Of a stretch of 64,000 bases of DNA, positions 1 through 64,000 are shown piece after piece. The notes beneath the pieces were generated by a model. The model was not told the DNA's origin, searched no databases, and worked only from the letters and a program-made list of their open reading frames with translations. The stretch's first letter is position 1. Every line of letters starts with the position of its first letter. This DNA is from Tsukamurella sp. TY48 (GTDB lineage: Bacteria > Actinomycetota > Actinomycetes > Mycobacteriales > Mycobacteriaceae): positions 2,294,001 through 2,358,000 of the forward strand of contig NZ_BPMV01000001.1 of NCBI RefSeq assembly GCF_019656655.1, given 5' to 3'. Both the position numbers and the translations under genes were made by a program.

Positions 1-793
1 CGATCTGCTGCGCGACGGCCTGGAAGGCCGCCAGCGGCCGCCCGAACTGTTCCCGCTTGCGCAGATGGTCCACGGTGAGCGCGAGGGCCCCGGCGAGCGC
101 ACCGTCGGCCAGCGCGGCGGCACCGAGTAGGCCGTACTCGCGCACCGATCGAGCGACCACGCCGTCGACGTCGGCGCCGAGCACCGCGTCGTCCGGCACT
201 GCGACCGCATCGAGGTAGACGGTGGCCTCGGGCGCCGAGGACGAGGTGGGGCTCGGCCGCACGGTGACGCCGGGCGCCTCGGGATCCACGAGGAAGACCG
301 CGGCTCCGGAATCGGTGGTCGCGCTCACCAGCAGGTGTGTCGCGTGCTGGCCGTAGCCGACCGCCACCTTGCGGCCGGTGAGCGTCCAGCCCTCGGCGGT
401 GCGCTCCGCGCGGGTGCGGGGCCGGCGGGGCAGCGCGGCCCCGGCCTCGTTGAGGGCGCCCACCACGAGCTGTTCGCCGCGCAGCGCCGCGGGCAGGAGT
501 CGCTGTTGCTGCTCCTCGGTGCCGTACGCGGCCACCGGGGCGATGCCCAGTGCCAGCGCGGGCAGCAGGGGAGCGGTGCTGTGCAGCCGCCCCGCCTCGG
601 TGAGGACTGCGGCCACCTCCTCCGCGCCGAGCCCGGCGCCGCCGGCACTCTCCGGTGCCGGCAGGCCCAGCAGGTCGGCGCGCGCGAGGTCGGTCCAGGT
701 GGCGCGCCAGTCGTCCTGCTCCGTCGAACGCGCGAGCACGTCCGCCGCCAGACCGGCGACGGCGGCCTGGTTCTCGTCCGGGTGGAAGTCCAC
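1..793 (-). CDS. acyl-CoA dehydrogenase, C-terminus outside window
   Basis: Reading from a GTG at 793 gives a protein beginning VDFHPDENQAAVAGL that runs open to the window edge (about 264 codons). It has the short-type acyl-CoA dehydrogenase layout: a helical N-domain, a middle beta-domain with the segment LTGRKVAVGYG, and a C-domain with LRKREQFGRPLAAFQAV, the usual FAD/acyl-CoA contact region. An AGGAG lies 5 bases before the chosen GTG. A KstR-type box at 826-839 lies about 30 bp upstream and is shared with the divergent oxidoreductase. Steroid degraders use such enzymes, often as heteromers, to dehydrogenate side-chain or HIP CoA thioesters. The exact FadE identity cannot be assigned without the C-terminus and the missing neighbour. 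Confidence 0.8.
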   Translation of the reverse strand, partial: MDFHPDENQAAVAGLAADVLARSTEQDDWRATWTDLARADLLGLPAPESAGGAGLGAEEVAAVLTEAGRLHSTAPLLPALALGIAPVAAYGTEEQQQRLLPAALRGEQLVVGALNEAGAALPRRPRTRAERTAEGWTLTGRKVAVGYGQHATHLLVSATTDSGAAVFLVDPEAPGVTVRPSPTSSSAPEATVYLDAVAVPDDAVLGADVDGVVARSVREYGLLGAAALADGALAGALALTVDHLRKREQFGRPLAAFQAVAQQI

Positions 794-825
794 GCACACT
801 CCTGGTTCATACGGCTGAAAATCAG

Positions 826-839
826 TGAAACGTGTTCTA
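826..839. promoter_or_regulatory. KstR-type operator
   Basis: TGAAACGTGTTCTA matches the mycobacterial/rhodococcal KstR consensus TNNAACNNGTTNNA exactly. It lies between the leftward acyl-CoA dehydrogenase (start 793) and the rightward LLM oxidoreductase (start 927), so it could repress both. Confidence 0.8.
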
Positions 840-926
840 TTTTTAGCAAGGTGGGCGCAGCGCCCGCAAGCGAGTCGGGAAACTGACCGGCAGCTCACAG
901 AGAGCGGATCGAGAGACGGGACCACG

Positions 927-1793
927 ATGCGATTCACCTACGCGGAGGCGATGACGGATCCGGCCTTCTACGTGCCCCTGGCGCAAGCGGCGGAGGAGGC
1001 GGGCTACCACGGCATGTGCGTGGCCGACAGCGTGGCCTATCCGGAGGTCTCCGACTCGACCTACCCGTACACCCCGGACGGTAGCCGGGAGTTCCTGGAC
1101 GGGAAGGAGTTCGTGGAGACCTTCGTGCTGGCCGCCACGCTCGCCGCCTCCACCACCACGCTGCGGTTCACCCCGTTCGTGCTCAAGCTCCCCATTCGGC
1201 CGCCGGTGCTGGTCGCCAAGCAGGCGGCCTCGCTCGCCGCGATCAGCGGCAACCGCTTCTCGCTCGGCGTGGGAATCAGTCCGTGGCCCGAGGACTTCGA
1301 GATCATGGGCGTGCCCTTCGAGCGGCGAGGCAAGCGCATGGACGAGTGCATCGAGATCGTCCGCGGCCTGTCCACCGGGGAGTACTTCGAGTACCACGGG
1401 GAGTTCTACGACATCCCCTCGATCAAGATCTCGCCGGTGCCCACTGAGCCGCTGCCGATCCTGGTGGGCGGCCATGCCGACGCTGCCCTGCGGCGGGCGG
1501 TGCGGCTGTGCGACGGCTGGATGCACGCCGGCGGCGACGGCGAGGAGCTCGACCGGATGCTGGCCCGGATCGACGAGCTGCGCGCCGAACACGACAAGAA
1601 GGACTTCGAGATCCACGTGATCTCGCTCGACGCCTACACGGTGGACGGCATCAAGCGGCTGGAGGACAAGGGCGTGACCGATGTGATCGTGGGCTTCCGG
1701 CTGCCCTACCAGCTGGGCCCCGATACGGAGCCGCTGCAGCCGAAGATCGACAACCTGCGCCGCTACGCCGATTCCGTGATCAGCAAGTTCTAG
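927..1793 (+). CDS. LLM-class F420-dependent oxidoreductase
   Basis: A 288-residue luciferase-like monooxygenase-fold protein starting MRFTYAEAMTDPAFYVPLAQ. The early AEEAGYHGMCVADSV segment, the LRFTPFVLKLPIRPPVLVAKQ strand-helix and the LGVGISPWPEDFEIMGVPFERRGKRMDE stretch split across residues 110-150 are typical of actinobacterial TIM-barrel F420/FMN oxidoreductases. The frame stays open upstream to 825, but the KstR box sits at that end, so the internal ATG at 927 is preferred. The gene is followed after 8 bp by an NTF2-like gene, implying one operon. Substrate unknown; a steroid redox role is inferred from the KstR box only. Confidence 0.75.
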   Translation: MRFTYAEAMTDPAFYVPLAQAAEEAGYHGMCVADSVAYPEVSDSTYPYTPDGSREFLDGKEFVETFVLAATLAASTTTLRFTPFVLKLPIRPPVLVAKQAASLAAISGNRFSLGVGISPWPEDFEIMGVPFERRGKRMDECIEIVRGLSTGEYFEYHGEFYDIPSIKISPVPTEPLPILVGGHADAALRRAVRLCDGWMHAGGDGEELDRMLARIDELRAEHDKKDFEIHVISLDAYTVDGIKRLEDKGVTDVIVGFRLPYQLGPDTEPLQPKIDNLRRYADSVISKF

Positions 1794-1801
1794 GAGACAC
1801 G

Positions 1802-2212
1802 ATGAACGAAGACCACCCCGCCGTCCGTGCCGGCCGCGCCTCGCAGGCCGCCGCCAGCGCCCACGACAAGCAGGCCTGGCTCGATCTGTTCGCCCCCGAC
1901 GGGGTGGTCGAGGATCCGGTGGGCCCATCGGGATTCGACCCGGAGGGCAAGGGGCACCACGGGCGCGAGGAGATTGCGGCGTTCTACGACAAGACCATCG
2001 GCGTGGCCGAATCGCTGGAGTTCCTGTTCGGCGACGGCTTCGCCTGCGGCGACGAGGTGGCCTTCACCGGCCTGATCCGCACCGTGATCGGCGGCCACAT
2101 CATCGACGCCGAGGGCGTGTTCACGTACAAGGTCGATGACGCCGGGAAGATCGTGGCGCTGCGCGCCTTCTGGGAGGTCGACCGCGCGATGGCCACCGCC
2201 CGCCCCGCCTGA
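1802..2212 (+). CDS. NTF2/SnoaL-like protein, possible steroid delta-isomerase
   Basis: A 136-residue single-domain cone-fold protein. It carries the signature of nuclear-transport-factor-2-like and ketosteroid-isomerase-like families: HDKQAWLDLFAPDGVVEDPVG near residue 20, then EEIAAFYDKTIG, ending RAFWEVDRAM. The start is the ATG at 1802, preceded by TAGGAGACACG, where the GGAG overlaps the stop region of the upstream gene. Similar genes near rhodococcal steroid clusters are annotated as delta-5-3-ketosteroid isomerases, but catalytic residues cannot be proved here. A second homologue with the same AHDKxAW and DPVG motifs is at 54688-55383. Confidence 0.65.
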   Translation: MNEDHPAVRAGRASQAAASAHDKQAWLDLFAPDGVVEDPVGPSGFDPEGKGHHGREEIAAFYDKTIGVAESLEFLFGDGFACGDEVAFTGLIRTVIGGHIIDAEGVFTYKVDDAGKIVALRAFWEVDRAMATARPA

Positions 2213-2218
2213 GTCGAA

Positions 2219-2287
2219 CGGAAACCGGCGGTTTCCTCCGCGTTGCGACGCATCACGTCGTATCGCCGAGGAAACCGCCGGTTTCCG
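2219..2287. repeat. nested 20-bp inverted repeat between convergent genes
   Basis: A perfect 20-bp inverted repeat (2219-2238 and 2268-2287) with a 29-bp spacer. Each arm is itself a small palindrome, GGAAACC-GGC-GGTTTCC on the left and its complement on the right. It lies between convergent gene ends (2212 and 2291). It could act as a bidirectional terminator, although no T-tract follows, or as a REP-like element. The architecture resembles the CTTAAC repeats elsewhere in the window, although the sequence differs. Confidence 0.75.
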
Positions 2288-2290
2288 TAG

Positions 2291-3148
2291 CTAGCGCGCG
2301 GTGAAGACCGCGTCGGCGAGTACCGGCGCGGCCCGCTCCACGGACTCCGCGGTCACCAGGTGCCGGTCACCGTCGTGCCAGATACGCACGCGCAGGGTCT
2401 CGCCCGGCAGCATGGTGCCGGCGAACTTGGCCGACCACGACCCCACCGCGGAGGCGTCACCGTCGAGTACGGCGTCCGTGACGGCCTTGGCGACGATCCC
2501 GTAGGTGCACAGGCCGTGCAGGATCGGCGCGTCGAAGCCGGCGGCCTTCGCGAAGCCGGGGTCGGAGTGCAGCGGGTTCCGGTCGCCGCAGAGCCGGTAG
2601 AGCAGCGCCTGCTGGCCGAGTGTGGGCACGTCCACGGTGACATCGGCGGCGCGGTCGGGCAGCTCGATCCTGTCCGACGGTCCGCGCTCGCCGCCGAAGC
2701 CGCCCTCGCCGCGGGCGAAGATCGACGAGCGGGCGGTCCACAGCGGTTCGCCGGAGTCGTCGACCACCTCGGTCTCCTGCCAGATCACCGCGGCCTTGCC
2801 CTTGTCGTGCACATCGCTGATCCGGGTGCGCGAGACGCCCTTCCCGCTGGTGGGAAGGGGACGGTGCGCGGTCACCGACTGGCTGCCGTGCACCACCTTC
2901 GCGAGGTCGATCTCGACGCCGGGGAAGGACACCTTCGGCGGCTCGGTGGCATGGAAGTTCTGCGCGACCGTGGCGAAGGTCGGCAGCACCACGGTGTCCT
3001 TCTCGGTGGCGTAGCGCAGCTCGCGCGACGACACCGGGTCGGCACCGGCGCCGAGGGCCAGCTGATACAGCAGCACATCGGAGGTGCTCCAGGCGAATTC
3101 GGCGGTGCCGAGATCGGCACCGATCGCGACGGACGGATCGATGGGCAT
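2291..3148 (-). CDS. hsd4B: MaoC-like 2-enoyl-CoA hydratase (double hotdog)
   Basis: This 285-residue protein has two hotdog halves. The C-terminal half carries the R-hydratase signature GDRNPLHSDPGFAKAAGF (about residues 188-205) with the catalytic Asp/His pair, followed by APILHGLCTYG. Length and architecture match the actinobacterial MaoC hydratase called Hsd4B in Rhodococcus (Rv3538 in M. tuberculosis), which hydrates side-chain enoyl-CoA intermediates. The ATG at 3148 has GGGAG upstream. It is the last gene of the kstD-kshA-ORF-kshB unit, 21 bp after kshB. Confidence 0.8.
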   Translation of the reverse strand: MPIDPSVAIGADLGTAEFAWSTSDVLLYQLALGAGADPVSSRELRYATEKDTVVLPTFATVAQNFHATEPPKVSFPGVEIDLAKVVHGSQSVTAHRPLPTSGKGVSRTRISDVHDKGKAAVIWQETEVVDDSGEPLWTARSSIFARGEGGFGGERGPSDRIELPDRAADVTVDVPTLGQQALLYRLCGDRNPLHSDPGFAKAAGFDAPILHGLCTYGIVAKAVTDAVLDGDASAVGSWSAKFAGTMLPGETLRVRIWHDGDRHLVTAESVERAAPVLADAVFTAR

Positions 3149-3169
3149 GAAGCTCCCTGTGCAGTAGGT

Positions 3170-4249
3170 CTATTCGTAGGTGATGTGCACGGTCTGGGAC
3201 CGGCGCAGCGACTGGCAGGCCAGGATCAGGCCGTCGTCGAGGTCCTCCTGATCGAGCACCTCGTTGTGCGCGAGTTCGACGTCGCCGTCGACGATGCGGC
3301 AGGCGCACGCACTGCACGCGCCCTCGCGGCAGGAGTACGGCGCGTCCAGGCCGGCGTCGAGCATCACGTCCAGCAGCTTCTTCTCGGCCGGCCAGGCCAG
3401 TTCGGTGGTCTTCCCGTCGAGCTCGACGGTCACGGTGCCGCCGTCGTCCGCAACGGGTGCGGCCGGATCCGGCAGGTCCTCCGCCTCGGCGATGGCGGCC
3501 TTCTCCTCCGCCTCCTCCTTGGAGGCCTCCACCTCGAAGGGGTTGCGCGGCAGCGAGCGGAACTTCTCGACGTGCACCTCTCGGCGGCCCTTGCCGAGTG
3601 AGGTCATGGCCTCGGAGACCGCGTCCATGAACGGGCCGGGACCGCACACGAAGACCTCGCGGGCCACGTACGGCGCGGCCAGGGCGGCGAGATTGGCGGC
3701 GCTGGGCAGTCCCTGTACCGATTCCAGCCAGTGCACCACCACCAGGCGCTCCGGGTACTTCCGGGTGAGCTCGGCGAGGGCGGAGGCGAAGATCACCGAC
3801 TGTGCGTCGCGGTTGGCGTATATCAACGCGACCGAGCCGGTGCCCGCTTCCAACACCGATCGCAGGATCGACAGGATCGGCGTGACACCGCTGCCTCCGG
3901 CGAAGAGCAGCATGTCGGTGTCGAAGGACTTCGGCGTGAAGATGCCGGCGGGCACGAGGACATCGAGTTCGAGGCCCGGGGTGGCGTTGTCGCACAGCCA
4001 GTTCGAGGCGTATCCCTCGGCGGTGCGTTTGACGGCCACCCGCAGCGGGCCGCCGTCGTGCGGTGCGCTGCACAGCGAGTAGCAGCGGGCCACCGATCCG
4101 GTCTGGTCGCTGGGAACCCGCACGGTGAGGAATTGGCCGGGCTTGTAGGTGAACTGGTCCGCCAGCTCGGCGGGCACCTCGAACTCGATGGAGTGCGCGT
4201 CGTGCGTCTCCGCGACCACCTTGGCGACGAGCAGTCGGTGGATGCTCAC
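3170..4249 (-). CDS. kshB: 3-ketosteroid 9-alpha-hydroxylase, reductase component KshB
   Basis: A 359-residue reductase with a FAD-binding domain (RCYSLCSAP, about residue 57), an NAD domain (LLFAGGSGVTPILSILR and VFVCGPGPFMDAV) and a C-terminal plant-type [2Fe-2S] ferredoxin domain with CREGACSACACRIVDG and a later ILACQS cysteine. This order defines KshB, which passes electrons from NADH to the Rieske oxygenase KshA during 9-alpha-hydroxylation of ADD. The start is a GTG at 4249 with AGGAGAG about 10 bases upstream. The frame extends further upstream, but that stretch overlaps the preceding gene. An acidic, Ala-rich linker (EEAEEKAAIAEAEDLPDP) joins the reductase and ferredoxin domains. Confidence 0.95.
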   Translation of the reverse strand: MSIHRLLVAKVVAETHDAHSIEFEVPAELADQFTYKPGQFLTVRVPSDQTGSVARCYSLCSAPHDGGPLRVAVKRTAEGYASNWLCDNATPGLELDVLVPAGIFTPKSFDTDMLLFAGGSGVTPILSILRSVLEAGTGSVALIYANRDAQSVIFASALAELTRKYPERLVVVHWLESVQGLPSAANLAALAAPYVAREVFVCGPGPFMDAVSEAMTSLGKGRREVHVEKFRSLPRNPFEVEASKEEAEEKAAIAEAEDLPDPAAPVADDGGTVTVELDGKTTELAWPAEKKLLDVMLDAGLDAPYSCREGACSACACRIVDGDVELAHNEVLDQEDLDDGLILACQSLRRSQTVHITYE

Positions 4250-4263
4250 TTGTTCTGTCTCTC

Positions 4264-4596
4264 CTAGTCGGCGTCCGCGTCGTTGGTCGACGGGAGGGGT
4301 TCCGGTGGAACGGGGACCGCGCCCAGCTTGGCCGCCCGGGTGATCGAGTCCATCAGCCGCGGGCAGGTGGCCCGCAGGGCGGAACCGGCACCGTCGGCGG
4401 CGAAGACGGAGCAGTCGCGTGCCGACCCGCACCACTGGATGGAGGTCTGCTCGCGGCTGTTCTTGCGCACCTGCACCGCGACGCCGCAGGTGCCGCAGTT
4501 CAGCGGGGTGAAACCGTCCGTGAGGAAGGCCTCGCGGTCGGCCACCGTGGCCGGCTGCGTGACCGGCTCGCCGAACATCGTCACCGTGGGGGACAT
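4264..4596 (-). CDS. five-cysteine small protein between kshA and kshB
   Basis: A 110-residue protein starting MSPTVTMFGEPV. Cysteines fall at 34, 37, 56, 62 and 78 (CGTC, then CGSARDC, then ATCPR), followed by a Pro/Asp-rich tail. The spacing suggests a zinc or iron-sulfur site rather than a known ferredoxin. It starts 5 bp after the kshA stop and ends 14 bp before kshB, so it is co-transcribed and probably translationally coupled with both hydroxylase subunits. M. tuberculosis also has an uncharacterised gene (Rv3527) beside kshA; homology to it is not established here. Function unknown; an accessory role for KshAB is an inference from position. Confidence 0.8.
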   Translation of the reverse strand: MSPTVTMFGEPVTQPATVADREAFLTDGFTPLNCGTCGVAVQVRKNSREQTSIQWCGSARDCSVFAADGAGSALRATCPRLMDSITRAAKLGAVPVPPEPLPSTNDADAD

Positions 4597-4601
4597 GGCG
4601 A

Positions 4602-5780
4602 TCAGGCCTCCGCGGACTGCTTGTCGGCGGCCTGATCCGAGGCCTTCTCGGCCTCCTGGCGCGCGATGTTGTCGGCGACCTCCGCCTCCCAGGCCTCCAC
4701 GGCGTGGGTGGTGTCGATCTCGAACTCGAAGCGCTGCGTCATGTCCTCGGAGACCTCGGCGGCATCCACGTAGAACTGCTCGTACCACCGGCGCAGCTGG
4801 TAGACGGGTCCGTCCTCCTCGCACAGGAGGGGGTTGTCGATGCGGGTCTTGTTCTTCCAGATCTCCACGTCCTGCAGGAAACCCAGGCCCACGTTCTTGG
4901 CGAACTTGCCCGCCAGGTAGTCGGACTTCTCGTCGTCGAAGCCGGGCAGCTTCTTGACCTTCACGCCGTACATCAGCTTGAACGAGTGCTGATCGATCGG
5001 GTAGTGGCAGTTGATCAAGATGTTCTCGATCTGGAAGCCCTTGTAGTCGTTGTGCAGGTAGTTGATCATGTACGACGGCCCGAAGTAGTGCGCCTCGGAC
5101 TTGAGCAGCACGTCGTCGCCGCCGGACAGTCCGATGTCGGTGACATCGTTGCGGCCCTTGGTATCCAGGTACTGCGAGGCGATGTGTCCGTCGAAGACGT
5201 TCTTGAAGTACGTGGGCAGGCCGTAGTGGATGTAGAAGAAGTGCGGCATGTCGACCACGTTGTCGACGATCTCGCGGCAGTTGCTGCCCTCGATGATGAT
5301 CTCGTTCCACACCCAGTTCGACCACTCCGGTCCGTCGACGTCGCCGTCGATCCTGGGGATGGCCACGTCCTCGGTCGGCTTGGAGTTCTCCACGTCGTGC
5401 CAGATGAACAGCTGATCGTTCTCGATCATGGTGGGCCAGGTGCGGGTCCGGGCGCGGAGCGGGACGCGCTTGGCGTAGGGGATGCCCTTGCACTTGCCGT
5501 CGCCGCCCCAGCGCCAGTCGTGGAACGGGCAGGCCACCTCGTTGCCTTTGACGGTGCCCTGCGTCAGGTCGCCGCCCATGTGCCGGCAGTACCCGTCGAG
5601 CACGTTCACCTTGCCGTCCTCGCCCGCGAAGACCACGAGCTTGGTGCCGAAGGCCTCGACCGCATGGGGCTTCCCGTCGGCGAAGTCCTTGAGCAGGCCG
5701 ATGCAGTGCCAGCCCCGGGCGTACCGGGTGGGTGCGGTGCCGCTGTCGATCAGGCGGGCGGCGGTTTCGGTGTTACTCAT
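4602..5780 (-). CDS. kshA: 3-ketosteroid 9-alpha-hydroxylase, oxygenase component KshA
   Basis: A 392-residue Rieske non-heme iron oxygenase. The Rieske cluster ligands are C65/H67 (GYCRHMGGD) and C84/H87 (ACPFHDWRWGG). The mononuclear iron site is in DNVVDMPHFFYIH (H180 and H185) with a later acidic ligand. It 9-alpha-hydroxylates androstadienedione-type steroids, which opens ring B after delta-1 dehydrogenation. The ATG at 5780 has a strong AGGAGATCTC leader and overlaps the kstD stop (ATGA). The C-terminal 25 residues are Ala/Glu-rich and likely disordered. Confidence 0.97.
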   Translation of the reverse strand: MSNTETAARLIDSGTAPTRYARGWHCIGLLKDFADGKPHAVEAFGTKLVVFAGEDGKVNVLDGYCRHMGGDLTQGTVKGNEVACPFHDWRWGGDGKCKGIPYAKRVPLRARTRTWPTMIENDQLFIWHDVENSKPTEDVAIPRIDGDVDGPEWSNWVWNEIIIEGSNCREIVDNVVDMPHFFYIHYGLPTYFKNVFDGHIASQYLDTKGRNDVTDIGLSGGDDVLLKSEAHYFGPSYMINYLHNDYKGFQIENILINCHYPIDQHSFKLMYGVKVKKLPGFDDEKSDYLAGKFAKNVGLGFLQDVEIWKNKTRIDNPLLCEEDGPVYQLRRWYEQFYVDAAEVSEDMTQRFEFEIDTTHAVEAWEAEVADNIARQEAEKASDQAADKQSAEA

Positions 5781-7495
5781 GAGATCTCCTCTTCCGCGCG
5801 AACGGGGGCTGAGGTGGAGGCGGCGGGGGCTGCCGCCATGTCCTCCACGGCGAGGTAGGCGAACACCATGGCGGGGCCGATGGTGGCGCCGGGGCCGGCG
5901 TAGGTGTGGCCCATGACGGGGGAGCTGGTGTTGCCGGCGGCGTACAGGCCGTCGATCACGGAACCGTCCTCGCGCTGGACCCGGCCGGCCACGTCGGTGC
6001 GCAGGCCGCCCTTGGTGCCGAGGTCGCCGGGAACCATACGAGCAGCGTAGAACGGCCCGGTGGACAATTCGGCGAGACTGGGATTCGGCTTGTTCCGCGG
6101 ATCGCCGTAGTAGTGGTCGTAGGCGCTCACGCCGCGGCCGAAGTCCTCGTCCCGGCCGGCGCGGGCGAAACCGTTGAACCGCTCGACGGTGCCGGTCAGC
6201 GTGTCGGCGGGCACGCCCATCTTCTCGGCGAGTTCGGCGAGCGTGGTGGCGCGCACCATGCACCCGGACTCGAACCAGCGCTTGGGCAGCGGCTGGCGCG
6301 GCGGCTGGCCGGCGAACAGGTAGCGGTTGCGGTACCGCTGGTCGAAGACGAGCCAGCAGGGCACGTTCTCGCCGGGCCCCTCGCCCTGGCCGTACTCGCC
6401 GCCGTACATCGAGTGCACGGCCTCGACGTACGGGGCGGATTCGTTGACGAACCGCTCACCGTCGGTGTTGACCATCAGGCTGCCGGGTAGCGATCGCTCC
6501 GAGAGGGCGAACCAGGCCATCTTGGGCAGCAGGATCGACGGACCCCACCAGGCGTCGTCCATGAATTCGAGGGCGCCGCCCACGGCCTCGCCGGCGCGGA
6601 TCGCGTCACCGGTGTTCGCGGGCACGCCGTTGGTCCACTCGGTGCCGATGGGCTGGCGCTGGTACTGCGCGCGCATCTCCTCGCTGGACTCGAAGCCGCC
6701 CGCGGCCAGGATCACGCCGCGGCGGGCCGTGAGCTGCACCTGCTTGCCGTCGCGCTCCACCGTGACGCCGGTGATCCGGCCGTTCGCCTCGGTGAGCGCG
6801 ACGAGCGAGGTGTTCAGCCACAGTGGGACGTTCGCGCGCTGCAGGCCCACGCGGAGCGCGGCCACGAGTGCCTGCCCGCGGCCCAGCAGGTGCTTGCCGC
6901 GGGCCTTGGCGGCGTAGAACCGGCCGCCCACCCGGAGTGCCCGGAGGATGCCCTTGGGGTGGCGCATGATCAGGTTGAGCCACTTGAAGTCGGCCTGCGT
7001 GACCACCAGGTTCATCGGCGCCTTGGTGTAGTCGGGCTCCAGGTTCTTCAGCTCGTCGCCGAGCTGGTTGCCGTCGAAGGGCTTCGGCTCGCAGGAGCGG
7101 CCGTGCGCGCGTCCGCCCGGCGCCTCCGGGTAGTAGTCCGAGTAGCCGGGCACCCAGGTGAGTTCCAGGGGGCTCATCCGGTGCAGCATCGAGATCACCT
7201 CGGGGCCGCGATCGATGTAGGTGTCGATCCGCTCCGCCGGGACCACATCGCCGATGATCGAGTGCAGGTACTTGCGGGCCTCCTCGGGGCTGTCCTTGAC
7301 GCCGGCCTTCGCGAGGGCCTCGTTGCCGGGGATCCACACGCCGCCGCCCGAGCGCGCCGTCGAACCGCCGTAGTGCGGCGCCTTCTCCACGATCAGCGCG
7401 CTCAGTCCGCTGTCCGCGGCCTTGAGTGCCGCCGCCATGCCCGCGGCACCGCTTCCCACCACGATCACGTCGTATTCGGTGGCTTCCGCCGTCAT
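5777..7495 (-). CDS. kstD: 3-ketosteroid delta-1-dehydrogenase KstD
   Basis: A 572-residue flavoprotein with an N-terminal dinucleotide fold (VIVVGSGAAGMAAALKA) and the FAD-covering GGSTARSGGGVWIP. The C-terminal signature MGHTYAGPGATIGPAM contains the catalytic Tyr (Y532) and the Gly four residues on, equivalent to Y487/G491 of Rhodococcus KstD1. FVNESAPYVEAVHSMY supplies the other active-site tyrosine. It introduces the C1-C2 double bond in ring A. ATG 7495 follows GAGGAGAGCCG; an in-frame ATG at 7540 lacks such a site. First gene of a five-gene operon with a perfect KstR box about 85 bp upstream. Confidence 0.95.
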   Translation of the reverse strand: MTAEATEYDVIVVGSGAAGMAAALKAADSGLSALIVEKAPHYGGSTARSGGGVWIPGNEALAKAGVKDSPEEARKYLHSIIGDVVPAERIDTYIDRGPEVISMLHRMSPLELTWVPGYSDYYPEAPGGRAHGRSCEPKPFDGNQLGDELKNLEPDYTKAPMNLVVTQADFKWLNLIMRHPKGILRALRVGGRFYAAKARGKHLLGRGQALVAALRVGLQRANVPLWLNTSLVALTEANGRITGVTVERDGKQVQLTARRGVILAAGGFESSEEMRAQYQRQPIGTEWTNGVPANTGDAIRAGEAVGGALEFMDDAWWGPSILLPKMAWFALSERSLPGSLMVNTDGERFVNESAPYVEAVHSMYGGEYGQGEGPGENVPCWLVFDQRYRNRYLFAGQPPRQPLPKRWFESGCMVRATTLAELAEKMGVPADTLTGTVERFNGFARAGRDEDFGRGVSAYDHYYGDPRNKPNPSLAELSTGPFYAARMVPGDLGTKGGLRTDVAGRVQREDGSVIDGLYAAGNTSSPVMGHTYAGPGATIGPAMVFAYLAVEDMAAAPAASTSAPVRAEEEIS

Positions 7496-7579
7496 CGGCT
7501 CTCCTCGTCGATGTAACAGGTTCTCTGGCTTGAACTGCACCGATGCGCAGTGTGTTCTAGCTCTCAGTGCAGCATAGAC

Positions 7580-7593
7580 TAGAACGTGTTCCA
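7580..7593. promoter_or_regulatory. KstR-type operator upstream of kstD
   Basis: TAGAACGTGTTCCA matches TNNAACNNGTTNNA exactly. It lies 85 bp upstream of the kstD start and should control kstD-kshA-ORF-kshB-hsd4B. Confidence 0.85.
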
Positions 7594-7629
7594 GTATCCA
7601 GGGATGGAGTGAACCGGGTACCCGAGAGG

Positions 7630-7652
7630 CCCGTGAGCCGGGGGCTCACGGG
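7630..7652 (-). terminator. short-loop GC hairpin downstream of membrane protein gene
   Basis: CCCGTGAGCC and GGCTCACGGG form a perfect 10-bp stem with a 3-nt loop, 31 bp after the stop of the leftward gene at 7683-8135. No T-tract follows, as is common in high-GC actinobacteria. It separates that gene from the kstD promoter. Confidence 0.65.
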
Positions 7653-7682
7653 TGCGGCCGCAGGGCTGCGATCAGTGAGGGG

Positions 7683-8135
7683 TCAGCAGGGGATGGTCAT
7701 CCGCTCGTAGCTGCCGGTGCTGGGCCGGAAGACCCACTTGGTCTGCGGTCGACAGGTCGACGGTGCGGGCCGCGCCGTGGTCCGCGGGACGGCGGTGCGA
7801 ACGGGTGCGGTGGCCGCCGGTGCCTGCTGCGCCGTCGTGGGGGCGGGCGCCGCGGTGGTCGGCGCCGCAGTGGGCTCGGCCGGAGCGGACGACGGTGCGC
7901 CGCTCGGCGACGGGGTGTTCGGTGCGGGAGCGACCGCGTGCACGGCCGAGGTGGGTGCCACGCTCGACGGTGCGGATGCGGGCACCGGCGTGGTGTCGTC
8001 GCGCAGGCTCAGGCCGACGACCACCGCGATCGCCGTGGCGCACAGCACGGCGGCCGCTCCCAGCGCGAGGAATCGGCCCGACGATCCGCGTAGCAGCCCG
8101 GTCCCGCCGGTGGACTTGTCGAGGCGGTGCGTCAT
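7683..8135 (-). CDS. membrane-anchored Pro/Ala/Thr-rich protein of unknown function
   Basis: A 150-residue protein: a short cytoplasmic N-terminus (MTHRLDKSTGGTGLL), one transmembrane segment (FLALGAAAVLCATAIAVVV, about residues 22-42), a roughly 80-residue Pro/Ala/Thr/Ser-rich extracytoplasmic stretch, and a compact C-terminus with two cysteines (STCRPQTKWVFRPS, then MTIPC) that could form a disulfide. GAGAGGG precedes ATG 8135, while the frame remains open to 8288. I do not recognise a family. It sits alone between kstD and kst4D with no KstR box of its own, so any link to steroid metabolism is unproven. Confidence 0.6.
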   Translation of the reverse strand: MTHRLDKSTGGTGLLRGSSGRFLALGAAAVLCATAIAVVVGLSLRDDTTPVPASAPSSVAPTSAVHAVAPAPNTPSPSGAPSSAPAEPTAAPTTAAPAPTTAQQAPAATAPVRTAVPRTTARPAPSTCRPQTKWVFRPSTGSYERMTIPC

Positions 8136-8376
8136 GCTGCGCGACCCTCTCGCCGGGCGGTCGACGCGGTCGTTGATATCGCGTTCATGGCCACATCCTC
8201 TCAGTGCGGAGGCGGCCGTGGGCGAGGAGGGGAGAACGTCGAATAGCCAACGGGACAGCGATGATTCATCCGGCACACTTGTGTGCACGGAGGTGAATCA
8301 GCCTCGGTTTTGCGATCACGCCGGCGGCCAGTTGAGCTCACCCGACAGGGCGGCGCGGTTGCAAAATGAGAAGCGA

Positions 8377-9837
8377 TCAGGTTGCGGCGGAGATCCCGGC
8401 CCGCCGGCCGAAGAAGCTGCCGTCGCCGAGGCTGGTTCCGCTGGCGTAGCCGCCCGCGCAGACGCCGGAGGTGCAGCGCCCGGCGGCGAACAGGCCGGGG
8501 ATCGGCGCCCCGTCCACGTGCAGTACCCGCGAATCGACATCGGTGCGCAGCCCGCCCAGCGTGAACCCCGCCGTGAAGCCCCGCATGTCCCAGGCCGCGA
8601 CCGGACCGGTGAGCGGGCGCACCCACTGCTGCTTCTTGTGCAGCAGCGGGTCGTCGCCGTCCGCCGCGTGCCGGTTGTAGGTCTCGACGGTGCTCGTGAG
8701 CGCCCCGGCGGGCAGCCCCATATCGGACTCCAACTCCTCGACCGTCTCCGCGGCCCAGGTGGGCGGCTGCCGGAAGTAGGGCGTGGAGGTCTCGGTACCG
8801 AGCGCCTCCTCGTGCGAATCCATGTCCATCACCAGGAACACCGCGTTGTCCTGCTGGATCAGCGCGGCCTGCCCGATCCGGCCGCCGTAGGTGTCCTCGG
8901 CGATGAAGCGCTGGCCGCGGCCGTTGACCAGGATGCCGCGCGCCATCATCTGCGGGTCGCCGAAGAACGCCACCTCGGTGGCGTCCATGTGCGCGAGTCC
9001 GGCGCCGGCGGCCTGTGCCATGAGGATGCCCGCACCGTCGTGCTCCTCGACGGCCGCCGCGGGCCGCCCGATGAGCCGCGGCGCGTAGGTCGCGATCATC
9101 TCCGCGTTGTAGGCGAAGCTGCCGGTGGCGAGGACCACGCCCCGGCGGGCGCGCACCGTGAGGTCCTGGCCGAACCGGCGGGCCTGGACTCCGCACACCC
9201 GGCCCTGCGCGTCACTGATCAAAGTGTGTGCGCGGATATCGAATTCGCCACGGACGCCCAATGTTTCCGCCGTCTCCACCAGAGGCTTCATCAACATGTA
9301 GCCCGCGCCGCGGACGCCGGTCTGCTTGTCGGCCATCTGCGGAACGTGACCGCGCGGGGCGGGCTGCGCGAGGGTGTTGAAGGGGGCCGCGTTCTCGCCG
9401 CCGGAGTACCCGAGGCCCTCGTCGTGCGGTACCTCCCATCCCGGCTCACCCCAGAACTCCTCCTTGAAGACCACGCCGCAGTCCACCAGCCAGTCGTAGT
9501 GCTCGGTGCTGCCGTGGGCGTAGTCGTGGATCTTCGCCTCGTCGACCCCCGGACCCAGCGCGGCCGACATGAACTTCTCCATGTTCTCCGCGGTGTCCTC
9601 GAAGCCGAGCGAGCGCTGCAGCCCGGTGCCACCGCCGAGGTAGATCCAGCCACCCGAGGCCGCGGCGGCGCCGCCCCAGCCGCCCGCCCGTTCCAGGACC
9701 AGGACCTCGGCGCCGGCGCGGGCGGCCTCGATGGCGGCGCACACACCGGCGATGCCGTAGCCGGCGATCACCACATCGGCCTCGAGATCCCAGGCGGTCA
9801 CGGATTCGGCGTCGATCGGGCGTCGGCTGGTGGTCAT
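8377..9837 (-). CDS. kst4D: 3-ketosteroid delta-4-(5-alpha)-dehydrogenase
   Basis: A 486-residue FAD protein of the KstD/fumarate reductase family. It has an N-terminal VVIAGYGIAGVCAAIEAA fold and GGWGGAAAASGGWIYLGGG. It lacks the KstD1 Y-x3-G pair. Instead it has Y317 (AEDTYGGR) and Y464-A-S466 (CAGGYASGTSLG), which align at a constant offset of two with Y319/Y466/S468 of Rhodococcus jostii RHA1 Kst4D as I recall them. This supports oxidation of 5-alpha-3-ketosteroids at C4-C5 rather than at C1-C2. ATG 9837 follows GAGGAGCCCCG. It is divergent from hsaA across a shared KstR-type box. Confidence 0.85.
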   Translation of the reverse strand: MTTSRRPIDAESVTAWDLEADVVIAGYGIAGVCAAIEAARAGAEVLVLERAGGWGGAAAASGGWIYLGGGTGLQRSLGFEDTAENMEKFMSAALGPGVDEAKIHDYAHGSTEHYDWLVDCGVVFKEEFWGEPGWEVPHDEGLGYSGGENAAPFNTLAQPAPRGHVPQMADKQTGVRGAGYMLMKPLVETAETLGVRGEFDIRAHTLISDAQGRVCGVQARRFGQDLTVRARRGVVLATGSFAYNAEMIATYAPRLIGRPAAAVEEHDGAGILMAQAAGAGLAHMDATEVAFFGDPQMMARGILVNGRGQRFIAEDTYGGRIGQAALIQQDNAVFLVMDMDSHEEALGTETSTPYFRQPPTWAAETVEELESDMGLPAGALTSTVETYNRHAADGDDPLLHKKQQWVRPLTGPVAAWDMRGFTAGFTLGGLRTDVDSRVLHVDGAPIPGLFAAGRCTSGVCAGGYASGTSLGDGSFFGRRAGISAAT

Positions 9838-9973
9838 CGGGGCTCCTCGGCAGCAGTGATGGAAACCGGTTGCATCTCTATCGTGCCCGCGGTCCACGAG
9901 GGCCGCGGCCACGGGAGATACCAGCAAGATAGGCGGATCCGCGGCCTTGATGTAGCGTTTCCGTCCAGAAAAT

Positions 9974-9987
9974 GAGAACGTGTTCTA
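9974..9987. promoter_or_regulatory. KstR-type operator between kst4D and hsaA
   Basis: GAGAACGTGTTCTA has one mismatch (first position) to TNNAACNNGTTNNA. It lies in the divergent promoter, 137 bp from kst4D and 58 bp from hsaA. Confidence 0.8.
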
Positions 9988-10045
9988 GTATCGGTTCCAC
10001 CGGCAGGCGCGATGCCCGTCCGAGAGTCGCAGAGAGCGAGGAAAC

Positions 10046-13013
<2,968 letters not shown>

Positions 13014-13014
<1 letters not shown>

Positions 13015-13595
13015 TGACCGAGCAGACGTCCCCCGTGAAGATCGATCCGATCGATCCGCTGGCGTATCGCACGGCCATGGGGCACTTCTGCACCGGCGTC
13101 ACGGTGATCACGGCGGCCGACGAGGAGGGACCGGTGGGCTTCGCCTGCCAGTCCTTCTCCGCACTGTCGCTCGACCCGCCGCTGGTGCTGTTCTGCCCGA
13201 TGAAGACCTCGGGTGCCTGGCGCACCATCGAGCGCACCGGCCGGTTCGCCGTGAACGTGCTGTCGGAGAACCAACAGGCCGTGAGCTCGGTCTTCGGTTC
13301 CCGGCACCCCGATAAATTCGGGGAGGTCCGGTGGCGGCCGTCGCCCACGGGATCGCCGCTGCTCGACGATGCGCTCAGCTGGATCGACTGCACCGTCGAG
13401 ACCGTGCACGACGGCGGCGACCACCACATCGTGATCGGCCGGGTCCAGCAATTGAGCCCGCCGAATCCAGGTCGCCCGCTGCTGTTCTACCGCGGCCGGT
13501 ACACCCAGACGGTGACCGATCCCGGGCAGGCGATCCCGCGCGCCCTCTCGCTCGACGCCTTCCTCACGTGGCCGGTCGGCGACGACTGGATGTAG
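13014..13595 (+). CDS. hsaB: flavin reductase HsaB
   Basis: A 193-residue flavin reductase of the HpaC/PheA2 family: MGHFCTGVTVITA near residue 25, FACQSFSALSLDPPLVLFCP, and WIDCTVETVHDGGDHHIVIGRV. It supplies reduced flavin to HsaA. The start overlaps the hsaC stop (ATGA at 13014), so the 12975 extension of the frame is rejected. It ends the hsaADCB operon; about 90 bp of unremarkable sequence separates it from the convergent methyltransferase. Confidence 0.93.
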
Positions 13596-13685
13596 TCCTC
13601 GGTGCCCATTTCCCGTTCGTGAGCCCGGCGCAGCGCGAGGCCGCACGGGTCCGGCGGGCCGACGTCCGATCGCGATCCGGGGCAG

Positions 13686-14603
13686 TCAGCTCGCGGGGAG
13701 CTCCGCGGTGAAGTACTCGATCACGCCCGATAGCCGCGCCGCGTCCTCCGGGAGCACCGCGCCCTCCACCCCGTACCGGCTGCCCAGCTCCACGGGGCCG
13801 CCCTCGCGCCGCACCGTCCACCCCTCGCTCGCGAGGTACTCGGCGGGGTCCTCGCGCTCGGCGTCGGCCACGAACAACGAGGTCACGTCGAAGTCGCCGA
13901 GCGGATTGTCGGGCGTCGAGTACTTCTGCTGCACGGCGCGGAAGCCGTCCAGGTCGAGCTTGCCGATCTGGCCCTCGACGGCCACCCGGCTCCCCGGTGC
14001 CGCGAGCGTCACGATGCGCTCGAACAGCAGCTTCTGGGCGTCCGAGGGCAGGTACGGGAGCAGACCCTCCACCAGCCAGGCCGACGGTGCGCCCGGGTCG
14101 AAACCGGCGGCACTGAGTGCGGCGGGCCAGTCGTCGCGCAGGTCGACGGGCACCGCGCGCAGGTGGGCCGCCGGGGTTGCCCCGTGCTCACCGAGCGTGG
14201 CGGACTTGAACGCGAGCACCTCGGGCTGGTCGAGTTCGAAGACCACGGTGGTGCTGGGCAGCTCCAGGCGGTATCCGCGGGAATCCAGCCCGGAGGCCAG
14301 GATCACCACCTGCCGGAGGCCGGCGGCGATGGCGTCGATCACGAAGTCGTCGAAGAACCGCGTGCGGATGCCGAGGTGGCGGCTCGCACTGATCGGGCTG
14401 CCCGAATCGTCGGCGGAGGCGAGCATCGCCAGGGTGCGCGGGTCGCCGGCCGCCTCCAGGAAGACGCGCGCGTACGGGTCGTGGGCGAGGGCGTCCGGGC
14501 GATCGTTCTCCACGGCACGTGCCGCCGCCACCAGGAGGGCGGTGAACCCCACGCTGGTGGTGATGTCCCAGGTGTCGCCGTCCGTGCGCACGCTGTCCGT
14601 CAT
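13686..14603 (-). CDS. class I SAM-dependent methyltransferase (LCMT/TIGR00027-like)
   Basis: A 305-residue protein of the large mycobacterial leucine-carboxyl-methyltransferase-like family. It has the N-terminal SVGFTALLVAAARAVE segment and RTRFFDDFV, then the SAM-binding VVILASGLDSRGYRLELP. VFELDQPEVLAFK (acidic loop) and WLVEGLLPYLP follow. Members are abundant in mycolic-acid bacteria but mostly lack known substrates. ATG 14603 follows GGAGG. It is wedged between hsaB and the HIP acyl-CoA dehydrogenases; a steroid role is not shown. Confidence 0.85.
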   Translation of the reverse strand: MTDSVRTDGDTWDITTSVGFTALLVAAARAVENDRPDALAHDPYARVFLEAAGDPRTLAMLASADDSGSPISASRHLGIRTRFFDDFVIDAIAAGLRQVVILASGLDSRGYRLELPSTTVVFELDQPEVLAFKSATLGEHGATPAAHLRAVPVDLRDDWPAALSAAGFDPGAPSAWLVEGLLPYLPSDAQKLLFERIVTLAAPGSRVAVEGQIGKLDLDGFRAVQQKYSTPDNPLGDFDVTSLFVADAEREDPAEYLASEGWTVRREGGPVELGSRYGVEGAVLPEDAARLSGVIEYFTAELPAS

Positions 14604-14621
14604 GTGAACCTCCGCCTCGTG

Positions 14622-14646
14622 GGGTACTTCGCTAACGAAAGTACCC
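14622..14646. promoter_or_regulatory. palindrome in methyltransferase leader
   Basis: GGGTACTT and AAGTACCC form an 8-bp inverted repeat with a 9-bp centre, 19-43 bp upstream of the methyltransferase ATG. It could be a repressor operator or a leader hairpin. No regulator is assigned. Confidence 0.4.
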
Positions 14647-14664
14647 GCGTTGCGGGCGCAGGAC

Positions 14665-14678
14665 AAGAACCTGTTTCA
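14665..14678. promoter_or_regulatory. possible KstR-type operator over an acyl-CoA dehydrogenase stop
   Basis: AAGAACCTGTTTCA has one mismatch to TNNAACNNGTTNNA. It overlaps the stop codon of the upstream dehydrogenase (14676-14678) and lies 62 bp upstream of the methyltransferase start. It may be fortuitous because it is partly coding. Confidence 0.35.
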
Positions 14679-15734
14679 GGAATGGATGAGCGCGCGGCGG
14701 TTCAGGAACGAGGCCGGATCGCCGAACAGCTGGGCGCTGCCGTGCGCACGCTTGAAGTACAGGTGTGCATCGTGTTCCCAGGTGATGCCGATACCGCCGT
14801 GCAGCTGGATCATCTCGCCGGCCACCGCCTCGAAGGCCTCCGAGCAGTAGGCCTTCGCCGTGGCCACCGCGAGCCCGGCATCGGCATCGCCGCGGTCGAG
14901 GGCCTCGCCCGCCGCGTAGGCCGCCGAGCGTGCCGCCTCGACCAGGACGAACATGTCCGCCATCCGGTGCTTGAGGGCCTGGAAGGAGCCGATCGCGCGA
15001 CCGAACTGCACCCGCGACTTCGCGTACTCGACGGTCGCCGCCAGCGCCTGCGCGGCCGCGCCCACCTGCTCCGCGGCGAGCACCGCGCAGGTCACGTCCA
15101 GTGCGTGCGCGAACACGGAGCCCGCGTCGTCGAGCACCACGGTCCCGGTCGCACCGTCGACGGTGACCTCGGCGAGGCGCCGGGTGGGATCCATCGTGGG
15201 TGTGTGCCGCCGCGACGCGGACTCGCCGTCGATCAGGTGCACCACCGTCCGGTCGCCGTCGCCGGCGACCAGCACCAGATCGTCCGCGAGATCGCCGTCG
15301 AGGACGAAGCGCGCCGTCCCGGATACCGAGCCGTCGCGCACGCGCAGCGCCCGGTCGGCGAAATCCTCGCCGGCGAAGGCGACCGCCGCCGTGCGGGTGC
15401 CCGCCGCGAGATCGCCGAGCGTGCCCGCTGCGGGCGTTCCGGCTGCGCTGAGCAGCGTGGTCGCGAATACCGCCGAGCCCAGGAAGGGCGACGGGATCAG
15501 CCGCCGACCGAGCTCCTGCGCCACGGTCTGCAGGGCGCGGACCCCGGCGCCGACACCGTCGAACTCCTCGGGGACGGCCAGCGCCGCGACGCCCACCTGC
15601 TCGCACAGCACCGCCCACAGGTCGGCGTCGTAGCCGGCGGGGGAGTCGATCGCCGCACGCAGTGCCGCGTCCGACCAGCGCCGGTCCAGCACGCTGCGGA
15701 CCGCACTCGCCAGATCGTCGAGTTCCGAGCTCAT
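14676..15734 (-). CDS. fadE33: acyl-CoA dehydrogenase, FadE33-like subunit
   Basis: A 352-residue short-type acyl-CoA dehydrogenase starting MSSELDDLASAVRSVL, with VPEEFDGVGAGV, the C-domain YAKSRVQFGRAIGSFQALKHR and LHGGIGITWEHDAHLYFKRA. It is the third of three consecutive dehydrogenases, and starts overlap stops at each junction (ATGA at 15731-15734). The fadD3-fadE31-fadE32-fadE33 order in M. tuberculosis (Rv3561-Rv3564) and its HIP-CoA role are the basis for the symbol. Which heteromer it forms is inferred. Confidence 0.75.
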   Translation of the reverse strand: MSSELDDLASAVRSVLDRRWSDAALRAAIDSPAGYDADLWAVLCEQVGVAALAVPEEFDGVGAGVRALQTVAQELGRRLIPSPFLGSAVFATTLLSAAGTPAAGTLGDLAAGTRTAAVAFAGEDFADRALRVRDGSVSGTARFVLDGDLADDLVLVAGDGDRTVVHLIDGESASRRHTPTMDPTRRLAEVTVDGATGTVVLDDAGSVFAHALDVTCAVLAAEQVGAAAQALAATVEYAKSRVQFGRAIGSFQALKHRMADMFVLVEAARSAAYAAGEALDRGDADAGLAVATAKAYCSEAFEAVAGEMIQLHGGIGITWEHDAHLYFKRAHGSAQLFGDPASFLNRRALIHS

Positions 15735-16732
15735 CGGGCCACCGCCCGGCCGCGCACCGACTCCAGCACGACGGTGCGGTGCTCGGCCTGGGTGCCCCAC
15801 GCCGATTGCAGCGCCCGGACCTTGGTGAGCCAGATCCCGAGGTCGTGCTCAGCGGTGTAGCCGATGGCGCCGTGCACCTGCAGCGCGGTGCGCGCCGCCA
15901 GGTTCGCCGCATCGGCCGCGGCGACCCGGGCCGCCGAGACGTCCCGCGCCGCATCGAGATCGACACCGGTACCGCTTCCGGACAGTGCGACCGCGGCGCC
16001 CTGCACCAGCGGCGCCGCCAGGTCCAGGCGGGTCACCACATCGGCCAACAGGTGCTTGATCGCCTGGTACTCGCCGATCAGGTGGCCGTACTGCGCACGG
16101 GCCTTCGCGTAGGCGACGGCCTCGTCGAGGAGTCGCCGCCCCGCGCCGAGCGACTGCGCGGCGACACCGAAGGCGCCGAGCAGGAGCGCGCGATCGCGGT
16201 CACCGCTCACGCCGCCCGCGGCTGCGGGCGCCGGGAACAGGCGACGGGTGGGATCCACCGATCGATGCGGACCCGCCTCGGGGGCAGCGGCTTCCGCGAC
16301 AGCGCCGTCCTCCGCGACCACGAATCGCAGGTCCGCCGCATCGGCGTCGAGCAGGTAGGGCGTGCGCGGCGCGAGCGCGACGGTGCCCATCGCCCCGCCC
16401 GCGAGCGCGGGCAGGTGCCGGTCGCCGAGATCGCCCGTGAGCAGCGCCGGAAGCACTGCGATCGATTCGACCACCGGTCCCGGAACGCCGTGGTATCCCA
16501 GGGCTTCGAGCGCGACGGCGAGGTCGGCGGCATCGGCGCCCACACCGTCGTGGACCTCATCGATCGCGAGCGCGGTGACGCCGAGGTCGGCGAGCGAGGC
16601 CCAGATCTTGCGGCCGGGTTCATGGTCGCCGGTGGCCCAGGCCCGCGCGGCGGACACGGTGCCCGCCGACGACAGCAGATCGTTCAGGGACGCCGCGAAG
16701 GCGCGGTTCTCGTCCGACGGTGCGAATCTCAT
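15731..16732 (-). CDS. fadE32: acyl-CoA dehydrogenase, FadE32-like subunit
   Basis: A 333-residue acyl-CoA dehydrogenase beginning MRFAPSDENRAFAASLND, with LGVTALAIDEVHDGVGADA, YAKARAQYGHLIGEYQAIKHL and LQVHGAIGYTAEHDLGIWLTK. Steroid dehydrogenases of this type usually pair with a neighbour into alpha2beta2 tetramers. Overlapping starts and stops on both sides (16729-16732 and 15731-15734) fit stoichiometric production of three subunits. Assignment to FadE32 rests on gene order beside fadD3. Confidence 0.75.
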   Translation of the reverse strand: MRFAPSDENRAFAASLNDLLSSAGTVSAARAWATGDHEPGRKIWASLADLGVTALAIDEVHDGVGADAADLAVALEALGYHGVPGPVVESIAVLPALLTGDLGDRHLPALAGGAMGTVALAPRTPYLLDADAADLRFVVAEDGAVAEAAAPEAGPHRSVDPTRRLFPAPAAAGGVSGDRDRALLLGAFGVAAQSLGAGRRLLDEAVAYAKARAQYGHLIGEYQAIKHLLADVVTRLDLAAPLVQGAAVALSGSGTGVDLDAARDVSAARVAAADAANLAARTALQVHGAIGYTAEHDLGIWLTKVRALQSAWGTQAEHRTVVLESVRGRAVAR

Positions 16733-17889
16733 CGGGACCCCCGAGGTAGGCCGAGGAGACGCTCGGCGATGGTGTTGCGCTGGATCTGGTCGGTGCCGCC
16801 GTAGATCGGGCCGGCCAGGGAGAACAGGTAGCCGGCGGGCCACCGCCCACCGTCGGGCGCGTCCGCTCCGGTGAGCTCGCCACGCGCGCCGAGCACGTCG
16901 AGCGCGGTCTCGTGCAGGCCCACGTCCAGGTGGCTCCAGAACAGCTTGTTGACGCTCGACTCCGGGCCCAGCTCGCCGCCGTCCTGCAGCCGGGTGACGG
17001 TGCCGAAGGTGTACAGCTGGTACGCCCGCGCCCCGATCCAGGCATCGGCCACCCGCTGGGCAGCAGCCGAATCGGCTGATCCGTCCTCCCGATCCCACAG
17101 GTCCACCAGCGCATCCGCCGCGGACAGGAACCGGCCGGGGCTGCGCAGGGAGAGTCCGCGCTCGTTGTTCGCCGTGGTCATCGCGACCCGCCACCCCTGG
17201 CCGGGCTCGCCGATCACATCGGCGTCCGGAACGAAGACCTCGTCGAGGAAGATCTCGGCGAAGCCCGGTTCGCCGTCGAGCTGGGGGATCGGCCGCACCG
17301 TCACACCGGGCGCCCGCAGGTCGAACATCAGGTAGGTGAGGCCGCGGTGCCGCTCCGAACCGGGTTCGCTGCGGAACAGACCGAAGGCGCTGTCCGCGAA
17401 GGCGGCGCGCGAGCTCCAGGTCTTCTGTCCCGAGAGTTTCCAGCCGCCCTCGACGCGGGTCGCCGTGGAACGCAGGGAGGCGATATCGCTGCCCGCTTCG
17501 GGCTCCGACCACGCCTGCGCCCACACCCGCTCCGACCGCGCCATCGCGGGAAGGATGCGGGCGCGCTGCTCCTCGGTCCCGTGGCTGAACAACGTGGGGG
17601 CCAGCATGAACAGGCCGTTCTGGTTCACTCGCAGCGGTGCGCCCGAGGCGTAGTACTCCTCCTCGAACAGCACCCACTGCAGCAGCGTGGCCTCGCGGCC
17701 GCCGTACTCGCGCGGCCACGAGACGGCGGCGAGGCCGGCATCGGCCAGCACCGCGTCCCAGGCCCGGTGCGCCGCGAATCCCTCGACGGTGTCGAAGGAC
17801 GGAAGCGGCTGCGCCGGAACGTTCGCGGCGAGCCAGGCCCGCACCTCATCGCGGAAGGCGAGGGTGGCCTCGTCGAACTCGAGGTCCAC
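16729..17889 (-). CDS. fadE31: acyl-CoA dehydrogenase, FadE31-like subunit
   Basis: A 386-residue full-length acyl-CoA dehydrogenase starting at GTG 17889 (one-base overlap with the crotonase stop). The middle domain has QAWSEPEAGSDIASL and LSGQKTWSSRAAFADSAFGLF. The C-domain ends GPIYGGTDQIQRNTIAERLLGLPR, the standard FAD-adenosine contact. The partner subunits are probably the two shorter dehydrogenases downstream. Predicted to dehydrogenate a CoA thioester derived from HIP. Confidence 0.78.
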   Translation of the reverse strand: MDLEFDEATLAFRDEVRAWLAANVPAQPLPSFDTVEGFAAHRAWDAVLADAGLAAVSWPREYGGREATLLQWVLFEEEYYASGAPLRVNQNGLFMLAPTLFSHGTEEQRARILPAMARSERVWAQAWSEPEAGSDIASLRSTATRVEGGWKLSGQKTWSSRAAFADSAFGLFRSEPGSERHRGLTYLMFDLRAPGVTVRPIPQLDGEPGFAEIFLDEVFVPDADVIGEPGQGWRVAMTTANNERGLSLRSPGRFLSAADALVDLWDREDGSADSAAAQRVADAWIGARAYQLYTFGTVTRLQDGGELGPESSVNKLFWSHLDVGLHETALDVLGARGELTGADAPDGGRWPAGYLFSLAGPIYGGTDQIQRNTIAERLLGLPRGSR

Positions 17890-18791
17890 TACTCGGCCTT
17901 CCCGGTGGCCTTGTCATCGGTGGCGCTGCGTGCGCCGGACGCCATCGATTTGGCGTCCTGGCCGCCCAGCGAATCCCCGCCCGAGAGTTCGGCGTTGTGC
18001 GCGTGCGCGAAGTGATGCAGCCCGAACACCGAGTCCATTCCGGCGCGCATCCCCATCAGGTCCTCGCACTGGTTCACGGCCTTCTTCGTCAGCGCCAGGC
18101 CGAAACTCGGCATCTCGGCGATCCGCTCGGCCAGCGCGAGCGTCTCCTCCTCGAGCTCGGCGCGCGGCACCACCCGGTTCACCATGCCCCATTCCTTGGC
18201 CTGCTGCGCCGAGAACCGGTCGCCGGTGAACAGGAACTCCTTCGCCGCCCGCGGTCCCATCACCCACGGATGGGCGAAGTACTCCACGCCCGGGATGCCC
18301 ATCCGCACCACGGGATCGGAGAAGAAGGCGTCCTCGGAGGCCACGATCAGGTCACAGCTCCAGGCCAGCATGAGCGCACCGGCGATGCAGGCGCCCTGCA
18401 CCGAGGCGATCACGGGCTTCGGGATCTCCCGCCAGCGGCGGCACATCCCGAGGTACACCTCGGATTCGCGGGCGAAGCGCTGGTCGCCGCCCTCGCGTCC
18501 CACGTGGTCCCACCACAGCACGGCCTTGTTCTCGAACCGGGTGTCCACATCGCGTCCGGGCGTTCCGATGTCGTGCCCCGCCGAGAAGTGCTTGCCCGCT
18601 CCCGCCAGCACGATCGCCTTGACCGCCGGATCCTCCACGGCGCGTACGAAGGCCGCATCGAGGGCGTAGGTCATCGCGGAGTTCTGCGCATTGCGGTACT
18701 CCGGACGGTTCATGGTGACCACGGCGACGGGCCCGCGGACCTCGTAGGTCACGGGCTCCTGCTCGCTCGCGGACGTGGGGCTGTCGGTCAT
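17889..18791 (-). CDS. crotonase-family protein lacking both catalytic glutamates
   Basis: A 300-residue crotonase-fold protein. The oxyanion loops are recognisable (KHFSAGHDIG at about residue 65, and QGACIAGALMLAWSCDLIVAS). The two positions that hold catalytic Glu in hydratases are Met (GALML in place of GCEL) and Val (SDPVVRMGIPG in place of xxPEI). It is therefore unlikely to be a classical enoyl-CoA hydratase and may catalyse isomerisation, C-C cleavage or thioester hydrolysis. It overlaps fadD3 by ATGA and fadE31 by one base, so it belongs to the HIP operon. EchA20, the known HIP crotonase, is a different gene at 28616-29404. Confidence 0.75.
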   Translation of the reverse strand: MTDSPTSASEQEPVTYEVRGPVAVVTMNRPEYRNAQNSAMTYALDAAFVRAVEDPAVKAIVLAGAGKHFSAGHDIGTPGRDVDTRFENKAVLWWDHVGREGGDQRFARESEVYLGMCRRWREIPKPVIASVQGACIAGALMLAWSCDLIVASEDAFFSDPVVRMGIPGVEYFAHPWVMGPRAAKEFLFTGDRFSAQQAKEWGMVNRVVPRAELEEETLALAERIAEMPSFGLALTKKAVNQCEDLMGMRAGMDSVFGLHHFAHAHNAELSGGDSLGGQDAKSMASGARSATDDKATGKAE

Positions 18792-20317
18792 CGCTTCTCT
18801 CCTGATACGGGATCGGGCTCGCCGCGCAGGACGCGCTTGAGCACCTTTCCGGTGGCGTTGCGGGGGAGCTCGGCGACGAACTCCACGCTGCGGGGGACTT
18901 TGAAGTTCGCGAGGGAGCCGCGGCAGTGCTCGATCACGGCATCCTCGGTGAGCGCCTGGCCGGCGGTGAGCACGACGAAGGCCTTGCCCACCTCGCCCAG
19001 CCGGGGCTCGGGCACTCCCACGACCGCGCTCTCCGAGACCCCGGGGATCCGCGCGATCACCTGTTCCACCTCGGCGGGATACACGTTGAAGCCGCCGTTG
19101 GTGAACATGTCCTTGATGCGGTCGGTGATCCGCAGGTTCCCCGCCTCGTCCATGCTCCCGGCGTCGCCGGTGTGGAACCACCCGGCGTCGTCGAAGGCCT
19201 TGGCGGTGGCCTCGGGATCCTCGAAGTACTCGGTGATCACGTTGGGGCCGCGCACCAGGATCTCGCCGTCCTCGGCGATGCGGACCTGCATATCGCGCAC
19301 GGCCCGTCCGGACGTGGTGGCGATGACCGCGGGATCGTCGTCGGCGTGGCACATGGTGACCACCGGGGCCTCGGACAGCCCGTACGCGGTGAGCACGCGG
19401 TCGTAGCGCAGTTCATCGCGCATCCGCTCGATCAGCACCACCGGAATCGTCGCTGCTCCGGTGGTCGCGGCGCGCAGGCTCGACAGGTCGTAGTGCTCGC
19501 GCTCGGGATGGTCCAGCATCATCTGGTGGATGGTGGGGACGCCGGGAAGGATCGAGATCCGTTCGCGCGCGATGAGTTCGAAGGCGCGCACCACGTCGAA
19601 GGTCTGCTCGGGGTAGATGGTGGCACCGTGCTGGAGCGCGGCCAGGATGCCCGCCTTGAATCCGAAGATGTGGAAGAACGGGCTGAGGATCAGGTAGCGG
19701 TCCGCCTCGCTGACGCCGACCAGTTCGGCCCAGTTGGCCGCGTTGGCGAGGGTCTGCGCGTGGGTACTCACGGCACCCTTGCTGCGGCCCGATGTGCCCG
19801 AGGTGAAGAAGATGTCCGACGGTGACTGCGCGGTCACGGTGGCGGCCACCGCGTCGAGTTCCGCGTCCGGGACGGTCGCGCCGCGCGCGGGGACGCCCTC
19901 CCACTCGGGAAGCCGCAGCACGGAGACGATGTCGGCGGGCAGCTCCCCGGCGGTGCTCCGTACGAGTTCGAGCCGGTCGACCCCGAGGAAGGGGCCGGCC
20001 ACCACGAAGGCCCGTGCACGGGTGCGCACCAGGAGGTCCACGATCTCGGGGCCCGTGTAGCGGGTGTTCACCGGTACCAGCACGGCGCCGATGTAGGCCA
20101 GGCCCAGCGCCGCCTCGATCCACTCGTGCCCGTTGGGTGCGCAGATCGCCACCCGGTCGCCCGGGCGGACCCCGTCGGCCAGCAGCGCCTTGGCCACCGC
20201 CCGAGCCCGATCGTGGAGCTCCGCGTAGCCGATGCGGCGCTCGCCGTCGACCACCGCGGGGTGGTCCGCGAACCGCTCTGCGGCCGCGCGCAGGACCGAT
20301 GCAATGGTGCCCGACAT
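18788..20317 (-). CDS. fadD3: HIP-CoA ligase FadD3
   Basis: A 509-residue adenylate-forming acyl-CoA synthetase. It has the P-loop-like FFTSGTSGRSKGAVSTHAQ, TAYGLSEAPVV, the hinge region GWFHTGDAGSMDEAGNLRITDR and the C-terminal catalytic lysine in LPRNATGKVLKRVL. Length (507 in M. tuberculosis FadD3) and location beside fadE30/kstR2 support activation of HIP to its CoA thioester. ATG 20317 has GGAGG upstream. The promoter to its right carries a KstR2-type palindrome and an abutting KstR box. Confidence 0.85.
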   Translation of the reverse strand: MSGTIASVLRAAAERFADHPAVVDGERRIGYAELHDRARAVAKALLADGVRPGDRVAICAPNGHEWIEAALGLAYIGAVLVPVNTRYTGPEIVDLLVRTRARAFVVAGPFLGVDRLELVRSTAGELPADIVSVLRLPEWEGVPARGATVPDAELDAVAATVTAQSPSDIFFTSGTSGRSKGAVSTHAQTLANAANWAELVGVSEADRYLILSPFFHIFGFKAGILAALQHGATIYPEQTFDVVRAFELIARERISILPGVPTIHQMMLDHPEREHYDLSSLRAATTGAATIPVVLIERMRDELRYDRVLTAYGLSEAPVVTMCHADDDPAVIATTSGRAVRDMQVRIAEDGEILVRGPNVITEYFEDPEATAKAFDDAGWFHTGDAGSMDEAGNLRITDRIKDMFTNGGFNVYPAEVEQVIARIPGVSESAVVGVPEPRLGEVGKAFVVLTAGQALTEDAVIEHCRGSLANFKVPRSVEFVAELPRNATGKVLKRVLRGEPDPVSGEKR

Positions 20318-20331
20318 GCGAAAAGCCTCCT

Positions 20332-20349
20332 ACCTAGCAAGTGCTTGGT
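20332..20349. promoter_or_regulatory. KstR2-type operator, fadD3 side
   Basis: The 18-bp sequence ACCTAGCAAGTGCTTGGT contains an exact match (20336-20349) to the published KstR2 motif AnCAAGnnCTTGnT. It lies 15 bp upstream of the fadD3 ATG and abuts the KstR-type box at 20349. Confidence 0.8.
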
Positions 20350-20362
20350 AGAACACGTTACA
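20349..20362. promoter_or_regulatory. KstR-type box abutting the KstR2 site
   Basis: TAGAACACGTTACA fits TNNAACNNGTTNNA exactly and shares one base with the KstR2 palindrome. It implies possible dual control of the HIP promoters. Confidence 0.65.
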
Positions 20363-20392
20363 GTGCCGGTGGTTTCTATGTAACCTGATTCC

Positions 20393-20410
20393 ACCAAGCA
20401 ATCGCTTGGT
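20393..20410. promoter_or_regulatory. second KstR2-type operator, fadE30 side
   Basis: ACCAAGCAATCGCTTGGT is a perfect 7-bp inverted repeat with a 4-bp centre and has one mismatch to AnCAAGnnCTTGnT. It is 17 bp upstream of the fadE30 start. Confidence 0.75.
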
Positions 20411-20427
20411 GAGCGGGAAGGAGAGCG

Positions 20428-21588
20428 GTGGCCACGGCGATGGACGAGTCCGATGCGCAGTACCGCGCGCGGATCCGGGACTGGCTCGCGACGAACCTGG
20501 CCGGCGAGTTCGCCGGCCTGCGGGGCGCCGGCGGCCCGGGCCGCGAACACGAGTTCTTCGAGGAGCGGATGGTGTGGGAGCGCCATCTCGCGGCCGCGGG
20601 GCTGAACTGCGTGGGGTGGCCCACCGAGTACGGAGGGGCGGGGGCCACGCTCGCCCAGCAGGTGATCTTCCACGAGGAGTACGCCCGCGCCGAGGCGCCG
20701 GCCAAGGTCTCGCACCTCGGCCAGGAACTGCTGGGCCCCACGCTCATCGCCTTCGGCACCGAGGAGCAGAAGCAGTGCTTCCTCCCCGCGATCCGCGACG
20801 TCCGCGAGCTGTGGTGCCAGGGCTATTCGGAGCCGGGCGCGGGATCCGACCTCGCCAATGTCAGCACGCAGGCCCGGCTCGAGGGCGACGAGTGGGTGAT
20901 CTCCGGGCAGAAGGTGTGGACCTCTCTCGCGCACGTGGCCGACTGGTGCTTCGTGGTCGCCCGCACCGAGCCGGGGAGCGCTCGGCACAAGGGCCTGTCG
21001 TACCTCCTGGTGCCCATGGATCAGCCGGGTATAGAGGTGCGACCGATCGTGCAGCTCACCGGCACCTCCGAGTTCAACGAGGTCTTCTTCGACGGTGCGC
21101 GCACGGCCGCCGCCAATGTGGTCGGCGAACCCGGCGAGGGCTGGCGGGTCGCGATGGGCACCCTCGCCTTCGAGCGCGGTGTCGCCACCCTGGGCCAGCA
21201 ACTCGGATTCCGCAGGGAGCTGCAACGACTCACCGATCTCGCGATCGACTCCGGAGCCGCCGAACGCCCCGAGATCGCCGATCGGCTGCGCCGCGCCTGG
21301 ACCGAACTCGATGTGATGCGCGCCCACGCGCTGCGCACTCTGGGCTCGGCCGAGACCGGCACCGCGGAGGTCGCGAAACTGCTCTGGGCCAACTGGCACC
21401 GCGGCCTCGGCGAGATCGCGATGGCGATCCGGGGAGCCGATGGGCTGTTGGCCGACCCCGAGCTCGACGACTGGCAGCGCCTGTTCCTGTTCACCCGCGC
21501 CGACACCATCTACGGCGGCTCCAACGAGATTCAGCGCAACATCCTCGCCGAGCGCGTGCTCGGCCTGCCGAGAGAGGCTCGACCGTGA
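20428..21588 (+). CDS. fadE30: acyl-CoA dehydrogenase FadE30
   Basis: A 386-residue acyl-CoA dehydrogenase. It has CQGYSEPGAGSDLANVS, ISGQKVWTSLAHVADWCFVV and a C-terminal TIYGGSNEIQRNILAERVLGLPR. Gene order fadE30-SDR-kstR2-fadA6 reproduces Rv3560c-Rv3556c, where FadE30 acts on HIP-derived CoA thioesters. The start is a GTG at 20428 after GGGAAGGAGAG; an ATG four codons later is a weaker alternative. The gene overlaps the SDR by GTGA. Confidence 0.88.
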   Translation: MATAMDESDAQYRARIRDWLATNLAGEFAGLRGAGGPGREHEFFEERMVWERHLAAAGLNCVGWPTEYGGAGATLAQQVIFHEEYARAEAPAKVSHLGQELLGPTLIAFGTEEQKQCFLPAIRDVRELWCQGYSEPGAGSDLANVSTQARLEGDEWVISGQKVWTSLAHVADWCFVVARTEPGSARHKGLSYLLVPMDQPGIEVRPIVQLTGTSEFNEVFFDGARTAAANVVGEPGEGWRVAMGTLAFERGVATLGQQLGFRRELQRLTDLAIDSGAAERPEIADRLRRAWTELDVMRAHALRTLGSAETGTAEVAKLLWANWHRGLGEIAMAIRGADGLLADPELDDWQRLFLFTRADTIYGGSNEIQRNILAERVLGLPREARP

Positions 21589-22373
21589 CCGCGATTCCCG
21601 CACCTCCCTACCCGCAGGGCCGCAACATCCTCGAAGACCGCGTCGTCGTGGTCACCGCCGCCGCCGGCACCGGGATCGGCTCCGCCACCGCCAAGCGCTG
21701 CCTCGAAGAGGGCGCGCGCGTAGTGATCTCGGACTGGCACGAGCGGCGCCTCGGCGAGAAGCTCGACGAGCTCGCGTCCGAGTTCGGCGACCGGGTGCAC
21801 GCCGTGCCCTGCGATGTGACGGTCGAGGATCAGGTGCAGGGCCTGTTCGACGGTGCCGCAGCGCGGTTCGGCCGCATCGACGTGGTGGTCAACAACGCCG
21901 GACTCGGCGGCAGCGTCGCGGTGCAGGACATGACCGACGAGCAGTGGTCCCGCGTGCTCGACGTGACCCTCACCGGCACCTTCCGCGCCACCCGCGCGGC
22001 CATCAACCGGTTCATCGGGCAGGGTGGAGGTGGAGTGATCGTCAACAACGCCTCGGTGATCGGCTGGCGGGCCCAGGCCGAACAGGCGCACTACGCCGCC
22101 GCCAAGGCCGGGGTCATGGCGCTCACCCGATGCTCCGCGGTGGATGCGGCGGAGCACGGCATCCGGATCAACGCCGTGTCCCCCAGCATCGCCATGCATC
22201 CCTTCCTCGCCAAGGTCACCTCCGATGAGCTGCTCGACGAGCTCTCGCGCCGCGAGGTCTTCGGGCGGGCGGCCGAACCCTGGGAGGTGGCGAACGTGAT
22301 CGTCTTCCTGGCCTCGGACTACTCCTCGTACCTGACCGGGGAGGTGCTCTCGGTGAGCAGTCAACATGCCTAG
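21585..22373 (+). CDS. ipdF: short-chain dehydrogenase IpdF
   Basis: A 262-residue classical SDR. The cofactor motif is VVVVTAAAGTGIGSATAKR, a TGxxxGIG variant with an extra residue. VVVNNAGLGGS (NNAG), an active-site Ser in NNASVIGW and the catalytic pair in HYAAAKAG follow. Position between fadE30 and kstR2 corresponds to Rv3559c, IpdF of HIP catabolism, which oxidises a ring hydroxyl on a HIP-CoA-level intermediate. The GTG start at 21585 overlaps the fadE30 stop. Its own stop is 8 bp inside kstR2. Confidence 0.85.
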   Translation: MTAIPAPPYPQGRNILEDRVVVVTAAAGTGIGSATAKRCLEEGARVVISDWHERRLGEKLDELASEFGDRVHAVPCDVTVEDQVQGLFDGAAARFGRIDVVVNNAGLGGSVAVQDMTDEQWSRVLDVTLTGTFRATRAAINRFIGQGGGGVIVNNASVIGWRAQAEQAHYAAAKAGVMALTRCSAVDAAEHGIRINAVSPSIAMHPFLAKVTSDELLDELSRREVFGRAAEPWEVANVIVFLASDYSSYLTGEVLSVSSQHA

Positions 22374-22980
22374 ACCCGATGTCTCGGCGCGCCGAGCCGA
22401 ACTCCTGGTGGTGTGCGCGAAGCTGTTCGCCGAGAACGGCTACCGCGCCACCACCGTGCGCGATATCGCCGATGCGGCCGGGATCCTGTCGGGCAGCCTG
22501 TACCACCACTTCGACTCCAAGGAATCGATGGTGGACGAGATCCTCCGAGAGTTCCTGGGGCGCCTGTTCACCCGGTACCGCGCCGTGCTCGCCTCCGGCG
22601 CCGATCCGCGCGAGCAACTGCGCGGCTGTGTGATCGCCTCCTTCGATGCGATCGACTCCAGCCCCGAGGCGGTGGCGATCTACCAGGCCGAGGCGCGCTC
22701 GCTGGCCCAGCTCGACCGGTTCGGCTACATCGCCGACCGGCTGGACGAGTTCCGCTCCATGTGGCGCGACATCCTGACGCGCGGCGTCGAATCCGGGGAC
22801 TTCCGGGCGGATCTCGACATCGACGTCACCTACCGCTTCCTCCGCGACACCGTGTGGATCGCGGTCCGGTGGTATCGCCCCGGCGGAGCGCTCACCTCCG
22901 ACGCGGTGGCCCAGCAGTACCTCAGCATCCTCGAGCAGGGCATCGCCCGCCGATCCGAATCCCCAAGGGAGCAGTCATGA
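22366..22980 (+). CDS. kstR2: TetR-family repressor KstR2
   Basis: A 204-residue TetR regulator with helix-turn-helix NGYRATTVRDIADAAGILSGSLYHHF at residues 25-50, printed here across its two helices. The all-helical ligand domain includes YRFLRDTVWIAVRWYRPGG. Synteny (fadE30-ipdF-kstR2-fadA6) and size match KstR2 (Rv3557c), which is released by HIP-CoA. ATG 22366 overlaps the end of ipdF, and the stop overlaps the fadA6 ATG. The KstR2-type palindromes at 20332, 20393 and 29444 are its likely sites, including autoregulation. Confidence 0.9.
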   Translation: MPRPDVSARRAELLVVCAKLFAENGYRATTVRDIADAAGILSGSLYHHFDSKESMVDEILREFLGRLFTRYRAVLASGADPREQLRGCVIASFDAIDSSPEAVAIYQAEARSLAQLDRFGYIADRLDEFRSMWRDILTRGVESGDFRADLDIDVTYRFLRDTVWIAVRWYRPGGALTSDAVAQQYLSILEQGIARRSESPREQS

Positions 22981-24140
22981 CCGAGATCACCCCCGGCGCC
23001 TACATCATCGACGCGGTCCGTACGCCCACCGGCAAGCGCGGCGGCTCACTGGCCGGTGTGCACTCCGCCGACCTCGGCGCGCACGTGCTGCGCGCCACCG
23101 TGGAGCGGTCCGGTGTGGATCCGGCACTGATCGACGATGTGATCATGGGCTGCTGCGACACCATCGGCCCGCAGTCCGGCAACATCGCCCGCACCTCCTG
23201 GCTCGCCGCGGGACTTCCCGAACACGTTCCCGGCGTCACCGTCGACCGGCAGTGCGGGTCCAGCCAGCAGTCGGTGCATTTCGCGGCGCAGGCCGTCCTG
23301 TCCGGCACCGCCGACGCGGTGGTGGCGGCGGGCGTGCAGAACATGAGCGCGATCCCGATCAGCGCGGCCATGCTGGCCGGCCGCGAGTACGGCTTCGACG
23401 ATCCGTTCTCCGGTTCCGTGGGCTGGCGTGAGCGCTACGGCGATGTGGAGGTCTCCCAGTTCACCAGCGCCGACATGATCGCCACCAAGTGGGGCATCTC
23501 GCGGCGCCGGATGGAGGAGTTCGCGCTCGCGAGCCACGAACGCGCCATCGACGCCATCGACGCCGGACGGTTCGCGGCCGAGATCGCCGCGGTGGGCGAG
23601 TTCGCGACCGACGAGACCCCGCGGCGCGGTACCAGCCTGGACAAGATGGCCGGCCTGGCCCCGCTCGCGGAGGGCTCGGCCATCACCGCGGCCGTCGCCA
23701 GCCAGATCGCCGACGGTGCCGCGGCCCTCGTCGTGGCCTCGGCCGACTTCGTCAAGGCCCACGGGCTGCGGCCCCGCGCCCGCATCCACCACATCTCGGT
23801 GCGCGCCGCCGATCCCGTGTGGATGCTCACCGGTCCGATTCCGGCCACCAAGCACGCCCTCGAGAAGACGGGGCTCACCGTCGGAGACATCGATCTGTTC
23901 GAGTGCAACGAGGCCTTCGCGTCGATCCCGCTCGCCTGGATGGACGAGCTCGGTATCCCGCACGAGAAGGTGAACGTCAACGGCGGCGGTATCGCCCTGG
24001 GGCACCCGCTGGGCGCCACGGGGGCGAAGCTGATGACCACGCTCCTGCACGAGCTCGAGCGCCGCGACGGACGCTACGCCCTGCAGACGATGTGCGAGGG
24101 CGGCGGCACCGCCAATGTCACCGTGATCGAGCGCGTGTGA
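22977..24140 (+). CDS. fadA6: acetyl-CoA acetyltransferase FadA6
   Basis: A 387-residue thiolase with nucleophile Cys93 (VDRQCGSSQQS), GGIALGHPLGATGAKL (His) and MCEGGGTANVTV (second Cys). FadA6 acts after ring C/D opening, on the linear dioxo-CoA product of the IpdAB step. ATG 22977 overlaps the kstR2 stop (ATGA). Last gene of the operon; the response regulator is convergent 18 bp on. Confidence 0.9.
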   Translation: MTEITPGAYIIDAVRTPTGKRGGSLAGVHSADLGAHVLRATVERSGVDPALIDDVIMGCCDTIGPQSGNIARTSWLAAGLPEHVPGVTVDRQCGSSQQSVHFAAQAVLSGTADAVVAAGVQNMSAIPISAAMLAGREYGFDDPFSGSVGWRERYGDVEVSQFTSADMIATKWGISRRRMEEFALASHERAIDAIDAGRFAAEIAAVGEFATDETPRRGTSLDKMAGLAPLAEGSAITAAVASQIADGAAALVVASADFVKAHGLRPRARIHHISVRAADPVWMLTGPIPATKHALEKTGLTVGDIDLFECNEAFASIPLAWMDELGIPHEKVNVNGGGIALGHPLGATGAKLMTTLLHELERRDGRYALQTMCEGGGTANVTVIERV

Positions 24141-24158
24141 TCCGCACCGCTCGATGAA

Positions 24159-24872
24159 TCAGCGCAGAACGTAACCGAAGCCGCGCACGCTGTGCACGTG
24201 GTGCCACTTCGGGGTGTCGATCTTCGAGCGCAGTCGCTGCACCGCGTTGTCGACGATGCGTGACCGGCCCAGGTAGTCGTGGCCCCATGCCTGCCGGAGC
24301 AGCGAGTCCCGCGACTGGGGCACGCCGCGCCGCGCCGCGAGGGCGAGGAGCAGGCCTATCTCGGTGGCGGTGAGCAGGACGGGATCGCCGTTGCGGGAGA
24401 CGGTGCGCGTGGTGGGGTCGATCGACAGTCCGCTCTGCTCGATCGTCACCGGTCCGCCGTCGGCGGTGCCGCCCGATTCGTGCGTGCGGCAGGTCAGGGT
24501 GCAGGCGCCGGTCGACCGGGCGCGGCGCCGGATGGCGCGCAGCCGGGCGTCGATCTCGCGGTCGGACACGGGGCGCGTGACGAAGTCGTCCGCGCCCACG
24601 GTGAGCGCGGCGATGGTGTGGACCTCGTCGCGGTTCGCTCCGCCGATCATCAGGATCGGCACGTCGCTGAGCCGGCGGAGCTCCCGGCAGGCGTCGAAGG
24701 CGTCCCCGTTGTCGGAGTCGATGATGACGGCGGAGATGTCCGCCAGCGCCCGCATGGGCACGGCGTCGCTGACCGGGGCCAACAGCACCGCGTGACCCTG
24801 AGCCTCGAGTCTGGCCTCGGAAGGAACCGCGATCGACGGGTCTGCCGAGCTGTGCAAGTAGAGGATCTGCAC
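24159..24872 (-). CDS. orphan OmpR-type response regulator with degenerate receiver
   Basis: A 237-residue protein with a receiver domain (residues 1-110) and a winged-helix domain (about 140-237; LTATEIGLLLALAARRGVP, HSVRGFGYVLR). D52 in AVIIDSDNG sits at the phosphoacceptor position. The acidic pair normally found near residues 7-8 is replaced (ILYLHSSADP), and the conserved Lys before Pro is Arg (TRPVS). No histidine kinase is nearby, suggesting phosphorylation-independent action as in GlnR-like orphans. The start is a GTG at 24872 with AGGAG just upstream; the frame is open to 24992. It is divergent from the MspA porin, whose long leader it may control. Confidence 0.8.
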   Translation of the reverse strand: MQILYLHSSADPSIAVPSEARLEAQGHAVLLAPVSDAVPMRALADISAVIIDSDNGDAFDACRELRRLSDVPILMIGGANRDEVHTIAALTVGADDFVTRPVSDREIDARLRAIRRRARSTGACTLTCRTHESGGTADGGPVTIEQSGLSIDPTTRTVSRNGDPVLLTATEIGLLLALAARRGVPQSRDSLLRQAWGHDYLGRSRIVDNAVQRLRSKIDTPKWHHVHSVRGFGYVLR

Positions 24873-25245
24873 GATTCTCCTTCGCTCCGACAAGTAATGG
24901 CATGATGCAGTATCGACAATACTTTGGCTCTGCCGCCGAACGGCCGCCGACCTCCGTCTGAGCGTCTGCAAAGACGAGGTTTGCGTCGCCAATGTCGCGA
25001 CACGCCGTAATACTGTCTCCGTAAGTTATCTGAGGTTCTCTCAGGCGTCAAGGGTATGTACAGGTGGAAAGCCGTATAGATGTGGCGACGAACACGTGTC
25101 GGCGCAATGAAAATGTCGCGATTCGGTCGCGTGAGTGTGTTTTGTGTCGCAAAAACCCATCAGACCGCAGGTTCTGTTTGGCAAATTCTAAGGTGACGTG
25201 CTTTCCTTTGCTTACTCAATAGTGACCTTGCGAAGGAGTCGAAGA
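24873..25245. other. 373-bp AT-richer intergenic region before porin gene
   Basis: Markedly richer in A/T than the rest of the window, with T- and A-runs near 25140-25155. A 10-bp direct repeat AATGTCGCGA occurs at 24991-25000 and 25112-25121, and a small stem CTGAG/CTCAG at 25030-25044. No KstR box and no convincing ORF were seen. It probably holds the promoters and long leader of the porin and the promoter of the response regulator. Confidence 0.6.
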
Positions 25246-25941
25246 GTGCGTCGAATCAAGATCGGTATGGCAGCTGTGGCAGTCGCGGCCTGCGCCGTCT
25301 CGGTGATGTCGGTGGGGCCCGCCTCCGCCCAGATCACCCCGCAGAACCCGTCCGGCCCGGTCAAGGGTGGCAAGCAGACGATCAAGTCGTCTGAGGGTGT
25401 CAACGCTCAGATCGCGCTGTTCGACCTCAAGGCGAAGCTGTTCCCGCCGCTCGCGGGTGATAACAAGTCGCGGTTGGCTTATGTCGACGGCAAGGCCGAG
25501 GGCACCATCACCAAGGCGCCCGGCGATGTCGAGTCGGCCACGGTCGAGGTGGGCTACGTGGTGGCCTGCGGCGTCAAGGACGGCGGCTTCGAGTCGTGGA
25601 TCGGTTCCAACCAGTCCATCAGCGGCGGCGTGGGCGTCGTCGGCGGTGCCCCCGGTCCGTTCGGTGCCATCGGCGCCGGCGTCGGCGGCACCCTGGGCCT
25701 GAGCCAGAACCAGGTCATCAAGACCGCACCGGGTGGCATCGTCTTCCTCCCGGTGGGCACCAAGACCATCCAGAAGCCCAAGCCCGGTGAGAGCTTCGGC
25801 GTGCGCTTCGGTGAGAAGCGCGTGAGCATCGAGGGCTGCATCGGCAGCGTCGACGCCGTCGCCTACTCCACCCTGACCGTCTCGTCGCGTGCTTTCGACG
25901 ATATGAAGACCGTCTACAGCGAGGTCATGCGCTTCGCCTGA
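25246..25941 (+). CDS. MspA-family outer-membrane porin
   Basis: A 231-residue MspA-type porin. It has an N-terminal signal peptide (MRRIKIGMAAVAVAACAV through VGPASA, cleavage before QITPQ). The mature region has the family pattern GGKQTIKSSEGVNAQIALF, GGVGVVGGAPGPFG and a C-terminal CIGSVDAVAYSTLTVSS. Such octameric pores admit hydrophilic solutes across the mycolate outer membrane. The GTG at 25246 is chosen because AAGGAG lies 8 bases upstream and the signal peptide begins there; the frame is open from 25198. The stop codon is part of a 16-bp palindrome shared with ipdC's stop. Confidence 0.9.
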   Translation: MRRIKIGMAAVAVAACAVSVMSVGPASAQITPQNPSGPVKGGKQTIKSSEGVNAQIALFDLKAKLFPPLAGDNKSRLAYVDGKAEGTITKAPGDVESATVEVGYVVACGVKDGGFESWIGSNQSISGGVGVVGGAPGPFGAIGAGVGGTLGLSQNQVIKTAPGGIVFLPVGTKTIQKPKPGESFGVRFGEKRVSIEGCIGSVDAVAYSTLTVSSRAFDDMKTVYSEVMRFA

Positions 25942-25954
25942 TCCCGCGGGATCA
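25939..25954. terminator. 16-bp palindrome containing both convergent stop codons
   Basis: TGATCCCGCGGGATCA is a perfect palindrome. Its first three bases are the porin stop, and its last three, read in complement, are the ipdC stop. It may contribute to bidirectional termination, but it has no loop in the perfect form. Confidence 0.45.
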
Positions 25955-27010
25955 GGAGCGGAGGCCCGAGAGCGCGTCCAGGCGCGCCTCGGCCTCCGCG
26001 ACGATCCGCTCGATCAGCTCCGCCACGGTCGGGAGATCCTCGATGATCCCCGCCACCTGGCCGGACGCGAGCACACCGGCCTCGGTGTTGCCCTCGACCA
26101 ATCCGGCCCGCAACAACATCGGCGTGTTCGCCGACATCATCAACTGGCTCCAGGTGCGGTCGCCGCCCTTCTTCAGGGCGAGCCCCTCGTTGATCAGGCC
26201 CTTCCAGGAGACCCCGGTCAGAGCCTGGAAGCGCAGCGTGTTCCGCGCCGCGTGCGCCAATGTGGCCACGCCGTGCGATCGTTCCAGCGCCTCGACCAGT
26301 GCGGTGCGCAGCACTCGGTGCGGCATGCCGTCCACCTTGGTGGTCACCACCGTGTCCGCCAGCCCGCGCTGCAGGTACTCCGCCTTCACCGAATCGGGCA
26401 CCCGGCTGTCCTGCGTCAGTAGGAACCGTGTGCCCATCGCCACGCCCGATGCCCCGTAGGCCAGTGCTGCGGCCAGGCCCCGGCCGTCGAAGAACCCGCC
26501 CGCCGCGATCACCGGGATGTCCACCGCGTCCAGGACCGAGGGCAGCAGCAGCGTGGTCGCCACACCGCCAGTGTGACCGCCACCCTCGCCGCCTTGCACC
26601 ACCACCGCGTCCGCGCCCCAGGACGCCACCTTCTCGGCGTGCCGAGCGGCTCCGATCGACGGGATCACCACCAGGCCCGCGTCTTTGAGCTGCGCGATCA
26701 TCTCCTTGCGCGGGGCCAGGGCGAACGATGCCACCCGCACGCCCTCGCGGATCAACAGCTCCACCCGCTGCTGCGCGTCCTCGGCGTCCGCCCGCAGGTT
26801 CACCCCGAAGGGCTTGTCGGTGCGCTCCTTGGTCTTCCGGATCGCCGTCTCCAGCTCCGGGTAGGTCATCGTGGCCGAGGCCAGGATGCCCAGGCCGCCG
26901 GCGTTCGCGGTCGCCGCGGTGAGGTGGGCGCCCGAGACCCAACCCATGCCGGTCTGCACCACGGGGTGCTCGATGCCCACCAGGTCGGTGAGCCGGGTGC
27001 GCAGCGTCAT
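25952..27010 (-). CDS. ipdC: IpdC, nitronate-monooxygenase-like flavoprotein of HIP catabolism
   Basis: A 352-residue TIM-barrel flavoprotein of the nitronate monooxygenase/FMN family: IEHPVVQTGMGWVSG, GGLGILASATMT, VVQGGEGGGHTGGVAT and VIAAGGFFDGRGLAAALAYGAS, the last shown in family alignments as phosphate-binding. Clustering with ipdB, ipdA and echA20 matches Rv3553-Rv3550, so IpdC is a redox enzyme acting on HIP-derived CoA intermediates. The start overlaps the ipdB stop (ATGA at 27007-27010). Confidence 0.88.
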   Translation of the reverse strand: MTLRTRLTDLVGIEHPVVQTGMGWVSGAHLTAATANAGGLGILASATMTYPELETAIRKTKERTDKPFGVNLRADAEDAQQRVELLIREGVRVASFALAPRKEMIAQLKDAGLVVIPSIGAARHAEKVASWGADAVVVQGGEGGGHTGGVATTLLLPSVLDAVDIPVIAAGGFFDGRGLAAALAYGASGVAMGTRFLLTQDSRVPDSVKAEYLQRGLADTVVTTKVDGMPHRVLRTALVEALERSHGVATLAHAARNTLRFQALTGVSWKGLINEGLALKKGGDRTWSQLMMSANTPMLLRAGLVEGNTEAGVLASGQVAGIIEDLPTVAELIERIVAEAEARLDALSGLRS

Positions 27011-27750
27011 GCCGGAACCTCGCGGTTGCGCAGGCCCTTCGGGTCGACGACGGTGCGGATCAGTTGCAGTTCGCGATCGTCGGGCAGCCGCGTCTGCGGG
27101 GCCCCGGCACCGTCCAGTTCGAAGCCCGTGGCCTCGCGGACCTGCTGCTCCGTGACACCGGGGTGCACGGACAGCAGTGTCATCGCGCCCTCAGCGTTGA
27201 AGCCGAGTACGGCGAGATCGGTGACCACGCGGTAGACGTCGTGGAAGCGGGTGGCGGCGGGGCCGGCGGCGCGGGCGCTGTCGTAGCCGACGCCACTGAT
27301 CACGTCGACCGCATCGACGAAGACCCGGGTGGAGTGCTTGGGGATCCAGTACGAGGTGCGGTTGTTCACCGTGTTGCCCGGTCCGCCGCGCACGCCCAGC
27401 AACTGGCGCGACGGTGCGCGGTGGTCACCGATGGCCGAGATGTTCTGGTTGCCGTAGCGGTCGATCTGGCTGGCGCCCATGATCACGTGCCGCTTACCGT
27501 GCGGCACCACCACATCGAGCACCTTCTTGAAGGGCTGCCAGCCCTCGATCCCGGCGGAGGGGTTCGCGGCGTCGGCCACGAGGTAGGCCTCGCCGTCGGA
27601 CAGCAGCAGATCCGGCTCGAAGCTCAGGCGGGCGAGCCGGCCACCGAAGGACGGGATCAATCCCATCGGGCTGGCGGTGATCTCGCCGTCGCCGCGGAAC
27701 AGGTCCGCGATGGCGGTGACGCACACCTCGGCGCGGGTGATGTCGGTCAT
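27007..27750 (-). CDS. ipdB: IpdB subunit of ring-C hydrolase IpdAB
   Basis: A 247-residue protein with the class I CoA-transferase beta-subunit fold: ASPMGLIPSFGGRLARLSF, MGASQIDRYGNQNISAIGD and VGYDSARAAGPAATRFHDVYRV. In IpdAB this fold hydrolyses a C-C bond, opening ring C of COCHEA-CoA, rather than transferring CoA. The ATG at 27750 gives MTDITRAEVC and overlaps the ipdA stop; an upstream ATG at 27777 lies inside ipdA and is rejected. Confidence 0.9.
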   Translation of the reverse strand: MTDITRAEVCVTAIADLFRGDGEITASPMGLIPSFGGRLARLSFEPDLLLSDGEAYLVADAANPSAGIEGWQPFKKVLDVVVPHGKRHVIMGASQIDRYGNQNISAIGDHRAPSRQLLGVRGGPGNTVNNRTSYWIPKHSTRVFVDAVDVISGVGYDSARAAGPAATRFHDVYRVVTDLAVLGFNAEGAMTLLSVHPGVTEQQVREATGFELDGAGAPQTRLPDDRELQLIRTVVDPKGLRNREVPA

Positions 27751-28619
27751 TTCGCGTCCTCCTGCTCGGCGGCCCACGCCGCCACCTCTGCCTGGTAGTG
27801 CGCCTCGTCGCCGGTGAGGAAGCGCTCGGTGAAGGCCGCCCAGGAATCGGGGTCCTTCGCGCTCGCCGCGTAGTGGCGCTGGAACTTCTCATCCCGCCCG
27901 TAGTCCGGTGCGGCGGTGGTGAAGTGGGCGCCGTTCGGGGTCTCGATCACACCGGTCACGGCGCTGCGGTTGATCAGCAGCGACTGCACGGGCCCACCTG
28001 CCACCAACTCCTCGGTGCTCACGATCTTCTCGCAGGAGACGTAGCAGCGCTCCGCCGCCAACGCGAAGTCGTCGTCGAAGTAGGGGTCGGGGCCGAGGTA
28101 CTGCGCGTTGCCACGGGCGTCGGCGCGATTCATGTGGATCAGCGAGGCGTCCAGGTGCAGCGGCGGCACCGCCACCAGCTCTTCGCCGTCGGCGTAGGGC
28201 GAGCGCACCGTCTTCAGGTCCGGGTTGGTGGCCATGACTGCCGAGCCGAGTCCGGCGCGGATGGGCTGGAAGGGGAGGCGTTGCACCGCGGCCTTGAGTC
28301 CCGCCGCGAACATGCCCTCGTCCCACTCGGAGACCTCGATGGTGCCCGCCTGCCGGGCCCGGGCGAAGTTGGGGTCGATCGGGACCGAATCGAGCGTCAC
28401 GAAACCGAAGACGAGCCGGCGGATCTTGCCCGCGGCGGCGAGCAGACCCACATCGGGGCCACCGTACGAGACCACCGTCAGGTCCTTGAGGTCCGACCGC
28501 AGGATCGCGCGCACCAGTGCCATCGGCTTGCGCCGCGAGCCCCATCCGCCGATGCCGAGGGTCATCCCGTCGTGCAGCTCCGCGACCACCTGTTCGGGAG
28601 TCATCCTCTTGTCGCTCAT
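27747..28619 (-). CDS. ipdA: IpdA subunit of ring-C hydrolase IpdAB
   Basis: A 290-residue CoA-transferase alpha-subunit-like protein: MTLGIGGWGSRRKPMALVRA, VVSYGGPDVGLLAAAGKIRR and the acidic EVSEWDEGMF near residue 98, in the region where IpdA carries its essential Glu. It pairs with IpdB to open ring C after EchA20 opens ring D. ATG 28619 overlaps the echA20 stop (ATGA). It is the second gene of the leftward operon that starts at the dual-operator promoter near 29440. Confidence 0.9.
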   Translation of the reverse strand: MSDKRMTPEQVVAELHDGMTLGIGGWGSRRKPMALVRAILRSDLKDLTVVSYGGPDVGLLAAAGKIRRLVFGFVTLDSVPIDPNFARARQAGTIEVSEWDEGMFAAGLKAAVQRLPFQPIRAGLGSAVMATNPDLKTVRSPYADGEELVAVPPLHLDASLIHMNRADARGNAQYLGPDPYFDDDFALAAERCYVSCEKIVSTEELVAGGPVQSLLINRSAVTGVIETPNGAHFTTAAPDYGRDEKFQRHYAASAKDPDSWAAFTERFLTGDEAHYQAEVAAWAAEQEDAK

Positions 28620-29404
28620 GCCTTCTCCTCTCCGGTGGCAGCCTCGCCCACGGTGCGGCCGGTGGCCACGAACTCACGACGGTGCTCGTCGGAGTAACCG
28701 GCCAGGTTCAGTTCGAATGTGAAGCCCTGTTCGAAGCGGTAGCTGGTGTGCACGTTCACCGGATCGATGCCGTTGATGGCTTCCTTGGCCTTGCGGATCA
28801 CCCGGGTGTCCTTGGCGGCGATCGCCCGGGCCACCTCCAGCGCGGCCTCGTCCAGCTCGGCGCGAGGCACCACGCGGTAGACCGATCCGAAGTGGTGGAG
28901 CTGCTGCGCCGTCGCCGTGCCGGCGGTGAAGTACAGGGTGCGCATCAGGTGCTGTGGCACCAGGCGCGCGAGATGCGTTGCGGCTCCCAGTGCCCCGCGA
29001 TCGACCTCGGGCAGGCCGAAGGTGGCGTCGTCGGAGGCGAGGACCACGTCCGCGTTGCCCACCAGGCCGATCCCGCCGCCCAGGCAGAAGCCGTTCACCG
29101 CCACGATCACGGGTACCGCGCAGTCGTACACGGCGGAGAAGGCGGCGGCGCACCCGTGGTTGGCGCCGATCAGGGCGCCGTATCCCTCGGAGGCGTCGAT
29201 CTCCTTGATGTCGACCCCGGCGTTGAACCCCCGGCCCTCCGCGCGGAGCACCACCACATGGCATTCGGGGTCGGCTCCGGCCTCAGTGAGGGCGGTCGCG
29301 AGGTCGAACCAGCCCTGCACGGTGAGGGCGTTGACGGGCGGCGCGTCCACCGTGATCACATGGATTCCGGGGGCCGCGACGGTGGTCTTGATCGGTGTGG
29401 ACAC
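28616..29404 (-). CDS. echA20: ring-D hydrolase EchA20 (crotonase family)
   Basis: A 262-residue crotonase. It has GRGFNAGVDIKEID and NGFCLGGGIGLVGNADVVLAS. FGLPEVDRGALGAA retains the second catalytic Glu, while the first is absent (GGIGL). EchA20 (Rv3550) hydrolyses ring D of HIEC-CoA. The start is a GTG at 29404 with AAGGAGG immediately upstream. It is the first gene of echA20-ipdA-ipdB-ipdC, all coupled by 4-bp overlaps. Confidence 0.87.
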   Translation of the reverse strand: MSTPIKTTVAAPGIHVITVDAPPVNALTVQGWFDLATALTEAGADPECHVVVLRAEGRGFNAGVDIKEIDASEGYGALIGANHGCAAAFSAVYDCAVPVIVAVNGFCLGGGIGLVGNADVVLASDDATFGLPEVDRGALGAATHLARLVPQHLMRTLYFTAGTATAQQLHHFGSVYRVVPRAELDEAALEVARAIAAKDTRVIRKAKEAINGIDPVNVHTSYRFEQGFTFELNLAGYSDEHRREFVATGRTVGEAATGEEKA

Positions 29405-29428
29405 ACCGCCTCCTTCGAGGTAGACAGG

Positions 29429-29442
29429 TAGAACGTGATCTA
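29429..29442. promoter_or_regulatory. KstR-like box in the ipd promoter
   Basis: TAGAACGTGATCTA has one mismatch to TNNAACNNGTTNNA. It lies 25 bp upstream of echA20, next to a KstR2-type palindrome, repeating the arrangement at fadD3/fadE30. Confidence 0.6.
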
Positions 29443-29443
29443 A

Positions 29444-29461
29444 ACCTAGCAATTGCTTGGT
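29444..29461. promoter_or_regulatory. KstR2-type operator between echA20 and SDR genes
   Basis: ACCTAGCAATTGCTTGGT differs from the fadD3 operator at one base and has one mismatch to AnCAAGnnCTTGnT. It can serve both the ipd operon and the rightward SDR operon. Confidence 0.75.
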
Positions 29462-29507
29462 ACGCTACCACCGTTGTCCGGTCAGCCGGAATGGGAAGGC
29501 GGAAACG

Positions 29508-30299
29508 ATGTCCAGCAACGCACCGGCAGTGCCGGGGCTCGACGATGCGGTGGTCCTCATCACCGGCGGCGCACGCGGGATCGGCGCGGGGATCGCGCGG
29601 GTCTTCCTGCGCGCCGGGGCCACCGTCGTGGTGTGTGCGCGACGCGAGCCCGAGACCGCCGTCGGGGTCGACGGCCGCACCGCGGAGTTCGTCGCCTGCG
29701 ATGTGCGCGACGCCGAGCAGGTCGACGCCATGATCGACGGTATCGTCGAGCGACACGGCCGGCTCGACGTACTGATCAACAACGCGGGCGGTGCGCCCCA
29801 TGCCGATGCCGCCACCGCCTCGCCCCGGTTCCACGACAAGGTGATCGGGCTCAATCTGCTGGCGCCCCTGCTCGTGGCCCAGCGTGCCAACGCCGCGATG
29901 CAGGCCGCGGGTGGCGGCGCCATCATCAACATCTCGAGCGTGAGCGCCACCCGCCCCTCGCCCGGTACCGCCGCCTACGGGGCGGCCAAAGCCGGCCTCG
30001 ATTCGCTCACCGCCAGCCTCGCGGTCGAATGGGCACCGGCCGTGCGCGTCAACGCCCTCGACGTGGGCATGGTGCGCACCGAGGCGGCGCAGCAGCACTA
30101 CGGTGACGATGCGGGCATCGCAGCGATCGGCGCCACGATCCCGCTCGGTCGGCTCGCAGAGCCGGAGGAGATCGGTTCCTGCGCCGCATTTCTCGCCTCG
30201 CCCCTCGCGTCCTACGTGAGCGGCGCCACCATGCTCGTCCACGGCGGCGGCGAGCGCCCCGCCTTCCTCGCCGCGGCGAACGCCGATCACGGCGCCTGA
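29508..30299 (+). CDS. short-chain dehydrogenase, Rv3549c-like
   Basis: A 263-residue classical SDR. It has VLITGGARGIGAGIARVF, an NNAGG segment, the active-site Ser in INISSVSATRP and the YxxxK pair in AYGAAKAG. Position opposite echA20 matches Rv3549c. ATG 29508 follows a GGAAGG; the frame is open upstream only across the operators. The substrate is probably a HIP-level hydroxy/keto intermediate, by location alone. Confidence 0.8.
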   Translation: MSSNAPAVPGLDDAVVLITGGARGIGAGIARVFLRAGATVVVCARREPETAVGVDGRTAEFVACDVRDAEQVDAMIDGIVERHGRLDVLINNAGGAPHADAATASPRFHDKVIGLNLLAPLLVAQRANAAMQAAGGGAIINISSVSATRPSPGTAAYGAAKAGLDSLTASLAVEWAPAVRVNALDVGMVRTEAAQQHYGDDAGIAAIGATIPLGRLAEPEEIGSCAAFLASPLASYVSGATMLVHGGGERPAFLAAANADHGA

Positions 30300-30326
30300 A
30301 CCACTCGGAAACCACTAGGAGAAGAC

Positions 30327-31232
30327 ATGACTGGAATCGTCGACGGCCGCGTGGTCATCGTGACGGGGGCCGGCCGCGGTATCGGGCGCGCACATGCGCT
30401 CGCCTTCGCCGCGGAGGGAGCCGCCGTGGTGGTCAACGACTACGGCGTGGGTCTGGACGGCGGAGACGCCTCGTCGGGTCCCGCCGGCGAGGTGGTCGAG
30501 GAGATCCGGGCGGCCGGCGGCCGCGCGGTCGCGAACGCCTCGGACGTGGCCGACTGGGCCGGTGCGCAGGCGCTGGTGCGCACCGCGATCGACGAGTTCG
30601 GGCGCCTCGACGTACTGGTCAACAACGCCGGGTTCCTGCGCGACCGGATGCTGGTGAACATGTCCGAACAGGAGTGGGACGCGGTGACCCGCGTGCACCT
30701 CAAGGGGCACTTCGCGATGCTGCGGCACGCCGCCGGTTACTGGCGTGACGAATTCAAGGCGGGGCGGCAGCCGGACGCCCGGGTGATCAACACCAGTTCC
30801 GGTGCCGGACTGCTGGGCAGTGTGGGCCAGGGCAACTACGCGGCGGCGAAGGCCGGTATCGCCGAGATGACGATTCAGGCCGCGGCCGAGATGGGGCGCT
30901 ACGGGATCACCGTGAACGCGATCGCCCCGGCTGCGCGCACCCGGATGACCGAGGTCACCTTCGCCGACGATATGGCCGCTCCCGCCGATGGTTTCGATGC
31001 GATGGCGCCGGAGAACGTCTCGCCGCTCGTGGTCTGGCTGGGAAGCACGGAGTCCGCCGATGTCACGGGTCGGGTCTTCGAAGTGGAGGGCGGCAAGGTG
31101 TCCGTCGCACAGGGCTGGCGGCACGGGGCGGTCCGCGATAAGGGCGCCCGGTGGGAACCGGCCGAGCTGGGCGGGGTGGTGCGCGAGCTGATCGCCGCGG
31201 GGCCCGCACCGGAACCGGTGTACGGCGCCTGA
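30327..31232 (+). CDS. short-chain dehydrogenase, Rv3548c-like
   Basis: A 301-residue SDR resembling the N-terminal domain of multifunctional beta-oxidation enzymes. It has VVIVTGAGRGIGRAHALAFA, VVVNDYGVGLDG, NNAGFLRDRM, active-site INTSSGAGLLGS and NYAAAKAG. The gene is 27 bp after the preceding SDR and ends at a strong hairpin. The pair corresponds to Rv3549c/Rv3548c; a beta-hydroxyacyl-CoA dehydrogenase role is likely but unproven. Confidence 0.8.
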   Translation: MTGIVDGRVVIVTGAGRGIGRAHALAFAAEGAAVVVNDYGVGLDGGDASSGPAGEVVEEIRAAGGRAVANASDVADWAGAQALVRTAIDEFGRLDVLVNNAGFLRDRMLVNMSEQEWDAVTRVHLKGHFAMLRHAAGYWRDEFKAGRQPDARVINTSSGAGLLGSVGQGNYAAAKAGIAEMTIQAAAEMGRYGITVNAIAPAARTRMTEVTFADDMAAPADGFDAMAPENVSPLVVWLGSTESADVTGRVFEVEGGKVSVAQGWRHGAVRDKGARWEPAELGGVVRELIAAGPAPEPVYGA

Positions 31233-31240
31233 GACGAGGA

Positions 31241-31277
31241 AGCCGGCCGCGTGGGAGGGGATTCCACGCGGCCGGCT
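31241..31277. terminator. 14-bp GC stem between convergent genes
   Basis: AGCCGGCCGCGTGG and CCACGCGGCCGGCT pair perfectly around a 9-nt loop, 8 bp after the SDR stop and ahead of the leftward epimerase end at 31314. Likely bidirectional terminator. Confidence 0.75.
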
Positions 31278-31313
31278 GTATCCCGGCGGAGGGGTGTGCC
31301 GAGTCCGGTGGGC

Positions 31314-32300
31314 TCAGTTCCTGCGGCTGAGCCGTCCACTTCGTGCGAAGAAGTCCACGAGTTCCTCGGCCGTCTCGGCCATCGAGCGGGGCGCGTAGCC
31401 CAATTCGTTGCGCGCCTTCGTGATGTTCACCAGGGGCGAGGCGAACAACGGCCCCAGGGCGGCCTTGGACAGCACATCGGAACCCAGCCGGGCGTTGATC
31501 GGCTCGAGTACCGGCATGATCGCGGCGAGCGCGCCGATCGGGACCCCGATCTGCGGGCCGGGGCGTCCGGCCGCCTTGGCGGACAGCCGCATCGCATCGA
31601 TGATGGGGGCGAATTCGCCACCCAGCAGGTAGTTCTCGCCGGTGCGGCCCTTCTCCGCCGCCAGCATCACACCCGCTGCCACGTCTCGCACATCCACCAG
31701 ATCGAAACCCGCCTTGGAGACGAACACCGGCATGCGGCCGCGGGCCGCCGTGTACGCCAGCCGGTTCAGCCGGGACAGTGCGGCACCGTGATCGGCAGGC
31801 CCCCACACGCCGGTGGGGTTGCAGATGGTGGCGTCGAGACCGTCGTCGATCACCTTCCGCAGTTCCTGTTCGCCCGCCCACTTGGACCGGTCGTAGACCG
31901 GGATCTCGGGGCGCTCGGAGCGCGGCGCGGTCTCGTCGATCACGTCCACGAGGTCCTGGTCGAAGGCATGGATCGAGCTGAGGTGCACCATTTTCCGGAC
32001 ACCCGCATCGAGTGCCGCCCGGGCCACCGTGGCCACGCCCTGGGTGTTGAGCCGCCAGGCGTTCTCGTCCTGCATGCGCAGCGTGATCATCGCGACCAGG
32101 TGATACACCACCTCGACACCCTCGAACGCCGCGCGCATCGCCGCCGGATCCAGCACACTGGCCTGCACCCAGCGCACGCCCTCGGGCGCGTGCGGGGAAT
32201 CGGTCCGGTCGATCGCGACCACGTCGTGCCCCTGCTCGACGAGCCGCTCCAGAAGGTTCCCGCCGACGAATCCGGCTGCGCCGGTGACCGCTACCCGCAT
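31314..32300 (-). CDS. extended SDR, NAD-dependent epimerase/3-beta-HSD-like
   Basis: A 328-residue extended SDR with an N-terminal VAVTGAAGFVGGNLLERLV, VVYHLVAMI, SSIHAF and catalytic VYDRSKWAGE (YxxxK). The family includes 3-beta-hydroxysteroid dehydrogenases and sugar epimerases, so a steroid alcohol substrate is plausible. The start is ATG 32300, 2 bp after the fadA5 stop, implying co-transcription with fadA5. The reading frame continues upstream inside fadA5, which is a shadow and not a fusion. Confidence 0.78.
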   Translation of the reverse strand: MRVAVTGAAGFVGGNLLERLVEQGHDVVAIDRTDSPHAPEGVRWVQASVLDPAAMRAAFEGVEVVYHLVAMITLRMQDENAWRLNTQGVATVARAALDAGVRKMVHLSSIHAFDQDLVDVIDETAPRSERPEIPVYDRSKWAGEQELRKVIDDGLDATICNPTGVWGPADHGAALSRLNRLAYTAARGRMPVFVSKAGFDLVDVRDVAAGVMLAAEKGRTGENYLLGGEFAPIIDAMRLSAKAAGRPGPQIGVPIGALAAIMPVLEPINARLGSDVLSKAALGPLFASPLVNITKARNELGYAPRSMAETAEELVDFFARSGRLSRRN

Positions 32301-32302
32301 GC

Positions 32303-33475
<1,173 letters not shown>

Positions 33476-33499
33476 TCACCTTCTGCTCCACCACGTGGG

Positions 33500-33513
33500 T
33501 AGAGCACGTTCTC
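33500..33513. promoter_or_regulatory. degenerate KstR-type box, fadA5 side
   Basis: TAGAGCACGTTCTC has two mismatches to TNNAACNNGTTNNA but keeps dyad symmetry. It lies 37 bp upstream of fadA5. Confidence 0.55.
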
Positions 33514-33647
33514 GATTGTGGCGCTGATCCGGCCGCCTGTCGAGGCGCCGCGGCCGCGCGAGTGGACTCTTCTGGCCTGTGTGAATACTGAGCACAGTGC
33601 GTCCTTCGCAATCTAGCTCACGGCGCGGCCGACTGTGCTTCAATGAG

Positions 33648-33661
33648 TAGAACATGTTTCA
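33648..33661. promoter_or_regulatory. KstR-type operator, cyp125 side
   Basis: TAGAACATGTTTCA matches TNNAACNNGTTNNA exactly, 46 bp upstream of the cyp125 GTG. Confidence 0.85.
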
Positions 33662-33706
33662 GATACGCCTGGCCAGTCCCAGGTCGAGGCGCTTGAAGGA
33701 GGCGGC

Positions 33707-34930
33707 GTGAGCGTGCACTTCCCCGCGGGATTCGATTTCACCAGTCCCGACCTGTGGTCGGAGCGGCGGCCGGAGGCCGAATTCGCCGAGCTGCGGCGTT
33801 CCGCACCGGTGTGGTGGCAGGACATCCCACCCGGCACCACCGGATTCGACGACGGCGGCTTCTGGGTGGTGTCCAAGCTGGAGGACATCAAGGCCATCTC
33901 GCGCAACCCGAAGCAGTTCTCCAACTGGGAGAACGGCGCCATCGTCCGGTTCGGCCCGGAGATCGAGCGCGAACAGATCGACGTGCAGCGGATGCTGCTG
34001 CTCAACATGGACCCGCCGCAGCACACCAAGACCCGTCGCATCATCTCGCGCGGCTTCACCCCCAAGGCGGTGCAGTCGCTGCACGACGCGCTCGCCGAGC
34101 GCGCCGAGCAGATCGTGCACGAGGCCCGCAAGACCGGCGGCGGCGACTTCGTCGAACAGGTCGCCAGCGAGCTGCCGCTGCAGGCGATCGCCGAGCTCCT
34201 CGGCGTGCCGCAGGAGGATCGCAAGAAGCTCTTCGACTGGTCGAACTCGATGATGGCCTACGACGATCCCGAGTTCGAGGGCAACTACATGACGGCCATG
34301 ACCGAGTTCATGGGCTACTCGTGGAACCTCGCAGAGGAGCGCCGCGGCTGTCCGATGGACGACATCGTGACCTCGCTGATCCAGGCGGACATCGACGGTG
34401 AGGCTCTCGGGAGCGACGAGTTCGCCTTCTTCGTGCTGCTCTTGGCCGTGGCCGGCAACGAGACCACCCGCAACGCCATCAGCCACGGCATGAAGGCCTT
34501 CGTCGACAACCCCGATCAGTGGGAGATCTACAAGGAGCAGCGCCCGCGCACCGCGCCGGACGAGATCGTCCGGTGGGCCACTCCCGTCTCGGTCTTCCAG
34601 CGCACCGCGCTCGAGGACATCGAGCTGGGCGGACAGCAGATCAAGAAGGGGCAGCGGGTGGCGCTGTTCTACGCCTCGGCCAATTTCGACGAGGACGCCT
34701 TCGAGGACCCGTACACCTTCAACATCCTCCGGGACCCGAACCCGCACGTCGGCTTCGGTGGCTCCGGAACGCACCACTGCGTGGGCGCCAACCTGGCGCG
34801 CCTGGAGATGGACCTGATGTTCAAGGCGATCGCGGATGTGATGCCGAACATCCGGCAGCTGGAGGAGCCCGAGCGGCTGCGGTCCGGCTGGCTCAACGGC
34901 ATCAAGCACTGGAAGGTCGCGTACGAGTAG
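33707..34930 (+). CDS. cyp125: sterol C26/27 monooxygenase CYP125
   Basis: A 407-residue cytochrome P450. It has the I-helix oxygen-binding AVAGNETTRN, K-helix EIVRWATPVSVFQRTA and the heme loop FGGSGTHHCVGANLARLE with ligand Cys358. CYP125 oxidises the terminal methyl of the sterol side chain to the carboxylate that is then activated to CoA. The GTG start at 33707 has an ideal AAGGAGG. The gene is monocistronic, ending at a 19-bp stem terminator. The enzyme needs ferredoxin, for which fdxD at 59306 is a candidate. Confidence 0.92.
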   Translation: MSVHFPAGFDFTSPDLWSERRPEAEFAELRRSAPVWWQDIPPGTTGFDDGGFWVVSKLEDIKAISRNPKQFSNWENGAIVRFGPEIEREQIDVQRMLLLNMDPPQHTKTRRIISRGFTPKAVQSLHDALAERAEQIVHEARKTGGGDFVEQVASELPLQAIAELLGVPQEDRKKLFDWSNSMMAYDDPEFEGNYMTAMTEFMGYSWNLAEERRGCPMDDIVTSLIQADIDGEALGSDEFAFFVLLLAVAGNETTRNAISHGMKAFVDNPDQWEIYKEQRPRTAPDEIVRWATPVSVFQRTALEDIELGGQQIKKGQRVALFYASANFDEDAFEDPYTFNILRDPNPHVGFGGSGTHHCVGANLARLEMDLMFKAIADVMPNIRQLEEPERLRSGWLNGIKHWKVAYE

Positions 34931-34944
34931 GCCGTCCGCCGGAT

Positions 34945-34985
34945 CACGACGAAGCCCCCGGGAATCTCCCGGGGGCTTCGTCGTG
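34945..34985. terminator. 19-bp perfect stem, bidirectional terminator
   Basis: Arms 34945-34963 and 34967-34985 (CACGACGAAGCCCCCGGGA and its complement) enclose a 3-nt loop. It lies between convergent cyp125 and ltp3. Confidence 0.88.
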
Positions 34986-35027
34986 CGTGCCCGCGAAACG
35001 CGTGGATCGCGAGGATCGCGCCGGCCG

Positions 35028-36203
35028 TCAGGCCGGTTTGTCGGCGCCTACGAGCCACATGGAGAAGTACTGCGAGCCACCACCGTAGGCGTGGCCGAGG
35101 GCGGTGCGCGCACCGTCGACCTGGTAGTCCCCGGCCCGGCCCATCACCTGCTTGGCGGCTTCGGCGAAGCGGATCATGCCCGACGCGCCGATGGGGTTGG
35201 AGGAGAGCACGCCACCCGAGGGGTTGACCGGCAGCGTGCCGCCGATCTCGGTGCCGCCGGATTCGGTGAGCTTCCACCCCTCGCCCTCCGGGACGAATCC
35301 GAGGTTCTCCAGCCACATCGGCTCGAACCAGGAGAAGGGGACGTAGATCTCGGCGGCGTCCACCTGGGTGAGCGGATCGGTGATTCCGGCGTCGCGCCAC
35401 AGCGCGGCCGCGGCGTCCCGGCCCGCCTGCGGGCTCACGTGCTCGCGTCCGGCGTAGGACAGCGGCTCGGTCCGCATCGCGGTCGCGAGCACCCAGCCCG
35501 GTCGGCGGCCCGTCGCGGCCTCGGATTGCGCCGCCGCGTCCTCGTCGCCGAGCACGATGGCGCAGGCACCGTCGGACGAGGGGCAGGTCTCGTCGAAACG
35601 AATGGGGTCCCAGAGCATCTGGGAGGCCTGCACCGATTCCAGGGTGATATCGGGCTGGTGCAGGTGCGCGAGCGGATTGAGCGCGCCGTTGCGCCGGTCC
35701 TTGACCGCCACCATCGCGCCCACGTGCGACGGTGCGCCCGACCGGCGGATGTACGAGCGCACGTGCGGGGCGAAGTAGCCGCCCGCGCCCGCGCCGACCG
35801 GCACGGTGAAGGGCACCGGGATCGACAGTGCCCACATGGCGTTCGACTCGGACTGCTTCTCCCAGGCCACGGTGAGCACGCGGCGGTGCACGCCCGCCTT
35901 CACCAGCGCCGCCGCCACGGCCGCGGTGGAACCGCCCACCGAACCGGCGGTATGGACGCGGAGCAGCGGCTTGCCCACCGCGCCCAGTGCATCGGCGAGG
36001 AAGAGCTCGGGCATCATCACGCCCTCGAACATGTCCGGCGCCTTGCCGATCACGATGGCGTCGATATCGGCCATGCCGACGCAGGCGTCCTCGAGGGCGC
36101 GGTCGACGGCCTCCCGGATGAGCCCCGCCATGGAGACATCGGTGCGCTTGGCGCGATGGTGGGTCTGGCCGGTGCCGAGAACGGCGGTGCGGTGCGCGGT
36201 CAC
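35028..36203 (-). CDS. ltp3: thiolase-like lipid-transfer protein Ltp3
   Basis: A 391-residue SCP-x/thiolase-superfamily protein. It has AVLGTGQTHHRAKRTDVSM, VHTAGSVGGSTAAVAAALVKAG, where a nucleophilic Cys is absent, and NPSGGVLSSNPIGASGMIR. HAYGGGSQYFSMWLVG closes it. Non-thiolytic members of this group pair with DUF35 OB-fold proteins and act as aldolases or carriers for steroid CoA thioesters. Order DUF35-ltp4-ltp3 equals Rv3521-Rv3523. The GTG start at 36203 overlaps the ltp4 stop (GTGA). Confidence 0.82.
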   Translation of the reverse strand: MTAHRTAVLGTGQTHHRAKRTDVSMAGLIREAVDRALEDACVGMADIDAIVIGKAPDMFEGVMMPELFLADALGAVGKPLLRVHTAGSVGGSTAAVAAALVKAGVHRRVLTVAWEKQSESNAMWALSIPVPFTVPVGAGAGGYFAPHVRSYIRRSGAPSHVGAMVAVKDRRNGALNPLAHLHQPDITLESVQASQMLWDPIRFDETCPSSDGACAIVLGDEDAAAQSEAATGRRPGWVLATAMRTEPLSYAGREHVSPQAGRDAAAALWRDAGITDPLTQVDAAEIYVPFSWFEPMWLENLGFVPEGEGWKLTESGGTEIGGTLPVNPSGGVLSSNPIGASGMIRFAEAAKQVMGRAGDYQVDGARTALGHAYGGGSQYFSMWLVGADKPA

Positions 36204-37279
36204 TTGGCCTCCATCACGGCGATCAGGTTCTGTTGCAGGGCATGGCCTCCGGTGGCGTGGGCGAGCACCTTCTCGGCGCTGCCGTCCCAGATCGCCCGAG
36301 CGGCCTCGCCGATGCGGGCGAGGCCCGCCGAGAACATCGGGTTCCCCACGAGCGCGCCGCCGGACGGGTTGATCCGCGTGTCGTCGGTCAGCCCGATGGC
36401 CTTGCGCAGGATGAGCTCCTGGTGGGTGAACGGGGCGTGCAGCTCGGCGAGCTGCACGCCCTCGGCGCCCGCCGCCCGGGCCGCCGCCGTGGTGGACGGG
36501 CTCGCCGTGAGATCACGCGATCCCAGCGCCGGTGAGTCGATCCGGTGTTCCAGGCCGGTGAGGAAGGCGGGGTTCTCTCGCAGTTCGCGGGCGCGTTCCG
36601 CGGAGGCGAGGATCGCGACGGCCGCACCGTCGGTGACCGGAGCGATGTCGTGCCGCCGCAGCGGATCCGCCCACATGGGTTCGTTCAACAGGGTGTCCGC
36701 GTCGACGGTGCGCGAGAACTGCGCGGCCGGGTTGGCGGTGGCGTCCGTGAGGCTACGCGCGGCGACCTGGGCCATCTCGGCCTCGGTCCACGCACCCGCG
36801 TCGATTCCCGCGCGTGCCTGCAACGCGGCCACGGAGACCGAGTCCGGCCACAGCGGTGCCACGGTGTACGGATCGAACTGCATGGTGAGCGTGCGGCGCA
36901 GCGTGCCGGCGGAGGACTTGCCGAAGCCGTACACCAGCGCGGTGTCCACCTCGCCGGTGCGGATCTTCACCCACGCCTCGTACAACGCCCAGGCGGCGTC
37001 CATCTCGACGTGCGATTCGTTGATCGGCGGCACCGCCCCGATCGAATCGATCGCGGCGATGAACGAGAACGCCCTGCCCGCCAGGTAATCCGACGATCCG
37101 GAGCACCAGAATCCGATATCGGACTTGGTGAGCCCGGTCTGGGCGAAGACGTCCGCGAACAGCGGGATCAGCATCTCCACGCCGTTGGTGGTGGTCTCGG
37201 CGGCGCGCAGCCACGGGGTGGCGGCGTAGCCGACGACGGCGACGGAGCCGTCGGGATCGGTGCAGTGTCGTGTGCTCAT
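36200..37279 (-). CDS. ltp4: thiolase-like lipid-transfer protein Ltp4
   Basis: A 359-residue member of the same superfamily: SVAVVGYAATPWLRAAE, FWCSGSSDYLAGRAFSFIAAID, VEMDAAWALYEAWVKIRTG and NPSGGALVGNPMFSAGLARIGE. It is adjacent to ltp3 with overlapping codons on both sides, so a heteromeric Ltp3/Ltp4/DUF35 complex is likely. ATG 37279 overlaps the stop of the DUF35 gene (TGATG). Confidence 0.8.
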   Translation of the reverse strand: MSTRHCTDPDGSVAVVGYAATPWLRAAETTTNGVEMLIPLFADVFAQTGLTKSDIGFWCSGSSDYLAGRAFSFIAAIDSIGAVPPINESHVEMDAAWALYEAWVKIRTGEVDTALVYGFGKSSAGTLRRTLTMQFDPYTVAPLWPDSVSVAALQARAGIDAGAWTEAEMAQVAARSLTDATANPAAQFSRTVDADTLLNEPMWADPLRRHDIAPVTDGAAVAILASAERARELRENPAFLTGLEHRIDSPALGSRDLTASPSTTAAARAAGAEGVQLAELHAPFTHQELILRKAIGLTDDTRINPSGGALVGNPMFSAGLARIGEAARAIWDGSAEKVLAHATGGHALQQNLIAVMEAK

Positions 37280-38208
37280 CACAGATGCTTCTCGTAGCTG
37301 GAGTAGGGCGCGTCCGGCTCCCCGGTCGGCTCGAAATGCGAGATGTTCCCGGGACTCTCGGTCCATTCCTCGCGGGGCTTCCACGACGCGCGTACACGCA
37401 TGCCCATGCGGACCTCGGACGGTTCGCAGCCGAGGACCAGATGCAGGAAGGGGATGTCCGCGCCGTCGATGAGGACGTACGCGGCCACGTAGGGCGGCTT
37501 GATCCGCTGTCCCTGGAAGGGCACGTTGACCACGCAGAAGGTGGTCACCACGCCGGTGTCCGGCAGGTCGACCTCCTCGGTGGTGGGGATGCCGTCGATG
37601 GGGCAGGCGTTGCGCGGAGGCACGTAGACGTTGCCGCACGTGGAGCACCGCTGGCCCAGCAGTCGTCCTTCGGCGAGTGCCTGCAGGTACCGGGTCTCGG
37701 GTACCGAGGCGGAGTGCTCGAGGTGCAGCTCCACCGGCGTGGTGAGGATCGTGACGGGATCGTCCGTCTCGGCCGTCCCGTCCGGGACCCCGGCGCCCTC
37801 GCCGGGCTCGAACGCGAGGATGTCGCCGATCGCCCCCGTCGGCTCGTCGGCCCACCGGGCGCGCACGCGCATGCCGGAGCTGACCTGTGCCGGGTCGGTC
37901 ACGTCGAGCGCGTGGAGCAGCGCGGTATCGGCACCGTCGAGCCGGATCAGGGCGTAGGCGAAGGGCCGGTCGAAGGGCTGACCGTCCACCGGGTGCGCGT
38001 TCCACGACCAGCTCGCCACGGTGCCGGTGTCCGAGACCGGCACCACCTCGGTGAGTGCGGCGTGGGTGTCCGGGTCGAACTCCAGGGGCGGCACGTGCAC
38101 CCGCCCGGCGGCGTCGCGGGTGCCGACGATGCGGCGCTCGCGGAGGTTGGTCATGAACGCGCTCAGCACCGGCCCGAGTGATCGGGTGTAGTCGAAGGAC
38201 ATGATCAT
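37279..38208 (-). CDS. duplicated DUF35 OB-fold protein, Rv3521-like
   Basis: A 309-residue protein made of two OB-fold DUF35 units (about 30-130 and 170-290). The second carries a zinc-ribbon QRCSTCGNVYVPPRNACP with three visible cysteines, and both end in GMRVRA(R/S)W. DUF35 proteins stabilise thiolase-like aldolases in steroid side-chain cleavage. Two ATGs (38208 and 38202) are possible and neither has a clear ribosome site. First gene of DUF35-ltp4-ltp3, 41 bp from an exact KstR box. Confidence 0.8.
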   Translation of the reverse strand: MIMSFDYTRSLGPVLSAFMTNLRERRIVGTRDAAGRVHVPPLEFDPDTHAALTEVVPVSDTGTVASWSWNAHPVDGQPFDRPFAYALIRLDGADTALLHALDVTDPAQVSSGMRVRARWADEPTGAIGDILAFEPGEGAGVPDGTAETDDPVTILTTPVELHLEHSASVPETRYLQALAEGRLLGQRCSTCGNVYVPPRNACPIDGIPTTEEVDLPDTGVVTTFCVVNVPFQGQRIKPPYVAAYVLIDGADIPFLHLVLGCEPSEVRMGMRVRASWKPREEWTESPGNISHFEPTGEPDAPYSSYEKHL

Positions 38209-38249
38209 CGGCGCGGAGAGCGTCTGCGGTTCGGCAGTCACCACCCGAG

Positions 38250-38263
38250 TGAAACATGTTCTA
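38250..38263. promoter_or_regulatory. KstR-type operator, DUF35/CoA ligase promoter
   Basis: TGAAACATGTTCTA matches TNNAACNNGTTNNA exactly. It lies in the divergent promoter of the ltp operon and the CoA ligase. Confidence 0.85.
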
Positions 38264-38317
38264 ACTTTTTGGCGCAAGGGTATGCCGGAAAAGGCTTTAT
38301 GGGCTTACCGTGGATTC

Positions 38318-39880
38318 ATGGACGATCTGCATCGGGAGCCGCTCGTCGGCGATATCCTGCTCCGCTCGCTCGACGCCTATCCCGGCCGGACGGCGGTGCA
38401 CGTCACCGGCCCCTCGGGTGACAGCATGCTGACCTACGCCGAGGTGCGCGATGAGATCAGCCGCTACGCGCAGGCCTACGCCGAGCTCGGCCTCGGGGTG
38501 GGGAGCCCGGTCGCGATGCTCGCGGGCAACCGGCACGAGGTCCTGATCGCCCAGTCCACCAACCTGATCACCGGGGCCCGGTTCGCCGCGCTGCACCCCA
38601 TGGGATCGCTCGACGACCACGTCTACGTGATGGAGGACGCCGGGATCGAGACGCTCATCTACGATCCGAGGCTCTATGAACAGCGCGCCGCCGAACTGCG
38701 GGAACGGGTTCCGGGGCTGAAGACCCTGCTCTCCCTGGGGCCCACGGAGGTGGGAACCGACCTCACCGCGGCGGCGGCCCGGTTCGCGCCGCGACCGCTC
38801 GCCGCGCACACCGCCGACCCGTCCACCACCGCCAGTCTGGCGTATACCGGCGGAACCACCGGCAAGAGCAAGGGCGTCATGCTCAGCTACACCGGCGGTG
38901 CCGCACTGCTGCGCATCCAACGCACGGAATGGGATTGGCCGCAGGAGATCCGGTTCCTGGTGTGCGCCCCGCTCAGCCATGCGGGCGGCGCCTTCTGGAA
39001 CCCCACCTCGATGGCGGGCGGATCGATGGTGGTGCTGCCCCGGTTCGAGCCCGAGGCGGTGCTGGCCGCGATCGAGAAGTACCGGATCACCGCCACCATG
39101 CTGGTGCCCACGATGCTGTACGCGCTGCTCGATCATCCGAAGTTCGACGACTACGACCTGTCCAGCCTGGAGACGGTGTTCTACGGCGCCTCGGCGATCT
39201 CGCCGTCGCGCCTCGCCGAGGCGATCGACCGGATCGGCCCGAAGTTCTTCCAGTTCTACGGCCAGGCGGAGTGCCCCATGACCATCGCGGTGCTCTCCCG
39301 CGAGGATCACGCCAAGGCTCGCGCGGAGCGCCCGGAACGGCTCGCCAGCTGCGGAAAGCCGGTGCCATGGGTGCACGTCGCACTGCTCGACGATGCGGGA
39401 AACCGTGTGCCGGAAGGGGAGCCGGGGGAGATCTGCGTGCGCGGCCCGCTCGTGATGCAGGGGTACCTGAACAAGCCCGAACAGACCGCCGAGGCCACCG
39501 CGCACGGCTGGCTGCACACCGGCGACGTCGGGCGGTTCGACGACGAGGGTTTCCTCTACATCGTCGACCGGAAGAAGGACATGGTGGTGACGGGCGGCTT
39601 CAACGTCTTCCCGCGGGAGGTCGAGGACGTGATCTCAACCGATCCCGCCGTCGCCGCGGTGGCCGTGATCGGTGTGCCGGACGAGAAGTGGGGCGAGGCG
39701 GTGACCGCCGTGGTGGTCCCGCGCGAGGGCGCCACGATCGATGTCGAGGGCCTGCGGGATCTGGTGCGTGAGCGCAAGGGCGCGGTGTACACCCCGAAGA
39801 CCGTCGAGATCGTCGACGCGATCCCCGTCAGCCCCCTCGGTAAGCCGGACAAGAAGGCGCTCCGCGCCCGGTTCGCCTGA
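38318..39880 (+). CDS. steroid/fatty acyl-CoA ligase (FadD family)
   Basis: A 520-residue adenylate-forming ligase: AYTGGTTGKSKGVMLSYTGG (P-loop), FYGQAECPMTIAVL, GWLHTGDVGRFDDEGFLYIVDRKKD split around the hinge, and the C-terminal LGKPDKKALRARF lysine. ATG 38318 is chosen; ATG 38282 (MPEKALWAYRGF) is in frame and nearer the operator, and neither has a good ribosome site. It sits opposite the ltp operon and beside echA19, a location compatible with FadD19-type cholestenoate activation. Its motifs resemble FadD8-like ligases equally well, so no symbol is given. Confidence 0.8.
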   Translation: MDDLHREPLVGDILLRSLDAYPGRTAVHVTGPSGDSMLTYAEVRDEISRYAQAYAELGLGVGSPVAMLAGNRHEVLIAQSTNLITGARFAALHPMGSLDDHVYVMEDAGIETLIYDPRLYEQRAAELRERVPGLKTLLSLGPTEVGTDLTAAAARFAPRPLAAHTADPSTTASLAYTGGTTGKSKGVMLSYTGGAALLRIQRTEWDWPQEIRFLVCAPLSHAGGAFWNPTSMAGGSMVVLPRFEPEAVLAAIEKYRITATMLVPTMLYALLDHPKFDDYDLSSLETVFYGASAISPSRLAEAIDRIGPKFFQFYGQAECPMTIAVLSREDHAKARAERPERLASCGKPVPWVHVALLDDAGNRVPEGEPGEICVRGPLVMQGYLNKPEQTAEATAHGWLHTGDVGRFDDEGFLYIVDRKKDMVVTGGFNVFPREVEDVISTDPAVAAVAVIGVPDEKWGEAVTAVVVPREGATIDVEGLRDLVRERKGAVYTPKTVEIVDAIPVSPLGKPDKKALRARFA

Positions 39881-39901
39881 CCGCCCCGCGGCCCCGTCTC
39901 C

Positions 39902-39967
39902 CTGACTTAACTGCGTTAGCCCACAGAATCCTCTCGGGATTCGTGTGGGCTAACGCAGTTAAGTCAG
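39902..39967. repeat. CTTAAC-family palindromic repeat (copy A)
   Basis: Two 24-bp arms (39902-39925, CTGACTTAACTGCGTTAGCC then CACA, and 39944-39967) are perfect inverse complements. An inner GAATCC/GGATTC stem extends the hairpin. It lies between convergent gene ends (39880 and 39992). The core CTTAACnnCGTTAGCCCACA recurs at 55374, 56415, 59234 and 60395. Confidence 0.9.
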
Positions 39968-39991
39968 CGAGGGAGGGGCGACGGTGCGCGG

Positions 39992-40783
39992 CTAGCGGCC
40001 GTGGAAGACGGGCTTGCGCTTCTCGGCGAAGGCGCGCGGGCCCTCTTTGGAATCCTCGGACTTGAAGACCGCGAGGCCGAGCGCCGCGTCGATCTTGAAG
40101 GCCTCCTCCTCGTGCATGCCCTCGGTCTCGCGCATGGTCCGCAGGATGGCCTGCACGGCCAGCGGTCCGTTGGCGTTCACCAGCTCCGCGAGTTCGAGCG
40201 CCTTGTCGAGGGCCGAGCCGTCGGGCACCACGTGGCCGACGAGGCCGTACTCCAGGGCCTCGGACGCGGTGATGTGCCGGCCGGTGAGCAGCAGATCGGC
40301 GGCCACGGTGTACGGGATCTGCCGCGGCAGCCGGACGGCGGAGCCGCCCATCGGGAACAGGCTCCACTTCGCCTCCGAGACGCCGAACCGCGCGCTCTCG
40401 CCCGCCACCCGGATATCGGTGCCCTGCAACAGTTCCGTTCCGCCCGCGATGGCCGCCCCCTCCACCGCCGCGATCAGCGGTTTGCTGGGGCGGCGTCCCT
40501 TGATCAGGCCGGGGATGCGGGCGGGATCGAAGCCGCCGCTGGACATGGTGTCGCCCGGATTCGATTTCGCCATGTTCTTCAGATCGGCGCCGGCGCAGAA
40601 GGCGCCGGCGGCGCCGGTGAGGATGGCACTGCGGATCTCGGGATCGGTGTCGATCCGATCCCAGGATTCGGTCATGATCCGCAGCATCTCGCCGGTCAGG
40701 GCGTTCTTGGCGTGCGGCCGGTTCATCGTGATGATCAGCGTGTGGCCGCGCTGTTCGACGAGGGCGTGCGGGGCGTCGGACAT
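39992..40783 (-). CDS. echA19: enoyl-CoA hydratase EchA19
   Basis: A 263-residue crotonase, the same length as M. tuberculosis EchA19 (Rv3516). It has [27 protein letters not shown] with the first catalytic Glu and [15 protein letters not shown] with the second. It hydrates the side-chain enoyl-CoA steroid in beta-oxidation. ATG 40783 has AAGGAG at 6 bases. The upstream KstR-type box is shared with the nitronate-monooxygenase-like gene. Confidence 0.85.
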
Positions 40784-40856
40784 GGCGCGCTCCTTTGTCA
40801 GGCGAGAGCTCCCGGACCGGGATCGATGGGAATGCGGAGATTCCGCTTCGCCAGAC

Positions 40857-40870
40857 AGTAACACGTTCTA
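40857..40870. promoter_or_regulatory. KstR-type operator, echA19/NPD promoter
   Basis: AGTAACACGTTCTA has one mismatch (first base) to TNNAACNNGTTNNA. It lies between divergent echA19 (74 bp away) and the gene at 40904 (33 bp away). Confidence 0.75.
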
Positions 40871-40903
40871 GTTTGGTGGAAAGCTCTCTTCAGGAGGAAT
40901 CAC

Positions 40904-42007
40904 ATGCGCACACCCCTGTGTGACGATCTGGGCATCGAGTACCCGATCATCGCGTTCACCCCGTCGGAACACGTGGCCGCCGCCGTTTCCCGGGCCGGCG
41001 GGCTCGGCGTGCTGGGCTGTGTGCGGTTCAACGATCCCGACGAGCTGGACGCCGTGCTCGACTGGATGGACGCCAATACCGGCGGTCGCCCGTACGGCGT
41101 GGACATCGTGATGCCGAACAAGGTACCCACGGAGGGTTCGGCGGGCGACCTCACCGAGTTGATCCCGGAGGAGCACCGCGCCTTCGTCGAACGCACGCTC
41201 CGCGAACTCGGCGTGCCGGAGCTGCCCGAGGGTGAGGCCGGCGCCGGGGTACTCGGCTGGTTGCACTCGGTGGCGCGCTCACACGTGGAGGTGGCACTCA
41301 AGCACCGCATCGCCCTGATCGCCAACGCCCTCGGATCCCCGCCGGACGATGTGATCGTGGCGGCGCACGACAAGGGTGTGCAGGTGGCCGCACTGGCCGG
41401 CCGCGCGACCCACGCCCGCGCGCACGTCGACAGCGGCGTCGACATCGTGATCGCTCAGGGCTACGAGGCGGGTGGTCACACCGGTGAGATCGCCTCCATG
41501 GTGCTGCTCCCCGAGATCGTGGACGTCGTGGGCGACGAGGCCACGGTGGTGGCGGCCGGCGGGATCGGCTCCGGCCGGCAGATCGCCGCGGCGCTCGCGC
41601 TCGGCGCCGACGGGGTGTGGATGGGCTCCTACTGGCTCACCACCACCGAATACCTGGAGACGCACACCAAGTCGCAGACCATGCAGGACGCGCTGGTGGC
41701 CGCGACCTCCGCCGATACGGTGCGCACCCGGATCTTCTCCGGGAAGCCGGCCCGCCTGCTCAAGACCCGGTGGACGCAGGCCTGGGAGCAGGCCGGCGCA
41801 CCGTCGGCCCTGCCCATGCCCCTGCAGAACCTGCTGGTGGGCGAGGCGCACAAGCGGATCAGCGCATCGGGCGATCCGTCCGTGGTGGCGATGCCCGTGG
41901 GACAGATCGTGGGCCGGATGAACGCCGTGCGACCGGTCGCGGAAATCATGGCCGAACTGGTCGGCGAGTTCGACGATTCCGTCGAGCGCCTGAACCTGGC
42001 ACGCTGA
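40904..42007 (+). CDS. nitronate monooxygenase-like flavoprotein
   Basis: A 367-residue NPD/FMN TIM-barrel protein: DLGIEYPIIAFTPSEHVAAAVSR split over the first strand, GGLGVLGCVRF, VIAQGYEAGGHTGEIASMV and VVAAGGIGSGRQIAAALALGA. It is a paralogue of IpdC but with different active-site loops. CAGGAGG precedes ATG 40904. It leads a rightward operon with a PPOX-fold protein and an unknown gene behind a KstR-type box. Substrate unknown. Confidence 0.82.
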   Translation: MRTPLCDDLGIEYPIIAFTPSEHVAAAVSRAGGLGVLGCVRFNDPDELDAVLDWMDANTGGRPYGVDIVMPNKVPTEGSAGDLTELIPEEHRAFVERTLRELGVPELPEGEAGAGVLGWLHSVARSHVEVALKHRIALIANALGSPPDDVIVAAHDKGVQVAALAGRATHARAHVDSGVDIVIAQGYEAGGHTGEIASMVLLPEIVDVVGDEATVVAAGGIGSGRQIAAALALGADGVWMGSYWLTTTEYLETHTKSQTMQDALVAATSADTVRTRIFSGKPARLLKTRWTQAWEQAGAPSALPMPLQNLLVGEAHKRISASGDPSVVAMPVGQIVGRMNAVRPVAEIMAELVGEFDDSVERLNLAR

Positions 42008-42011
42008 CGTC

Positions 42012-42509
42012 ATGGGAACCAATCAGCGCGGCCAGATCCAGATGAGCGAGGCGGAGATCGCCGAGTTCCTCGACCGGAGCCGCACCGCGACCATCGCCAC
42101 CGTGGGCGCGAGCGGCGCTCCGCACCTGGTGGCCATGTGGTACGCCGTGATCGACGGCGATCTGTGGATCGAGACCAAGGCCAAATCGCAGAAGGTGGTG
42201 AACCTTCGCCGCAATCCGGTGATGAGCGCCTCGATCGAGACCGGCGACTCCTACGACCAGTTGCGCGGCATCGCCATCGAGGGCACCGCGGAGATCGTCG
42301 AGGACGAGGCGACGGTGCGTGCGGTGTGCGAGCAGGTCTATGAGCGCTATTTCGGTCCGTACACCGAGGAGCTCAAGCCCGCGATCGATGCCATGATGAA
42401 CAAGCGCGTCGCCGTGCGGCTGCGTACCGCGCGCACCCGCAGCTGGGACCATCGCAAACTGGGGATGCCCCCGATGCCCGTGAGCGGCAACACCGCCCAG
42501 TACCTCTGA
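42012..42509 (+). CDS. pyridoxamine-phosphate-oxidase-fold (FMN/F420) protein
   Basis: A 165-residue split-barrel protein. It has SEAEIAEFLDRSRTATIATV, the core GAPHLVAMWYAV, DLWIETKAKSQKVVNLRRNP and a C-terminal TRSWDHRKLGM. This is the F420/FMN-binding PPOX fold, whose actinobacterial members include F420-dependent reductases and biliverdin reductases. It starts 4 bp after the flavoprotein gene, so they are co-transcribed. Function unknown; a redox partner role is conjectural. Confidence 0.75.
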   Translation: MGTNQRGQIQMSEAEIAEFLDRSRTATIATVGASGAPHLVAMWYAVIDGDLWIETKAKSQKVVNLRRNPVMSASIETGDSYDQLRGIAIEGTAEIVEDEATVRAVCEQVYERYFGPYTEELKPAIDAMMNKRVAVRLRTARTRSWDHRKLGMPPMPVSGNTAQYL

Positions 42510-42514
42510 CGCCC

Positions 42515-43156
42515 GTGTCCGGTATCGAGGTGCAATTGAGCCCGTGCGTCGGTGGGCTGGTTCGCACGTGGTCGGACGATGGGACCGACCGGCTGTGGGC
42601 GGTGCCCGACGATGCCTGGTTGCGCGATACCCAGGGCACCGGCCGGCTCGGTCGGACGGCCTTGTCGGAGTCGCACTTCCGGGAGAGCGCGGAGCTCACC
42701 GACGGTGCATTGATCGTGCGCCCGCGGCTGCCCGTGCAGACCGCCGGCGGCCTCACGATGGCCGCGCAGACGGTGGAACTGCGTGAGGCCAAACGTCCCT
42801 CGCGGGGCACGCGGGAGGATTTCGGCGAGCTGTTGGCCCGGGCCGTCCAGCATTGCGTGGACACCTACGAGTTCCTGGTGATCGGCCCCGGAGCGCAGGG
42901 CCCGGGTCTCGCGCCGCTGTGCCTGTTCGCCGTGCTGCCCGACGGTGCCGACCACGCCATCGTCGTCGAAGCGGAACCGCCGCCCGAGGATTCGCTGCTG
43001 TGGGCGGCGTTCCTCGAGGGCGACTGCCCGAGCGCGACCATGAGCGCACCCCTGAACCCCGAGACGATCGCCGCGGTACCGCTGTTGATGTCCGAGGCGA
43101 TCGGTCGATGGGGGCTGGACCCGTGGGACCTGGCGCTGACCTTCGGCCGCCGCTGA
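42515..43156 (+). CDS. conserved-looking protein of unknown function
   Basis: A 213-residue acidic protein from GTG 42515, 5 bp after the PPOX gene and ending 1 bp before the convergent LLM oxidoreductase stop at 43157. No signal peptide, membrane segment or recognised motif. Recurrent features are AMINO-terminal WSDDGTDRLWAVPDDAWL, a central LLARAVQHCVDTYEFLVIG and an aromatic C-terminus (RWGLDPWDLAL). The codon pattern is that of a real high-GC gene. Its tight packing into the KstR-controlled unit suggests a steroid-related role, but nothing more can be said. Confidence 0.6.
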   Translation: MSGIEVQLSPCVGGLVRTWSDDGTDRLWAVPDDAWLRDTQGTGRLGRTALSESHFRESAELTDGALIVRPRLPVQTAGGLTMAAQTVELREAKRPSRGTREDFGELLARAVQHCVDTYEFLVIGPGAQGPGLAPLCLFAVLPDGADHAIVVEAEPPPEDSLLWAAFLEGDCPSATMSAPLNPETIAAVPLLMSEAIGRWGLDPWDLALTFGRR

Positions 43157-44179
43157 CTACCCGCGCGCGGCCTCGATCAGCTTCCGAAGCGTGGGCTCGT
43201 CGCGCACGCCACTGAACAGCACCGTGGTGACGGGGCTGTCCCGCCAGAGCTGCAACCGCTCCGCGATCCGCTCGATGGGGCCCACCAGGGTGATCGAATC
43301 GGCGAGCTCGTCGGGGACCGCGGCCACGGCCCCGGCCCGATCTCCCGCGAGGAACTTCTCCTGCACCGCGACGGCGGCGTCGGCGTAGCCCAGACGGCCG
43401 ATGAGGTCGAGATGGAAATTGGTGGACTTGTGCCCCATGCCGCCGATGTAGAAGGCGAGCGGGACCTTGGCCTGGGTGAGTGCCGCGTCCAGATCGTCGG
43501 AGACGATCACCGAGACGGTCGCGGCGATCTCGAAACCCTCGGGGCGGCCGGCCAGCGACTGTCCGTAGATGGAGTCCACCTGGGCGGGGTCGATGAACAG
43601 CGGCAGCCAGCCGTCGGCGATCTCGGCCGAGAGCGCCACGTTCTTCGGGCCCTCCGCGCCGAGGAAGATCGGGATGCGGGGCCGCACCGGGAGGGCGATC
43701 GATTTGAGCGGTTTGCCGAGGCCGGTGCCGCCCGGGTAGGGCAGCGGATAGTGCGGTCCGGCGCTGGTCACGGGCTCCTCGCGGGCGATCACCCGGCGCA
43801 CGATGTCGATGTACTCGCGGGTGCGGGCCAGCGGCTTGGGGAAGGGGTTGCCGTACCAGCCCTCGGCCACCTGCGGCCCCGATGCGCCGAGGCCGAGCAC
43901 CATCCGGCCACCGGACAGTCCGTCGATCGTCAGGGCGTGCATCGCCGTGGCCGTCGGCGTGCGCGCGGGGATCTGGGCCACCGCGGTGCCCAGTTTGATC
44001 CGCGTGGTCCGCGACCCGTACCAGGCCAGTGTGGAGAAGGCGTCCGAGCCGTAGGCCTCCGCGGTGAAGGCGTAGTCGTAGCCCAGCTCGTCGGCGGCGA
44101 TCACCGCCTCGGTGTGGTCCTCGGGACCGCGGGTCCAATAGCCGAGGTTCAGCCCTACGTTCAGATCGTTGACCATCAC
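43157..44179 (-). CDS. LLM-class F420-dependent oxidoreductase, Rv3520c-like
   Basis: A 340-residue luciferase-like oxidoreductase: NVGLNLGYWTRGPEDHTEAV, YDYAFTAEAYGSDAF, RIKLGTAVAQIPARTPTATA, LGLGASGPQVAEGWYG and a C-terminal SPVTTVLFSGVRD. Rv3520c, beside ltp3/ltp4/DUF35 in M. tuberculosis, is the nearest named analogue. It starts at GTG 44179 or ATG 44176, only 7-10 bp from a perfect KstR palindrome, so the transcript is probably leaderless. Confidence 0.8.
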   Translation of the reverse strand: MMVNDLNVGLNLGYWTRGPEDHTEAVIAADELGYDYAFTAEAYGSDAFSTLAWYGSRTTRIKLGTAVAQIPARTPTATAMHALTIDGLSGGRMVLGLGASGPQVAEGWYGNPFPKPLARTREYIDIVRRVIAREEPVTSAGPHYPLPYPGGTGLGKPLKSIALPVRPRIPIFLGAEGPKNVALSAEIADGWLPLFIDPAQVDSIYGQSLAGRPEGFEIAATVSVIVSDDLDAALTQAKVPLAFYIGGMGHKSTNFHLDLIGRLGYADAAVAVQEKFLAGDRAGAVAAVPDELADSITLVGPIERIAERLQLWRDSPVTTVLFSGVRDEPTLRKLIEAARG

Positions 44180-44186
44180 CCGAATC

Positions 44187-44200
44187 TAGAACAAGTTCTA
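44187..44200. promoter_or_regulatory. perfect KstR operator between LLM oxidoreductase and aldehyde dehydrogenase
   Basis: TAGAACAAGTTCTA is exact and lies within the 16-bp perfect palindrome 44186-44201. It is 7 bp from the leftward GTG and 21 bp from the rightward ATG. Confidence 0.9.
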
Positions 44201-44221
44201 GGATTTGGGTTACAGTTCGGT

Positions 44222-45802
44222 ATGGCTTCGCCCACACAGCTCCGCAACACCCTGCCCCCGCGCATCACCGATGAGGTGATCGGGAGTCTCACCGCACTCG
44301 TCGTCGCGGACGGCAGCCGCGAGGCCTTCCCGATGATCGAGGTGTTCACCGGCGCACCGATCGGGCCGCTCCCACAGTCCACCCCGGCCGACGTCACCGC
44401 GGCCTTCGAGACCGCGCGCACGGCCCAGCAGGAGTGGGCGCAGCGCCCGCTGGAACAGCGGCTCGCCGTGTTCAAGCGGCTGCACGAGCTGATCCTCGAG
44501 AACAACGAGCTGCTGGTCGACCTGATCCAGAGCGGCACCGGCAAGAACCGGCGGATGGCCTTCGAGGAGTCCTGCGACGTCCCCATGGTGATCAGCCACT
44601 ACCTCAAGGCGGCGCCCCGGCTGCTGCGTTCCCGCCGCCGCGGCGGCCCCGTGCCGGTGCTCAGCAATTCGGTGGAGCTGCACCGCCCCAAGGGCGTGAT
44701 CGGCGTGATCGCGCCGTGGAACTTCCCGTTCGCGATGGCCCTCTCCGATGCCATCCCGGCCCTCATCGCGGGCAACGGCGTGGTGCTCAAGCCCGACAAC
44801 AAGACCGCTCTCGCCGCCCTCTACGGGGTCGAGCTGCTGCGCCGCGCCGGCGCCCCCGAGGGGCTGTTCCAGGTGGTCTGCGGGCAGGGGCCGGACGTGG
44901 GCCCCACGCTGATCGACGAATCCGACTTCGTGATGTTCACCGGGTCCAGTGCCACCGGCGCCACGGTCGGTGAGCGGGCCGGCAAGAACCTGATCGGCTG
45001 CAGCCTCGAGCTCGGCGGCAAGAACCCGATGATCGTGCTCGACGACGTCGACCTCGACGAGGCCGTCACCAGCGCCATCTTCGCCGTCTTCGCCAACGCG
45101 GGCCAGGCCTGCATGCACATCGAGCGGATGTACATCCACGACAGCATCTTCGACGAGTTCTCCCGCCGTTTCGTCGCCGCCGCCGGCGCGCTGAGCCTGG
45201 GCGCCACCTACGACTACGAACCCGATATGGGCTCGCTCGCCTCGCCCGACCAACTGCGACGCGTCTCCGCGCACGTCGAGGACGCCCGCGCCAAGGGCGC
45301 CACCGTTCTCTGCGGCGGCCGGGCCCGCACCGATGTCGGCCCTGCCTTCTACGCGCCCACGGTGCTCACCGGCGTCACACCCGATATGCACCTCGCCACC
45401 GCCGAGACCTTCGGCCCCGTGGTCTCCCTGTTCCGGTACTCCACCGACGAGGAGGCGGTGCGCCTGGCCAACGACACCCGCTACGGCCTCAACGCCAGCG
45501 TGTGGGCCAAGGACCTGCGCCGCGCTGCCCGCATCGGTGCGCAGCTCGAGGCCGGGAACGTGAACATCAACGACGGTTTCGCGGCGTCCTTCGCGAGCAA
45601 GGGCACCCCGTCGGGCGGTTGGAAGGCCTCCGGCGTGGGTGTGCGCCACGGCGATGCCGGACTGCTCAAGTACACCGACACCACCAACCTCGCGACCCTC
45701 AAGAAGCAGGTCTACGGGGTGCGCCCCGGCCAGACGTATACCCAGTACGCGAAGCAGACGATCCAGGTGCTGCGCCTGATGCGCAAGCTCCGCATCCGCT
45801 GA
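44222..45802 (+). CDS. NAD(P)-dependent aldehyde dehydrogenase (GabD2-like)
   Basis: A 526-residue aldehyde dehydrogenase: IAPWNFPFAMALSDAIPAL, FTGSSATGATVGERAG, catalytic Glu in LELGGKNPMIVL and nucleophilic Cys in NAGQACMHIERMY. It ends with PSGGWKASGVGVRHG. Overall it resembles the succinate-semialdehyde dehydrogenase GabD2. The upstream KstR palindrome indicates a steroid-linked aldehyde substrate rather than GABA metabolism; this is inference. ATG 44222 lies 21 bp from the operator without a clear ribosome site. Confidence 0.82.
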   Translation: MASPTQLRNTLPPRITDEVIGSLTALVVADGSREAFPMIEVFTGAPIGPLPQSTPADVTAAFETARTAQQEWAQRPLEQRLAVFKRLHELILENNELLVDLIQSGTGKNRRMAFEESCDVPMVISHYLKAAPRLLRSRRRGGPVPVLSNSVELHRPKGVIGVIAPWNFPFAMALSDAIPALIAGNGVVLKPDNKTALAALYGVELLRRAGAPEGLFQVVCGQGPDVGPTLIDESDFVMFTGSSATGATVGERAGKNLIGCSLELGGKNPMIVLDDVDLDEAVTSAIFAVFANAGQACMHIERMYIHDSIFDEFSRRFVAAAGALSLGATYDYEPDMGSLASPDQLRRVSAHVEDARAKGATVLCGGRARTDVGPAFYAPTVLTGVTPDMHLATAETFGPVVSLFRYSTDEEAVRLANDTRYGLNASVWAKDLRRAARIGAQLEAGNVNINDGFAASFASKGTPSGGWKASGVGVRHGDAGLLKYTDTTNLATLKKQVYGVRPGQTYTQYAKQTIQVLRLMRKLRIR

Positions 45803-45865
45803 TCGAACCCGGCCTCGCGCTGTCCTCGCGCCCAGTTTGTCGGACGGCTGCGCCACAATCGAGGG

Positions 45866-47458
45866 GTGCTGTTCACCGAGGTCGTCGCCGCATCCACCGA
45901 GGTCGGGCAGACCCGTGCCCGCACCGCCAAGATCGAGACGCTCGCCCGGCTGCTCCGCGGTGCCGACGCTGCGGACGTGCGCCCCGTGGTGGCGTGGTTG
46001 TCCGGCACACTGCTGCAGGAACGCCTGGGCACCGGGTGGCGCGGGGTGGCGAAGATCGTCGACCAGCAGCCGCCCGCGGCCGACCCGTCGCTCACCGTGG
46101 CGGAGGTCTCCTCCGCCTTCGACGAGCTCGCGGGCACGGCGGGCACGGGTTCGGTGGCGCGGCGCAGTGAACTGCTCACGGCGCTGTTCGGCCGCGCGAC
46201 CGCCGAGGAACGGCGGCTGCTGATCGGCCTGATCACCGGCGAAGTGCGGCACGGGGCGCTCGCCGGGGTGATGACCGACGCCGTGGCCCGCGCGACGGGA
46301 GTGCCGCTGGCCACGGTCCGCCGCGCCGCGATGCTCTCGGGCTCGCTGCCGGAGACCGCGGCGGCCGCACTGTCCGGCGGGGAGGACGCGCTGGCGGGAT
46401 TCGGTCTGGAGGTGCTGCGCGGGGTGTCGCCGATGCTGGCCTCGCCCGCCGCGGATCTGCCCGCGGCACTGGCCGACCTGGGGCCGGACGTGAGCGTGGA
46501 GTTCAAGCTCGACGGCGCGCGGATCCAGGTGCACCGCGACCGCGATGCGGTGCGCGTGTACACCCGCACGCTGCGCGATATCACCGCTGCGGTGCCCGAG
46601 ATCGTCGCGGTCGCCTTGGCGCTGCCGTGCACCTCCGTGGTGCTCGACGGTGAATCCCTCGCGCTCACCGACGCGGGGCGGCCGCGGCCCTTCCAGGAGA
46701 CGATGAGTCGGTTCGGCTCCACGGAGTCCGGGACGGACGAGAGCTCCGTGTTGCGGCCCTTCTTCTTCGACTGCCTGCACCTCGACGGCCGCGACCTGCT
46801 CGACGAGCCCCTGTCCGTGCGCCTGGAGGCGCTCGATCGGGTGGCGGGCGAGCTGCGCATCCCCGCGCTGACCCGTCCGTCGGCGGAGGAGGCCGCCACG
46901 CACCTGGCGGCGGCCCTCGCGGCGGGGCACGAGGGCGTGATGGTCAAGGCCCTGGACTCGCCCTACGCCGCGGGGCGGCGGGGCCGCGCCTGGCAGAAGG
47001 TGAAGCAGTCGTACACGCTCGATCTCGTGGTGCTGGGCGCGGAATGGGGGTACGGCCGGCGCACCGGGATGCTCTCGAACCTGCACCTGGGTGCCCGCGA
47101 TCCGGACGGTGGCGAGCCGATCATGGTGGGCAAGACCTTCAAGGGACTCACCGATGCGCTGCTGCGCTGGCAGACCGAGGAATTCCCGAAGCACCAGCGA
47201 TCCGAGACCCTCGGGGCCGATTCCGGTGCCGATCACACCGGGCCCGCTCGCTCCGCTCCCGGCGCCCACCGCGATGAGCACACCGTGTACCTCCAGCCGG
47301 AGATCGTGGTCGAGATCGAGCTCGACGGGGTGCAGCGCTCCCGCCGCTACCCCGGCGGCGTCGCCCTGCGGTTCGCGCGCGTGCTCCGGTACCGGCCCGA
47401 TAAGACCGCGGCCGAGGCCGACACCATCGATGCGGTGCGCGCCCTACTGCCCGGATAG
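45866..47458 (+). CDS. ligB: ATP-dependent DNA ligase LigB
   Basis: A 530-residue ATP-dependent DNA ligase. It has a helical DNA-binding N-domain (residues 1-200), motif I FKLDGARIQVHRD with adenylated Lys at about 214, motif III FFFDCLHLDGRDLLD, motif IV EGVMVKALDSPY and motif V WQKVKQSYTLDLVVLG. An OB domain closes it. It seals nicks; it is a housekeeping or repair gene inserted among steroid genes, with no KstR box. GTG 45866. Its last 15 bp overlap the end of the convergent fadD17-like gene. Confidence 0.9.
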   Translation: MLFTEVVAASTEVGQTRARTAKIETLARLLRGADAADVRPVVAWLSGTLLQERLGTGWRGVAKIVDQQPPAADPSLTVAEVSSAFDELAGTAGTGSVARRSELLTALFGRATAEERRLLIGLITGEVRHGALAGVMTDAVARATGVPLATVRRAAMLSGSLPETAAAALSGGEDALAGFGLEVLRGVSPMLASPAADLPAALADLGPDVSVEFKLDGARIQVHRDRDAVRVYTRTLRDITAAVPEIVAVALALPCTSVVLDGESLALTDAGRPRPFQETMSRFGSTESGTDESSVLRPFFFDCLHLDGRDLLDEPLSVRLEALDRVAGELRIPALTRPSAEEAATHLAAALAAGHEGVMVKALDSPYAAGRRGRAWQKVKQSYTLDLVVLGAEWGYGRRTGMLSNLHLGARDPDGGEPIMVGKTFKGLTDALLRWQTEEFPKHQRSETLGADSGADHTGPARSAPGAHRDEHTVYLQPEIVVEIELDGVQRSRRYPGGVALRFARVLRYRPDKTAAEADTIDAVRALLPG

Positions 47459-48973
47459 CGGCACCGTCGCCGCGATCCCGTCGGACCGCAGGGCCCGCTT
47501 GAGCACCTTGAACGACGGGGTGCGCGGTAGTTCGTCGACGATGCGCAGCCGCCGGGGCCGCTGCCGCGGACCGAGATCGGGCTGCGCGGCGAGGAATCCG
47601 TCGATCTGATCCGGCGTCAGCTCGGCCCCGGGCGCGAGCACGATCGCGGCGGCCACCTGCTCGCCCACCCGGTCCGGCAGGCCGTACACCGCGGCCTCCG
47701 CGATCGACGGATGCCGCAACAGCACCCGCTCGATCGGGGCCGCGCCGAGGTTCTCGCCGCCCACCCGCATCCAATCGCCGGTGCGGCCAGCGAAGTACAC
47801 GAAACCCGCCGCATCGACGTAGGCGAGATCGCCCGTGCGGTACACGCCGCCGGCCGAACGCGCGGCCTCGGCGGCGGGATCCTTGTAGTAGCCCGAGAAT
47901 CCGCCCGTACCCGCGGTGTTCACCAGCTCGCCGATCGCCTCGTCGGGATTGAGCACCGCACCGTCGGCGCCGATCTCCGCGCGCGGGCATTCGATCGAGG
48001 TCTCCGGCTTCCACACGGCGATGCCCGGCGGCAGCGGTCCGAGCGCCGACGGCGGCGTGTCCGGGGTGCGGGCGATCGCGACGCCGTTCTCCGAGGAACC
48101 GTAGCCGTCCTGAACGTGGCAGCCGAATCGTCGCGCGAAGGCGGCGATGTCGTCGGACCGGCCCTCGTTGCCGTAGAGCACGCGCAGCGGGTTGTCGGCA
48201 TCGTCCGGCCGCTCCGGGGTGGCCAGGATGTACGACAGGGGCGTGCCCACGTAGTTGGCGTAGGTGGCGCCGTAGCGGCGTACGTCGGCGAGGAATCCGC
48301 TCGCGGAGAACCGTTCCGCCAGCGCGATCGTCGCACCGGCGGCGAGCGCGACCGCCCAGCCCGCGAGCAGTGCATTGGAGTGGAACATCGGCATCGAGAT
48401 GTACGCGACGTCGTCGCCGGTGAGGCCGAAGCGTTGCGCGAGCATCACGCCCGCGCCCTCGAACTTGCCGTGGGTGGCCTGCACCGCCTTCGGCTCGCCG
48501 CTGGTGCCCGAGGTGAACACCAGGGCCAGGAGCCGATCCGGTCCGAAGGCGGCCCCCGGCGCTGCGGCCTCGCGGTCCACCAGGGTCGCCCACGCGGGAC
48601 CGTCGAGATCGATCACGGGGACACCGAGATCGAGCCCGTCGAGCAGCGCAGCGTGCCGGCCCGAGGTGAAGACCACCTGGCAGTCGGCGAGCGCGATGTC
48701 CCGGGCGAGAGCCGCACCGCGGCGAGTCGGATTGAGCCCCACCAGGACCGAGCCCGACAGGGCGGCGGCACCGAGCAACAGCGAGAACTCGGGAACGTTG
48801 TCGGCGAGCACCCCGAAGTGCGGCGGCGCACCGTCGGGCAACAGCTCGGCCAGGACGGCGGACCGTCGCGCCGAATCGGCGACGTGCTCGGCCCACGTCC
48901 ACGAGGCATCGCCGGCCCGCAGGCCCACGCCGGGATCATCGGCGCGGGCCAGCAGCAGGTCGGCGATGCTCAC
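47444..48973 (-). CDS. fadD17: acyl-CoA ligase FadD17-like
   Basis: A 509-residue adenylate-forming ligase: LVFTSGTSGEPKAVQATHGK, YISMPMFHSNALLAGW, DGYGSSENGVAI, GGVYRTGDLAYVDAAGFVYFAGR and a C-terminal LPRTPSFKVLKRAL lysine. FadD17 (Rv3506, about 502 residues) activates C5-side-chain steroid carboxylates and sits beside fadE26/fadE27, as here. ATG 48973 is 7 bp after the GMC oxidoreductase stop. It is the last gene of the fadE26-fadE27-GMC-fadD17 unit. Confidence 0.82.
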   Translation of the reverse strand: MSIADLLLARADDPGVGLRAGDASWTWAEHVADSARRSAVLAELLPDGAPPHFGVLADNVPEFSLLLGAAALSGSVLVGLNPTRRGAALARDIALADCQVVFTSGRHAALLDGLDLGVPVIDLDGPAWATLVDREAAAPGAAFGPDRLLALVFTSGTSGEPKAVQATHGKFEGAGVMLAQRFGLTGDDVAYISMPMFHSNALLAGWAVALAAGATIALAERFSASGFLADVRRYGATYANYVGTPLSYILATPERPDDADNPLRVLYGNEGRSDDIAAFARRFGCHVQDGYGSSENGVAIARTPDTPPSALGPLPPGIAVWKPETSIECPRAEIGADGAVLNPDEAIGELVNTAGTGGFSGYYKDPAAEAARSAGGVYRTGDLAYVDAAGFVYFAGRTGDWMRVGGENLGAAPIERVLLRHPSIAEAAVYGLPDRVGEQVAAAIVLAPGAELTPDQIDGFLAAQPDLGPRQRPRRLRIVDELPRTPSFKVLKRALRSDGIAATVPLSGQ

Positions 48974-48980
48974 GGCCGGA

Positions 48981-50624
48981 TCAGGCGCCCAGGAACCGGG
49001 CGCACATCTCGCCGATCATGTACGACGGTGCGTTCGTGTTGCCGCCGGTGATCGAGGGCATGATCGACGCATCGGCCACGCGCAGGCCCTCGATGCCGAT
49101 CACCCGCAGCTCCGGATCGACCACCGCACGCTCATCGGTGCCCATCCGGCACGTGCCCACCGGGTGGTACACCGAGTGCACGCGGTTGGGTAGCTCGCGT
49201 CGCAGCGCCGCATCGTCCTTGAGCGCCGCACCGGGCGTGAACTCCTCGCTCACCTTGCCGCGCACGGCGGGATGGTTCATCACCTCGCGGACCATGCCGA
49301 TGCCCTCCATCAGCACCTCGGTGTCCTGCGGATCGCTGAGGTAGGCCGGGTCGATCAGCGGCGCGTCGAGCGGATCGGCGGAGTTCAAGCGCAGTTCGCC
49401 GCGGCTTTTCGGGTAGATGAGCGTGGGCAGGATCGTCAGGCCGGGGCGCGGATCGACCATGTGCAGCTTGTCGGCGTCCTGATTCGGGACCGGGTAGTTC
49501 CACGGGAGACAGTGGATCTGCAGATCGGGGATGTCCTTGGCGAAGGAGGTCCGGACAAAGCCGACCGCGTCGAAGACGGTGCGCGCCATCCACGTGGTGC
49601 CGGGCTTACGGACCTCCGCCGCAAGACCCTTCGCGAAGTAGGCGGGGGTGCCCTTGTTGACGGCGTCCTTCATCAGGAAGGTGGTGGGCACGAACAGGTG
49701 ATCGTGCAGGTTCTGCCCCACGGGCAGGTCGACCTGGACGTCGATCCCCTTCTCGCGCAGGTGCGCCGCCGGTCCGACACCCGAGAGCATCAGGATCTGC
49801 GGGGTGCCGATCACGCCCGCCGAAACGATCACCTCGCGGTTGGCGCGGATGGTGTGCACGCCCCTGCCCTCGAGCACCTCGACGCCGGTGGCCCGGCCGT
49901 TCTCGATCACCACGCGCTTGACGTGCGCGTTCACGTGCACCCGCAGGTTGGGGCGCGCGGTGCGCAGGTAGCCCTGCGCGGAGCTGTAGCGAGTGCCGCC
50001 CGCGGCGCTCTCCTGGAAGACGCTCACGCCCTCCTGGGAGGGACCGTTGTAGTCCTCGATCCGCGGCGTGTTGAGCGTGCCGGACAGTGCCTCCATGTAC
50101 GACTTCGTGGCCTCGGTGAGGTCCCGCTGGCGGGTGACCTCGATGGGGCCGCCGCTGCCGCGCAGGTCGCTGGCACCGTCCTCCCAGTTCTCCAGCCGCT
50201 TGAACGCGGGCAGCACGCCCTCGTAGTCCCAGCCCTTGGCCCCCTCGTCGGCCCAGGAGTCGTAGTTCGCCCGGTTGCCGCGCACGAAGAGCATGCCGTT
50301 GATCGAGCTGGACCCGCCGAGGATCTTGCCGCGGGTCATGGGGATCGTGCGGTCGTTGGCGAACTTCTGCGGTACCGAGTTCTGCTTCCACGCCACCCGC
50401 GCCTTCATCTGCGGCACGGTGTGCACCATGGTGATCATGCCGGGCACCTGCGTCATCCGGGTGTTGTCGGCCCGCCCGGCCTCCAGCAGCGCGACGGTGG
50501 CACCGGTGTCGGCGAGCCGCCCCGCCACCACCGAGCCGGCGCTGCCCGAGCCGACCACGATGTAATCGACCGTCTCGGAGTTCGACAGCGGGACCGTGGC
50601 GGTCTTGTACAGCTTGCGGATCAT
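48981..50624 (-). CDS. GMC-family flavoprotein oxidoreductase
   Basis: A 547-residue glucose-methanol-choline oxidoreductase. It has the FAD fold VDYIVVGSGSAGSVVAGRLA, the GMC signature GKILGGSSSINGMLFVRGN, SAGVIGTPQILMLSGVGP and catalytic His in YHPVGTCRMG with a partner in GGNTNAPSYMIGE. It belongs to the choline-dehydrogenase-like branch and not the cholesterol oxidase branch with its signal peptide. Overlap with the fadE27 start (ATGA at 50621-50624) places it inside the fadE26-fadE27-fadD17 unit, which is contiguous in M. tuberculosis. A sterol side-chain alcohol is a plausible substrate. Confidence 0.8.
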   Translation of the reverse strand: MIRKLYKTATVPLSNSETVDYIVVGSGSAGSVVAGRLADTGATVALLEAGRADNTRMTQVPGMITMVHTVPQMKARVAWKQNSVPQKFANDRTIPMTRGKILGGSSSINGMLFVRGNRANYDSWADEGAKGWDYEGVLPAFKRLENWEDGASDLRGSGGPIEVTRQRDLTEATKSYMEALSGTLNTPRIEDYNGPSQEGVSVFQESAAGGTRYSSAQGYLRTARPNLRVHVNAHVKRVVIENGRATGVEVLEGRGVHTIRANREVIVSAGVIGTPQILMLSGVGPAAHLREKGIDVQVDLPVGQNLHDHLFVPTTFLMKDAVNKGTPAYFAKGLAAEVRKPGTTWMARTVFDAVGFVRTSFAKDIPDLQIHCLPWNYPVPNQDADKLHMVDPRPGLTILPTLIYPKSRGELRLNSADPLDAPLIDPAYLSDPQDTEVLMEGIGMVREVMNHPAVRGKVSEEFTPGAALKDDAALRRELPNRVHSVYHPVGTCRMGTDERAVVDPELRVIGIEGLRVADASIMPSITGGNTNAPSYMIGEMCARFLGA

Positions 50625-51703
50625 GCGGGGTTCCTTCCGGCGAGAATTGCGCCCAGGGCGCGGAGATGTGCGGTGGCCCCGCCGAGCGCGAACTCGGCGC
50701 GCTTGGCGGCCACGAAGTAGCGGTGGGTGGGGTGCTCGGTGTCGATGCCGACGCCGCCGTGCACGTGGACGGTGGTGTGCGCCACCCGGTGTCCGGCCTC
50801 GGCCGCCCAGAACTTGGCGGTCGCGATCTCGGCGGCGGCGTCCAACCCCTCGGCTTCACGCCAGGCCGCCTCCAGTGCCGTCAGGCGCACCGCCTCCACG
50901 TCGATGTAGGCATCGGCCAGGCGCTGCCGCACGGCCTGGAACGAGCCGATCTGCTTACCGAACTGCTCACGGGTACGGGCGTATTCGGCGGTGAGTTCCA
51001 GGGCGCGCTCGGTGACCCCGGCCTGCCAGGCGCACCATCCGATGGTGGCCAGGCGTCGTGCGCGGGCCGGAGCGTCCTGGCCGACCAGCCGGGCGTCCCG
51101 GGGGACCGGCGCGGCCGCGGCCTCGACGAGGGCGGTGTCGGTGCCGTTCACCACGTGTTGGCGGGTCACGCTGATGCCCTGGGCATCCCGGGGGACGAGG
51201 AACAGGGCGGGCCCGTCCGGCGTATCGGCCTCGATCAGCAGGGTGTCGGCGAAGGCGGCGGACGAGACGGCGGTCTGCGCGCCGTTGAGCCGCCAGCCGT
51301 CGCCCGCGACCGTCGCCACGAAGCCGGTGTGGTCGTCGCCGAAGACGGCGGCAACGGTATCCGTGCCGCGCAGGACGGGGAGCGCCCACTGCTCGATCTG
51401 GGCGGGTGTGCCGTACTCGACGATCGTCTCGGCGCCCACCAGGATCGAGTCGAGGTAGGGCGCGGGGGCCACGGTGCGGCCCAGTTCGGTGAGGACCGCG
51501 GCGTGCGCGGTGATGCCGAGCGCGCCGCCGCCGATCGACGCGGGCAACGCCGCATCGAGGATGCCCGACCGGGCGAGCACGGCCCACAGGTCGCGGTCGA
51601 GCCCCGAATCGCCGGGGTGCGGATTCTTCGCGGCCCAGTCCTCGGTGATCCGCCGGGTGAGTGCGGCGAGATCGGCCTGCGCCTCGGGAACGGTGAAGTC
51701 CAT
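50621..51703 (-). CDS. fadE27: acyl-CoA dehydrogenase FadE27 (ChsE5-like subunit)
   Basis: A 360-residue acyl-CoA dehydrogenase: FTVPEAQADLAALTRRITED, IGGGALGITAHAAVL, YARTREQFGKQIGSFQAVRQR and VHGGVGIDTEHPTHRYFVAAKR. It pairs with FadE26 as an alpha2beta2 enzyme that dehydrogenates steroid-25/26-oyl-CoA. ATG 51703 is 19 bp after the fadE26 stop. Confidence 0.85.
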   Translation of the reverse strand: MDFTVPEAQADLAALTRRITEDWAAKNPHPGDSGLDRDLWAVLARSGILDAALPASIGGGALGITAHAAVLTELGRTVAPAPYLDSILVGAETIVEYGTPAQIEQWALPVLRGTDTVAAVFGDDHTGFVATVAGDGWRLNGAQTAVSSAAFADTLLIEADTPDGPALFLVPRDAQGISVTRQHVVNGTDTALVEAAAAPVPRDARLVGQDAPARARRLATIGWCAWQAGVTERALELTAEYARTREQFGKQIGSFQAVRQRLADAYIDVEAVRLTALEAAWREAEGLDAAAEIATAKFWAAEAGHRVAHTTVHVHGGVGIDTEHPTHRYFVAAKRAEFALGGATAHLRALGAILAGRNPA

Positions 51704-51722
51704 GCGATGCCTCTTTCGCGTC

Positions 51723-52907
<1,185 letters not shown>

Positions 52908-52917
52908 GGCGCCACTG

Positions 52918-52931
52918 TAGAACAAGTTCTA
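52918..52931. promoter_or_regulatory. perfect KstR operator upstream of fadE26
   Basis: TAGAACAAGTTCTA, the same sequence as the site at 44187, 10 bp from the fadE26 ATG. Confidence 0.9.
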
Positions 52932-52998
52932 GAAAAGTGAAGCGAATCGGCGCCCATACCGGTAATTTCCCAGGTGTGAACGATCGCGGATCGTTCGA

Positions 52999-53012
52999 TG
53001 GAACACGTTCTC
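52999..53012. promoter_or_regulatory. KstR-type operator upstream of hsd4A
   Basis: TGGAACACGTTCTC has one mismatch (last base) to TNNAACNNGTTNNA. It is 17 bp from the hsd4A ATG. With the box at 52918 it gives two operators in one divergent promoter. Confidence 0.75.
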
Positions 53013-53029
53013 ATGGGAAGGGTGGCGCG

Positions 53030-53920
53030 ATGACGCAGGGCGCACTGGCGAACCTCGACGGCAAGGTGGCGATCGTGACCGGCGCGGGCGCCGGACTCGG
53101 CCGGGCGGAGGCCCTGGCCCTGGCCCGTGGCGGCGCCGCGGTGGTGGTCGGCGATGTGGCACCGGCCGCGAAGGACGTGGTCGAACAGATCCGGGCCGAG
53201 GGCGGCCGCGCGGAACTCGTGCTCGGCGATTCGGGCGACAGGGAGACCGCCGATGCGTTGATGGCGGCGGCCGAGGGCCTCGGCGGGCTGCACATCGTGG
53301 TCAACAACGCCGGATTCTGCCGCGACAAGATGATCTTCTCCATGTCCGACGAGGAGTTCGATTCGGTGGTCCGCGTGCACCTGCGCGGCCACTTCCTGCT
53401 CTCCCGCAACGCCTCCGCGTACTGGCGCGATGCGGCGAAGGCCTCGGGCGGCGAGGTCTACGGCCGGGTGATCAACACCTCGTCGGAGGCCTTCCTGTTC
53501 GGCTCCGTGGGGCAGCCGAACTACGCCGCGGCGAAGGCCGGCATCGCGGCGCTCACCATCGCCACCGCCCGCGGTCTCGGCCGGTACGGGGTGCGCGCCA
53601 ACGCGATCTGCCCGCGCGCCCGGACGGCCATGACCGAGGGCGTCTTCGGCGACGCGCCCGACGGCACCGTCGACCCGCTCTCGGTGGATCACGTCGCCCG
53701 GTTCGTGCGCTTCCTCGCCGGTCCGGAGGCGGAGAAGATCAACGGCCAGGTGTTCGTGGTGCACGGCGGCATGGTGGCGCTGATGGCGCCGCCCAGCCTG
53801 GAGCAGCGATTCGACGCCGCATCGGGTCAGTGGGACGAGGCCGATCTCGCGGCCGCCGTGGGCGGCTACTTCGCGGACCGCGACGACCGCATGTTCGTCG
53901 CCGCACAGCTGGAAGGGTGA
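53030..53920 (+). CDS. hsd4A: 3-hydroxyacyl-CoA/17-beta-hydroxysteroid dehydrogenase Hsd4A
   Basis: A 296-residue SDR of the multifunctional-protein-2 type: VAIVTGAGAGLGRAEALALA, NNAGFCRDKMIFSM, active-site Ser in INTSSEAFLFGS and NYAAAKAGIAALT. Hsd4A (Rv3502c) oxidises 22/24-hydroxy steroid CoA thioesters and sits opposite fadE26, as here. ATG 53030 follows GGGAAGGG. Confidence 0.85.
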   Translation: MTQGALANLDGKVAIVTGAGAGLGRAEALALARGGAAVVVGDVAPAAKDVVEQIRAEGGRAELVLGDSGDRETADALMAAAEGLGGLHIVVNNAGFCRDKMIFSMSDEEFDSVVRVHLRGHFLLSRNASAYWRDAAKASGGEVYGRVINTSSEAFLFGSVGQPNYAAAKAGIAALTIATARGLGRYGVRANAICPRARTAMTEGVFGDAPDGTVDPLSVDHVARFVRFLAGPEAEKINGQVFVVHGGMVALMAPPSLEQRFDAASGQWDEADLAAAVGGYFADRDDRMFVAAQLEG

Positions 53921-53925
53921 TCGTG

Positions 53926-54687
53926 ATGGCGCGACTACAGGGGAAGCGGGCGCTGGTCACGGGCGCCGCACGGGGTCAGGGCGCCGCCGTGGTGCGTCGC
54001 TTCGTGGCCGAGGGTGCGCAGGTGCTGTTCGGTGACGTGCTCGACGAGCAAGGTGCGGCCCTCGCCGACGAGCTCGGCCCCGCCGCGGTGTACCGGCATC
54101 TCGATGTGACCAGCGAGGACGACTGGGCCTCCGCGGTTTCCGCGGTGCAGGAGTCCTTCGGCGGCCTCGACATCCTGGTGAACAACGCGGGCGTGCTGCT
54201 CTTCTCGGCCCTGGAGCAGACCGCGCTGGCCGACTACGAGCGCGTGATCCGGATCAACCAGTTCGGCTGCTTCCTCGGCATGCGCGCCGCGGTCGAGCCG
54301 ATGAAGGCCGCCGGCGGCGGATCGATCGTGAACACCTCCTCGGTCGAGGGGCTCGGCGGCATGCCGTACCTGACCGCGTACACCGCCAGCAAGTTCGCGA
54401 TCCGCGGAATGACCAAGTCCGCCGCGATGGAACTGGGCCAGTACGGAATCCGCGTCAACTCCGTGCACCCCGGGATGATCGACACCGCGATGGTGGCCGA
54501 TGCGCTGGGTGGCAACGAGCCGCCCACCGATTGGCTCAAGCAGCGCCTGCCGATCGGCCGGCAGGGCACCGCCGACGAGATCGCCTCGCTCGTACTGTTC
54601 CTCGCCTCCGATGAGAGCAGCTACAGCACGGGCGCCGAGTTCGTCGCCGACGGTGGCGCCACCGCGACGCACGCACTGAAGCTGTAA
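53926..54687 (+). CDS. 3-alpha(20-beta)-hydroxysteroid dehydrogenase-like SDR
   Basis: A 253-residue SDR: KRALVTGAARGQGAAVVRRF, VLFGDVLDEQGAALADELG, NNAGVLLFSALEQT, NTSSVEGLGGMPYLTAYTAS with YTASK, and DESSYSTGAEFVADGG. The last segment and the overall pattern closely resemble Rv2002 (FabG3, a 20-beta-HSD) and streptomycete 3-alpha,20-beta-HSD. ATG 53926 lies 5 bp after hsd4A. The NTF2-like gene follows its stop with no gap. Confidence 0.83.
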   Translation: MARLQGKRALVTGAARGQGAAVVRRFVAEGAQVLFGDVLDEQGAALADELGPAAVYRHLDVTSEDDWASAVSAVQESFGGLDILVNNAGVLLFSALEQTALADYERVIRINQFGCFLGMRAAVEPMKAAGGGSIVNTSSVEGLGGMPYLTAYTASKFAIRGMTKSAAMELGQYGIRVNSVHPGMIDTAMVADALGGNEPPTDWLKQRLPIGRQGTADEIASLVLFLASDESSYSTGAEFVADGGATATHALKL

Positions 54688-55383
54688 ATGCCTTCGGCTG
54701 CAGCGATCCGCGCGGTCGTCGAGGCCTCGCCGGCCGCCGTCGCCGCGCACGACAAGGCCGCCTGGACGGCGTTGTTCGCCCCGGACGGGCAGGTGCACGA
54801 CCCGGTGGGCTCACGCCCGCAGACCACGTCTGAGGCGATCAGCCGGTTCTACGACATGTTCATCGCGCCGAACCGGATCGTCTTCGACGTGGAGCACGAT
54901 GTGATCGACGGGGGCACCATGATCCGCGATCTCACCGTGCACACCACCATGAGCACCGGTGTCACCCTGCACATCCCGATGCACCTGCGCTACACCGTGG
55001 TCGGTGAGGGGGACACCGCGCGGATCGCGGGGTTGTACGCGCACTGGGAGCTGCGCGGAATGATCGCGCAACTGCTGCGTTCGGGACCGCGTGGTCTGGC
55101 GGCGGGAACCATCCTGGGGCCGAGGCTCTTCCGCACTCTCGGTGTGCAGGCGGCGGCCGGTTTCCTCGCGGGACTGCGCGGCGTCGGGTCGGCGGGCCGT
55201 CGTCGCGCCGTCGAGCTATTGCGTGCGCAAGGGCTCCGAACCGGCAAGGCCCTCGCCGCCGGACCGATGGTCACCGTCACCGTCTTCGACGGCACCCGGC
55301 GCGGCCTCGCCCTCGTCGACTTCACCCCCACCACCCCTACCGCCGCCGGGTCCCCCGCCATCAGGCTCCACTTCCCGACTTAA
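54688..55383 (+). CDS. NTF2/SnoaL-like protein with C-terminal extension
   Basis: A 231-residue protein. Residues 1-125 form an NTF2-like domain (AHDKAAWTALFAPDGQVHDPVGS, ISRFYDMFIAPN, YAHWELRGM) related to the gene at 1802. The remaining 100 residues are Arg/Leu/Gly-rich and end in a Thr/Pro-rich tail. The ATG directly abuts the previous stop. The stop TAA (55381-55383) is the TTAA core of an inverted-repeat arm, so the present C-terminus (RLHFPT) is set by the repeat and may be a truncated or altered end. Confidence 0.65.
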   Translation: MPSAAAIRAVVEASPAAVAAHDKAAWTALFAPDGQVHDPVGSRPQTTSEAISRFYDMFIAPNRIVFDVEHDVIDGGTMIRDLTVHTTMSTGVTLHIPMHLRYTVVGEGDTARIAGLYAHWELRGMIAQLLRSGPRGLAAGTILGPRLFRTLGVQAAAGFLAGLRGVGSAGRRRAVELLRAQGLRTGKALAAGPMVTVTVFDGTRRGLALVDFTPTTPTAAGSPAIRLHFPT

Positions 55384-55421
55384 CGTCGTTAGCCCACACC
55401 CCGTCCTGGGGAAACACCTGC
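55374..55421. repeat. left arm of inverted repeat flanking DUF559 gene (copy B)
   Basis: The first 25 bp (55374-55398, CCCGACTTAACGTCGTTAGC then CCACA) are the exact complement of 56415-56439. The match continues with about six mismatches to 48 bp, including the conserved CGTCCTGGG. It carries the stop codon of the preceding gene. Confidence 0.9.
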
Positions 55422-55436
55422 ATCGATTGCTAGTGA

Positions 55437-56339
55437 CTAGGCGGTAGCTCGGCCGTCGCGCTCCGCCATCGCGGCGCGGACCCGCCGGATCAACACGTCC
55501 GGACGATGCGCGAGCGGTCCGGCGGTCACGATGATCAACCGCCACCCGTCGGCCTGCAGGGCGTTCCACTTCTCCGCGTCGTGCGCATGCTGCTGCGCGG
55601 AGCGGTGATGCGCGCCGTCGTACTCCACCGCCACCTTGAGCTCCGGATCAGCGAGGTCGAGGTAGTAGGCACCGTCGAACACCGGCACCTGCGGGACCAT
55701 CGTGACCAGGCCGACGCGGTGAAGAGTGAGGCGCGCGAAGGACTCCCACGGTGATTCGGCCCGCTCGTCCGCCTCGTCGAGCACGGCCCGCACCCGAGTC
55801 CCGCGCCACCACTCGCGCCGGTCGAGCTCGCGCTCGATCGCGGCGCGCGTGGTCATCGCCGGGCGCCGGACCCACGCCGGCCGGGTGGCCGTGGCCGGAC
55901 GCCCGTGCACGCGCAGGCACTGATCTATGGCCGCGATCGCCTCATCCCCGGGGGTGTATCGCGCCAGGTCGATGGCGGTCCGGACGGCGGACGTGTACCG
56001 CAGCGCACCGTCGACCACGATCTCGGAGGGTTCCAGCGCGGCCATCCGGCAGATGACGCCGCGCCGCCGGATCTGCCGCGGCCCCATCACCTCGACGAGC
56101 GTCCGGGAGCCGGCCATCGTGTGCCCGTGCAGCCGGGCCGCGGACCAGCCGCACAGCGTGGACTCGGGGTACAGCCGCAGCATCGCGGTGGCGAGATGAC
56201 CGATGTCGGGCTGCACGCCGCGCCGCACCCGGACGCCGCCGGTGACGCAGCGGTGACTCCGCTCGACCGCGTAGCGTCCCTCGGCGGCGATCAGGTCCCG
56301 CGACAGGAACACCTCGCGCTCGAATTCCTCCATACCCAT
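55437..56339 (-). CDS. DUF559/AbiEi-like protein with PD-(D/E)xK-type nuclease domain
   Basis: A 300-residue protein. The N-terminal half (RCVTGGVRVRRGV, STLCGWSAARLHGH, ALRYTSAVRTAIDLAR) resembles the AbiEi-like domain found upstream of DUF559. The C-terminal domain (about 215-290) has YLDLADPELKVAVEYDGAHH and WNALQADGWRLIIVT, the Vsr/PD-(D/E)xK endonuclease-like DUF559 core with Asp and Glu candidates for metal binding. ATG 56339 is chosen; GTG 56348 is possible. No partner toxin or methylase is adjacent. It is bracketed by 48-bp inverted repeats, an unusual context for an otherwise common actinobacterial gene. Confidence 0.8.
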   Translation of the reverse strand: MGMEEFEREVFLSRDLIAAEGRYAVERSHRCVTGGVRVRRGVQPDIGHLATAMLRLYPESTLCGWSAARLHGHTMAGSRTLVEVMGPRQIRRRGVICRMAALEPSEIVVDGALRYTSAVRTAIDLARYTPGDEAIAAIDQCLRVHGRPATATRPAWVRRPAMTTRAAIERELDRREWWRGTRVRAVLDEADERAESPWESFARLTLHRVGLVTMVPQVPVFDGAYYLDLADPELKVAVEYDGAHHRSAQQHAHDAEKWNALQADGWRLIIVTAGPLAHRPDVLIRRVRAAMAERDGRATA

Positions 56340-56391
56340 TGGACGCACCGGCGCCGGATTCGGCTCCGAACCGGACTTGGTTGCACTTCGG

Positions 56392-56439
56392 GTAGCTGTT
56401 CTCCCAGGACGAGATGTGGGCTAACGACGTTAAGTCGGG
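56392..56439. repeat. right arm of inverted repeat flanking DUF559 gene (copy B')
   Basis: 56415-56439 is the exact 25-bp complement of 55374-55398. Bases 56392-56414 continue the similarity. It lies just upstream of the DUF559 start and 24 bp downstream of the iclR stop. Confidence 0.9.
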
Positions 56440-56462
56440 ACAGGGGTGGGGCGGGCCGGGGG

Positions 56463-57221
56463 TTACGACGGGGCGGCGGAGGCCACGCGGGAGAGGGTGA
56501 GGGCTGCGGCGCGGACGGCGGGGGCCACCCGCTCCGGGCGCATGCGGTTGCTCCAGCCGGCCACGGAGACGGCGGCGACCGGGGCACCGTCGGCGTCGAG
56601 GATCGGACAGGCCACGCAGACCGTCCCGTTCCCGGACTCCTCGCGTTCGTAGGCCACCCCCTCTTCGCGGATCCGCTGCAGCTGCCGGCGCAGGATCACG
56701 GGGGAGGTGATGGTGCGGGTGCTCAGGCGGGGCAGGCCGGTGGCGAGCACCGGCGCGAGGGCCTGCTCGCCGGCGAAGGCCAGGATCGCCTTCCCCACGC
56801 CGGTGGCGTGCGCGGGCATGCGGCCGCCCACCCGGGAGGCCAGATCGGGAGCGTCCGGACCGGGCAGTACCTCGAAGTAGACGACCTCGGTGCCCTCCAT
56901 CCGTGCCATGTGGACGGTGTTGCGGGTGGCGGATCGCAGGTCGGCGAGCACCGGTCGCGCGGCATCGACGAGATCGCGGTGCCCGGTCGCGAGCTGGCCG
57001 ATCTCGAACAATCGAAGTCCCAGTCGCAGTGATGTTCCCGAGCGTTCGAGTAGGCCCGCGTCCACCAGGTTCCCGGTCAGACGGTGCGCGGTCGACTTCG
57101 GTAGACCCGTGCGGCGGGCCAGCTCGGACACCCCGAGTGCACCGTCGCCCGGGCGATAGGCGGCGAGCAGCGCGGCGACGCGCGCGACCACCGCACCGTC
57201 GTTCCGCTCAGCGGGACACAT
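56463..57221 (-). CDS. IclR-family transcriptional regulator
   Basis: A 252-residue IclR regulator. It has winged helix-turn-helix [20 protein letters not shown] (residues 30-50), linker [10 protein letters not shown], and an effector domain with [18 protein letters not shown] and [27 protein letters not shown] 57221 is 40 bp from the divergent hsaG start. Since that gap has no KstR box, this protein is the likely local regulator of hsaGF, responding to an aldehyde or small acid. Confidence 0.85.
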
Positions 57222-57261
57222 GCATTGAGTGTGGCAGCCACCGCACCGCATCGTGGGGGTT

Positions 57262-58170
57262 ATGACGGAGAAGGTGACCGCGGCCATCGTCGGCCCGGGG
57301 AACATCGGCACGGACCTGCTGGCCAAGCTACGGCGCAGCGAGCACGTGGACGTGAAGTACATGGTGGGCGTGGACCCGGAATCGGACGGCCTCAAGCGGG
57401 CCGCCGAACTGGGACTGCAGACCTCGGCGGAGGGCGTCGATTGGCTGCTCGCGCAGCCGGAACCGCCGCGCATCGTCTTCGAGGCGACCTCGGCGAAGGC
57501 GCATCTGACGAACGCGCCGCGGTACGCCGAGGCCGGGATCGTGGCGGTCGACCTGACGCCGGCGGCGGTGGGGCCGCTGACCTGCCCGGTGGTGAACCTC
57601 GAGGACAAGATCGACGCCCCGAACGTCAACATGATCACCTGTGGTGGGCAGGCCACCATCCCGATCGTGCACGCCGTCAGCCGGATCACGCCGGTGAGCT
57701 ACGCGGAGATCGTCGCCTCGGTCTCCTCCCGGTCCGCCGGACCCGGCACCCGTGCCAACATCGACGAGTTCACCGAGACCACGGCGCGGGCCATCGAAGA
57801 GGTCGGTGGCGCCGCCAAGGGCAAGGCAATCATCATCATCAACCCTGTCGAGCCGCCGATGATCATGCGGGACACGGTGTTCTGTGCCATCGACCCCGAT
57901 GCCGATCGGGACGCGATCACCGCCTCGATCGAGCAGATGGTGGCCGATGTGCAGGTGTACGTGCCCGGATACACCCTCAAGGCGCCGCCGCAGTACGACG
58001 AGCCCCGACCCGGCTGGGAGGGCAAGGCGCGCGTCGCCGTGTTCCTGGAGGTCGCGGGCAACGGCGACTACCTGCCCACCTACGCGGGCAACCTCGACAT
58101 CATGACCGCGGCCGCCGCGCGCGCGGGCGAACTCATCGCGCAGCGAATCCTGAACGGAGTGAACGCATGA
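57262..58170 (+). CDS. hsaG: acylating (propion)aldehyde dehydrogenase HsaG
   Basis: A 302-residue acylating aldehyde dehydrogenase: [46 protein letters not shown] with nucleophile Cys and [19 protein letters not shown]. It converts propanal from HsaF to propionyl-CoA by channelling. ATG 57262 is preceded by GGGGG. Its stop overlaps the hsaF ATG (ATGA). Confidence 0.92.
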
Positions 58171-59216
58171 CCGGGATCAACGGCGCCCTGTGGAGCGACC
58201 CGAACCGCGACGTGCGCATCGTCGACACCTCGCTGCGGGATGGCAGCCACGCGATGGCCCACCAGTTCACCGAGCAGAACGTGCGCGACACCGTGCGCGC
58301 GCTCGACGATGCGGGTGTCTCGCTCATCGAGGTCACGCACGGCGACGGCCTGGGCGGGTCGACCTTCAACTACGGCTTCTCGCTGGTCGACGAGCGCAAG
58401 CTGATCGCCGCCGCCGTGGACGAAGCGCAGCAGGCGAAGATCGCCGTGCTCATGCTCCCCGGCCTCGGCACCGTCGAGGACATCCGGGTCGCGGCCGATC
58501 TCGGGGCGGGCGCGCTGCGCATCGCCACCCATTGCACCGAAGCCGATGTCTCGATCCAGCACTTCGGCGCCGCACGGGATCTGGGACTGGAGACCGTGGG
58601 CTTCCTCATGCTCTCGCACATGTCCACGCCCGAGGCGCTGGCGAAGCAGGCCCGGATCATGGCCGATGCCGGCTGCCAGTGCGTGTACGTGGTCGATTCC
58701 GCCGGGGCACTGATCCTGGAGGATGCGGGCGAGCGCGTGGCCGCACTCGTCGCCGAGCTCGGCGAGGACGCGCAGGTGGGCTATCACGGGCATCAGAACC
58801 TGAGCTTCGGCGTGGCCAACTCGGTGCTCGCCTACCGCGCAGGGGCCAAGCAGATCGACGGCTCGCTCCTGGCGCTCGGTGCGGGCGCGGGGAACTCGCC
58901 CACCGAGGTGCTGGCGGCGACCTTCGAGCGGCTCGGAGTACGCACCGGCACCGATAAGGACGCCCTGATGGCGGCCGCGGAGGACGTGGTGAAGCCGTAC
59001 ATCACGCGCCTGCCGGTGATGGACCGCAGCTCGATCGTCCAGGGCTATGCCGGGGTGTACTCCAGTTTCCTGCTGCACGCCGAGCGGGCGGCGGACCGGT
59101 ACGGCGTTCCCGCGCACGAGATCCTGTACGAGTGCGGTCGCCGCGGCTACGTGGGCGGCCAGGAGGACATGATCATCGCGATCGCGGTCGAGATGTCCGC
59201 GGCGCAGAAGGTCTAA
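58167..59216 (+). CDS. hsaF: 4-hydroxy-2-oxohexanoate aldolase HsaF
   Basis: A 349-residue class II aldolase of the DRE-TIM family: [19 protein letters not shown] (Arg-Asp metal/base site), [23 protein letters not shown] and [15 protein letters not shown] (His metal ligands). It cleaves 4-hydroxy-2-oxohexanoate to pyruvate and propanal. It forms a complex with HsaG, consistent with the 4-bp overlap. The operon ends at a CTTAAC-family hairpin. Confidence 0.93.
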
Positions 59217-59233
59217 ACGCCTACCCCGGACAC

Positions 59234-59296
59234 GACTTAACAGCGTTAGCCCACACGGCGTCCTGAGGAGACGTCTGCTGCTAACGCTGTTAAGTC
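59234..59296. repeat. CTTAAC-family palindromic repeat (copy C)
   Basis: GACTTAACAGCGTTAGC (59234-59250) and its exact complement (59280-59296) are separated by 29 bp. It lies between convergent hsaF (ends 59216) and fdxD (ends 59306). The outer arm continues CCACACGGCGTCCTGAGGAG, resembling copy B. Confidence 0.88.
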
Positions 59297-59305
59297 AGTA
59301 CGGTG

Positions 59306-59494
59306 TCAGTCTTCGAGGCGGATCGCCTGCGTGGGGCACTGACTGATCGCGTACTCCACGTCTTCCTTGTCCGCGTCGGTGAGGCCCTCGTCGGTGGCTT
59401 CGGCGAAGCCCTCGTCGTTGACCTCGAAGATGTCGGGCCGGATCCCTTCGCACACACCGAAACCCGTGCAGGCATCGCCGATGATGATCTTCAT
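59306..59494 (-). CDS. fdxD: single [3Fe-4S]-type ferredoxin FdxD
   Basis: A 62-residue ferredoxin with Cys9, Cys15 (ACTGFGVC) and Cys53 (SQCPTQAI). The position that would complete a [4Fe-4S] site (CxxXxxC) is Phe12, indicating a three-cysteine cluster typical of P450 redox partners. FdxD lies beside hsd4A/fadE26 in M. tuberculosis; here it follows hsaE by 18 bp under its KstR box. A likely electron donor to CYP125 or another oxygenase. AAGGAGAACCTC precedes the ATG. Confidence 0.88.
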   Translation of the reverse strand: MKIIIGDACTGFGVCEGIRPDIFEVNDEGFAEATDEGLTDADKEDVEYAISQCPTQAIRLED

Positions 59495-59512
59495 GAGGTT
59501 CTCCTTCGGGTG

Positions 59513-60298
59513 TTACGGGGCGAGGACGGCGGTCACGGAGCCGAGCGGCCCCATATCGGCGACGACGGTGTCGCCCGGTCGGACGGATTCGGCCCGCGTC
59601 ATCGATCCGGGCAGGACGACGTGGCCGGGTTCGAGCGTGGTCCCCAGCGGTCCGACGGTGTTCGCGAGCCACACCAGGGCGTTGATGGGGGAGCCGAGGA
59701 CGGCGCCACCGGTACCGGTGCCCACCTGGTTGTTGCTGATCCAGAAGGTGCAGCCCACCTCACGCAGATCGAGGGCGTCGATGCGGGTGGGCTTGCTGCC
59801 GAGGACGACCCCGCCGGACGAGGCGTTGTCGGCCACCGTGTCGACGATCGAGATGTTCCAGTCGCGGATCCGCGAATCGACCACCTCCAGTGCCGGGACC
59901 ACGTAGTCGATGGCGCGGATCGCATCCGCGACGGTCACGCCGGGGCCGCGCAGCTCGCGCCCCAGGATGAAGCCGATCTCCGGTTCGATCCGCGGCTGCA
60001 GCCACCCCGACGCGTCGATCGGAAGGTGTTCGAGGTGGAACATCGACGCCGTCAGGTGGCCGAAGTCGGGCTCGAAGACGTTCATCTGACGCTGCATCGC
60101 CAGCGAGGCCAGGCCCACCTTGTGGCCCTTGACCGCGTCGCCCGCGGCTTCCCAGCGGCGCACCTGCTCCTGCTGGATCCGGTAGGCGTCGGTGATGGTG
60201 GCCTCCGGGAACGTGCCGATGATCGGCTCGATCGGGGTTCCGGTGGTGTACGCGCCCAGCAGGGCGTCGGCCGCTGCGGAGACGGCGGATTCATCCAT
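59513..60298 (-). CDS. hsaE: 2-hydroxyhexa-2,4-dienoate hydratase HsaE
   Basis: A 261-residue hydratase of the MhpD/fumarylacetoacetase group: IQQEQVRRWEAAGDAVKGHK, RIEPEIGFILGRELRG with metal-binding Glu, VPALEVVDSRIRDW and SSGGVVLGSKPTRID. It hydrates the dienoate from HsaD to 4-hydroxy-2-oxohexanoate for HsaF. ATG 60298 lies 10 bp from a perfect KstR box, again compatible with leaderless mRNA. It is unlinked from hsaGF, unlike the hsaEGF order in M. tuberculosis. Confidence 0.9.
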   Translation of the reverse strand: MDESAVSAAADALLGAYTTGTPIEPIIGTFPEATITDAYRIQQEQVRRWEAAGDAVKGHKVGLASLAMQRQMNVFEPDFGHLTASMFHLEHLPIDASGWLQPRIEPEIGFILGRELRGPGVTVADAIRAIDYVVPALEVVDSRIRDWNISIVDTVADNASSGGVVLGSKPTRIDALDLREVGCTFWISNNQVGTGTGGAVLGSPINALVWLANTVGPLGTTLEPGHVVLPGSMTRAESVRPGDTVVADMGPLGSVTAVLAP

Positions 60299-60308
60299 GC
60301 CCCGATGG

Positions 60309-60322
60309 TAGAACACGTTCCA
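60309..60322. promoter_or_regulatory. KstR operator upstream of hsaE-fdxD
   Basis: TAGAACACGTTCCA matches TNNAACNNGTTNNA exactly, 10 bp upstream of the hsaE ATG. Confidence 0.88.
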
Positions 60323-60394
60323 TTGCTGCGCGGCGAAACCGCTCGCTACCGATGGGTAGCTAGCAGTGTGTGCAGGCGAATCGCCTGGTGGCGG

Positions 60395-60417
60395 TGTGGG
60401 CTAACAACGTTAAGTCA
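60395..60417. repeat. CTTAAC-family single arm (copy D)
   Basis: TGTGGGCTAACAACGTTAAG then TCA is a right-hand arm with no complementary arm immediately beside it. Its inward extension (CGCCTGCAC, CTGCTAGCTAC in complement) resembles the inner side of the left arm at 55374. Together with copy C it flanks fdxD-hsaE in inverted orientation. Confidence 0.75.
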
Positions 60418-60424
60418 GAGGGGG

Positions 60425-62509
60425 TCAGTCGCGGGGGAGGCCGAGGAGGCGTTCGGCGGCCACGTTGCGGAGGATCTGGGAGGTGCCGCCGGCGATGGAG
60501 AGGCAGCGGGTGAGGAGGAATTCGTAGCGCTCATCCTCAGGATCCTCGGGGCCGGCGAGGGCACCGTCGGGACCCAGGCAGAGGAGCCAGGCCTCCGCGA
60601 CCGCCTGACGGTGCTGCACGCCCACCAACTTGCGCACGCTCGACGCCGGGCCCGGGTCCTGTCCGCCGACGCTGGCGATCACGGCACGCAGATCGAGCAG
60701 GGCGCACGAGGCGGCCTCGGTGATCAGGCCGCCGAGCTCGGCATCGTCGATCTCGGGGCGGTCGATCAGTGCCTCCAGCCGGGCGCCGAGGCCGCTGCCG
60801 CTCATCGCCACTCGCTCGTTGGCGAGCGTGGTGCGCGCCAGCCGCCAGCCGCCGTTCACCTGCCCGACGACGCACTCGTCGGGCACGAAGACCTCCTCCA
60901 GGAAGACCTCGTTGAACCGCTCGTCGCCGGTGATCTCGCGCAACGGCCGGATCTCGATCCCGGGGGAGCGCATATCGACCAGGAAGTAGGTGATGCCCTT
61001 GTGTTTCGGAGCCTCGGCATCGGTGCGAGCCAGGCAGATCGCCCAATCGGCGGCGTGTGCCAGCGAGGTCCACACCTTCTGCCCGGTGAGCAGCCAGCCG
61101 CCCTCGGTGCGGACGGCACGCGTGCGCAGCGCCGCCAGATCGGATCCGGCCTCCGGCTCGCTGAACAGCTGGCACCAGGTGATCTCGCCCAGCAGCGTGG
61201 GCCACACGAAGCGCTCCGCCTGCTCCGGGGTGCCGTGTTCCAGCACCGTGGGCGCGGCCCACGCCCCGATCACCAGCGGCGGCCGCTCGACCCCCGCGGC
61301 ATCGAGCGCCGCGTCCAGCACGATCTGCTCCGCCGGACCCGCGCCGCGGCCGTAGGGCGGCGCCCAATGCGGCACCAGCAGACCGGATTCGGCCAGGGCG
61401 CGGCGACGTTCGCCCTCGGGAAGCGCGGCGATCGCCTGCGCCTGCGCGGCGGCACCCGCGTGGTCGCCCTCCACCGCGTAGTCGTAGGTGCGGCGCACCC
61501 CGCGGCGCGCGAGTTCGGCGGCCCGGCGCCGCAGACCGTCGGTGCCGCCGAGCAATTGGCGCAGGGCCACGGCGCGCCGCAGGTACAGGTGCGCGTCGTG
61601 CTCCCAGGTGAAGCCGATGCCACCGAGCACCTGGATCGCGTCCTTGGCGTTCGCGACCGCGGCGTCCACCGCCCCCGCCGCCGCGACCGCGGCGGCCAGT
61701 TCGTGCTCGGCACCGGTTCCGGCACTACGCGCCGCGTCCCAGGCCAGCGCGGCGGCCTGCTCCGCGCGACACAGCATGTCGGCCGTGATCTGCTTGATCG
61801 CCTGGAAGGAACCGATCGGCTTGCCGAACTGCACGCGCACCTTCGCGTACTCGGCGGCGGTGCGCAGGGCCCACGACGCCACGGCCGACGCCTCCGCGGC
61901 CGCGAAGGTGCCGAACCAGGCGCGCGCGGACTCCGCGGTGAGCCCGGGAACCTCCGTATCCTGCGCGAAGACCGGCTCCTGCAGGCGGATCCGGCCCAGG
62001 GGCCGCGAGGCGTCCAACGCCTCCTGCGGTTCGACGACGACGCCGGGATGCCCCGGGGGCAGCAGGTGCCAGGTGCCGGACGGGGACGCCACCAGCAGGT
62101 GCGATCCGGGGGTCGCATCGACGGCGAGGGCCCCGTCGCCACCGAGCACCAGCGCCGCGCGCGCCTCGCCCGCCGCCAGGGACTCACGTACCGCCGCCAG
62201 CCGGTCGGTGCCGCGGAGCAGGTCCTCCAGCAGGGCCGCCACCGTGACGGTCCCCGAGACGGGCCCCGGCGCGAGCGCCAGCGTGGCCGCCTCGACCGCC
62301 GCGGCCGCGTCCTCGGCGGTTCCGCCCATGCCGCCGAGCTCCTCCGCCAGCGTGATGCCGAAGACGCCGATCTCGGCGAGCCCGCGCCAGACCTTCTCGG
62401 CGGCGCCGGAATCACCCGACCGAACCGCGTCGATCGGATGGGCGCGCTCGGCCCAATCCCGGATCGAATCGGACAGCGCGAGCTGGACATCGGTGACGGC
62501 GAGGGCCAC
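60425..62509 (-). CDS. fadE34: fused acyl-CoA dehydrogenase FadE34 (ChsE3-like)
   Basis: A 694-residue protein containing two acyl-CoA dehydrogenase units in tandem. Residues 1-340 include YAKVRVQFGKPIGSFQAIKQ and LGGIGFTWEHDAHLYLRRA. Residues 350-694 include QLFSEPEAGSDLAALRTRA, LTGQKVWTSLAHAADWAICLA and the C-terminal IAGGTSQILRNVAAERLLGLPR. FadE34 (Rv3573c, 711 residues) is the known single-chain equivalent of the steroid alpha2beta2 dehydrogenases and acts on C24/C22 side-chain CoA thioesters. ATG 62509 is 21 bp after the mce gene stop, so it may be co-transcribed with the mce operon. Confidence 0.87.
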   Translation of the reverse strand: MALAVTDVQLALSDSIRDWAERAHPIDAVRSGDSGAAEKVWRGLAEIGVFGITLAEELGGMGGTAEDAAAAVEAATLALAPGPVSGTVTVAALLEDLLRGTDRLAAVRESLAAGEARAALVLGGDGALAVDATPGSHLLVASPSGTWHLLPPGHPGVVVEPQEALDASRPLGRIRLQEPVFAQDTEVPGLTAESARAWFGTFAAAEASAVASWALRTAAEYAKVRVQFGKPIGSFQAIKQITADMLCRAEQAAALAWDAARSAGTGAEHELAAAVAAAGAVDAAVANAKDAIQVLGGIGFTWEHDAHLYLRRAVALRQLLGGTDGLRRRAAELARRGVRRTYDYAVEGDHAGAAAQAQAIAALPEGERRRALAESGLLVPHWAPPYGRGAGPAEQIVLDAALDAAGVERPPLVIGAWAAPTVLEHGTPEQAERFVWPTLLGEITWCQLFSEPEAGSDLAALRTRAVRTEGGWLLTGQKVWTSLAHAADWAICLARTDAEAPKHKGITYFLVDMRSPGIEIRPLREITGDERFNEVFLEEVFVPDECVVGQVNGGWRLARTTLANERVAMSGSGLGARLEALIDRPEIDDAELGGLITEAASCALLDLRAVIASVGGQDPGPASSVRKLVGVQHRQAVAEAWLLCLGPDGALAGPEDPEDERYEFLLTRCLSIAGGTSQILRNVAAERLLGLPRD

Positions 62510-62530
62510 GGTTCTCCTTCGGCCCGCGGA

Positions 62531-63613
62531 TCAGCGGGGCTTGGTGGGGGAGGGCGACGGTGCGGGCGAGGACGGTGCCGGCTTCCCGGAGGGCTTCGGC
62601 GACGCCGCGACGGAAGGCGAGCCGGACGGTGCCGCGGACGGCCGGGCCGAGGGCTGCGGTGCGCCGCCCGCCGGTGCCAGCCGCAGCGTGACACCGTCGC
62701 GGCCGCGCACCGATCCCAAAGCGGTGTCGAGCAACTGGCCCGCGTTGATCGTCGACAGCGGCTCCGCGATGGCACGAGCCGAGGGCAGCACGAGCTCCGA
62801 GAGGTACTTCACGCTGGGCGCGGCATCGTCCTCGAACTTCTGGATCACCTTGAACAGCTCCAGCATGCCGTCCTTGATCACGTTGGGGTAGTCGCCCTCC
62901 ATGATGTACGACACAGCGAACGGAGCCATCTCGCCGTAGCCCTTGCCGAAGGTGCGCAGCGGGGCGTCGAGCGAGAGCAGCAGCGGCCCGATCTGATCGG
63001 CGCGCGGCGTGATCGAGTTGAAGGACTTGAGGATGTCCCCGATATCGGGGAGCTGCCGCAGGATCGCGGTGGCGGTGAGGACCGCGCCGGCATCGATGGT
63101 GGGCACCGTCTGCTGCTGTTCCGGCAGCGCCGCATCGGCCCGCTTGAGGAGTCGCTGCACCGTGCCCGGATCGAGCTGGCTCATCAAGCGCGACAGCGAA
63201 CTCGACAGGGCGCCGATGGTGGAGTCCGAGGTGTCCACGATCCCGGCCAGCCGCGCACCGTCGGGCAGCGGCGGACCGTCGCCCTTCGACAGCGTCAGGT
63301 AGGTCTCGCCCAGGCCGGAGAGGTTCTGGACCCGCACCCTCGCACCGGCGTTGATCCGGGTGTCCTTGGCGTAGCGCACCTCCACCTCGACCCGATCGGC
63401 GTCCACGCGCAGCGCCTTCACGGTGCCCACCTCGACACCGCGGTCGAGCACTCGCGAGCCCTCCATGAGCCCGTTCGCGTCGGTCAGCTGGATGTAGGCG
63501 GTGCGCTGTCCGGACGGCGAGAGCCACTGCACGCCCTGCTGTCCCAGCAGCAGCACCGAGACCACGACCAGAGCCACCAGCCCCAGGGCCGAGGCGAGAC
63601 CCGAGCGCGTCAT
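62531..63613 (-). CDS. MCE-family lipid transport protein (terminal mce gene, MceF-like)
   Basis: A 360-residue MCE protein. It has an N-terminal membrane anchor (ALGLVALVVVSVLLLG), the MCE/MlaD domain (DANGLMEGSRVLDRGVEVGTV, VRVQNLSGLGETYLTLSKG), a helical region and a disordered Pro/Ser/Ala tail of about 50 residues. MCE complexes import lipids; Mce4 imports cholesterol. It overlaps the upstream mce gene by ATGA. Which mce locus this is cannot be told from two members. Confidence 0.85.
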   Translation of the reverse strand: MTRSGLASALGLVALVVVSVLLLGQQGVQWLSPSGQRTAYIQLTDANGLMEGSRVLDRGVEVGTVKALRVDADRVEVEVRYAKDTRINAGARVRVQNLSGLGETYLTLSKGDGPPLPDGARLAGIVDTSDSTIGALSSSLSRLMSQLDPGTVQRLLKRADAALPEQQQTVPTIDAGAVLTATAILRQLPDIGDILKSFNSITPRADQIGPLLLSLDAPLRTFGKGYGEMAPFAVSYIMEGDYPNVIKDGMLELFKVIQKFEDDAAPSVKYLSELVLPSARAIAEPLSTINAGQLLDTALGSVRGRDGVTLRLAPAGGAPQPSARPSAAPSGSPSVAASPKPSGKPAPSSPAPSPSPTKPR

Positions 63614-64000
63614 CGTGCCTGTCCGATCATCCGCAGGAGTTTCACCGCGGACGGCGAGAGGTCCTCGCCGCTCGCGCTGCGCACGGACTCCACCTTCACG
63701 GTGGGCTTGGCGACGAACGGGGCGAGGTTCTTGTTCACCAGGATCGAGCCGCCGTGGATGGCGGTACCCAGCGAGACCATATCGGCGGTGAGCAGTTCGA
63801 ACAGGTCCGATGACGAGTTCATCAGCGGGATCAGCCAGTACCCCTGTTGCAGCATGCCGCCGACGGCGGGGAGCAGCACGCCGATGTTGGACATCAGCTT
63901 ACCCTGGTTCTTCCAGTACTTCATGTTGTACGGGCTGAGCGTGTACTTGAAGTTGGCCTCCTGCTTGGCGGTGCGGTCCGCCATCTCGGACACCGAATCG
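63610..64000 (-). CDS. MCE-family protein, C-terminal fragment
   Basis: The last 129 or so residues of a gene that starts beyond the window edge. Recognisable features are YTLSPYNMKYWKNQGKLMSN, LNPAV-like LLPAVGGMLQQGYWLIPLMNS and a C-terminal KVESVRSASGEDLSPSAVKL. The helical segment and overlap with the following MCE gene mark it as the preceding member (MceE position or earlier) of the same operon. Confidence 0.7.
   Translation of the reverse strand, partial: DSVSEMADRTAKQEANFKYTLSPYNMKYWKNQGKLMSNIGVLLPAVGGMLQQGYWLIPLMNSSSDLFELLTADMVSLGTAIHGGSILVNKNLAPFVAKPTVKVESVRSASGEDLSPSAVKLLRMIGQAR

Follow-up and report, generated by a model that had tools for sequence, protein, structure and literature searches.

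The closest described systems are REPtrons and TIRtrons (RAYT, TnpA-REP), in which palindrome or inverted-repeat copies enclose a dedicated DNA-processing gene, solitary copies are scattered between genes and different enzymes go with different repeats (PMC8266576, PMC3733652). The unit described here, located in a 64,000-nucleotide stretch of Tsukamurella DNA (the window) and assigned to a family termed F1, is alike in these features but has another kind of enzyme. RAYTs belong to the HUH tyrosine enzymes and have a hairpin tagged with GTAG, whereas the window protein joins an AbiEi-like half to a nuclease of the Vsr/EDxHD type. At ∼60 bp the palindromes here are longer than those of REPtrons, and they rarely have GTAG at the foot: of 11 cassette hairpins, two, both from family F3, had GTAG or CTAC within 8 nt of a foot, and neither of the two window hairpins did. 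Pfam scans of the window protein and seven relatives listed DUF559/MTES_1575 and no transposase family, and the candidate identity of a RAYT-style HUH tyrosine (IS200/IS605-like) transposase was thus rejected. The REPtron arrangement of a gene bracketed by a genome-dispersed palindrome is found in F1 and in a second family, F2, while a Leifsonia family has four hairpins in its own genome, two flanking the gene and two elsewhere, and none in three other genomes. The unit works like REP/RAYT or homing elements, yet its enzyme is not of the RAYT type.

The fold of the catalytic domain resembles that of the EDxHD homing endonuclease I-Bth0305I, which is described as forming a dimer on a target just short of 60 bp in length (PMC3943268). 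In contrast to I-Bth0305I, the protein has an AbiEi-like sequence as its other half, its gene stands alone among bacterial genes, and copies of the putative target flank that gene on either side. The cassettes were also compared with Vsr and NGO0050-type DUF559 nucleases; Vsr functions in mismatch repair beside a cytosine methylase. A Caulobacter DUF559 Vsr-like protein has been studied in the light of mismatch repair, and the main text of that report contains no word beginning ‘palindrom’ (PMC12907096). The protein differs from AbiEi antitoxins (6y8q; Rv2827c, 1zel) in its fused nuclease, and the single-gene window cassette, the one cassette checked, lacks an AbiEii partner gene. Insertion sequences with MITEs share with the unit the inverted ends (∼70 bp in F1), the single gene and the small end derivatives, but the cassettes display no match to a DDE/HUH transposase and no visible target-site duplication, and other subfamilies have whole palindromes at their ends. 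No link between a DUF559 gene and palindromes was found in the titles and abstract openings listed from the PMC open-access library. The arrangement points to a mobile element unreported in the literature so covered.

Structure and protein of the window cassette

The features of F1 in the window are listed in Table 1. The arms of the cassette are 47 nt each and 89% complementary, with a perfect outer core, confirming the bracketing of a DUF559-type gene by inverted repeats that the initial annotation had described. The cassette lies between SnoaL-like and IclR genes and, again as first described, the left arm provides the stop codon (ACT TAA) with which the SnoaL-like gene ends. Across the F1 family the inverted similarity extends ∼70 bp inward from the cassette ends, which are terminal inverted repeats such as insertion sequences possess. 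These ends are half-hairpins and do not fold alone (z −0.9 and −0.2). The target-site duplication reported missing in the initial annotation was also not seen by eye at the printed cassette and hairpin junctions, the flanks of which have diverged.

Table 1. Positions of the F1 cassette, its protein parts and the solitary F1 elements in the window.
Feature	Position	Strand	Remarks
Complete F1 cassette	55378..56435	none	1,058 bp; ACTTAAC...GTTAAGT
Left terminal arm	55373..55419	+	Provides TAA stop of SnoaL-like gene
Right terminal arm, inverted	56394..56440	−	Counterpart of left arm
DUF559 nuclease gene	55437..56348	−	303 aa; sole gene of F1 cassette
AbiEi-like N-terminal part	55767..56318	−	Residues 11–194
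Vsr/EDxHD-type nuclease domain	55452..55766	−	Residues 195–299
Solitary F1 hairpin	39905..39964	none	60 bp
Solitary F1 hairpin	59235..59295	none	61 bp
Solitary F1 element end	60340..60415	−	∼75 bp

The C-terminal part of the window protein exceeds the Pfam DUF559 cut-off (22.9 versus 20.6 bits), consistent with the gene type first assigned. Within the nuclease half E202 (at least 90%), D231, H248 and D257 are conserved; these may correspond to the residues of the EDxHD motif. Pairwise dN/dS values range from 0.14 to 0.35 across the 28 pairs of eight F1 orthologues, and the F1 genes are under purifying selection. A search with the window protein matched 50 of the 61 genomes of the order.

Orthologues and solitary elements of F1

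Orthologues of the F1 gene, 64–69% identical to it, are present in seven other Tsukamurella genomes in units of 1,075–1,089 bp. The initial annotation had asked whether relatives carry the gene without the arms; both arms are retained in all seven orthologues. F1 arms are absent from the next two relatives, G007 (59%, on a short contig) and G008 (55%), and in G008 another palindrome is present on both sides of the gene. At the four other DUF559 places found by Pfam in the window genome (G000) no bracketing repeat of the F1 family was detected; other DUF559 paralogues bear different palindromes of their own.

Six of the seven orthologues (G001, G005, G009, G010, G012 and G015) adjoin one amidase gene (Pfam Amidase), presumably gatA. 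The G001 cassette is inverted relative to the amidase-side flanks, and the seventh, in G014, sits beyond the neighbouring 1-kb gene, on the other side from the six. The amidase-side site of G000 carries a 61-bp F1 hairpin, ∼38 nt from one end and ∼21 nt from the other, and no F1 sequence was found there in G002, G003, G004, G006 and G008 (G007, G011 and G013 were not among the genomes compared). The G000 cassette displays no flank homology to the other seven. At its own site, between the SnoaL-like and IclR genes, an F1 arm was not found in seven relatives; among the six viewed, an F3 hairpin is present in G001, G003, G006 and G014, and none in G004 and G005. The stop codon of the SnoaL-like gene comes from F1 in G000 and from F3 in G003, G006 and G014.

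Both self-contained hairpins that had been noted near 39902 and 59234 were recovered, and fold strongly as single-stranded DNA (−36.1 kcal/mol, z −13.3, for the 60-bp hairpin; −22.6 kcal/mol, z −6.2, for the 61-bp one), but the ‘lone arm’ at 60395 proved to belong to the ∼75-bp solitary element end. This end is present at the same site in G001 and G014 and absent in G002–G006 and G009, cleanly so in five relatives. At the site of the 59235–59295 hairpin an F1 hairpin is also found in G003, G005 and G014, whereas G001, G002, G004, G006 and G009 have a diverged palindrome, one of another sort or none at all. The solitary 75-bp end, in the window and at two further loci (L193, ∼15660–15757; L196, ∼6632–6710), includes an inner GCTACC...GGTAGC-like palindrome and represents a second kind of small unit.

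The dispersal of the palindrome family, proposed at the outset, is borne out by the 20 places at which the F1 core occurs in the 4.37-Mb G000 genome with up to three mismatches (19 with up to one), compared with 1 for a reversed control pattern. Five further lone arms outside the window in G000 were inspected by eye; four are hairpins with only a ∼15-bp outer stem and one lacks a clear partner. F1 arms occur in 11 of the 61 genomes searched, all of them among the 16 of the genus Tsukamurella. Outside the cassette, hand counts at up to one mismatch gave 17, 8, 10, 3, 12, 9, 4 and 8 arms in genomes with the F1 gene, compared with 0, 0, 0, 2, 5, 0, 0 and 1 in genomes without it; arms are thus commoner where the gene is present (U 62 of 64, p 0.0008, ignoring kinship). 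As arms were counted in some genomes lacking the gene, F1 hairpins are possible without it.

In the 39905–39964 hairpin and other F1 hairpins of G000, C-rich left and G-rich right tracts extend the stem, as though the hairpins were inserted within older gene-end palindromes.

Hairpin sequence tracks the protein more than the site

Two similar hairpins surround 14 of 37 Tsukamurella DUF559 genes but none of 231 control ORFs (at least 220 aa). An upstream hairpin is present at 23/37 genes versus 12/231 controls, and a downstream hairpin at 17/37 versus 27/231. The eight F1 genes scored negative in this 37-gene count because their ends are half-hairpins. Among 50 named Actinomycetota loci, two of them from Tsukamurella, 22 DUF559 genes lie between inverted repeats with a score of 16 or more, compared with 3 of 186 control ORFs; at a score of at least 25 the numbers are 9 of 50 and 0 of 186. 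Similar hairpins on both sides were found at 10 of the 47 testable loci (Gordonia, two Nocardia, two Mycobacterium, Cellulomonas, Paraoerskovia, Geodermatophilus, another Geodermatophilaceae and Pseudarthrobacter) and at none of 178 controls. The initial annotation had warned that the arms might be equally common without a DUF559 association; bracketing exceeds that of control ORFs in both sets. At 21 of the 47 loci there is a hairpin on neither side, and the association is therefore not universal, or has decayed past the threshold.

In the F2, F3b and F5 cassettes whole palindromes are present on both sides of the gene and, where an upstream palindrome was found, it mostly begins ∼90–135 bp before the coding match. 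The arms of F2, those of the cassettes included, occur at 101 places (up to two mismatches) in 10 of 16 genomes, with 0 for the controls. For a mycobacterial family, just the two flanking hairpins were found in G064 and G065. G066 carries three, of which one follows its DUF559 gene directly on the downstream side, plus a lone arm; in G068 a further DUF559 match is enclosed by two arms.

Comparison of the empty site in close relatives, which had been suggested as a check, revealed empty, hairpin-only and full alleles at the same sites. Site S5 was located in all 16 genomes. It holds no insert in G011, G012 and G008 (32–55 bp between reference points), a single hairpin in three genomes (F5 in G003 and G004, F3 in G001) and a cassette in seven, of the F5 kind in G002, G006, G013 and G014 (in G014 the upstream hairpin alone passed the threshold) and with F3b-type hairpins in G005, G010 and G015. 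G009 retains one hairpin and DUF559 fragments, apparently a decayed cassette, and the remaining two genomes contain unrelated inserts. The single S5 hairpin of G004 shares an identical 56-nt stretch with a flanking hairpin of the G002 cassette. Of the 15 genomes analysed at site S2, four have a full F2 cassette (G005, G006, G011 and G012), one the single cognate hairpin (G002), eight no F2, some of these holding other palindromes, and two unrelated inserts. No target-site duplication is visible at the S5 and S2 alleles.

Cassettes of different kinds replace one another within conserved surroundings. The S5 proteins are 51–62% identical across the F5 and F3b kinds, although the flanks are 83–94% identical. 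The G010 protein is 57–58% identical to the other two F3b-type proteins, about as far as across kinds. The F5 proteins of G015 and G001, located at another site, are 75–78% identical to the S5 proteins of G002, G006 and G014, and 66–67% to that of G013. Across the 26 hairpin-bearing Tsukamurella genes, hairpin identity correlates with that of the proteins (Mantel r 0.796; none of 2,000 permutations as high). Where proteins are less than 62% identical, hairpin identity is 0.41 at the same site (15 pairs), compared with a background of 0.36 at different sites (269 pairs), while for proteins at least 65% identical it is 0.60 at different sites (14 pairs, range 0.31–0.85) and 0.78 at the same site (17 pairs). 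These data show that hairpin sequence tracks the protein more than the chromosomal site. The subfamilies have their own ∼60-bp palindromes, which travel with the gene; hairpin and nuclease are paired, cassettes are gained, lost and exchanged at fixed gene-end sites, and solitary palindromes occur beside them.

The same gene-end sites also take 1.0–2.6 kb inserts without DUF559: 1 kb at S2 in G000 and G010 (L275, L276), and at S5 2.1 kb in G000 and 2.6 kb in G007 (L279, L280). These gene-end sites may therefore be insertion hot spots.

Models of cassette movement

The initial reading of the locus, as either a small unit resembling a transposon or a nuclease that has a DNA substrate family of its own, loosely in the manner of REP/RAYT pairs, is supported by these data. 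Two observations speak against it: the lack of a bracketing F1 repeat at the four other DUF559 places of G000, and the solitary hairpins in genomes that lack the gene. We infer that the nuclease drives the movement of the cassette, most likely by a homing-like route. That the window unit belongs to a set of small mobile elements, each with a DUF559 gene between two palindromes (∼1.0–1.1 kb in all), which spread in a homing-like way, is a proposition for which we judge the chances to be about even. In such a scheme a dimer of the DUF559 protein would recognise its palindrome and break the DNA there, and host repair would copy the cassette in from the cassette-bearing allele. Recombination or slippage between the two palindromes could then delete the gene and leave a solitary hairpin. 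The I-Bth0305I-like catalytic fold, the target size of that enzyme, close to the size of these palindromes, and the purifying selection on the genes favour this model. The homing model has two weak points: F2, F3b and F5 cassettes, with whole palindromes on both sides, would themselves be open to attack by the enzyme they encode, and solitary hairpins at ectopic sites need more than allelic homing.

The main rival, which we consider unlikely, is a REP/RAYT-like mechanism in which the nuclease acts on the single-stranded or extruded hairpin and carries hairpins, together with any gene enclosed by them, to further gene ends; solitary hairpins would then be true non-autonomous mobile units. Such a mechanism would fit the dispersed copies (19 F1 arms in G000, at up to one mismatch, and the F2 arms in 10 of 16 genomes), the greater number of F1 arms in genomes with the gene (the p value of which ignores kinship), the strong folding of the hairpins and the solitary 75-bp end at a site clean in five relatives. 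However, copy numbers are low, the F1 cassette ends alone do not fold and, to our knowledge, no strand-transfer chemistry is known for Vsr/EDxHD-type nucleases.

A second rival, ranked slightly lower and likewise improbable, holds that the cassette is passive: the palindromes, as bidirectional terminators or repeat islands at gene ends, would recombine by themselves, and the DUF559 gene, which may serve in defence, would be cargo exchanged by homologous recombination that does not act on them. The location of several hairpins at gene ends, where they provide stop codons, and the resemblance to AbiEi, a phage-defence antitoxin, are consistent with this proposal. So is the G004 hairpin (L190, 13395–13515) at the site of the 59235–59295 hairpin; by eye, both of its arms have changed with pairing kept, and its loop is G005-like. 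These paired changes suggest selection on structure. A passive cassette leaves unexplained, however, why the palindromes of the subfamilies follow the proteins between sites. Neither window hairpin is followed by a T-run on either strand, although a terminator may lack a T-run, and a scan of 54500–61000 for intrinsic terminators, limited to loops of 3–8 nt, found 0. It is very improbable that the palindromes are operators through which an AbiEi-like protein regulates itself, duplicated by chance: AbiEi proteins repress via inverted repeats, and the usual distance of the upstream palindrome from the coding match would suit an operator, but downstream copies near the stop codon, distant solitary copies and hairpin-only alleles at cassette sites would be unexpected.

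The reach of the system may be wider, a view we put forward tentatively and with rather more doubt than confidence. The cassettes could form a widespread class of selfish elements in actinobacteria that has no relation to the HUH-based REPtrons; a nuclease fused from AbiEi and Vsr parts would recognise a 60-bp palindrome of its own and propagate it. As protein and palindrome diversify together, many mutually specific pairs would arise and compete for shared gene-end sites, and such elements would make up much of the large, uncharacterised family of DUF559 proteins in Actinomycetota. DUF559 proteins are mostly without a known role, and the cassettes offer a testable one, as nucleases for each of which a DNA partner can be named. 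Natural protein/palindrome pairs are numerous and provide a ready set for studying change of nuclease specificity, and since a single site occurs in empty, hairpin-only and full form, gain and loss can be measured directly. The cassettes also offer an origin for dispersed gene-end hairpins, which can provide stop codons.

By eye, a loop motif like CCTGCGG, or its complement, with near forms such as CCTGGGG, is common to F1, F3, F3b and F5 hairpins (59235–59295; L047, L217 and L220) and to two Williamsia loci (L116 and L118). The motif might be a common recognition or cutting signal.
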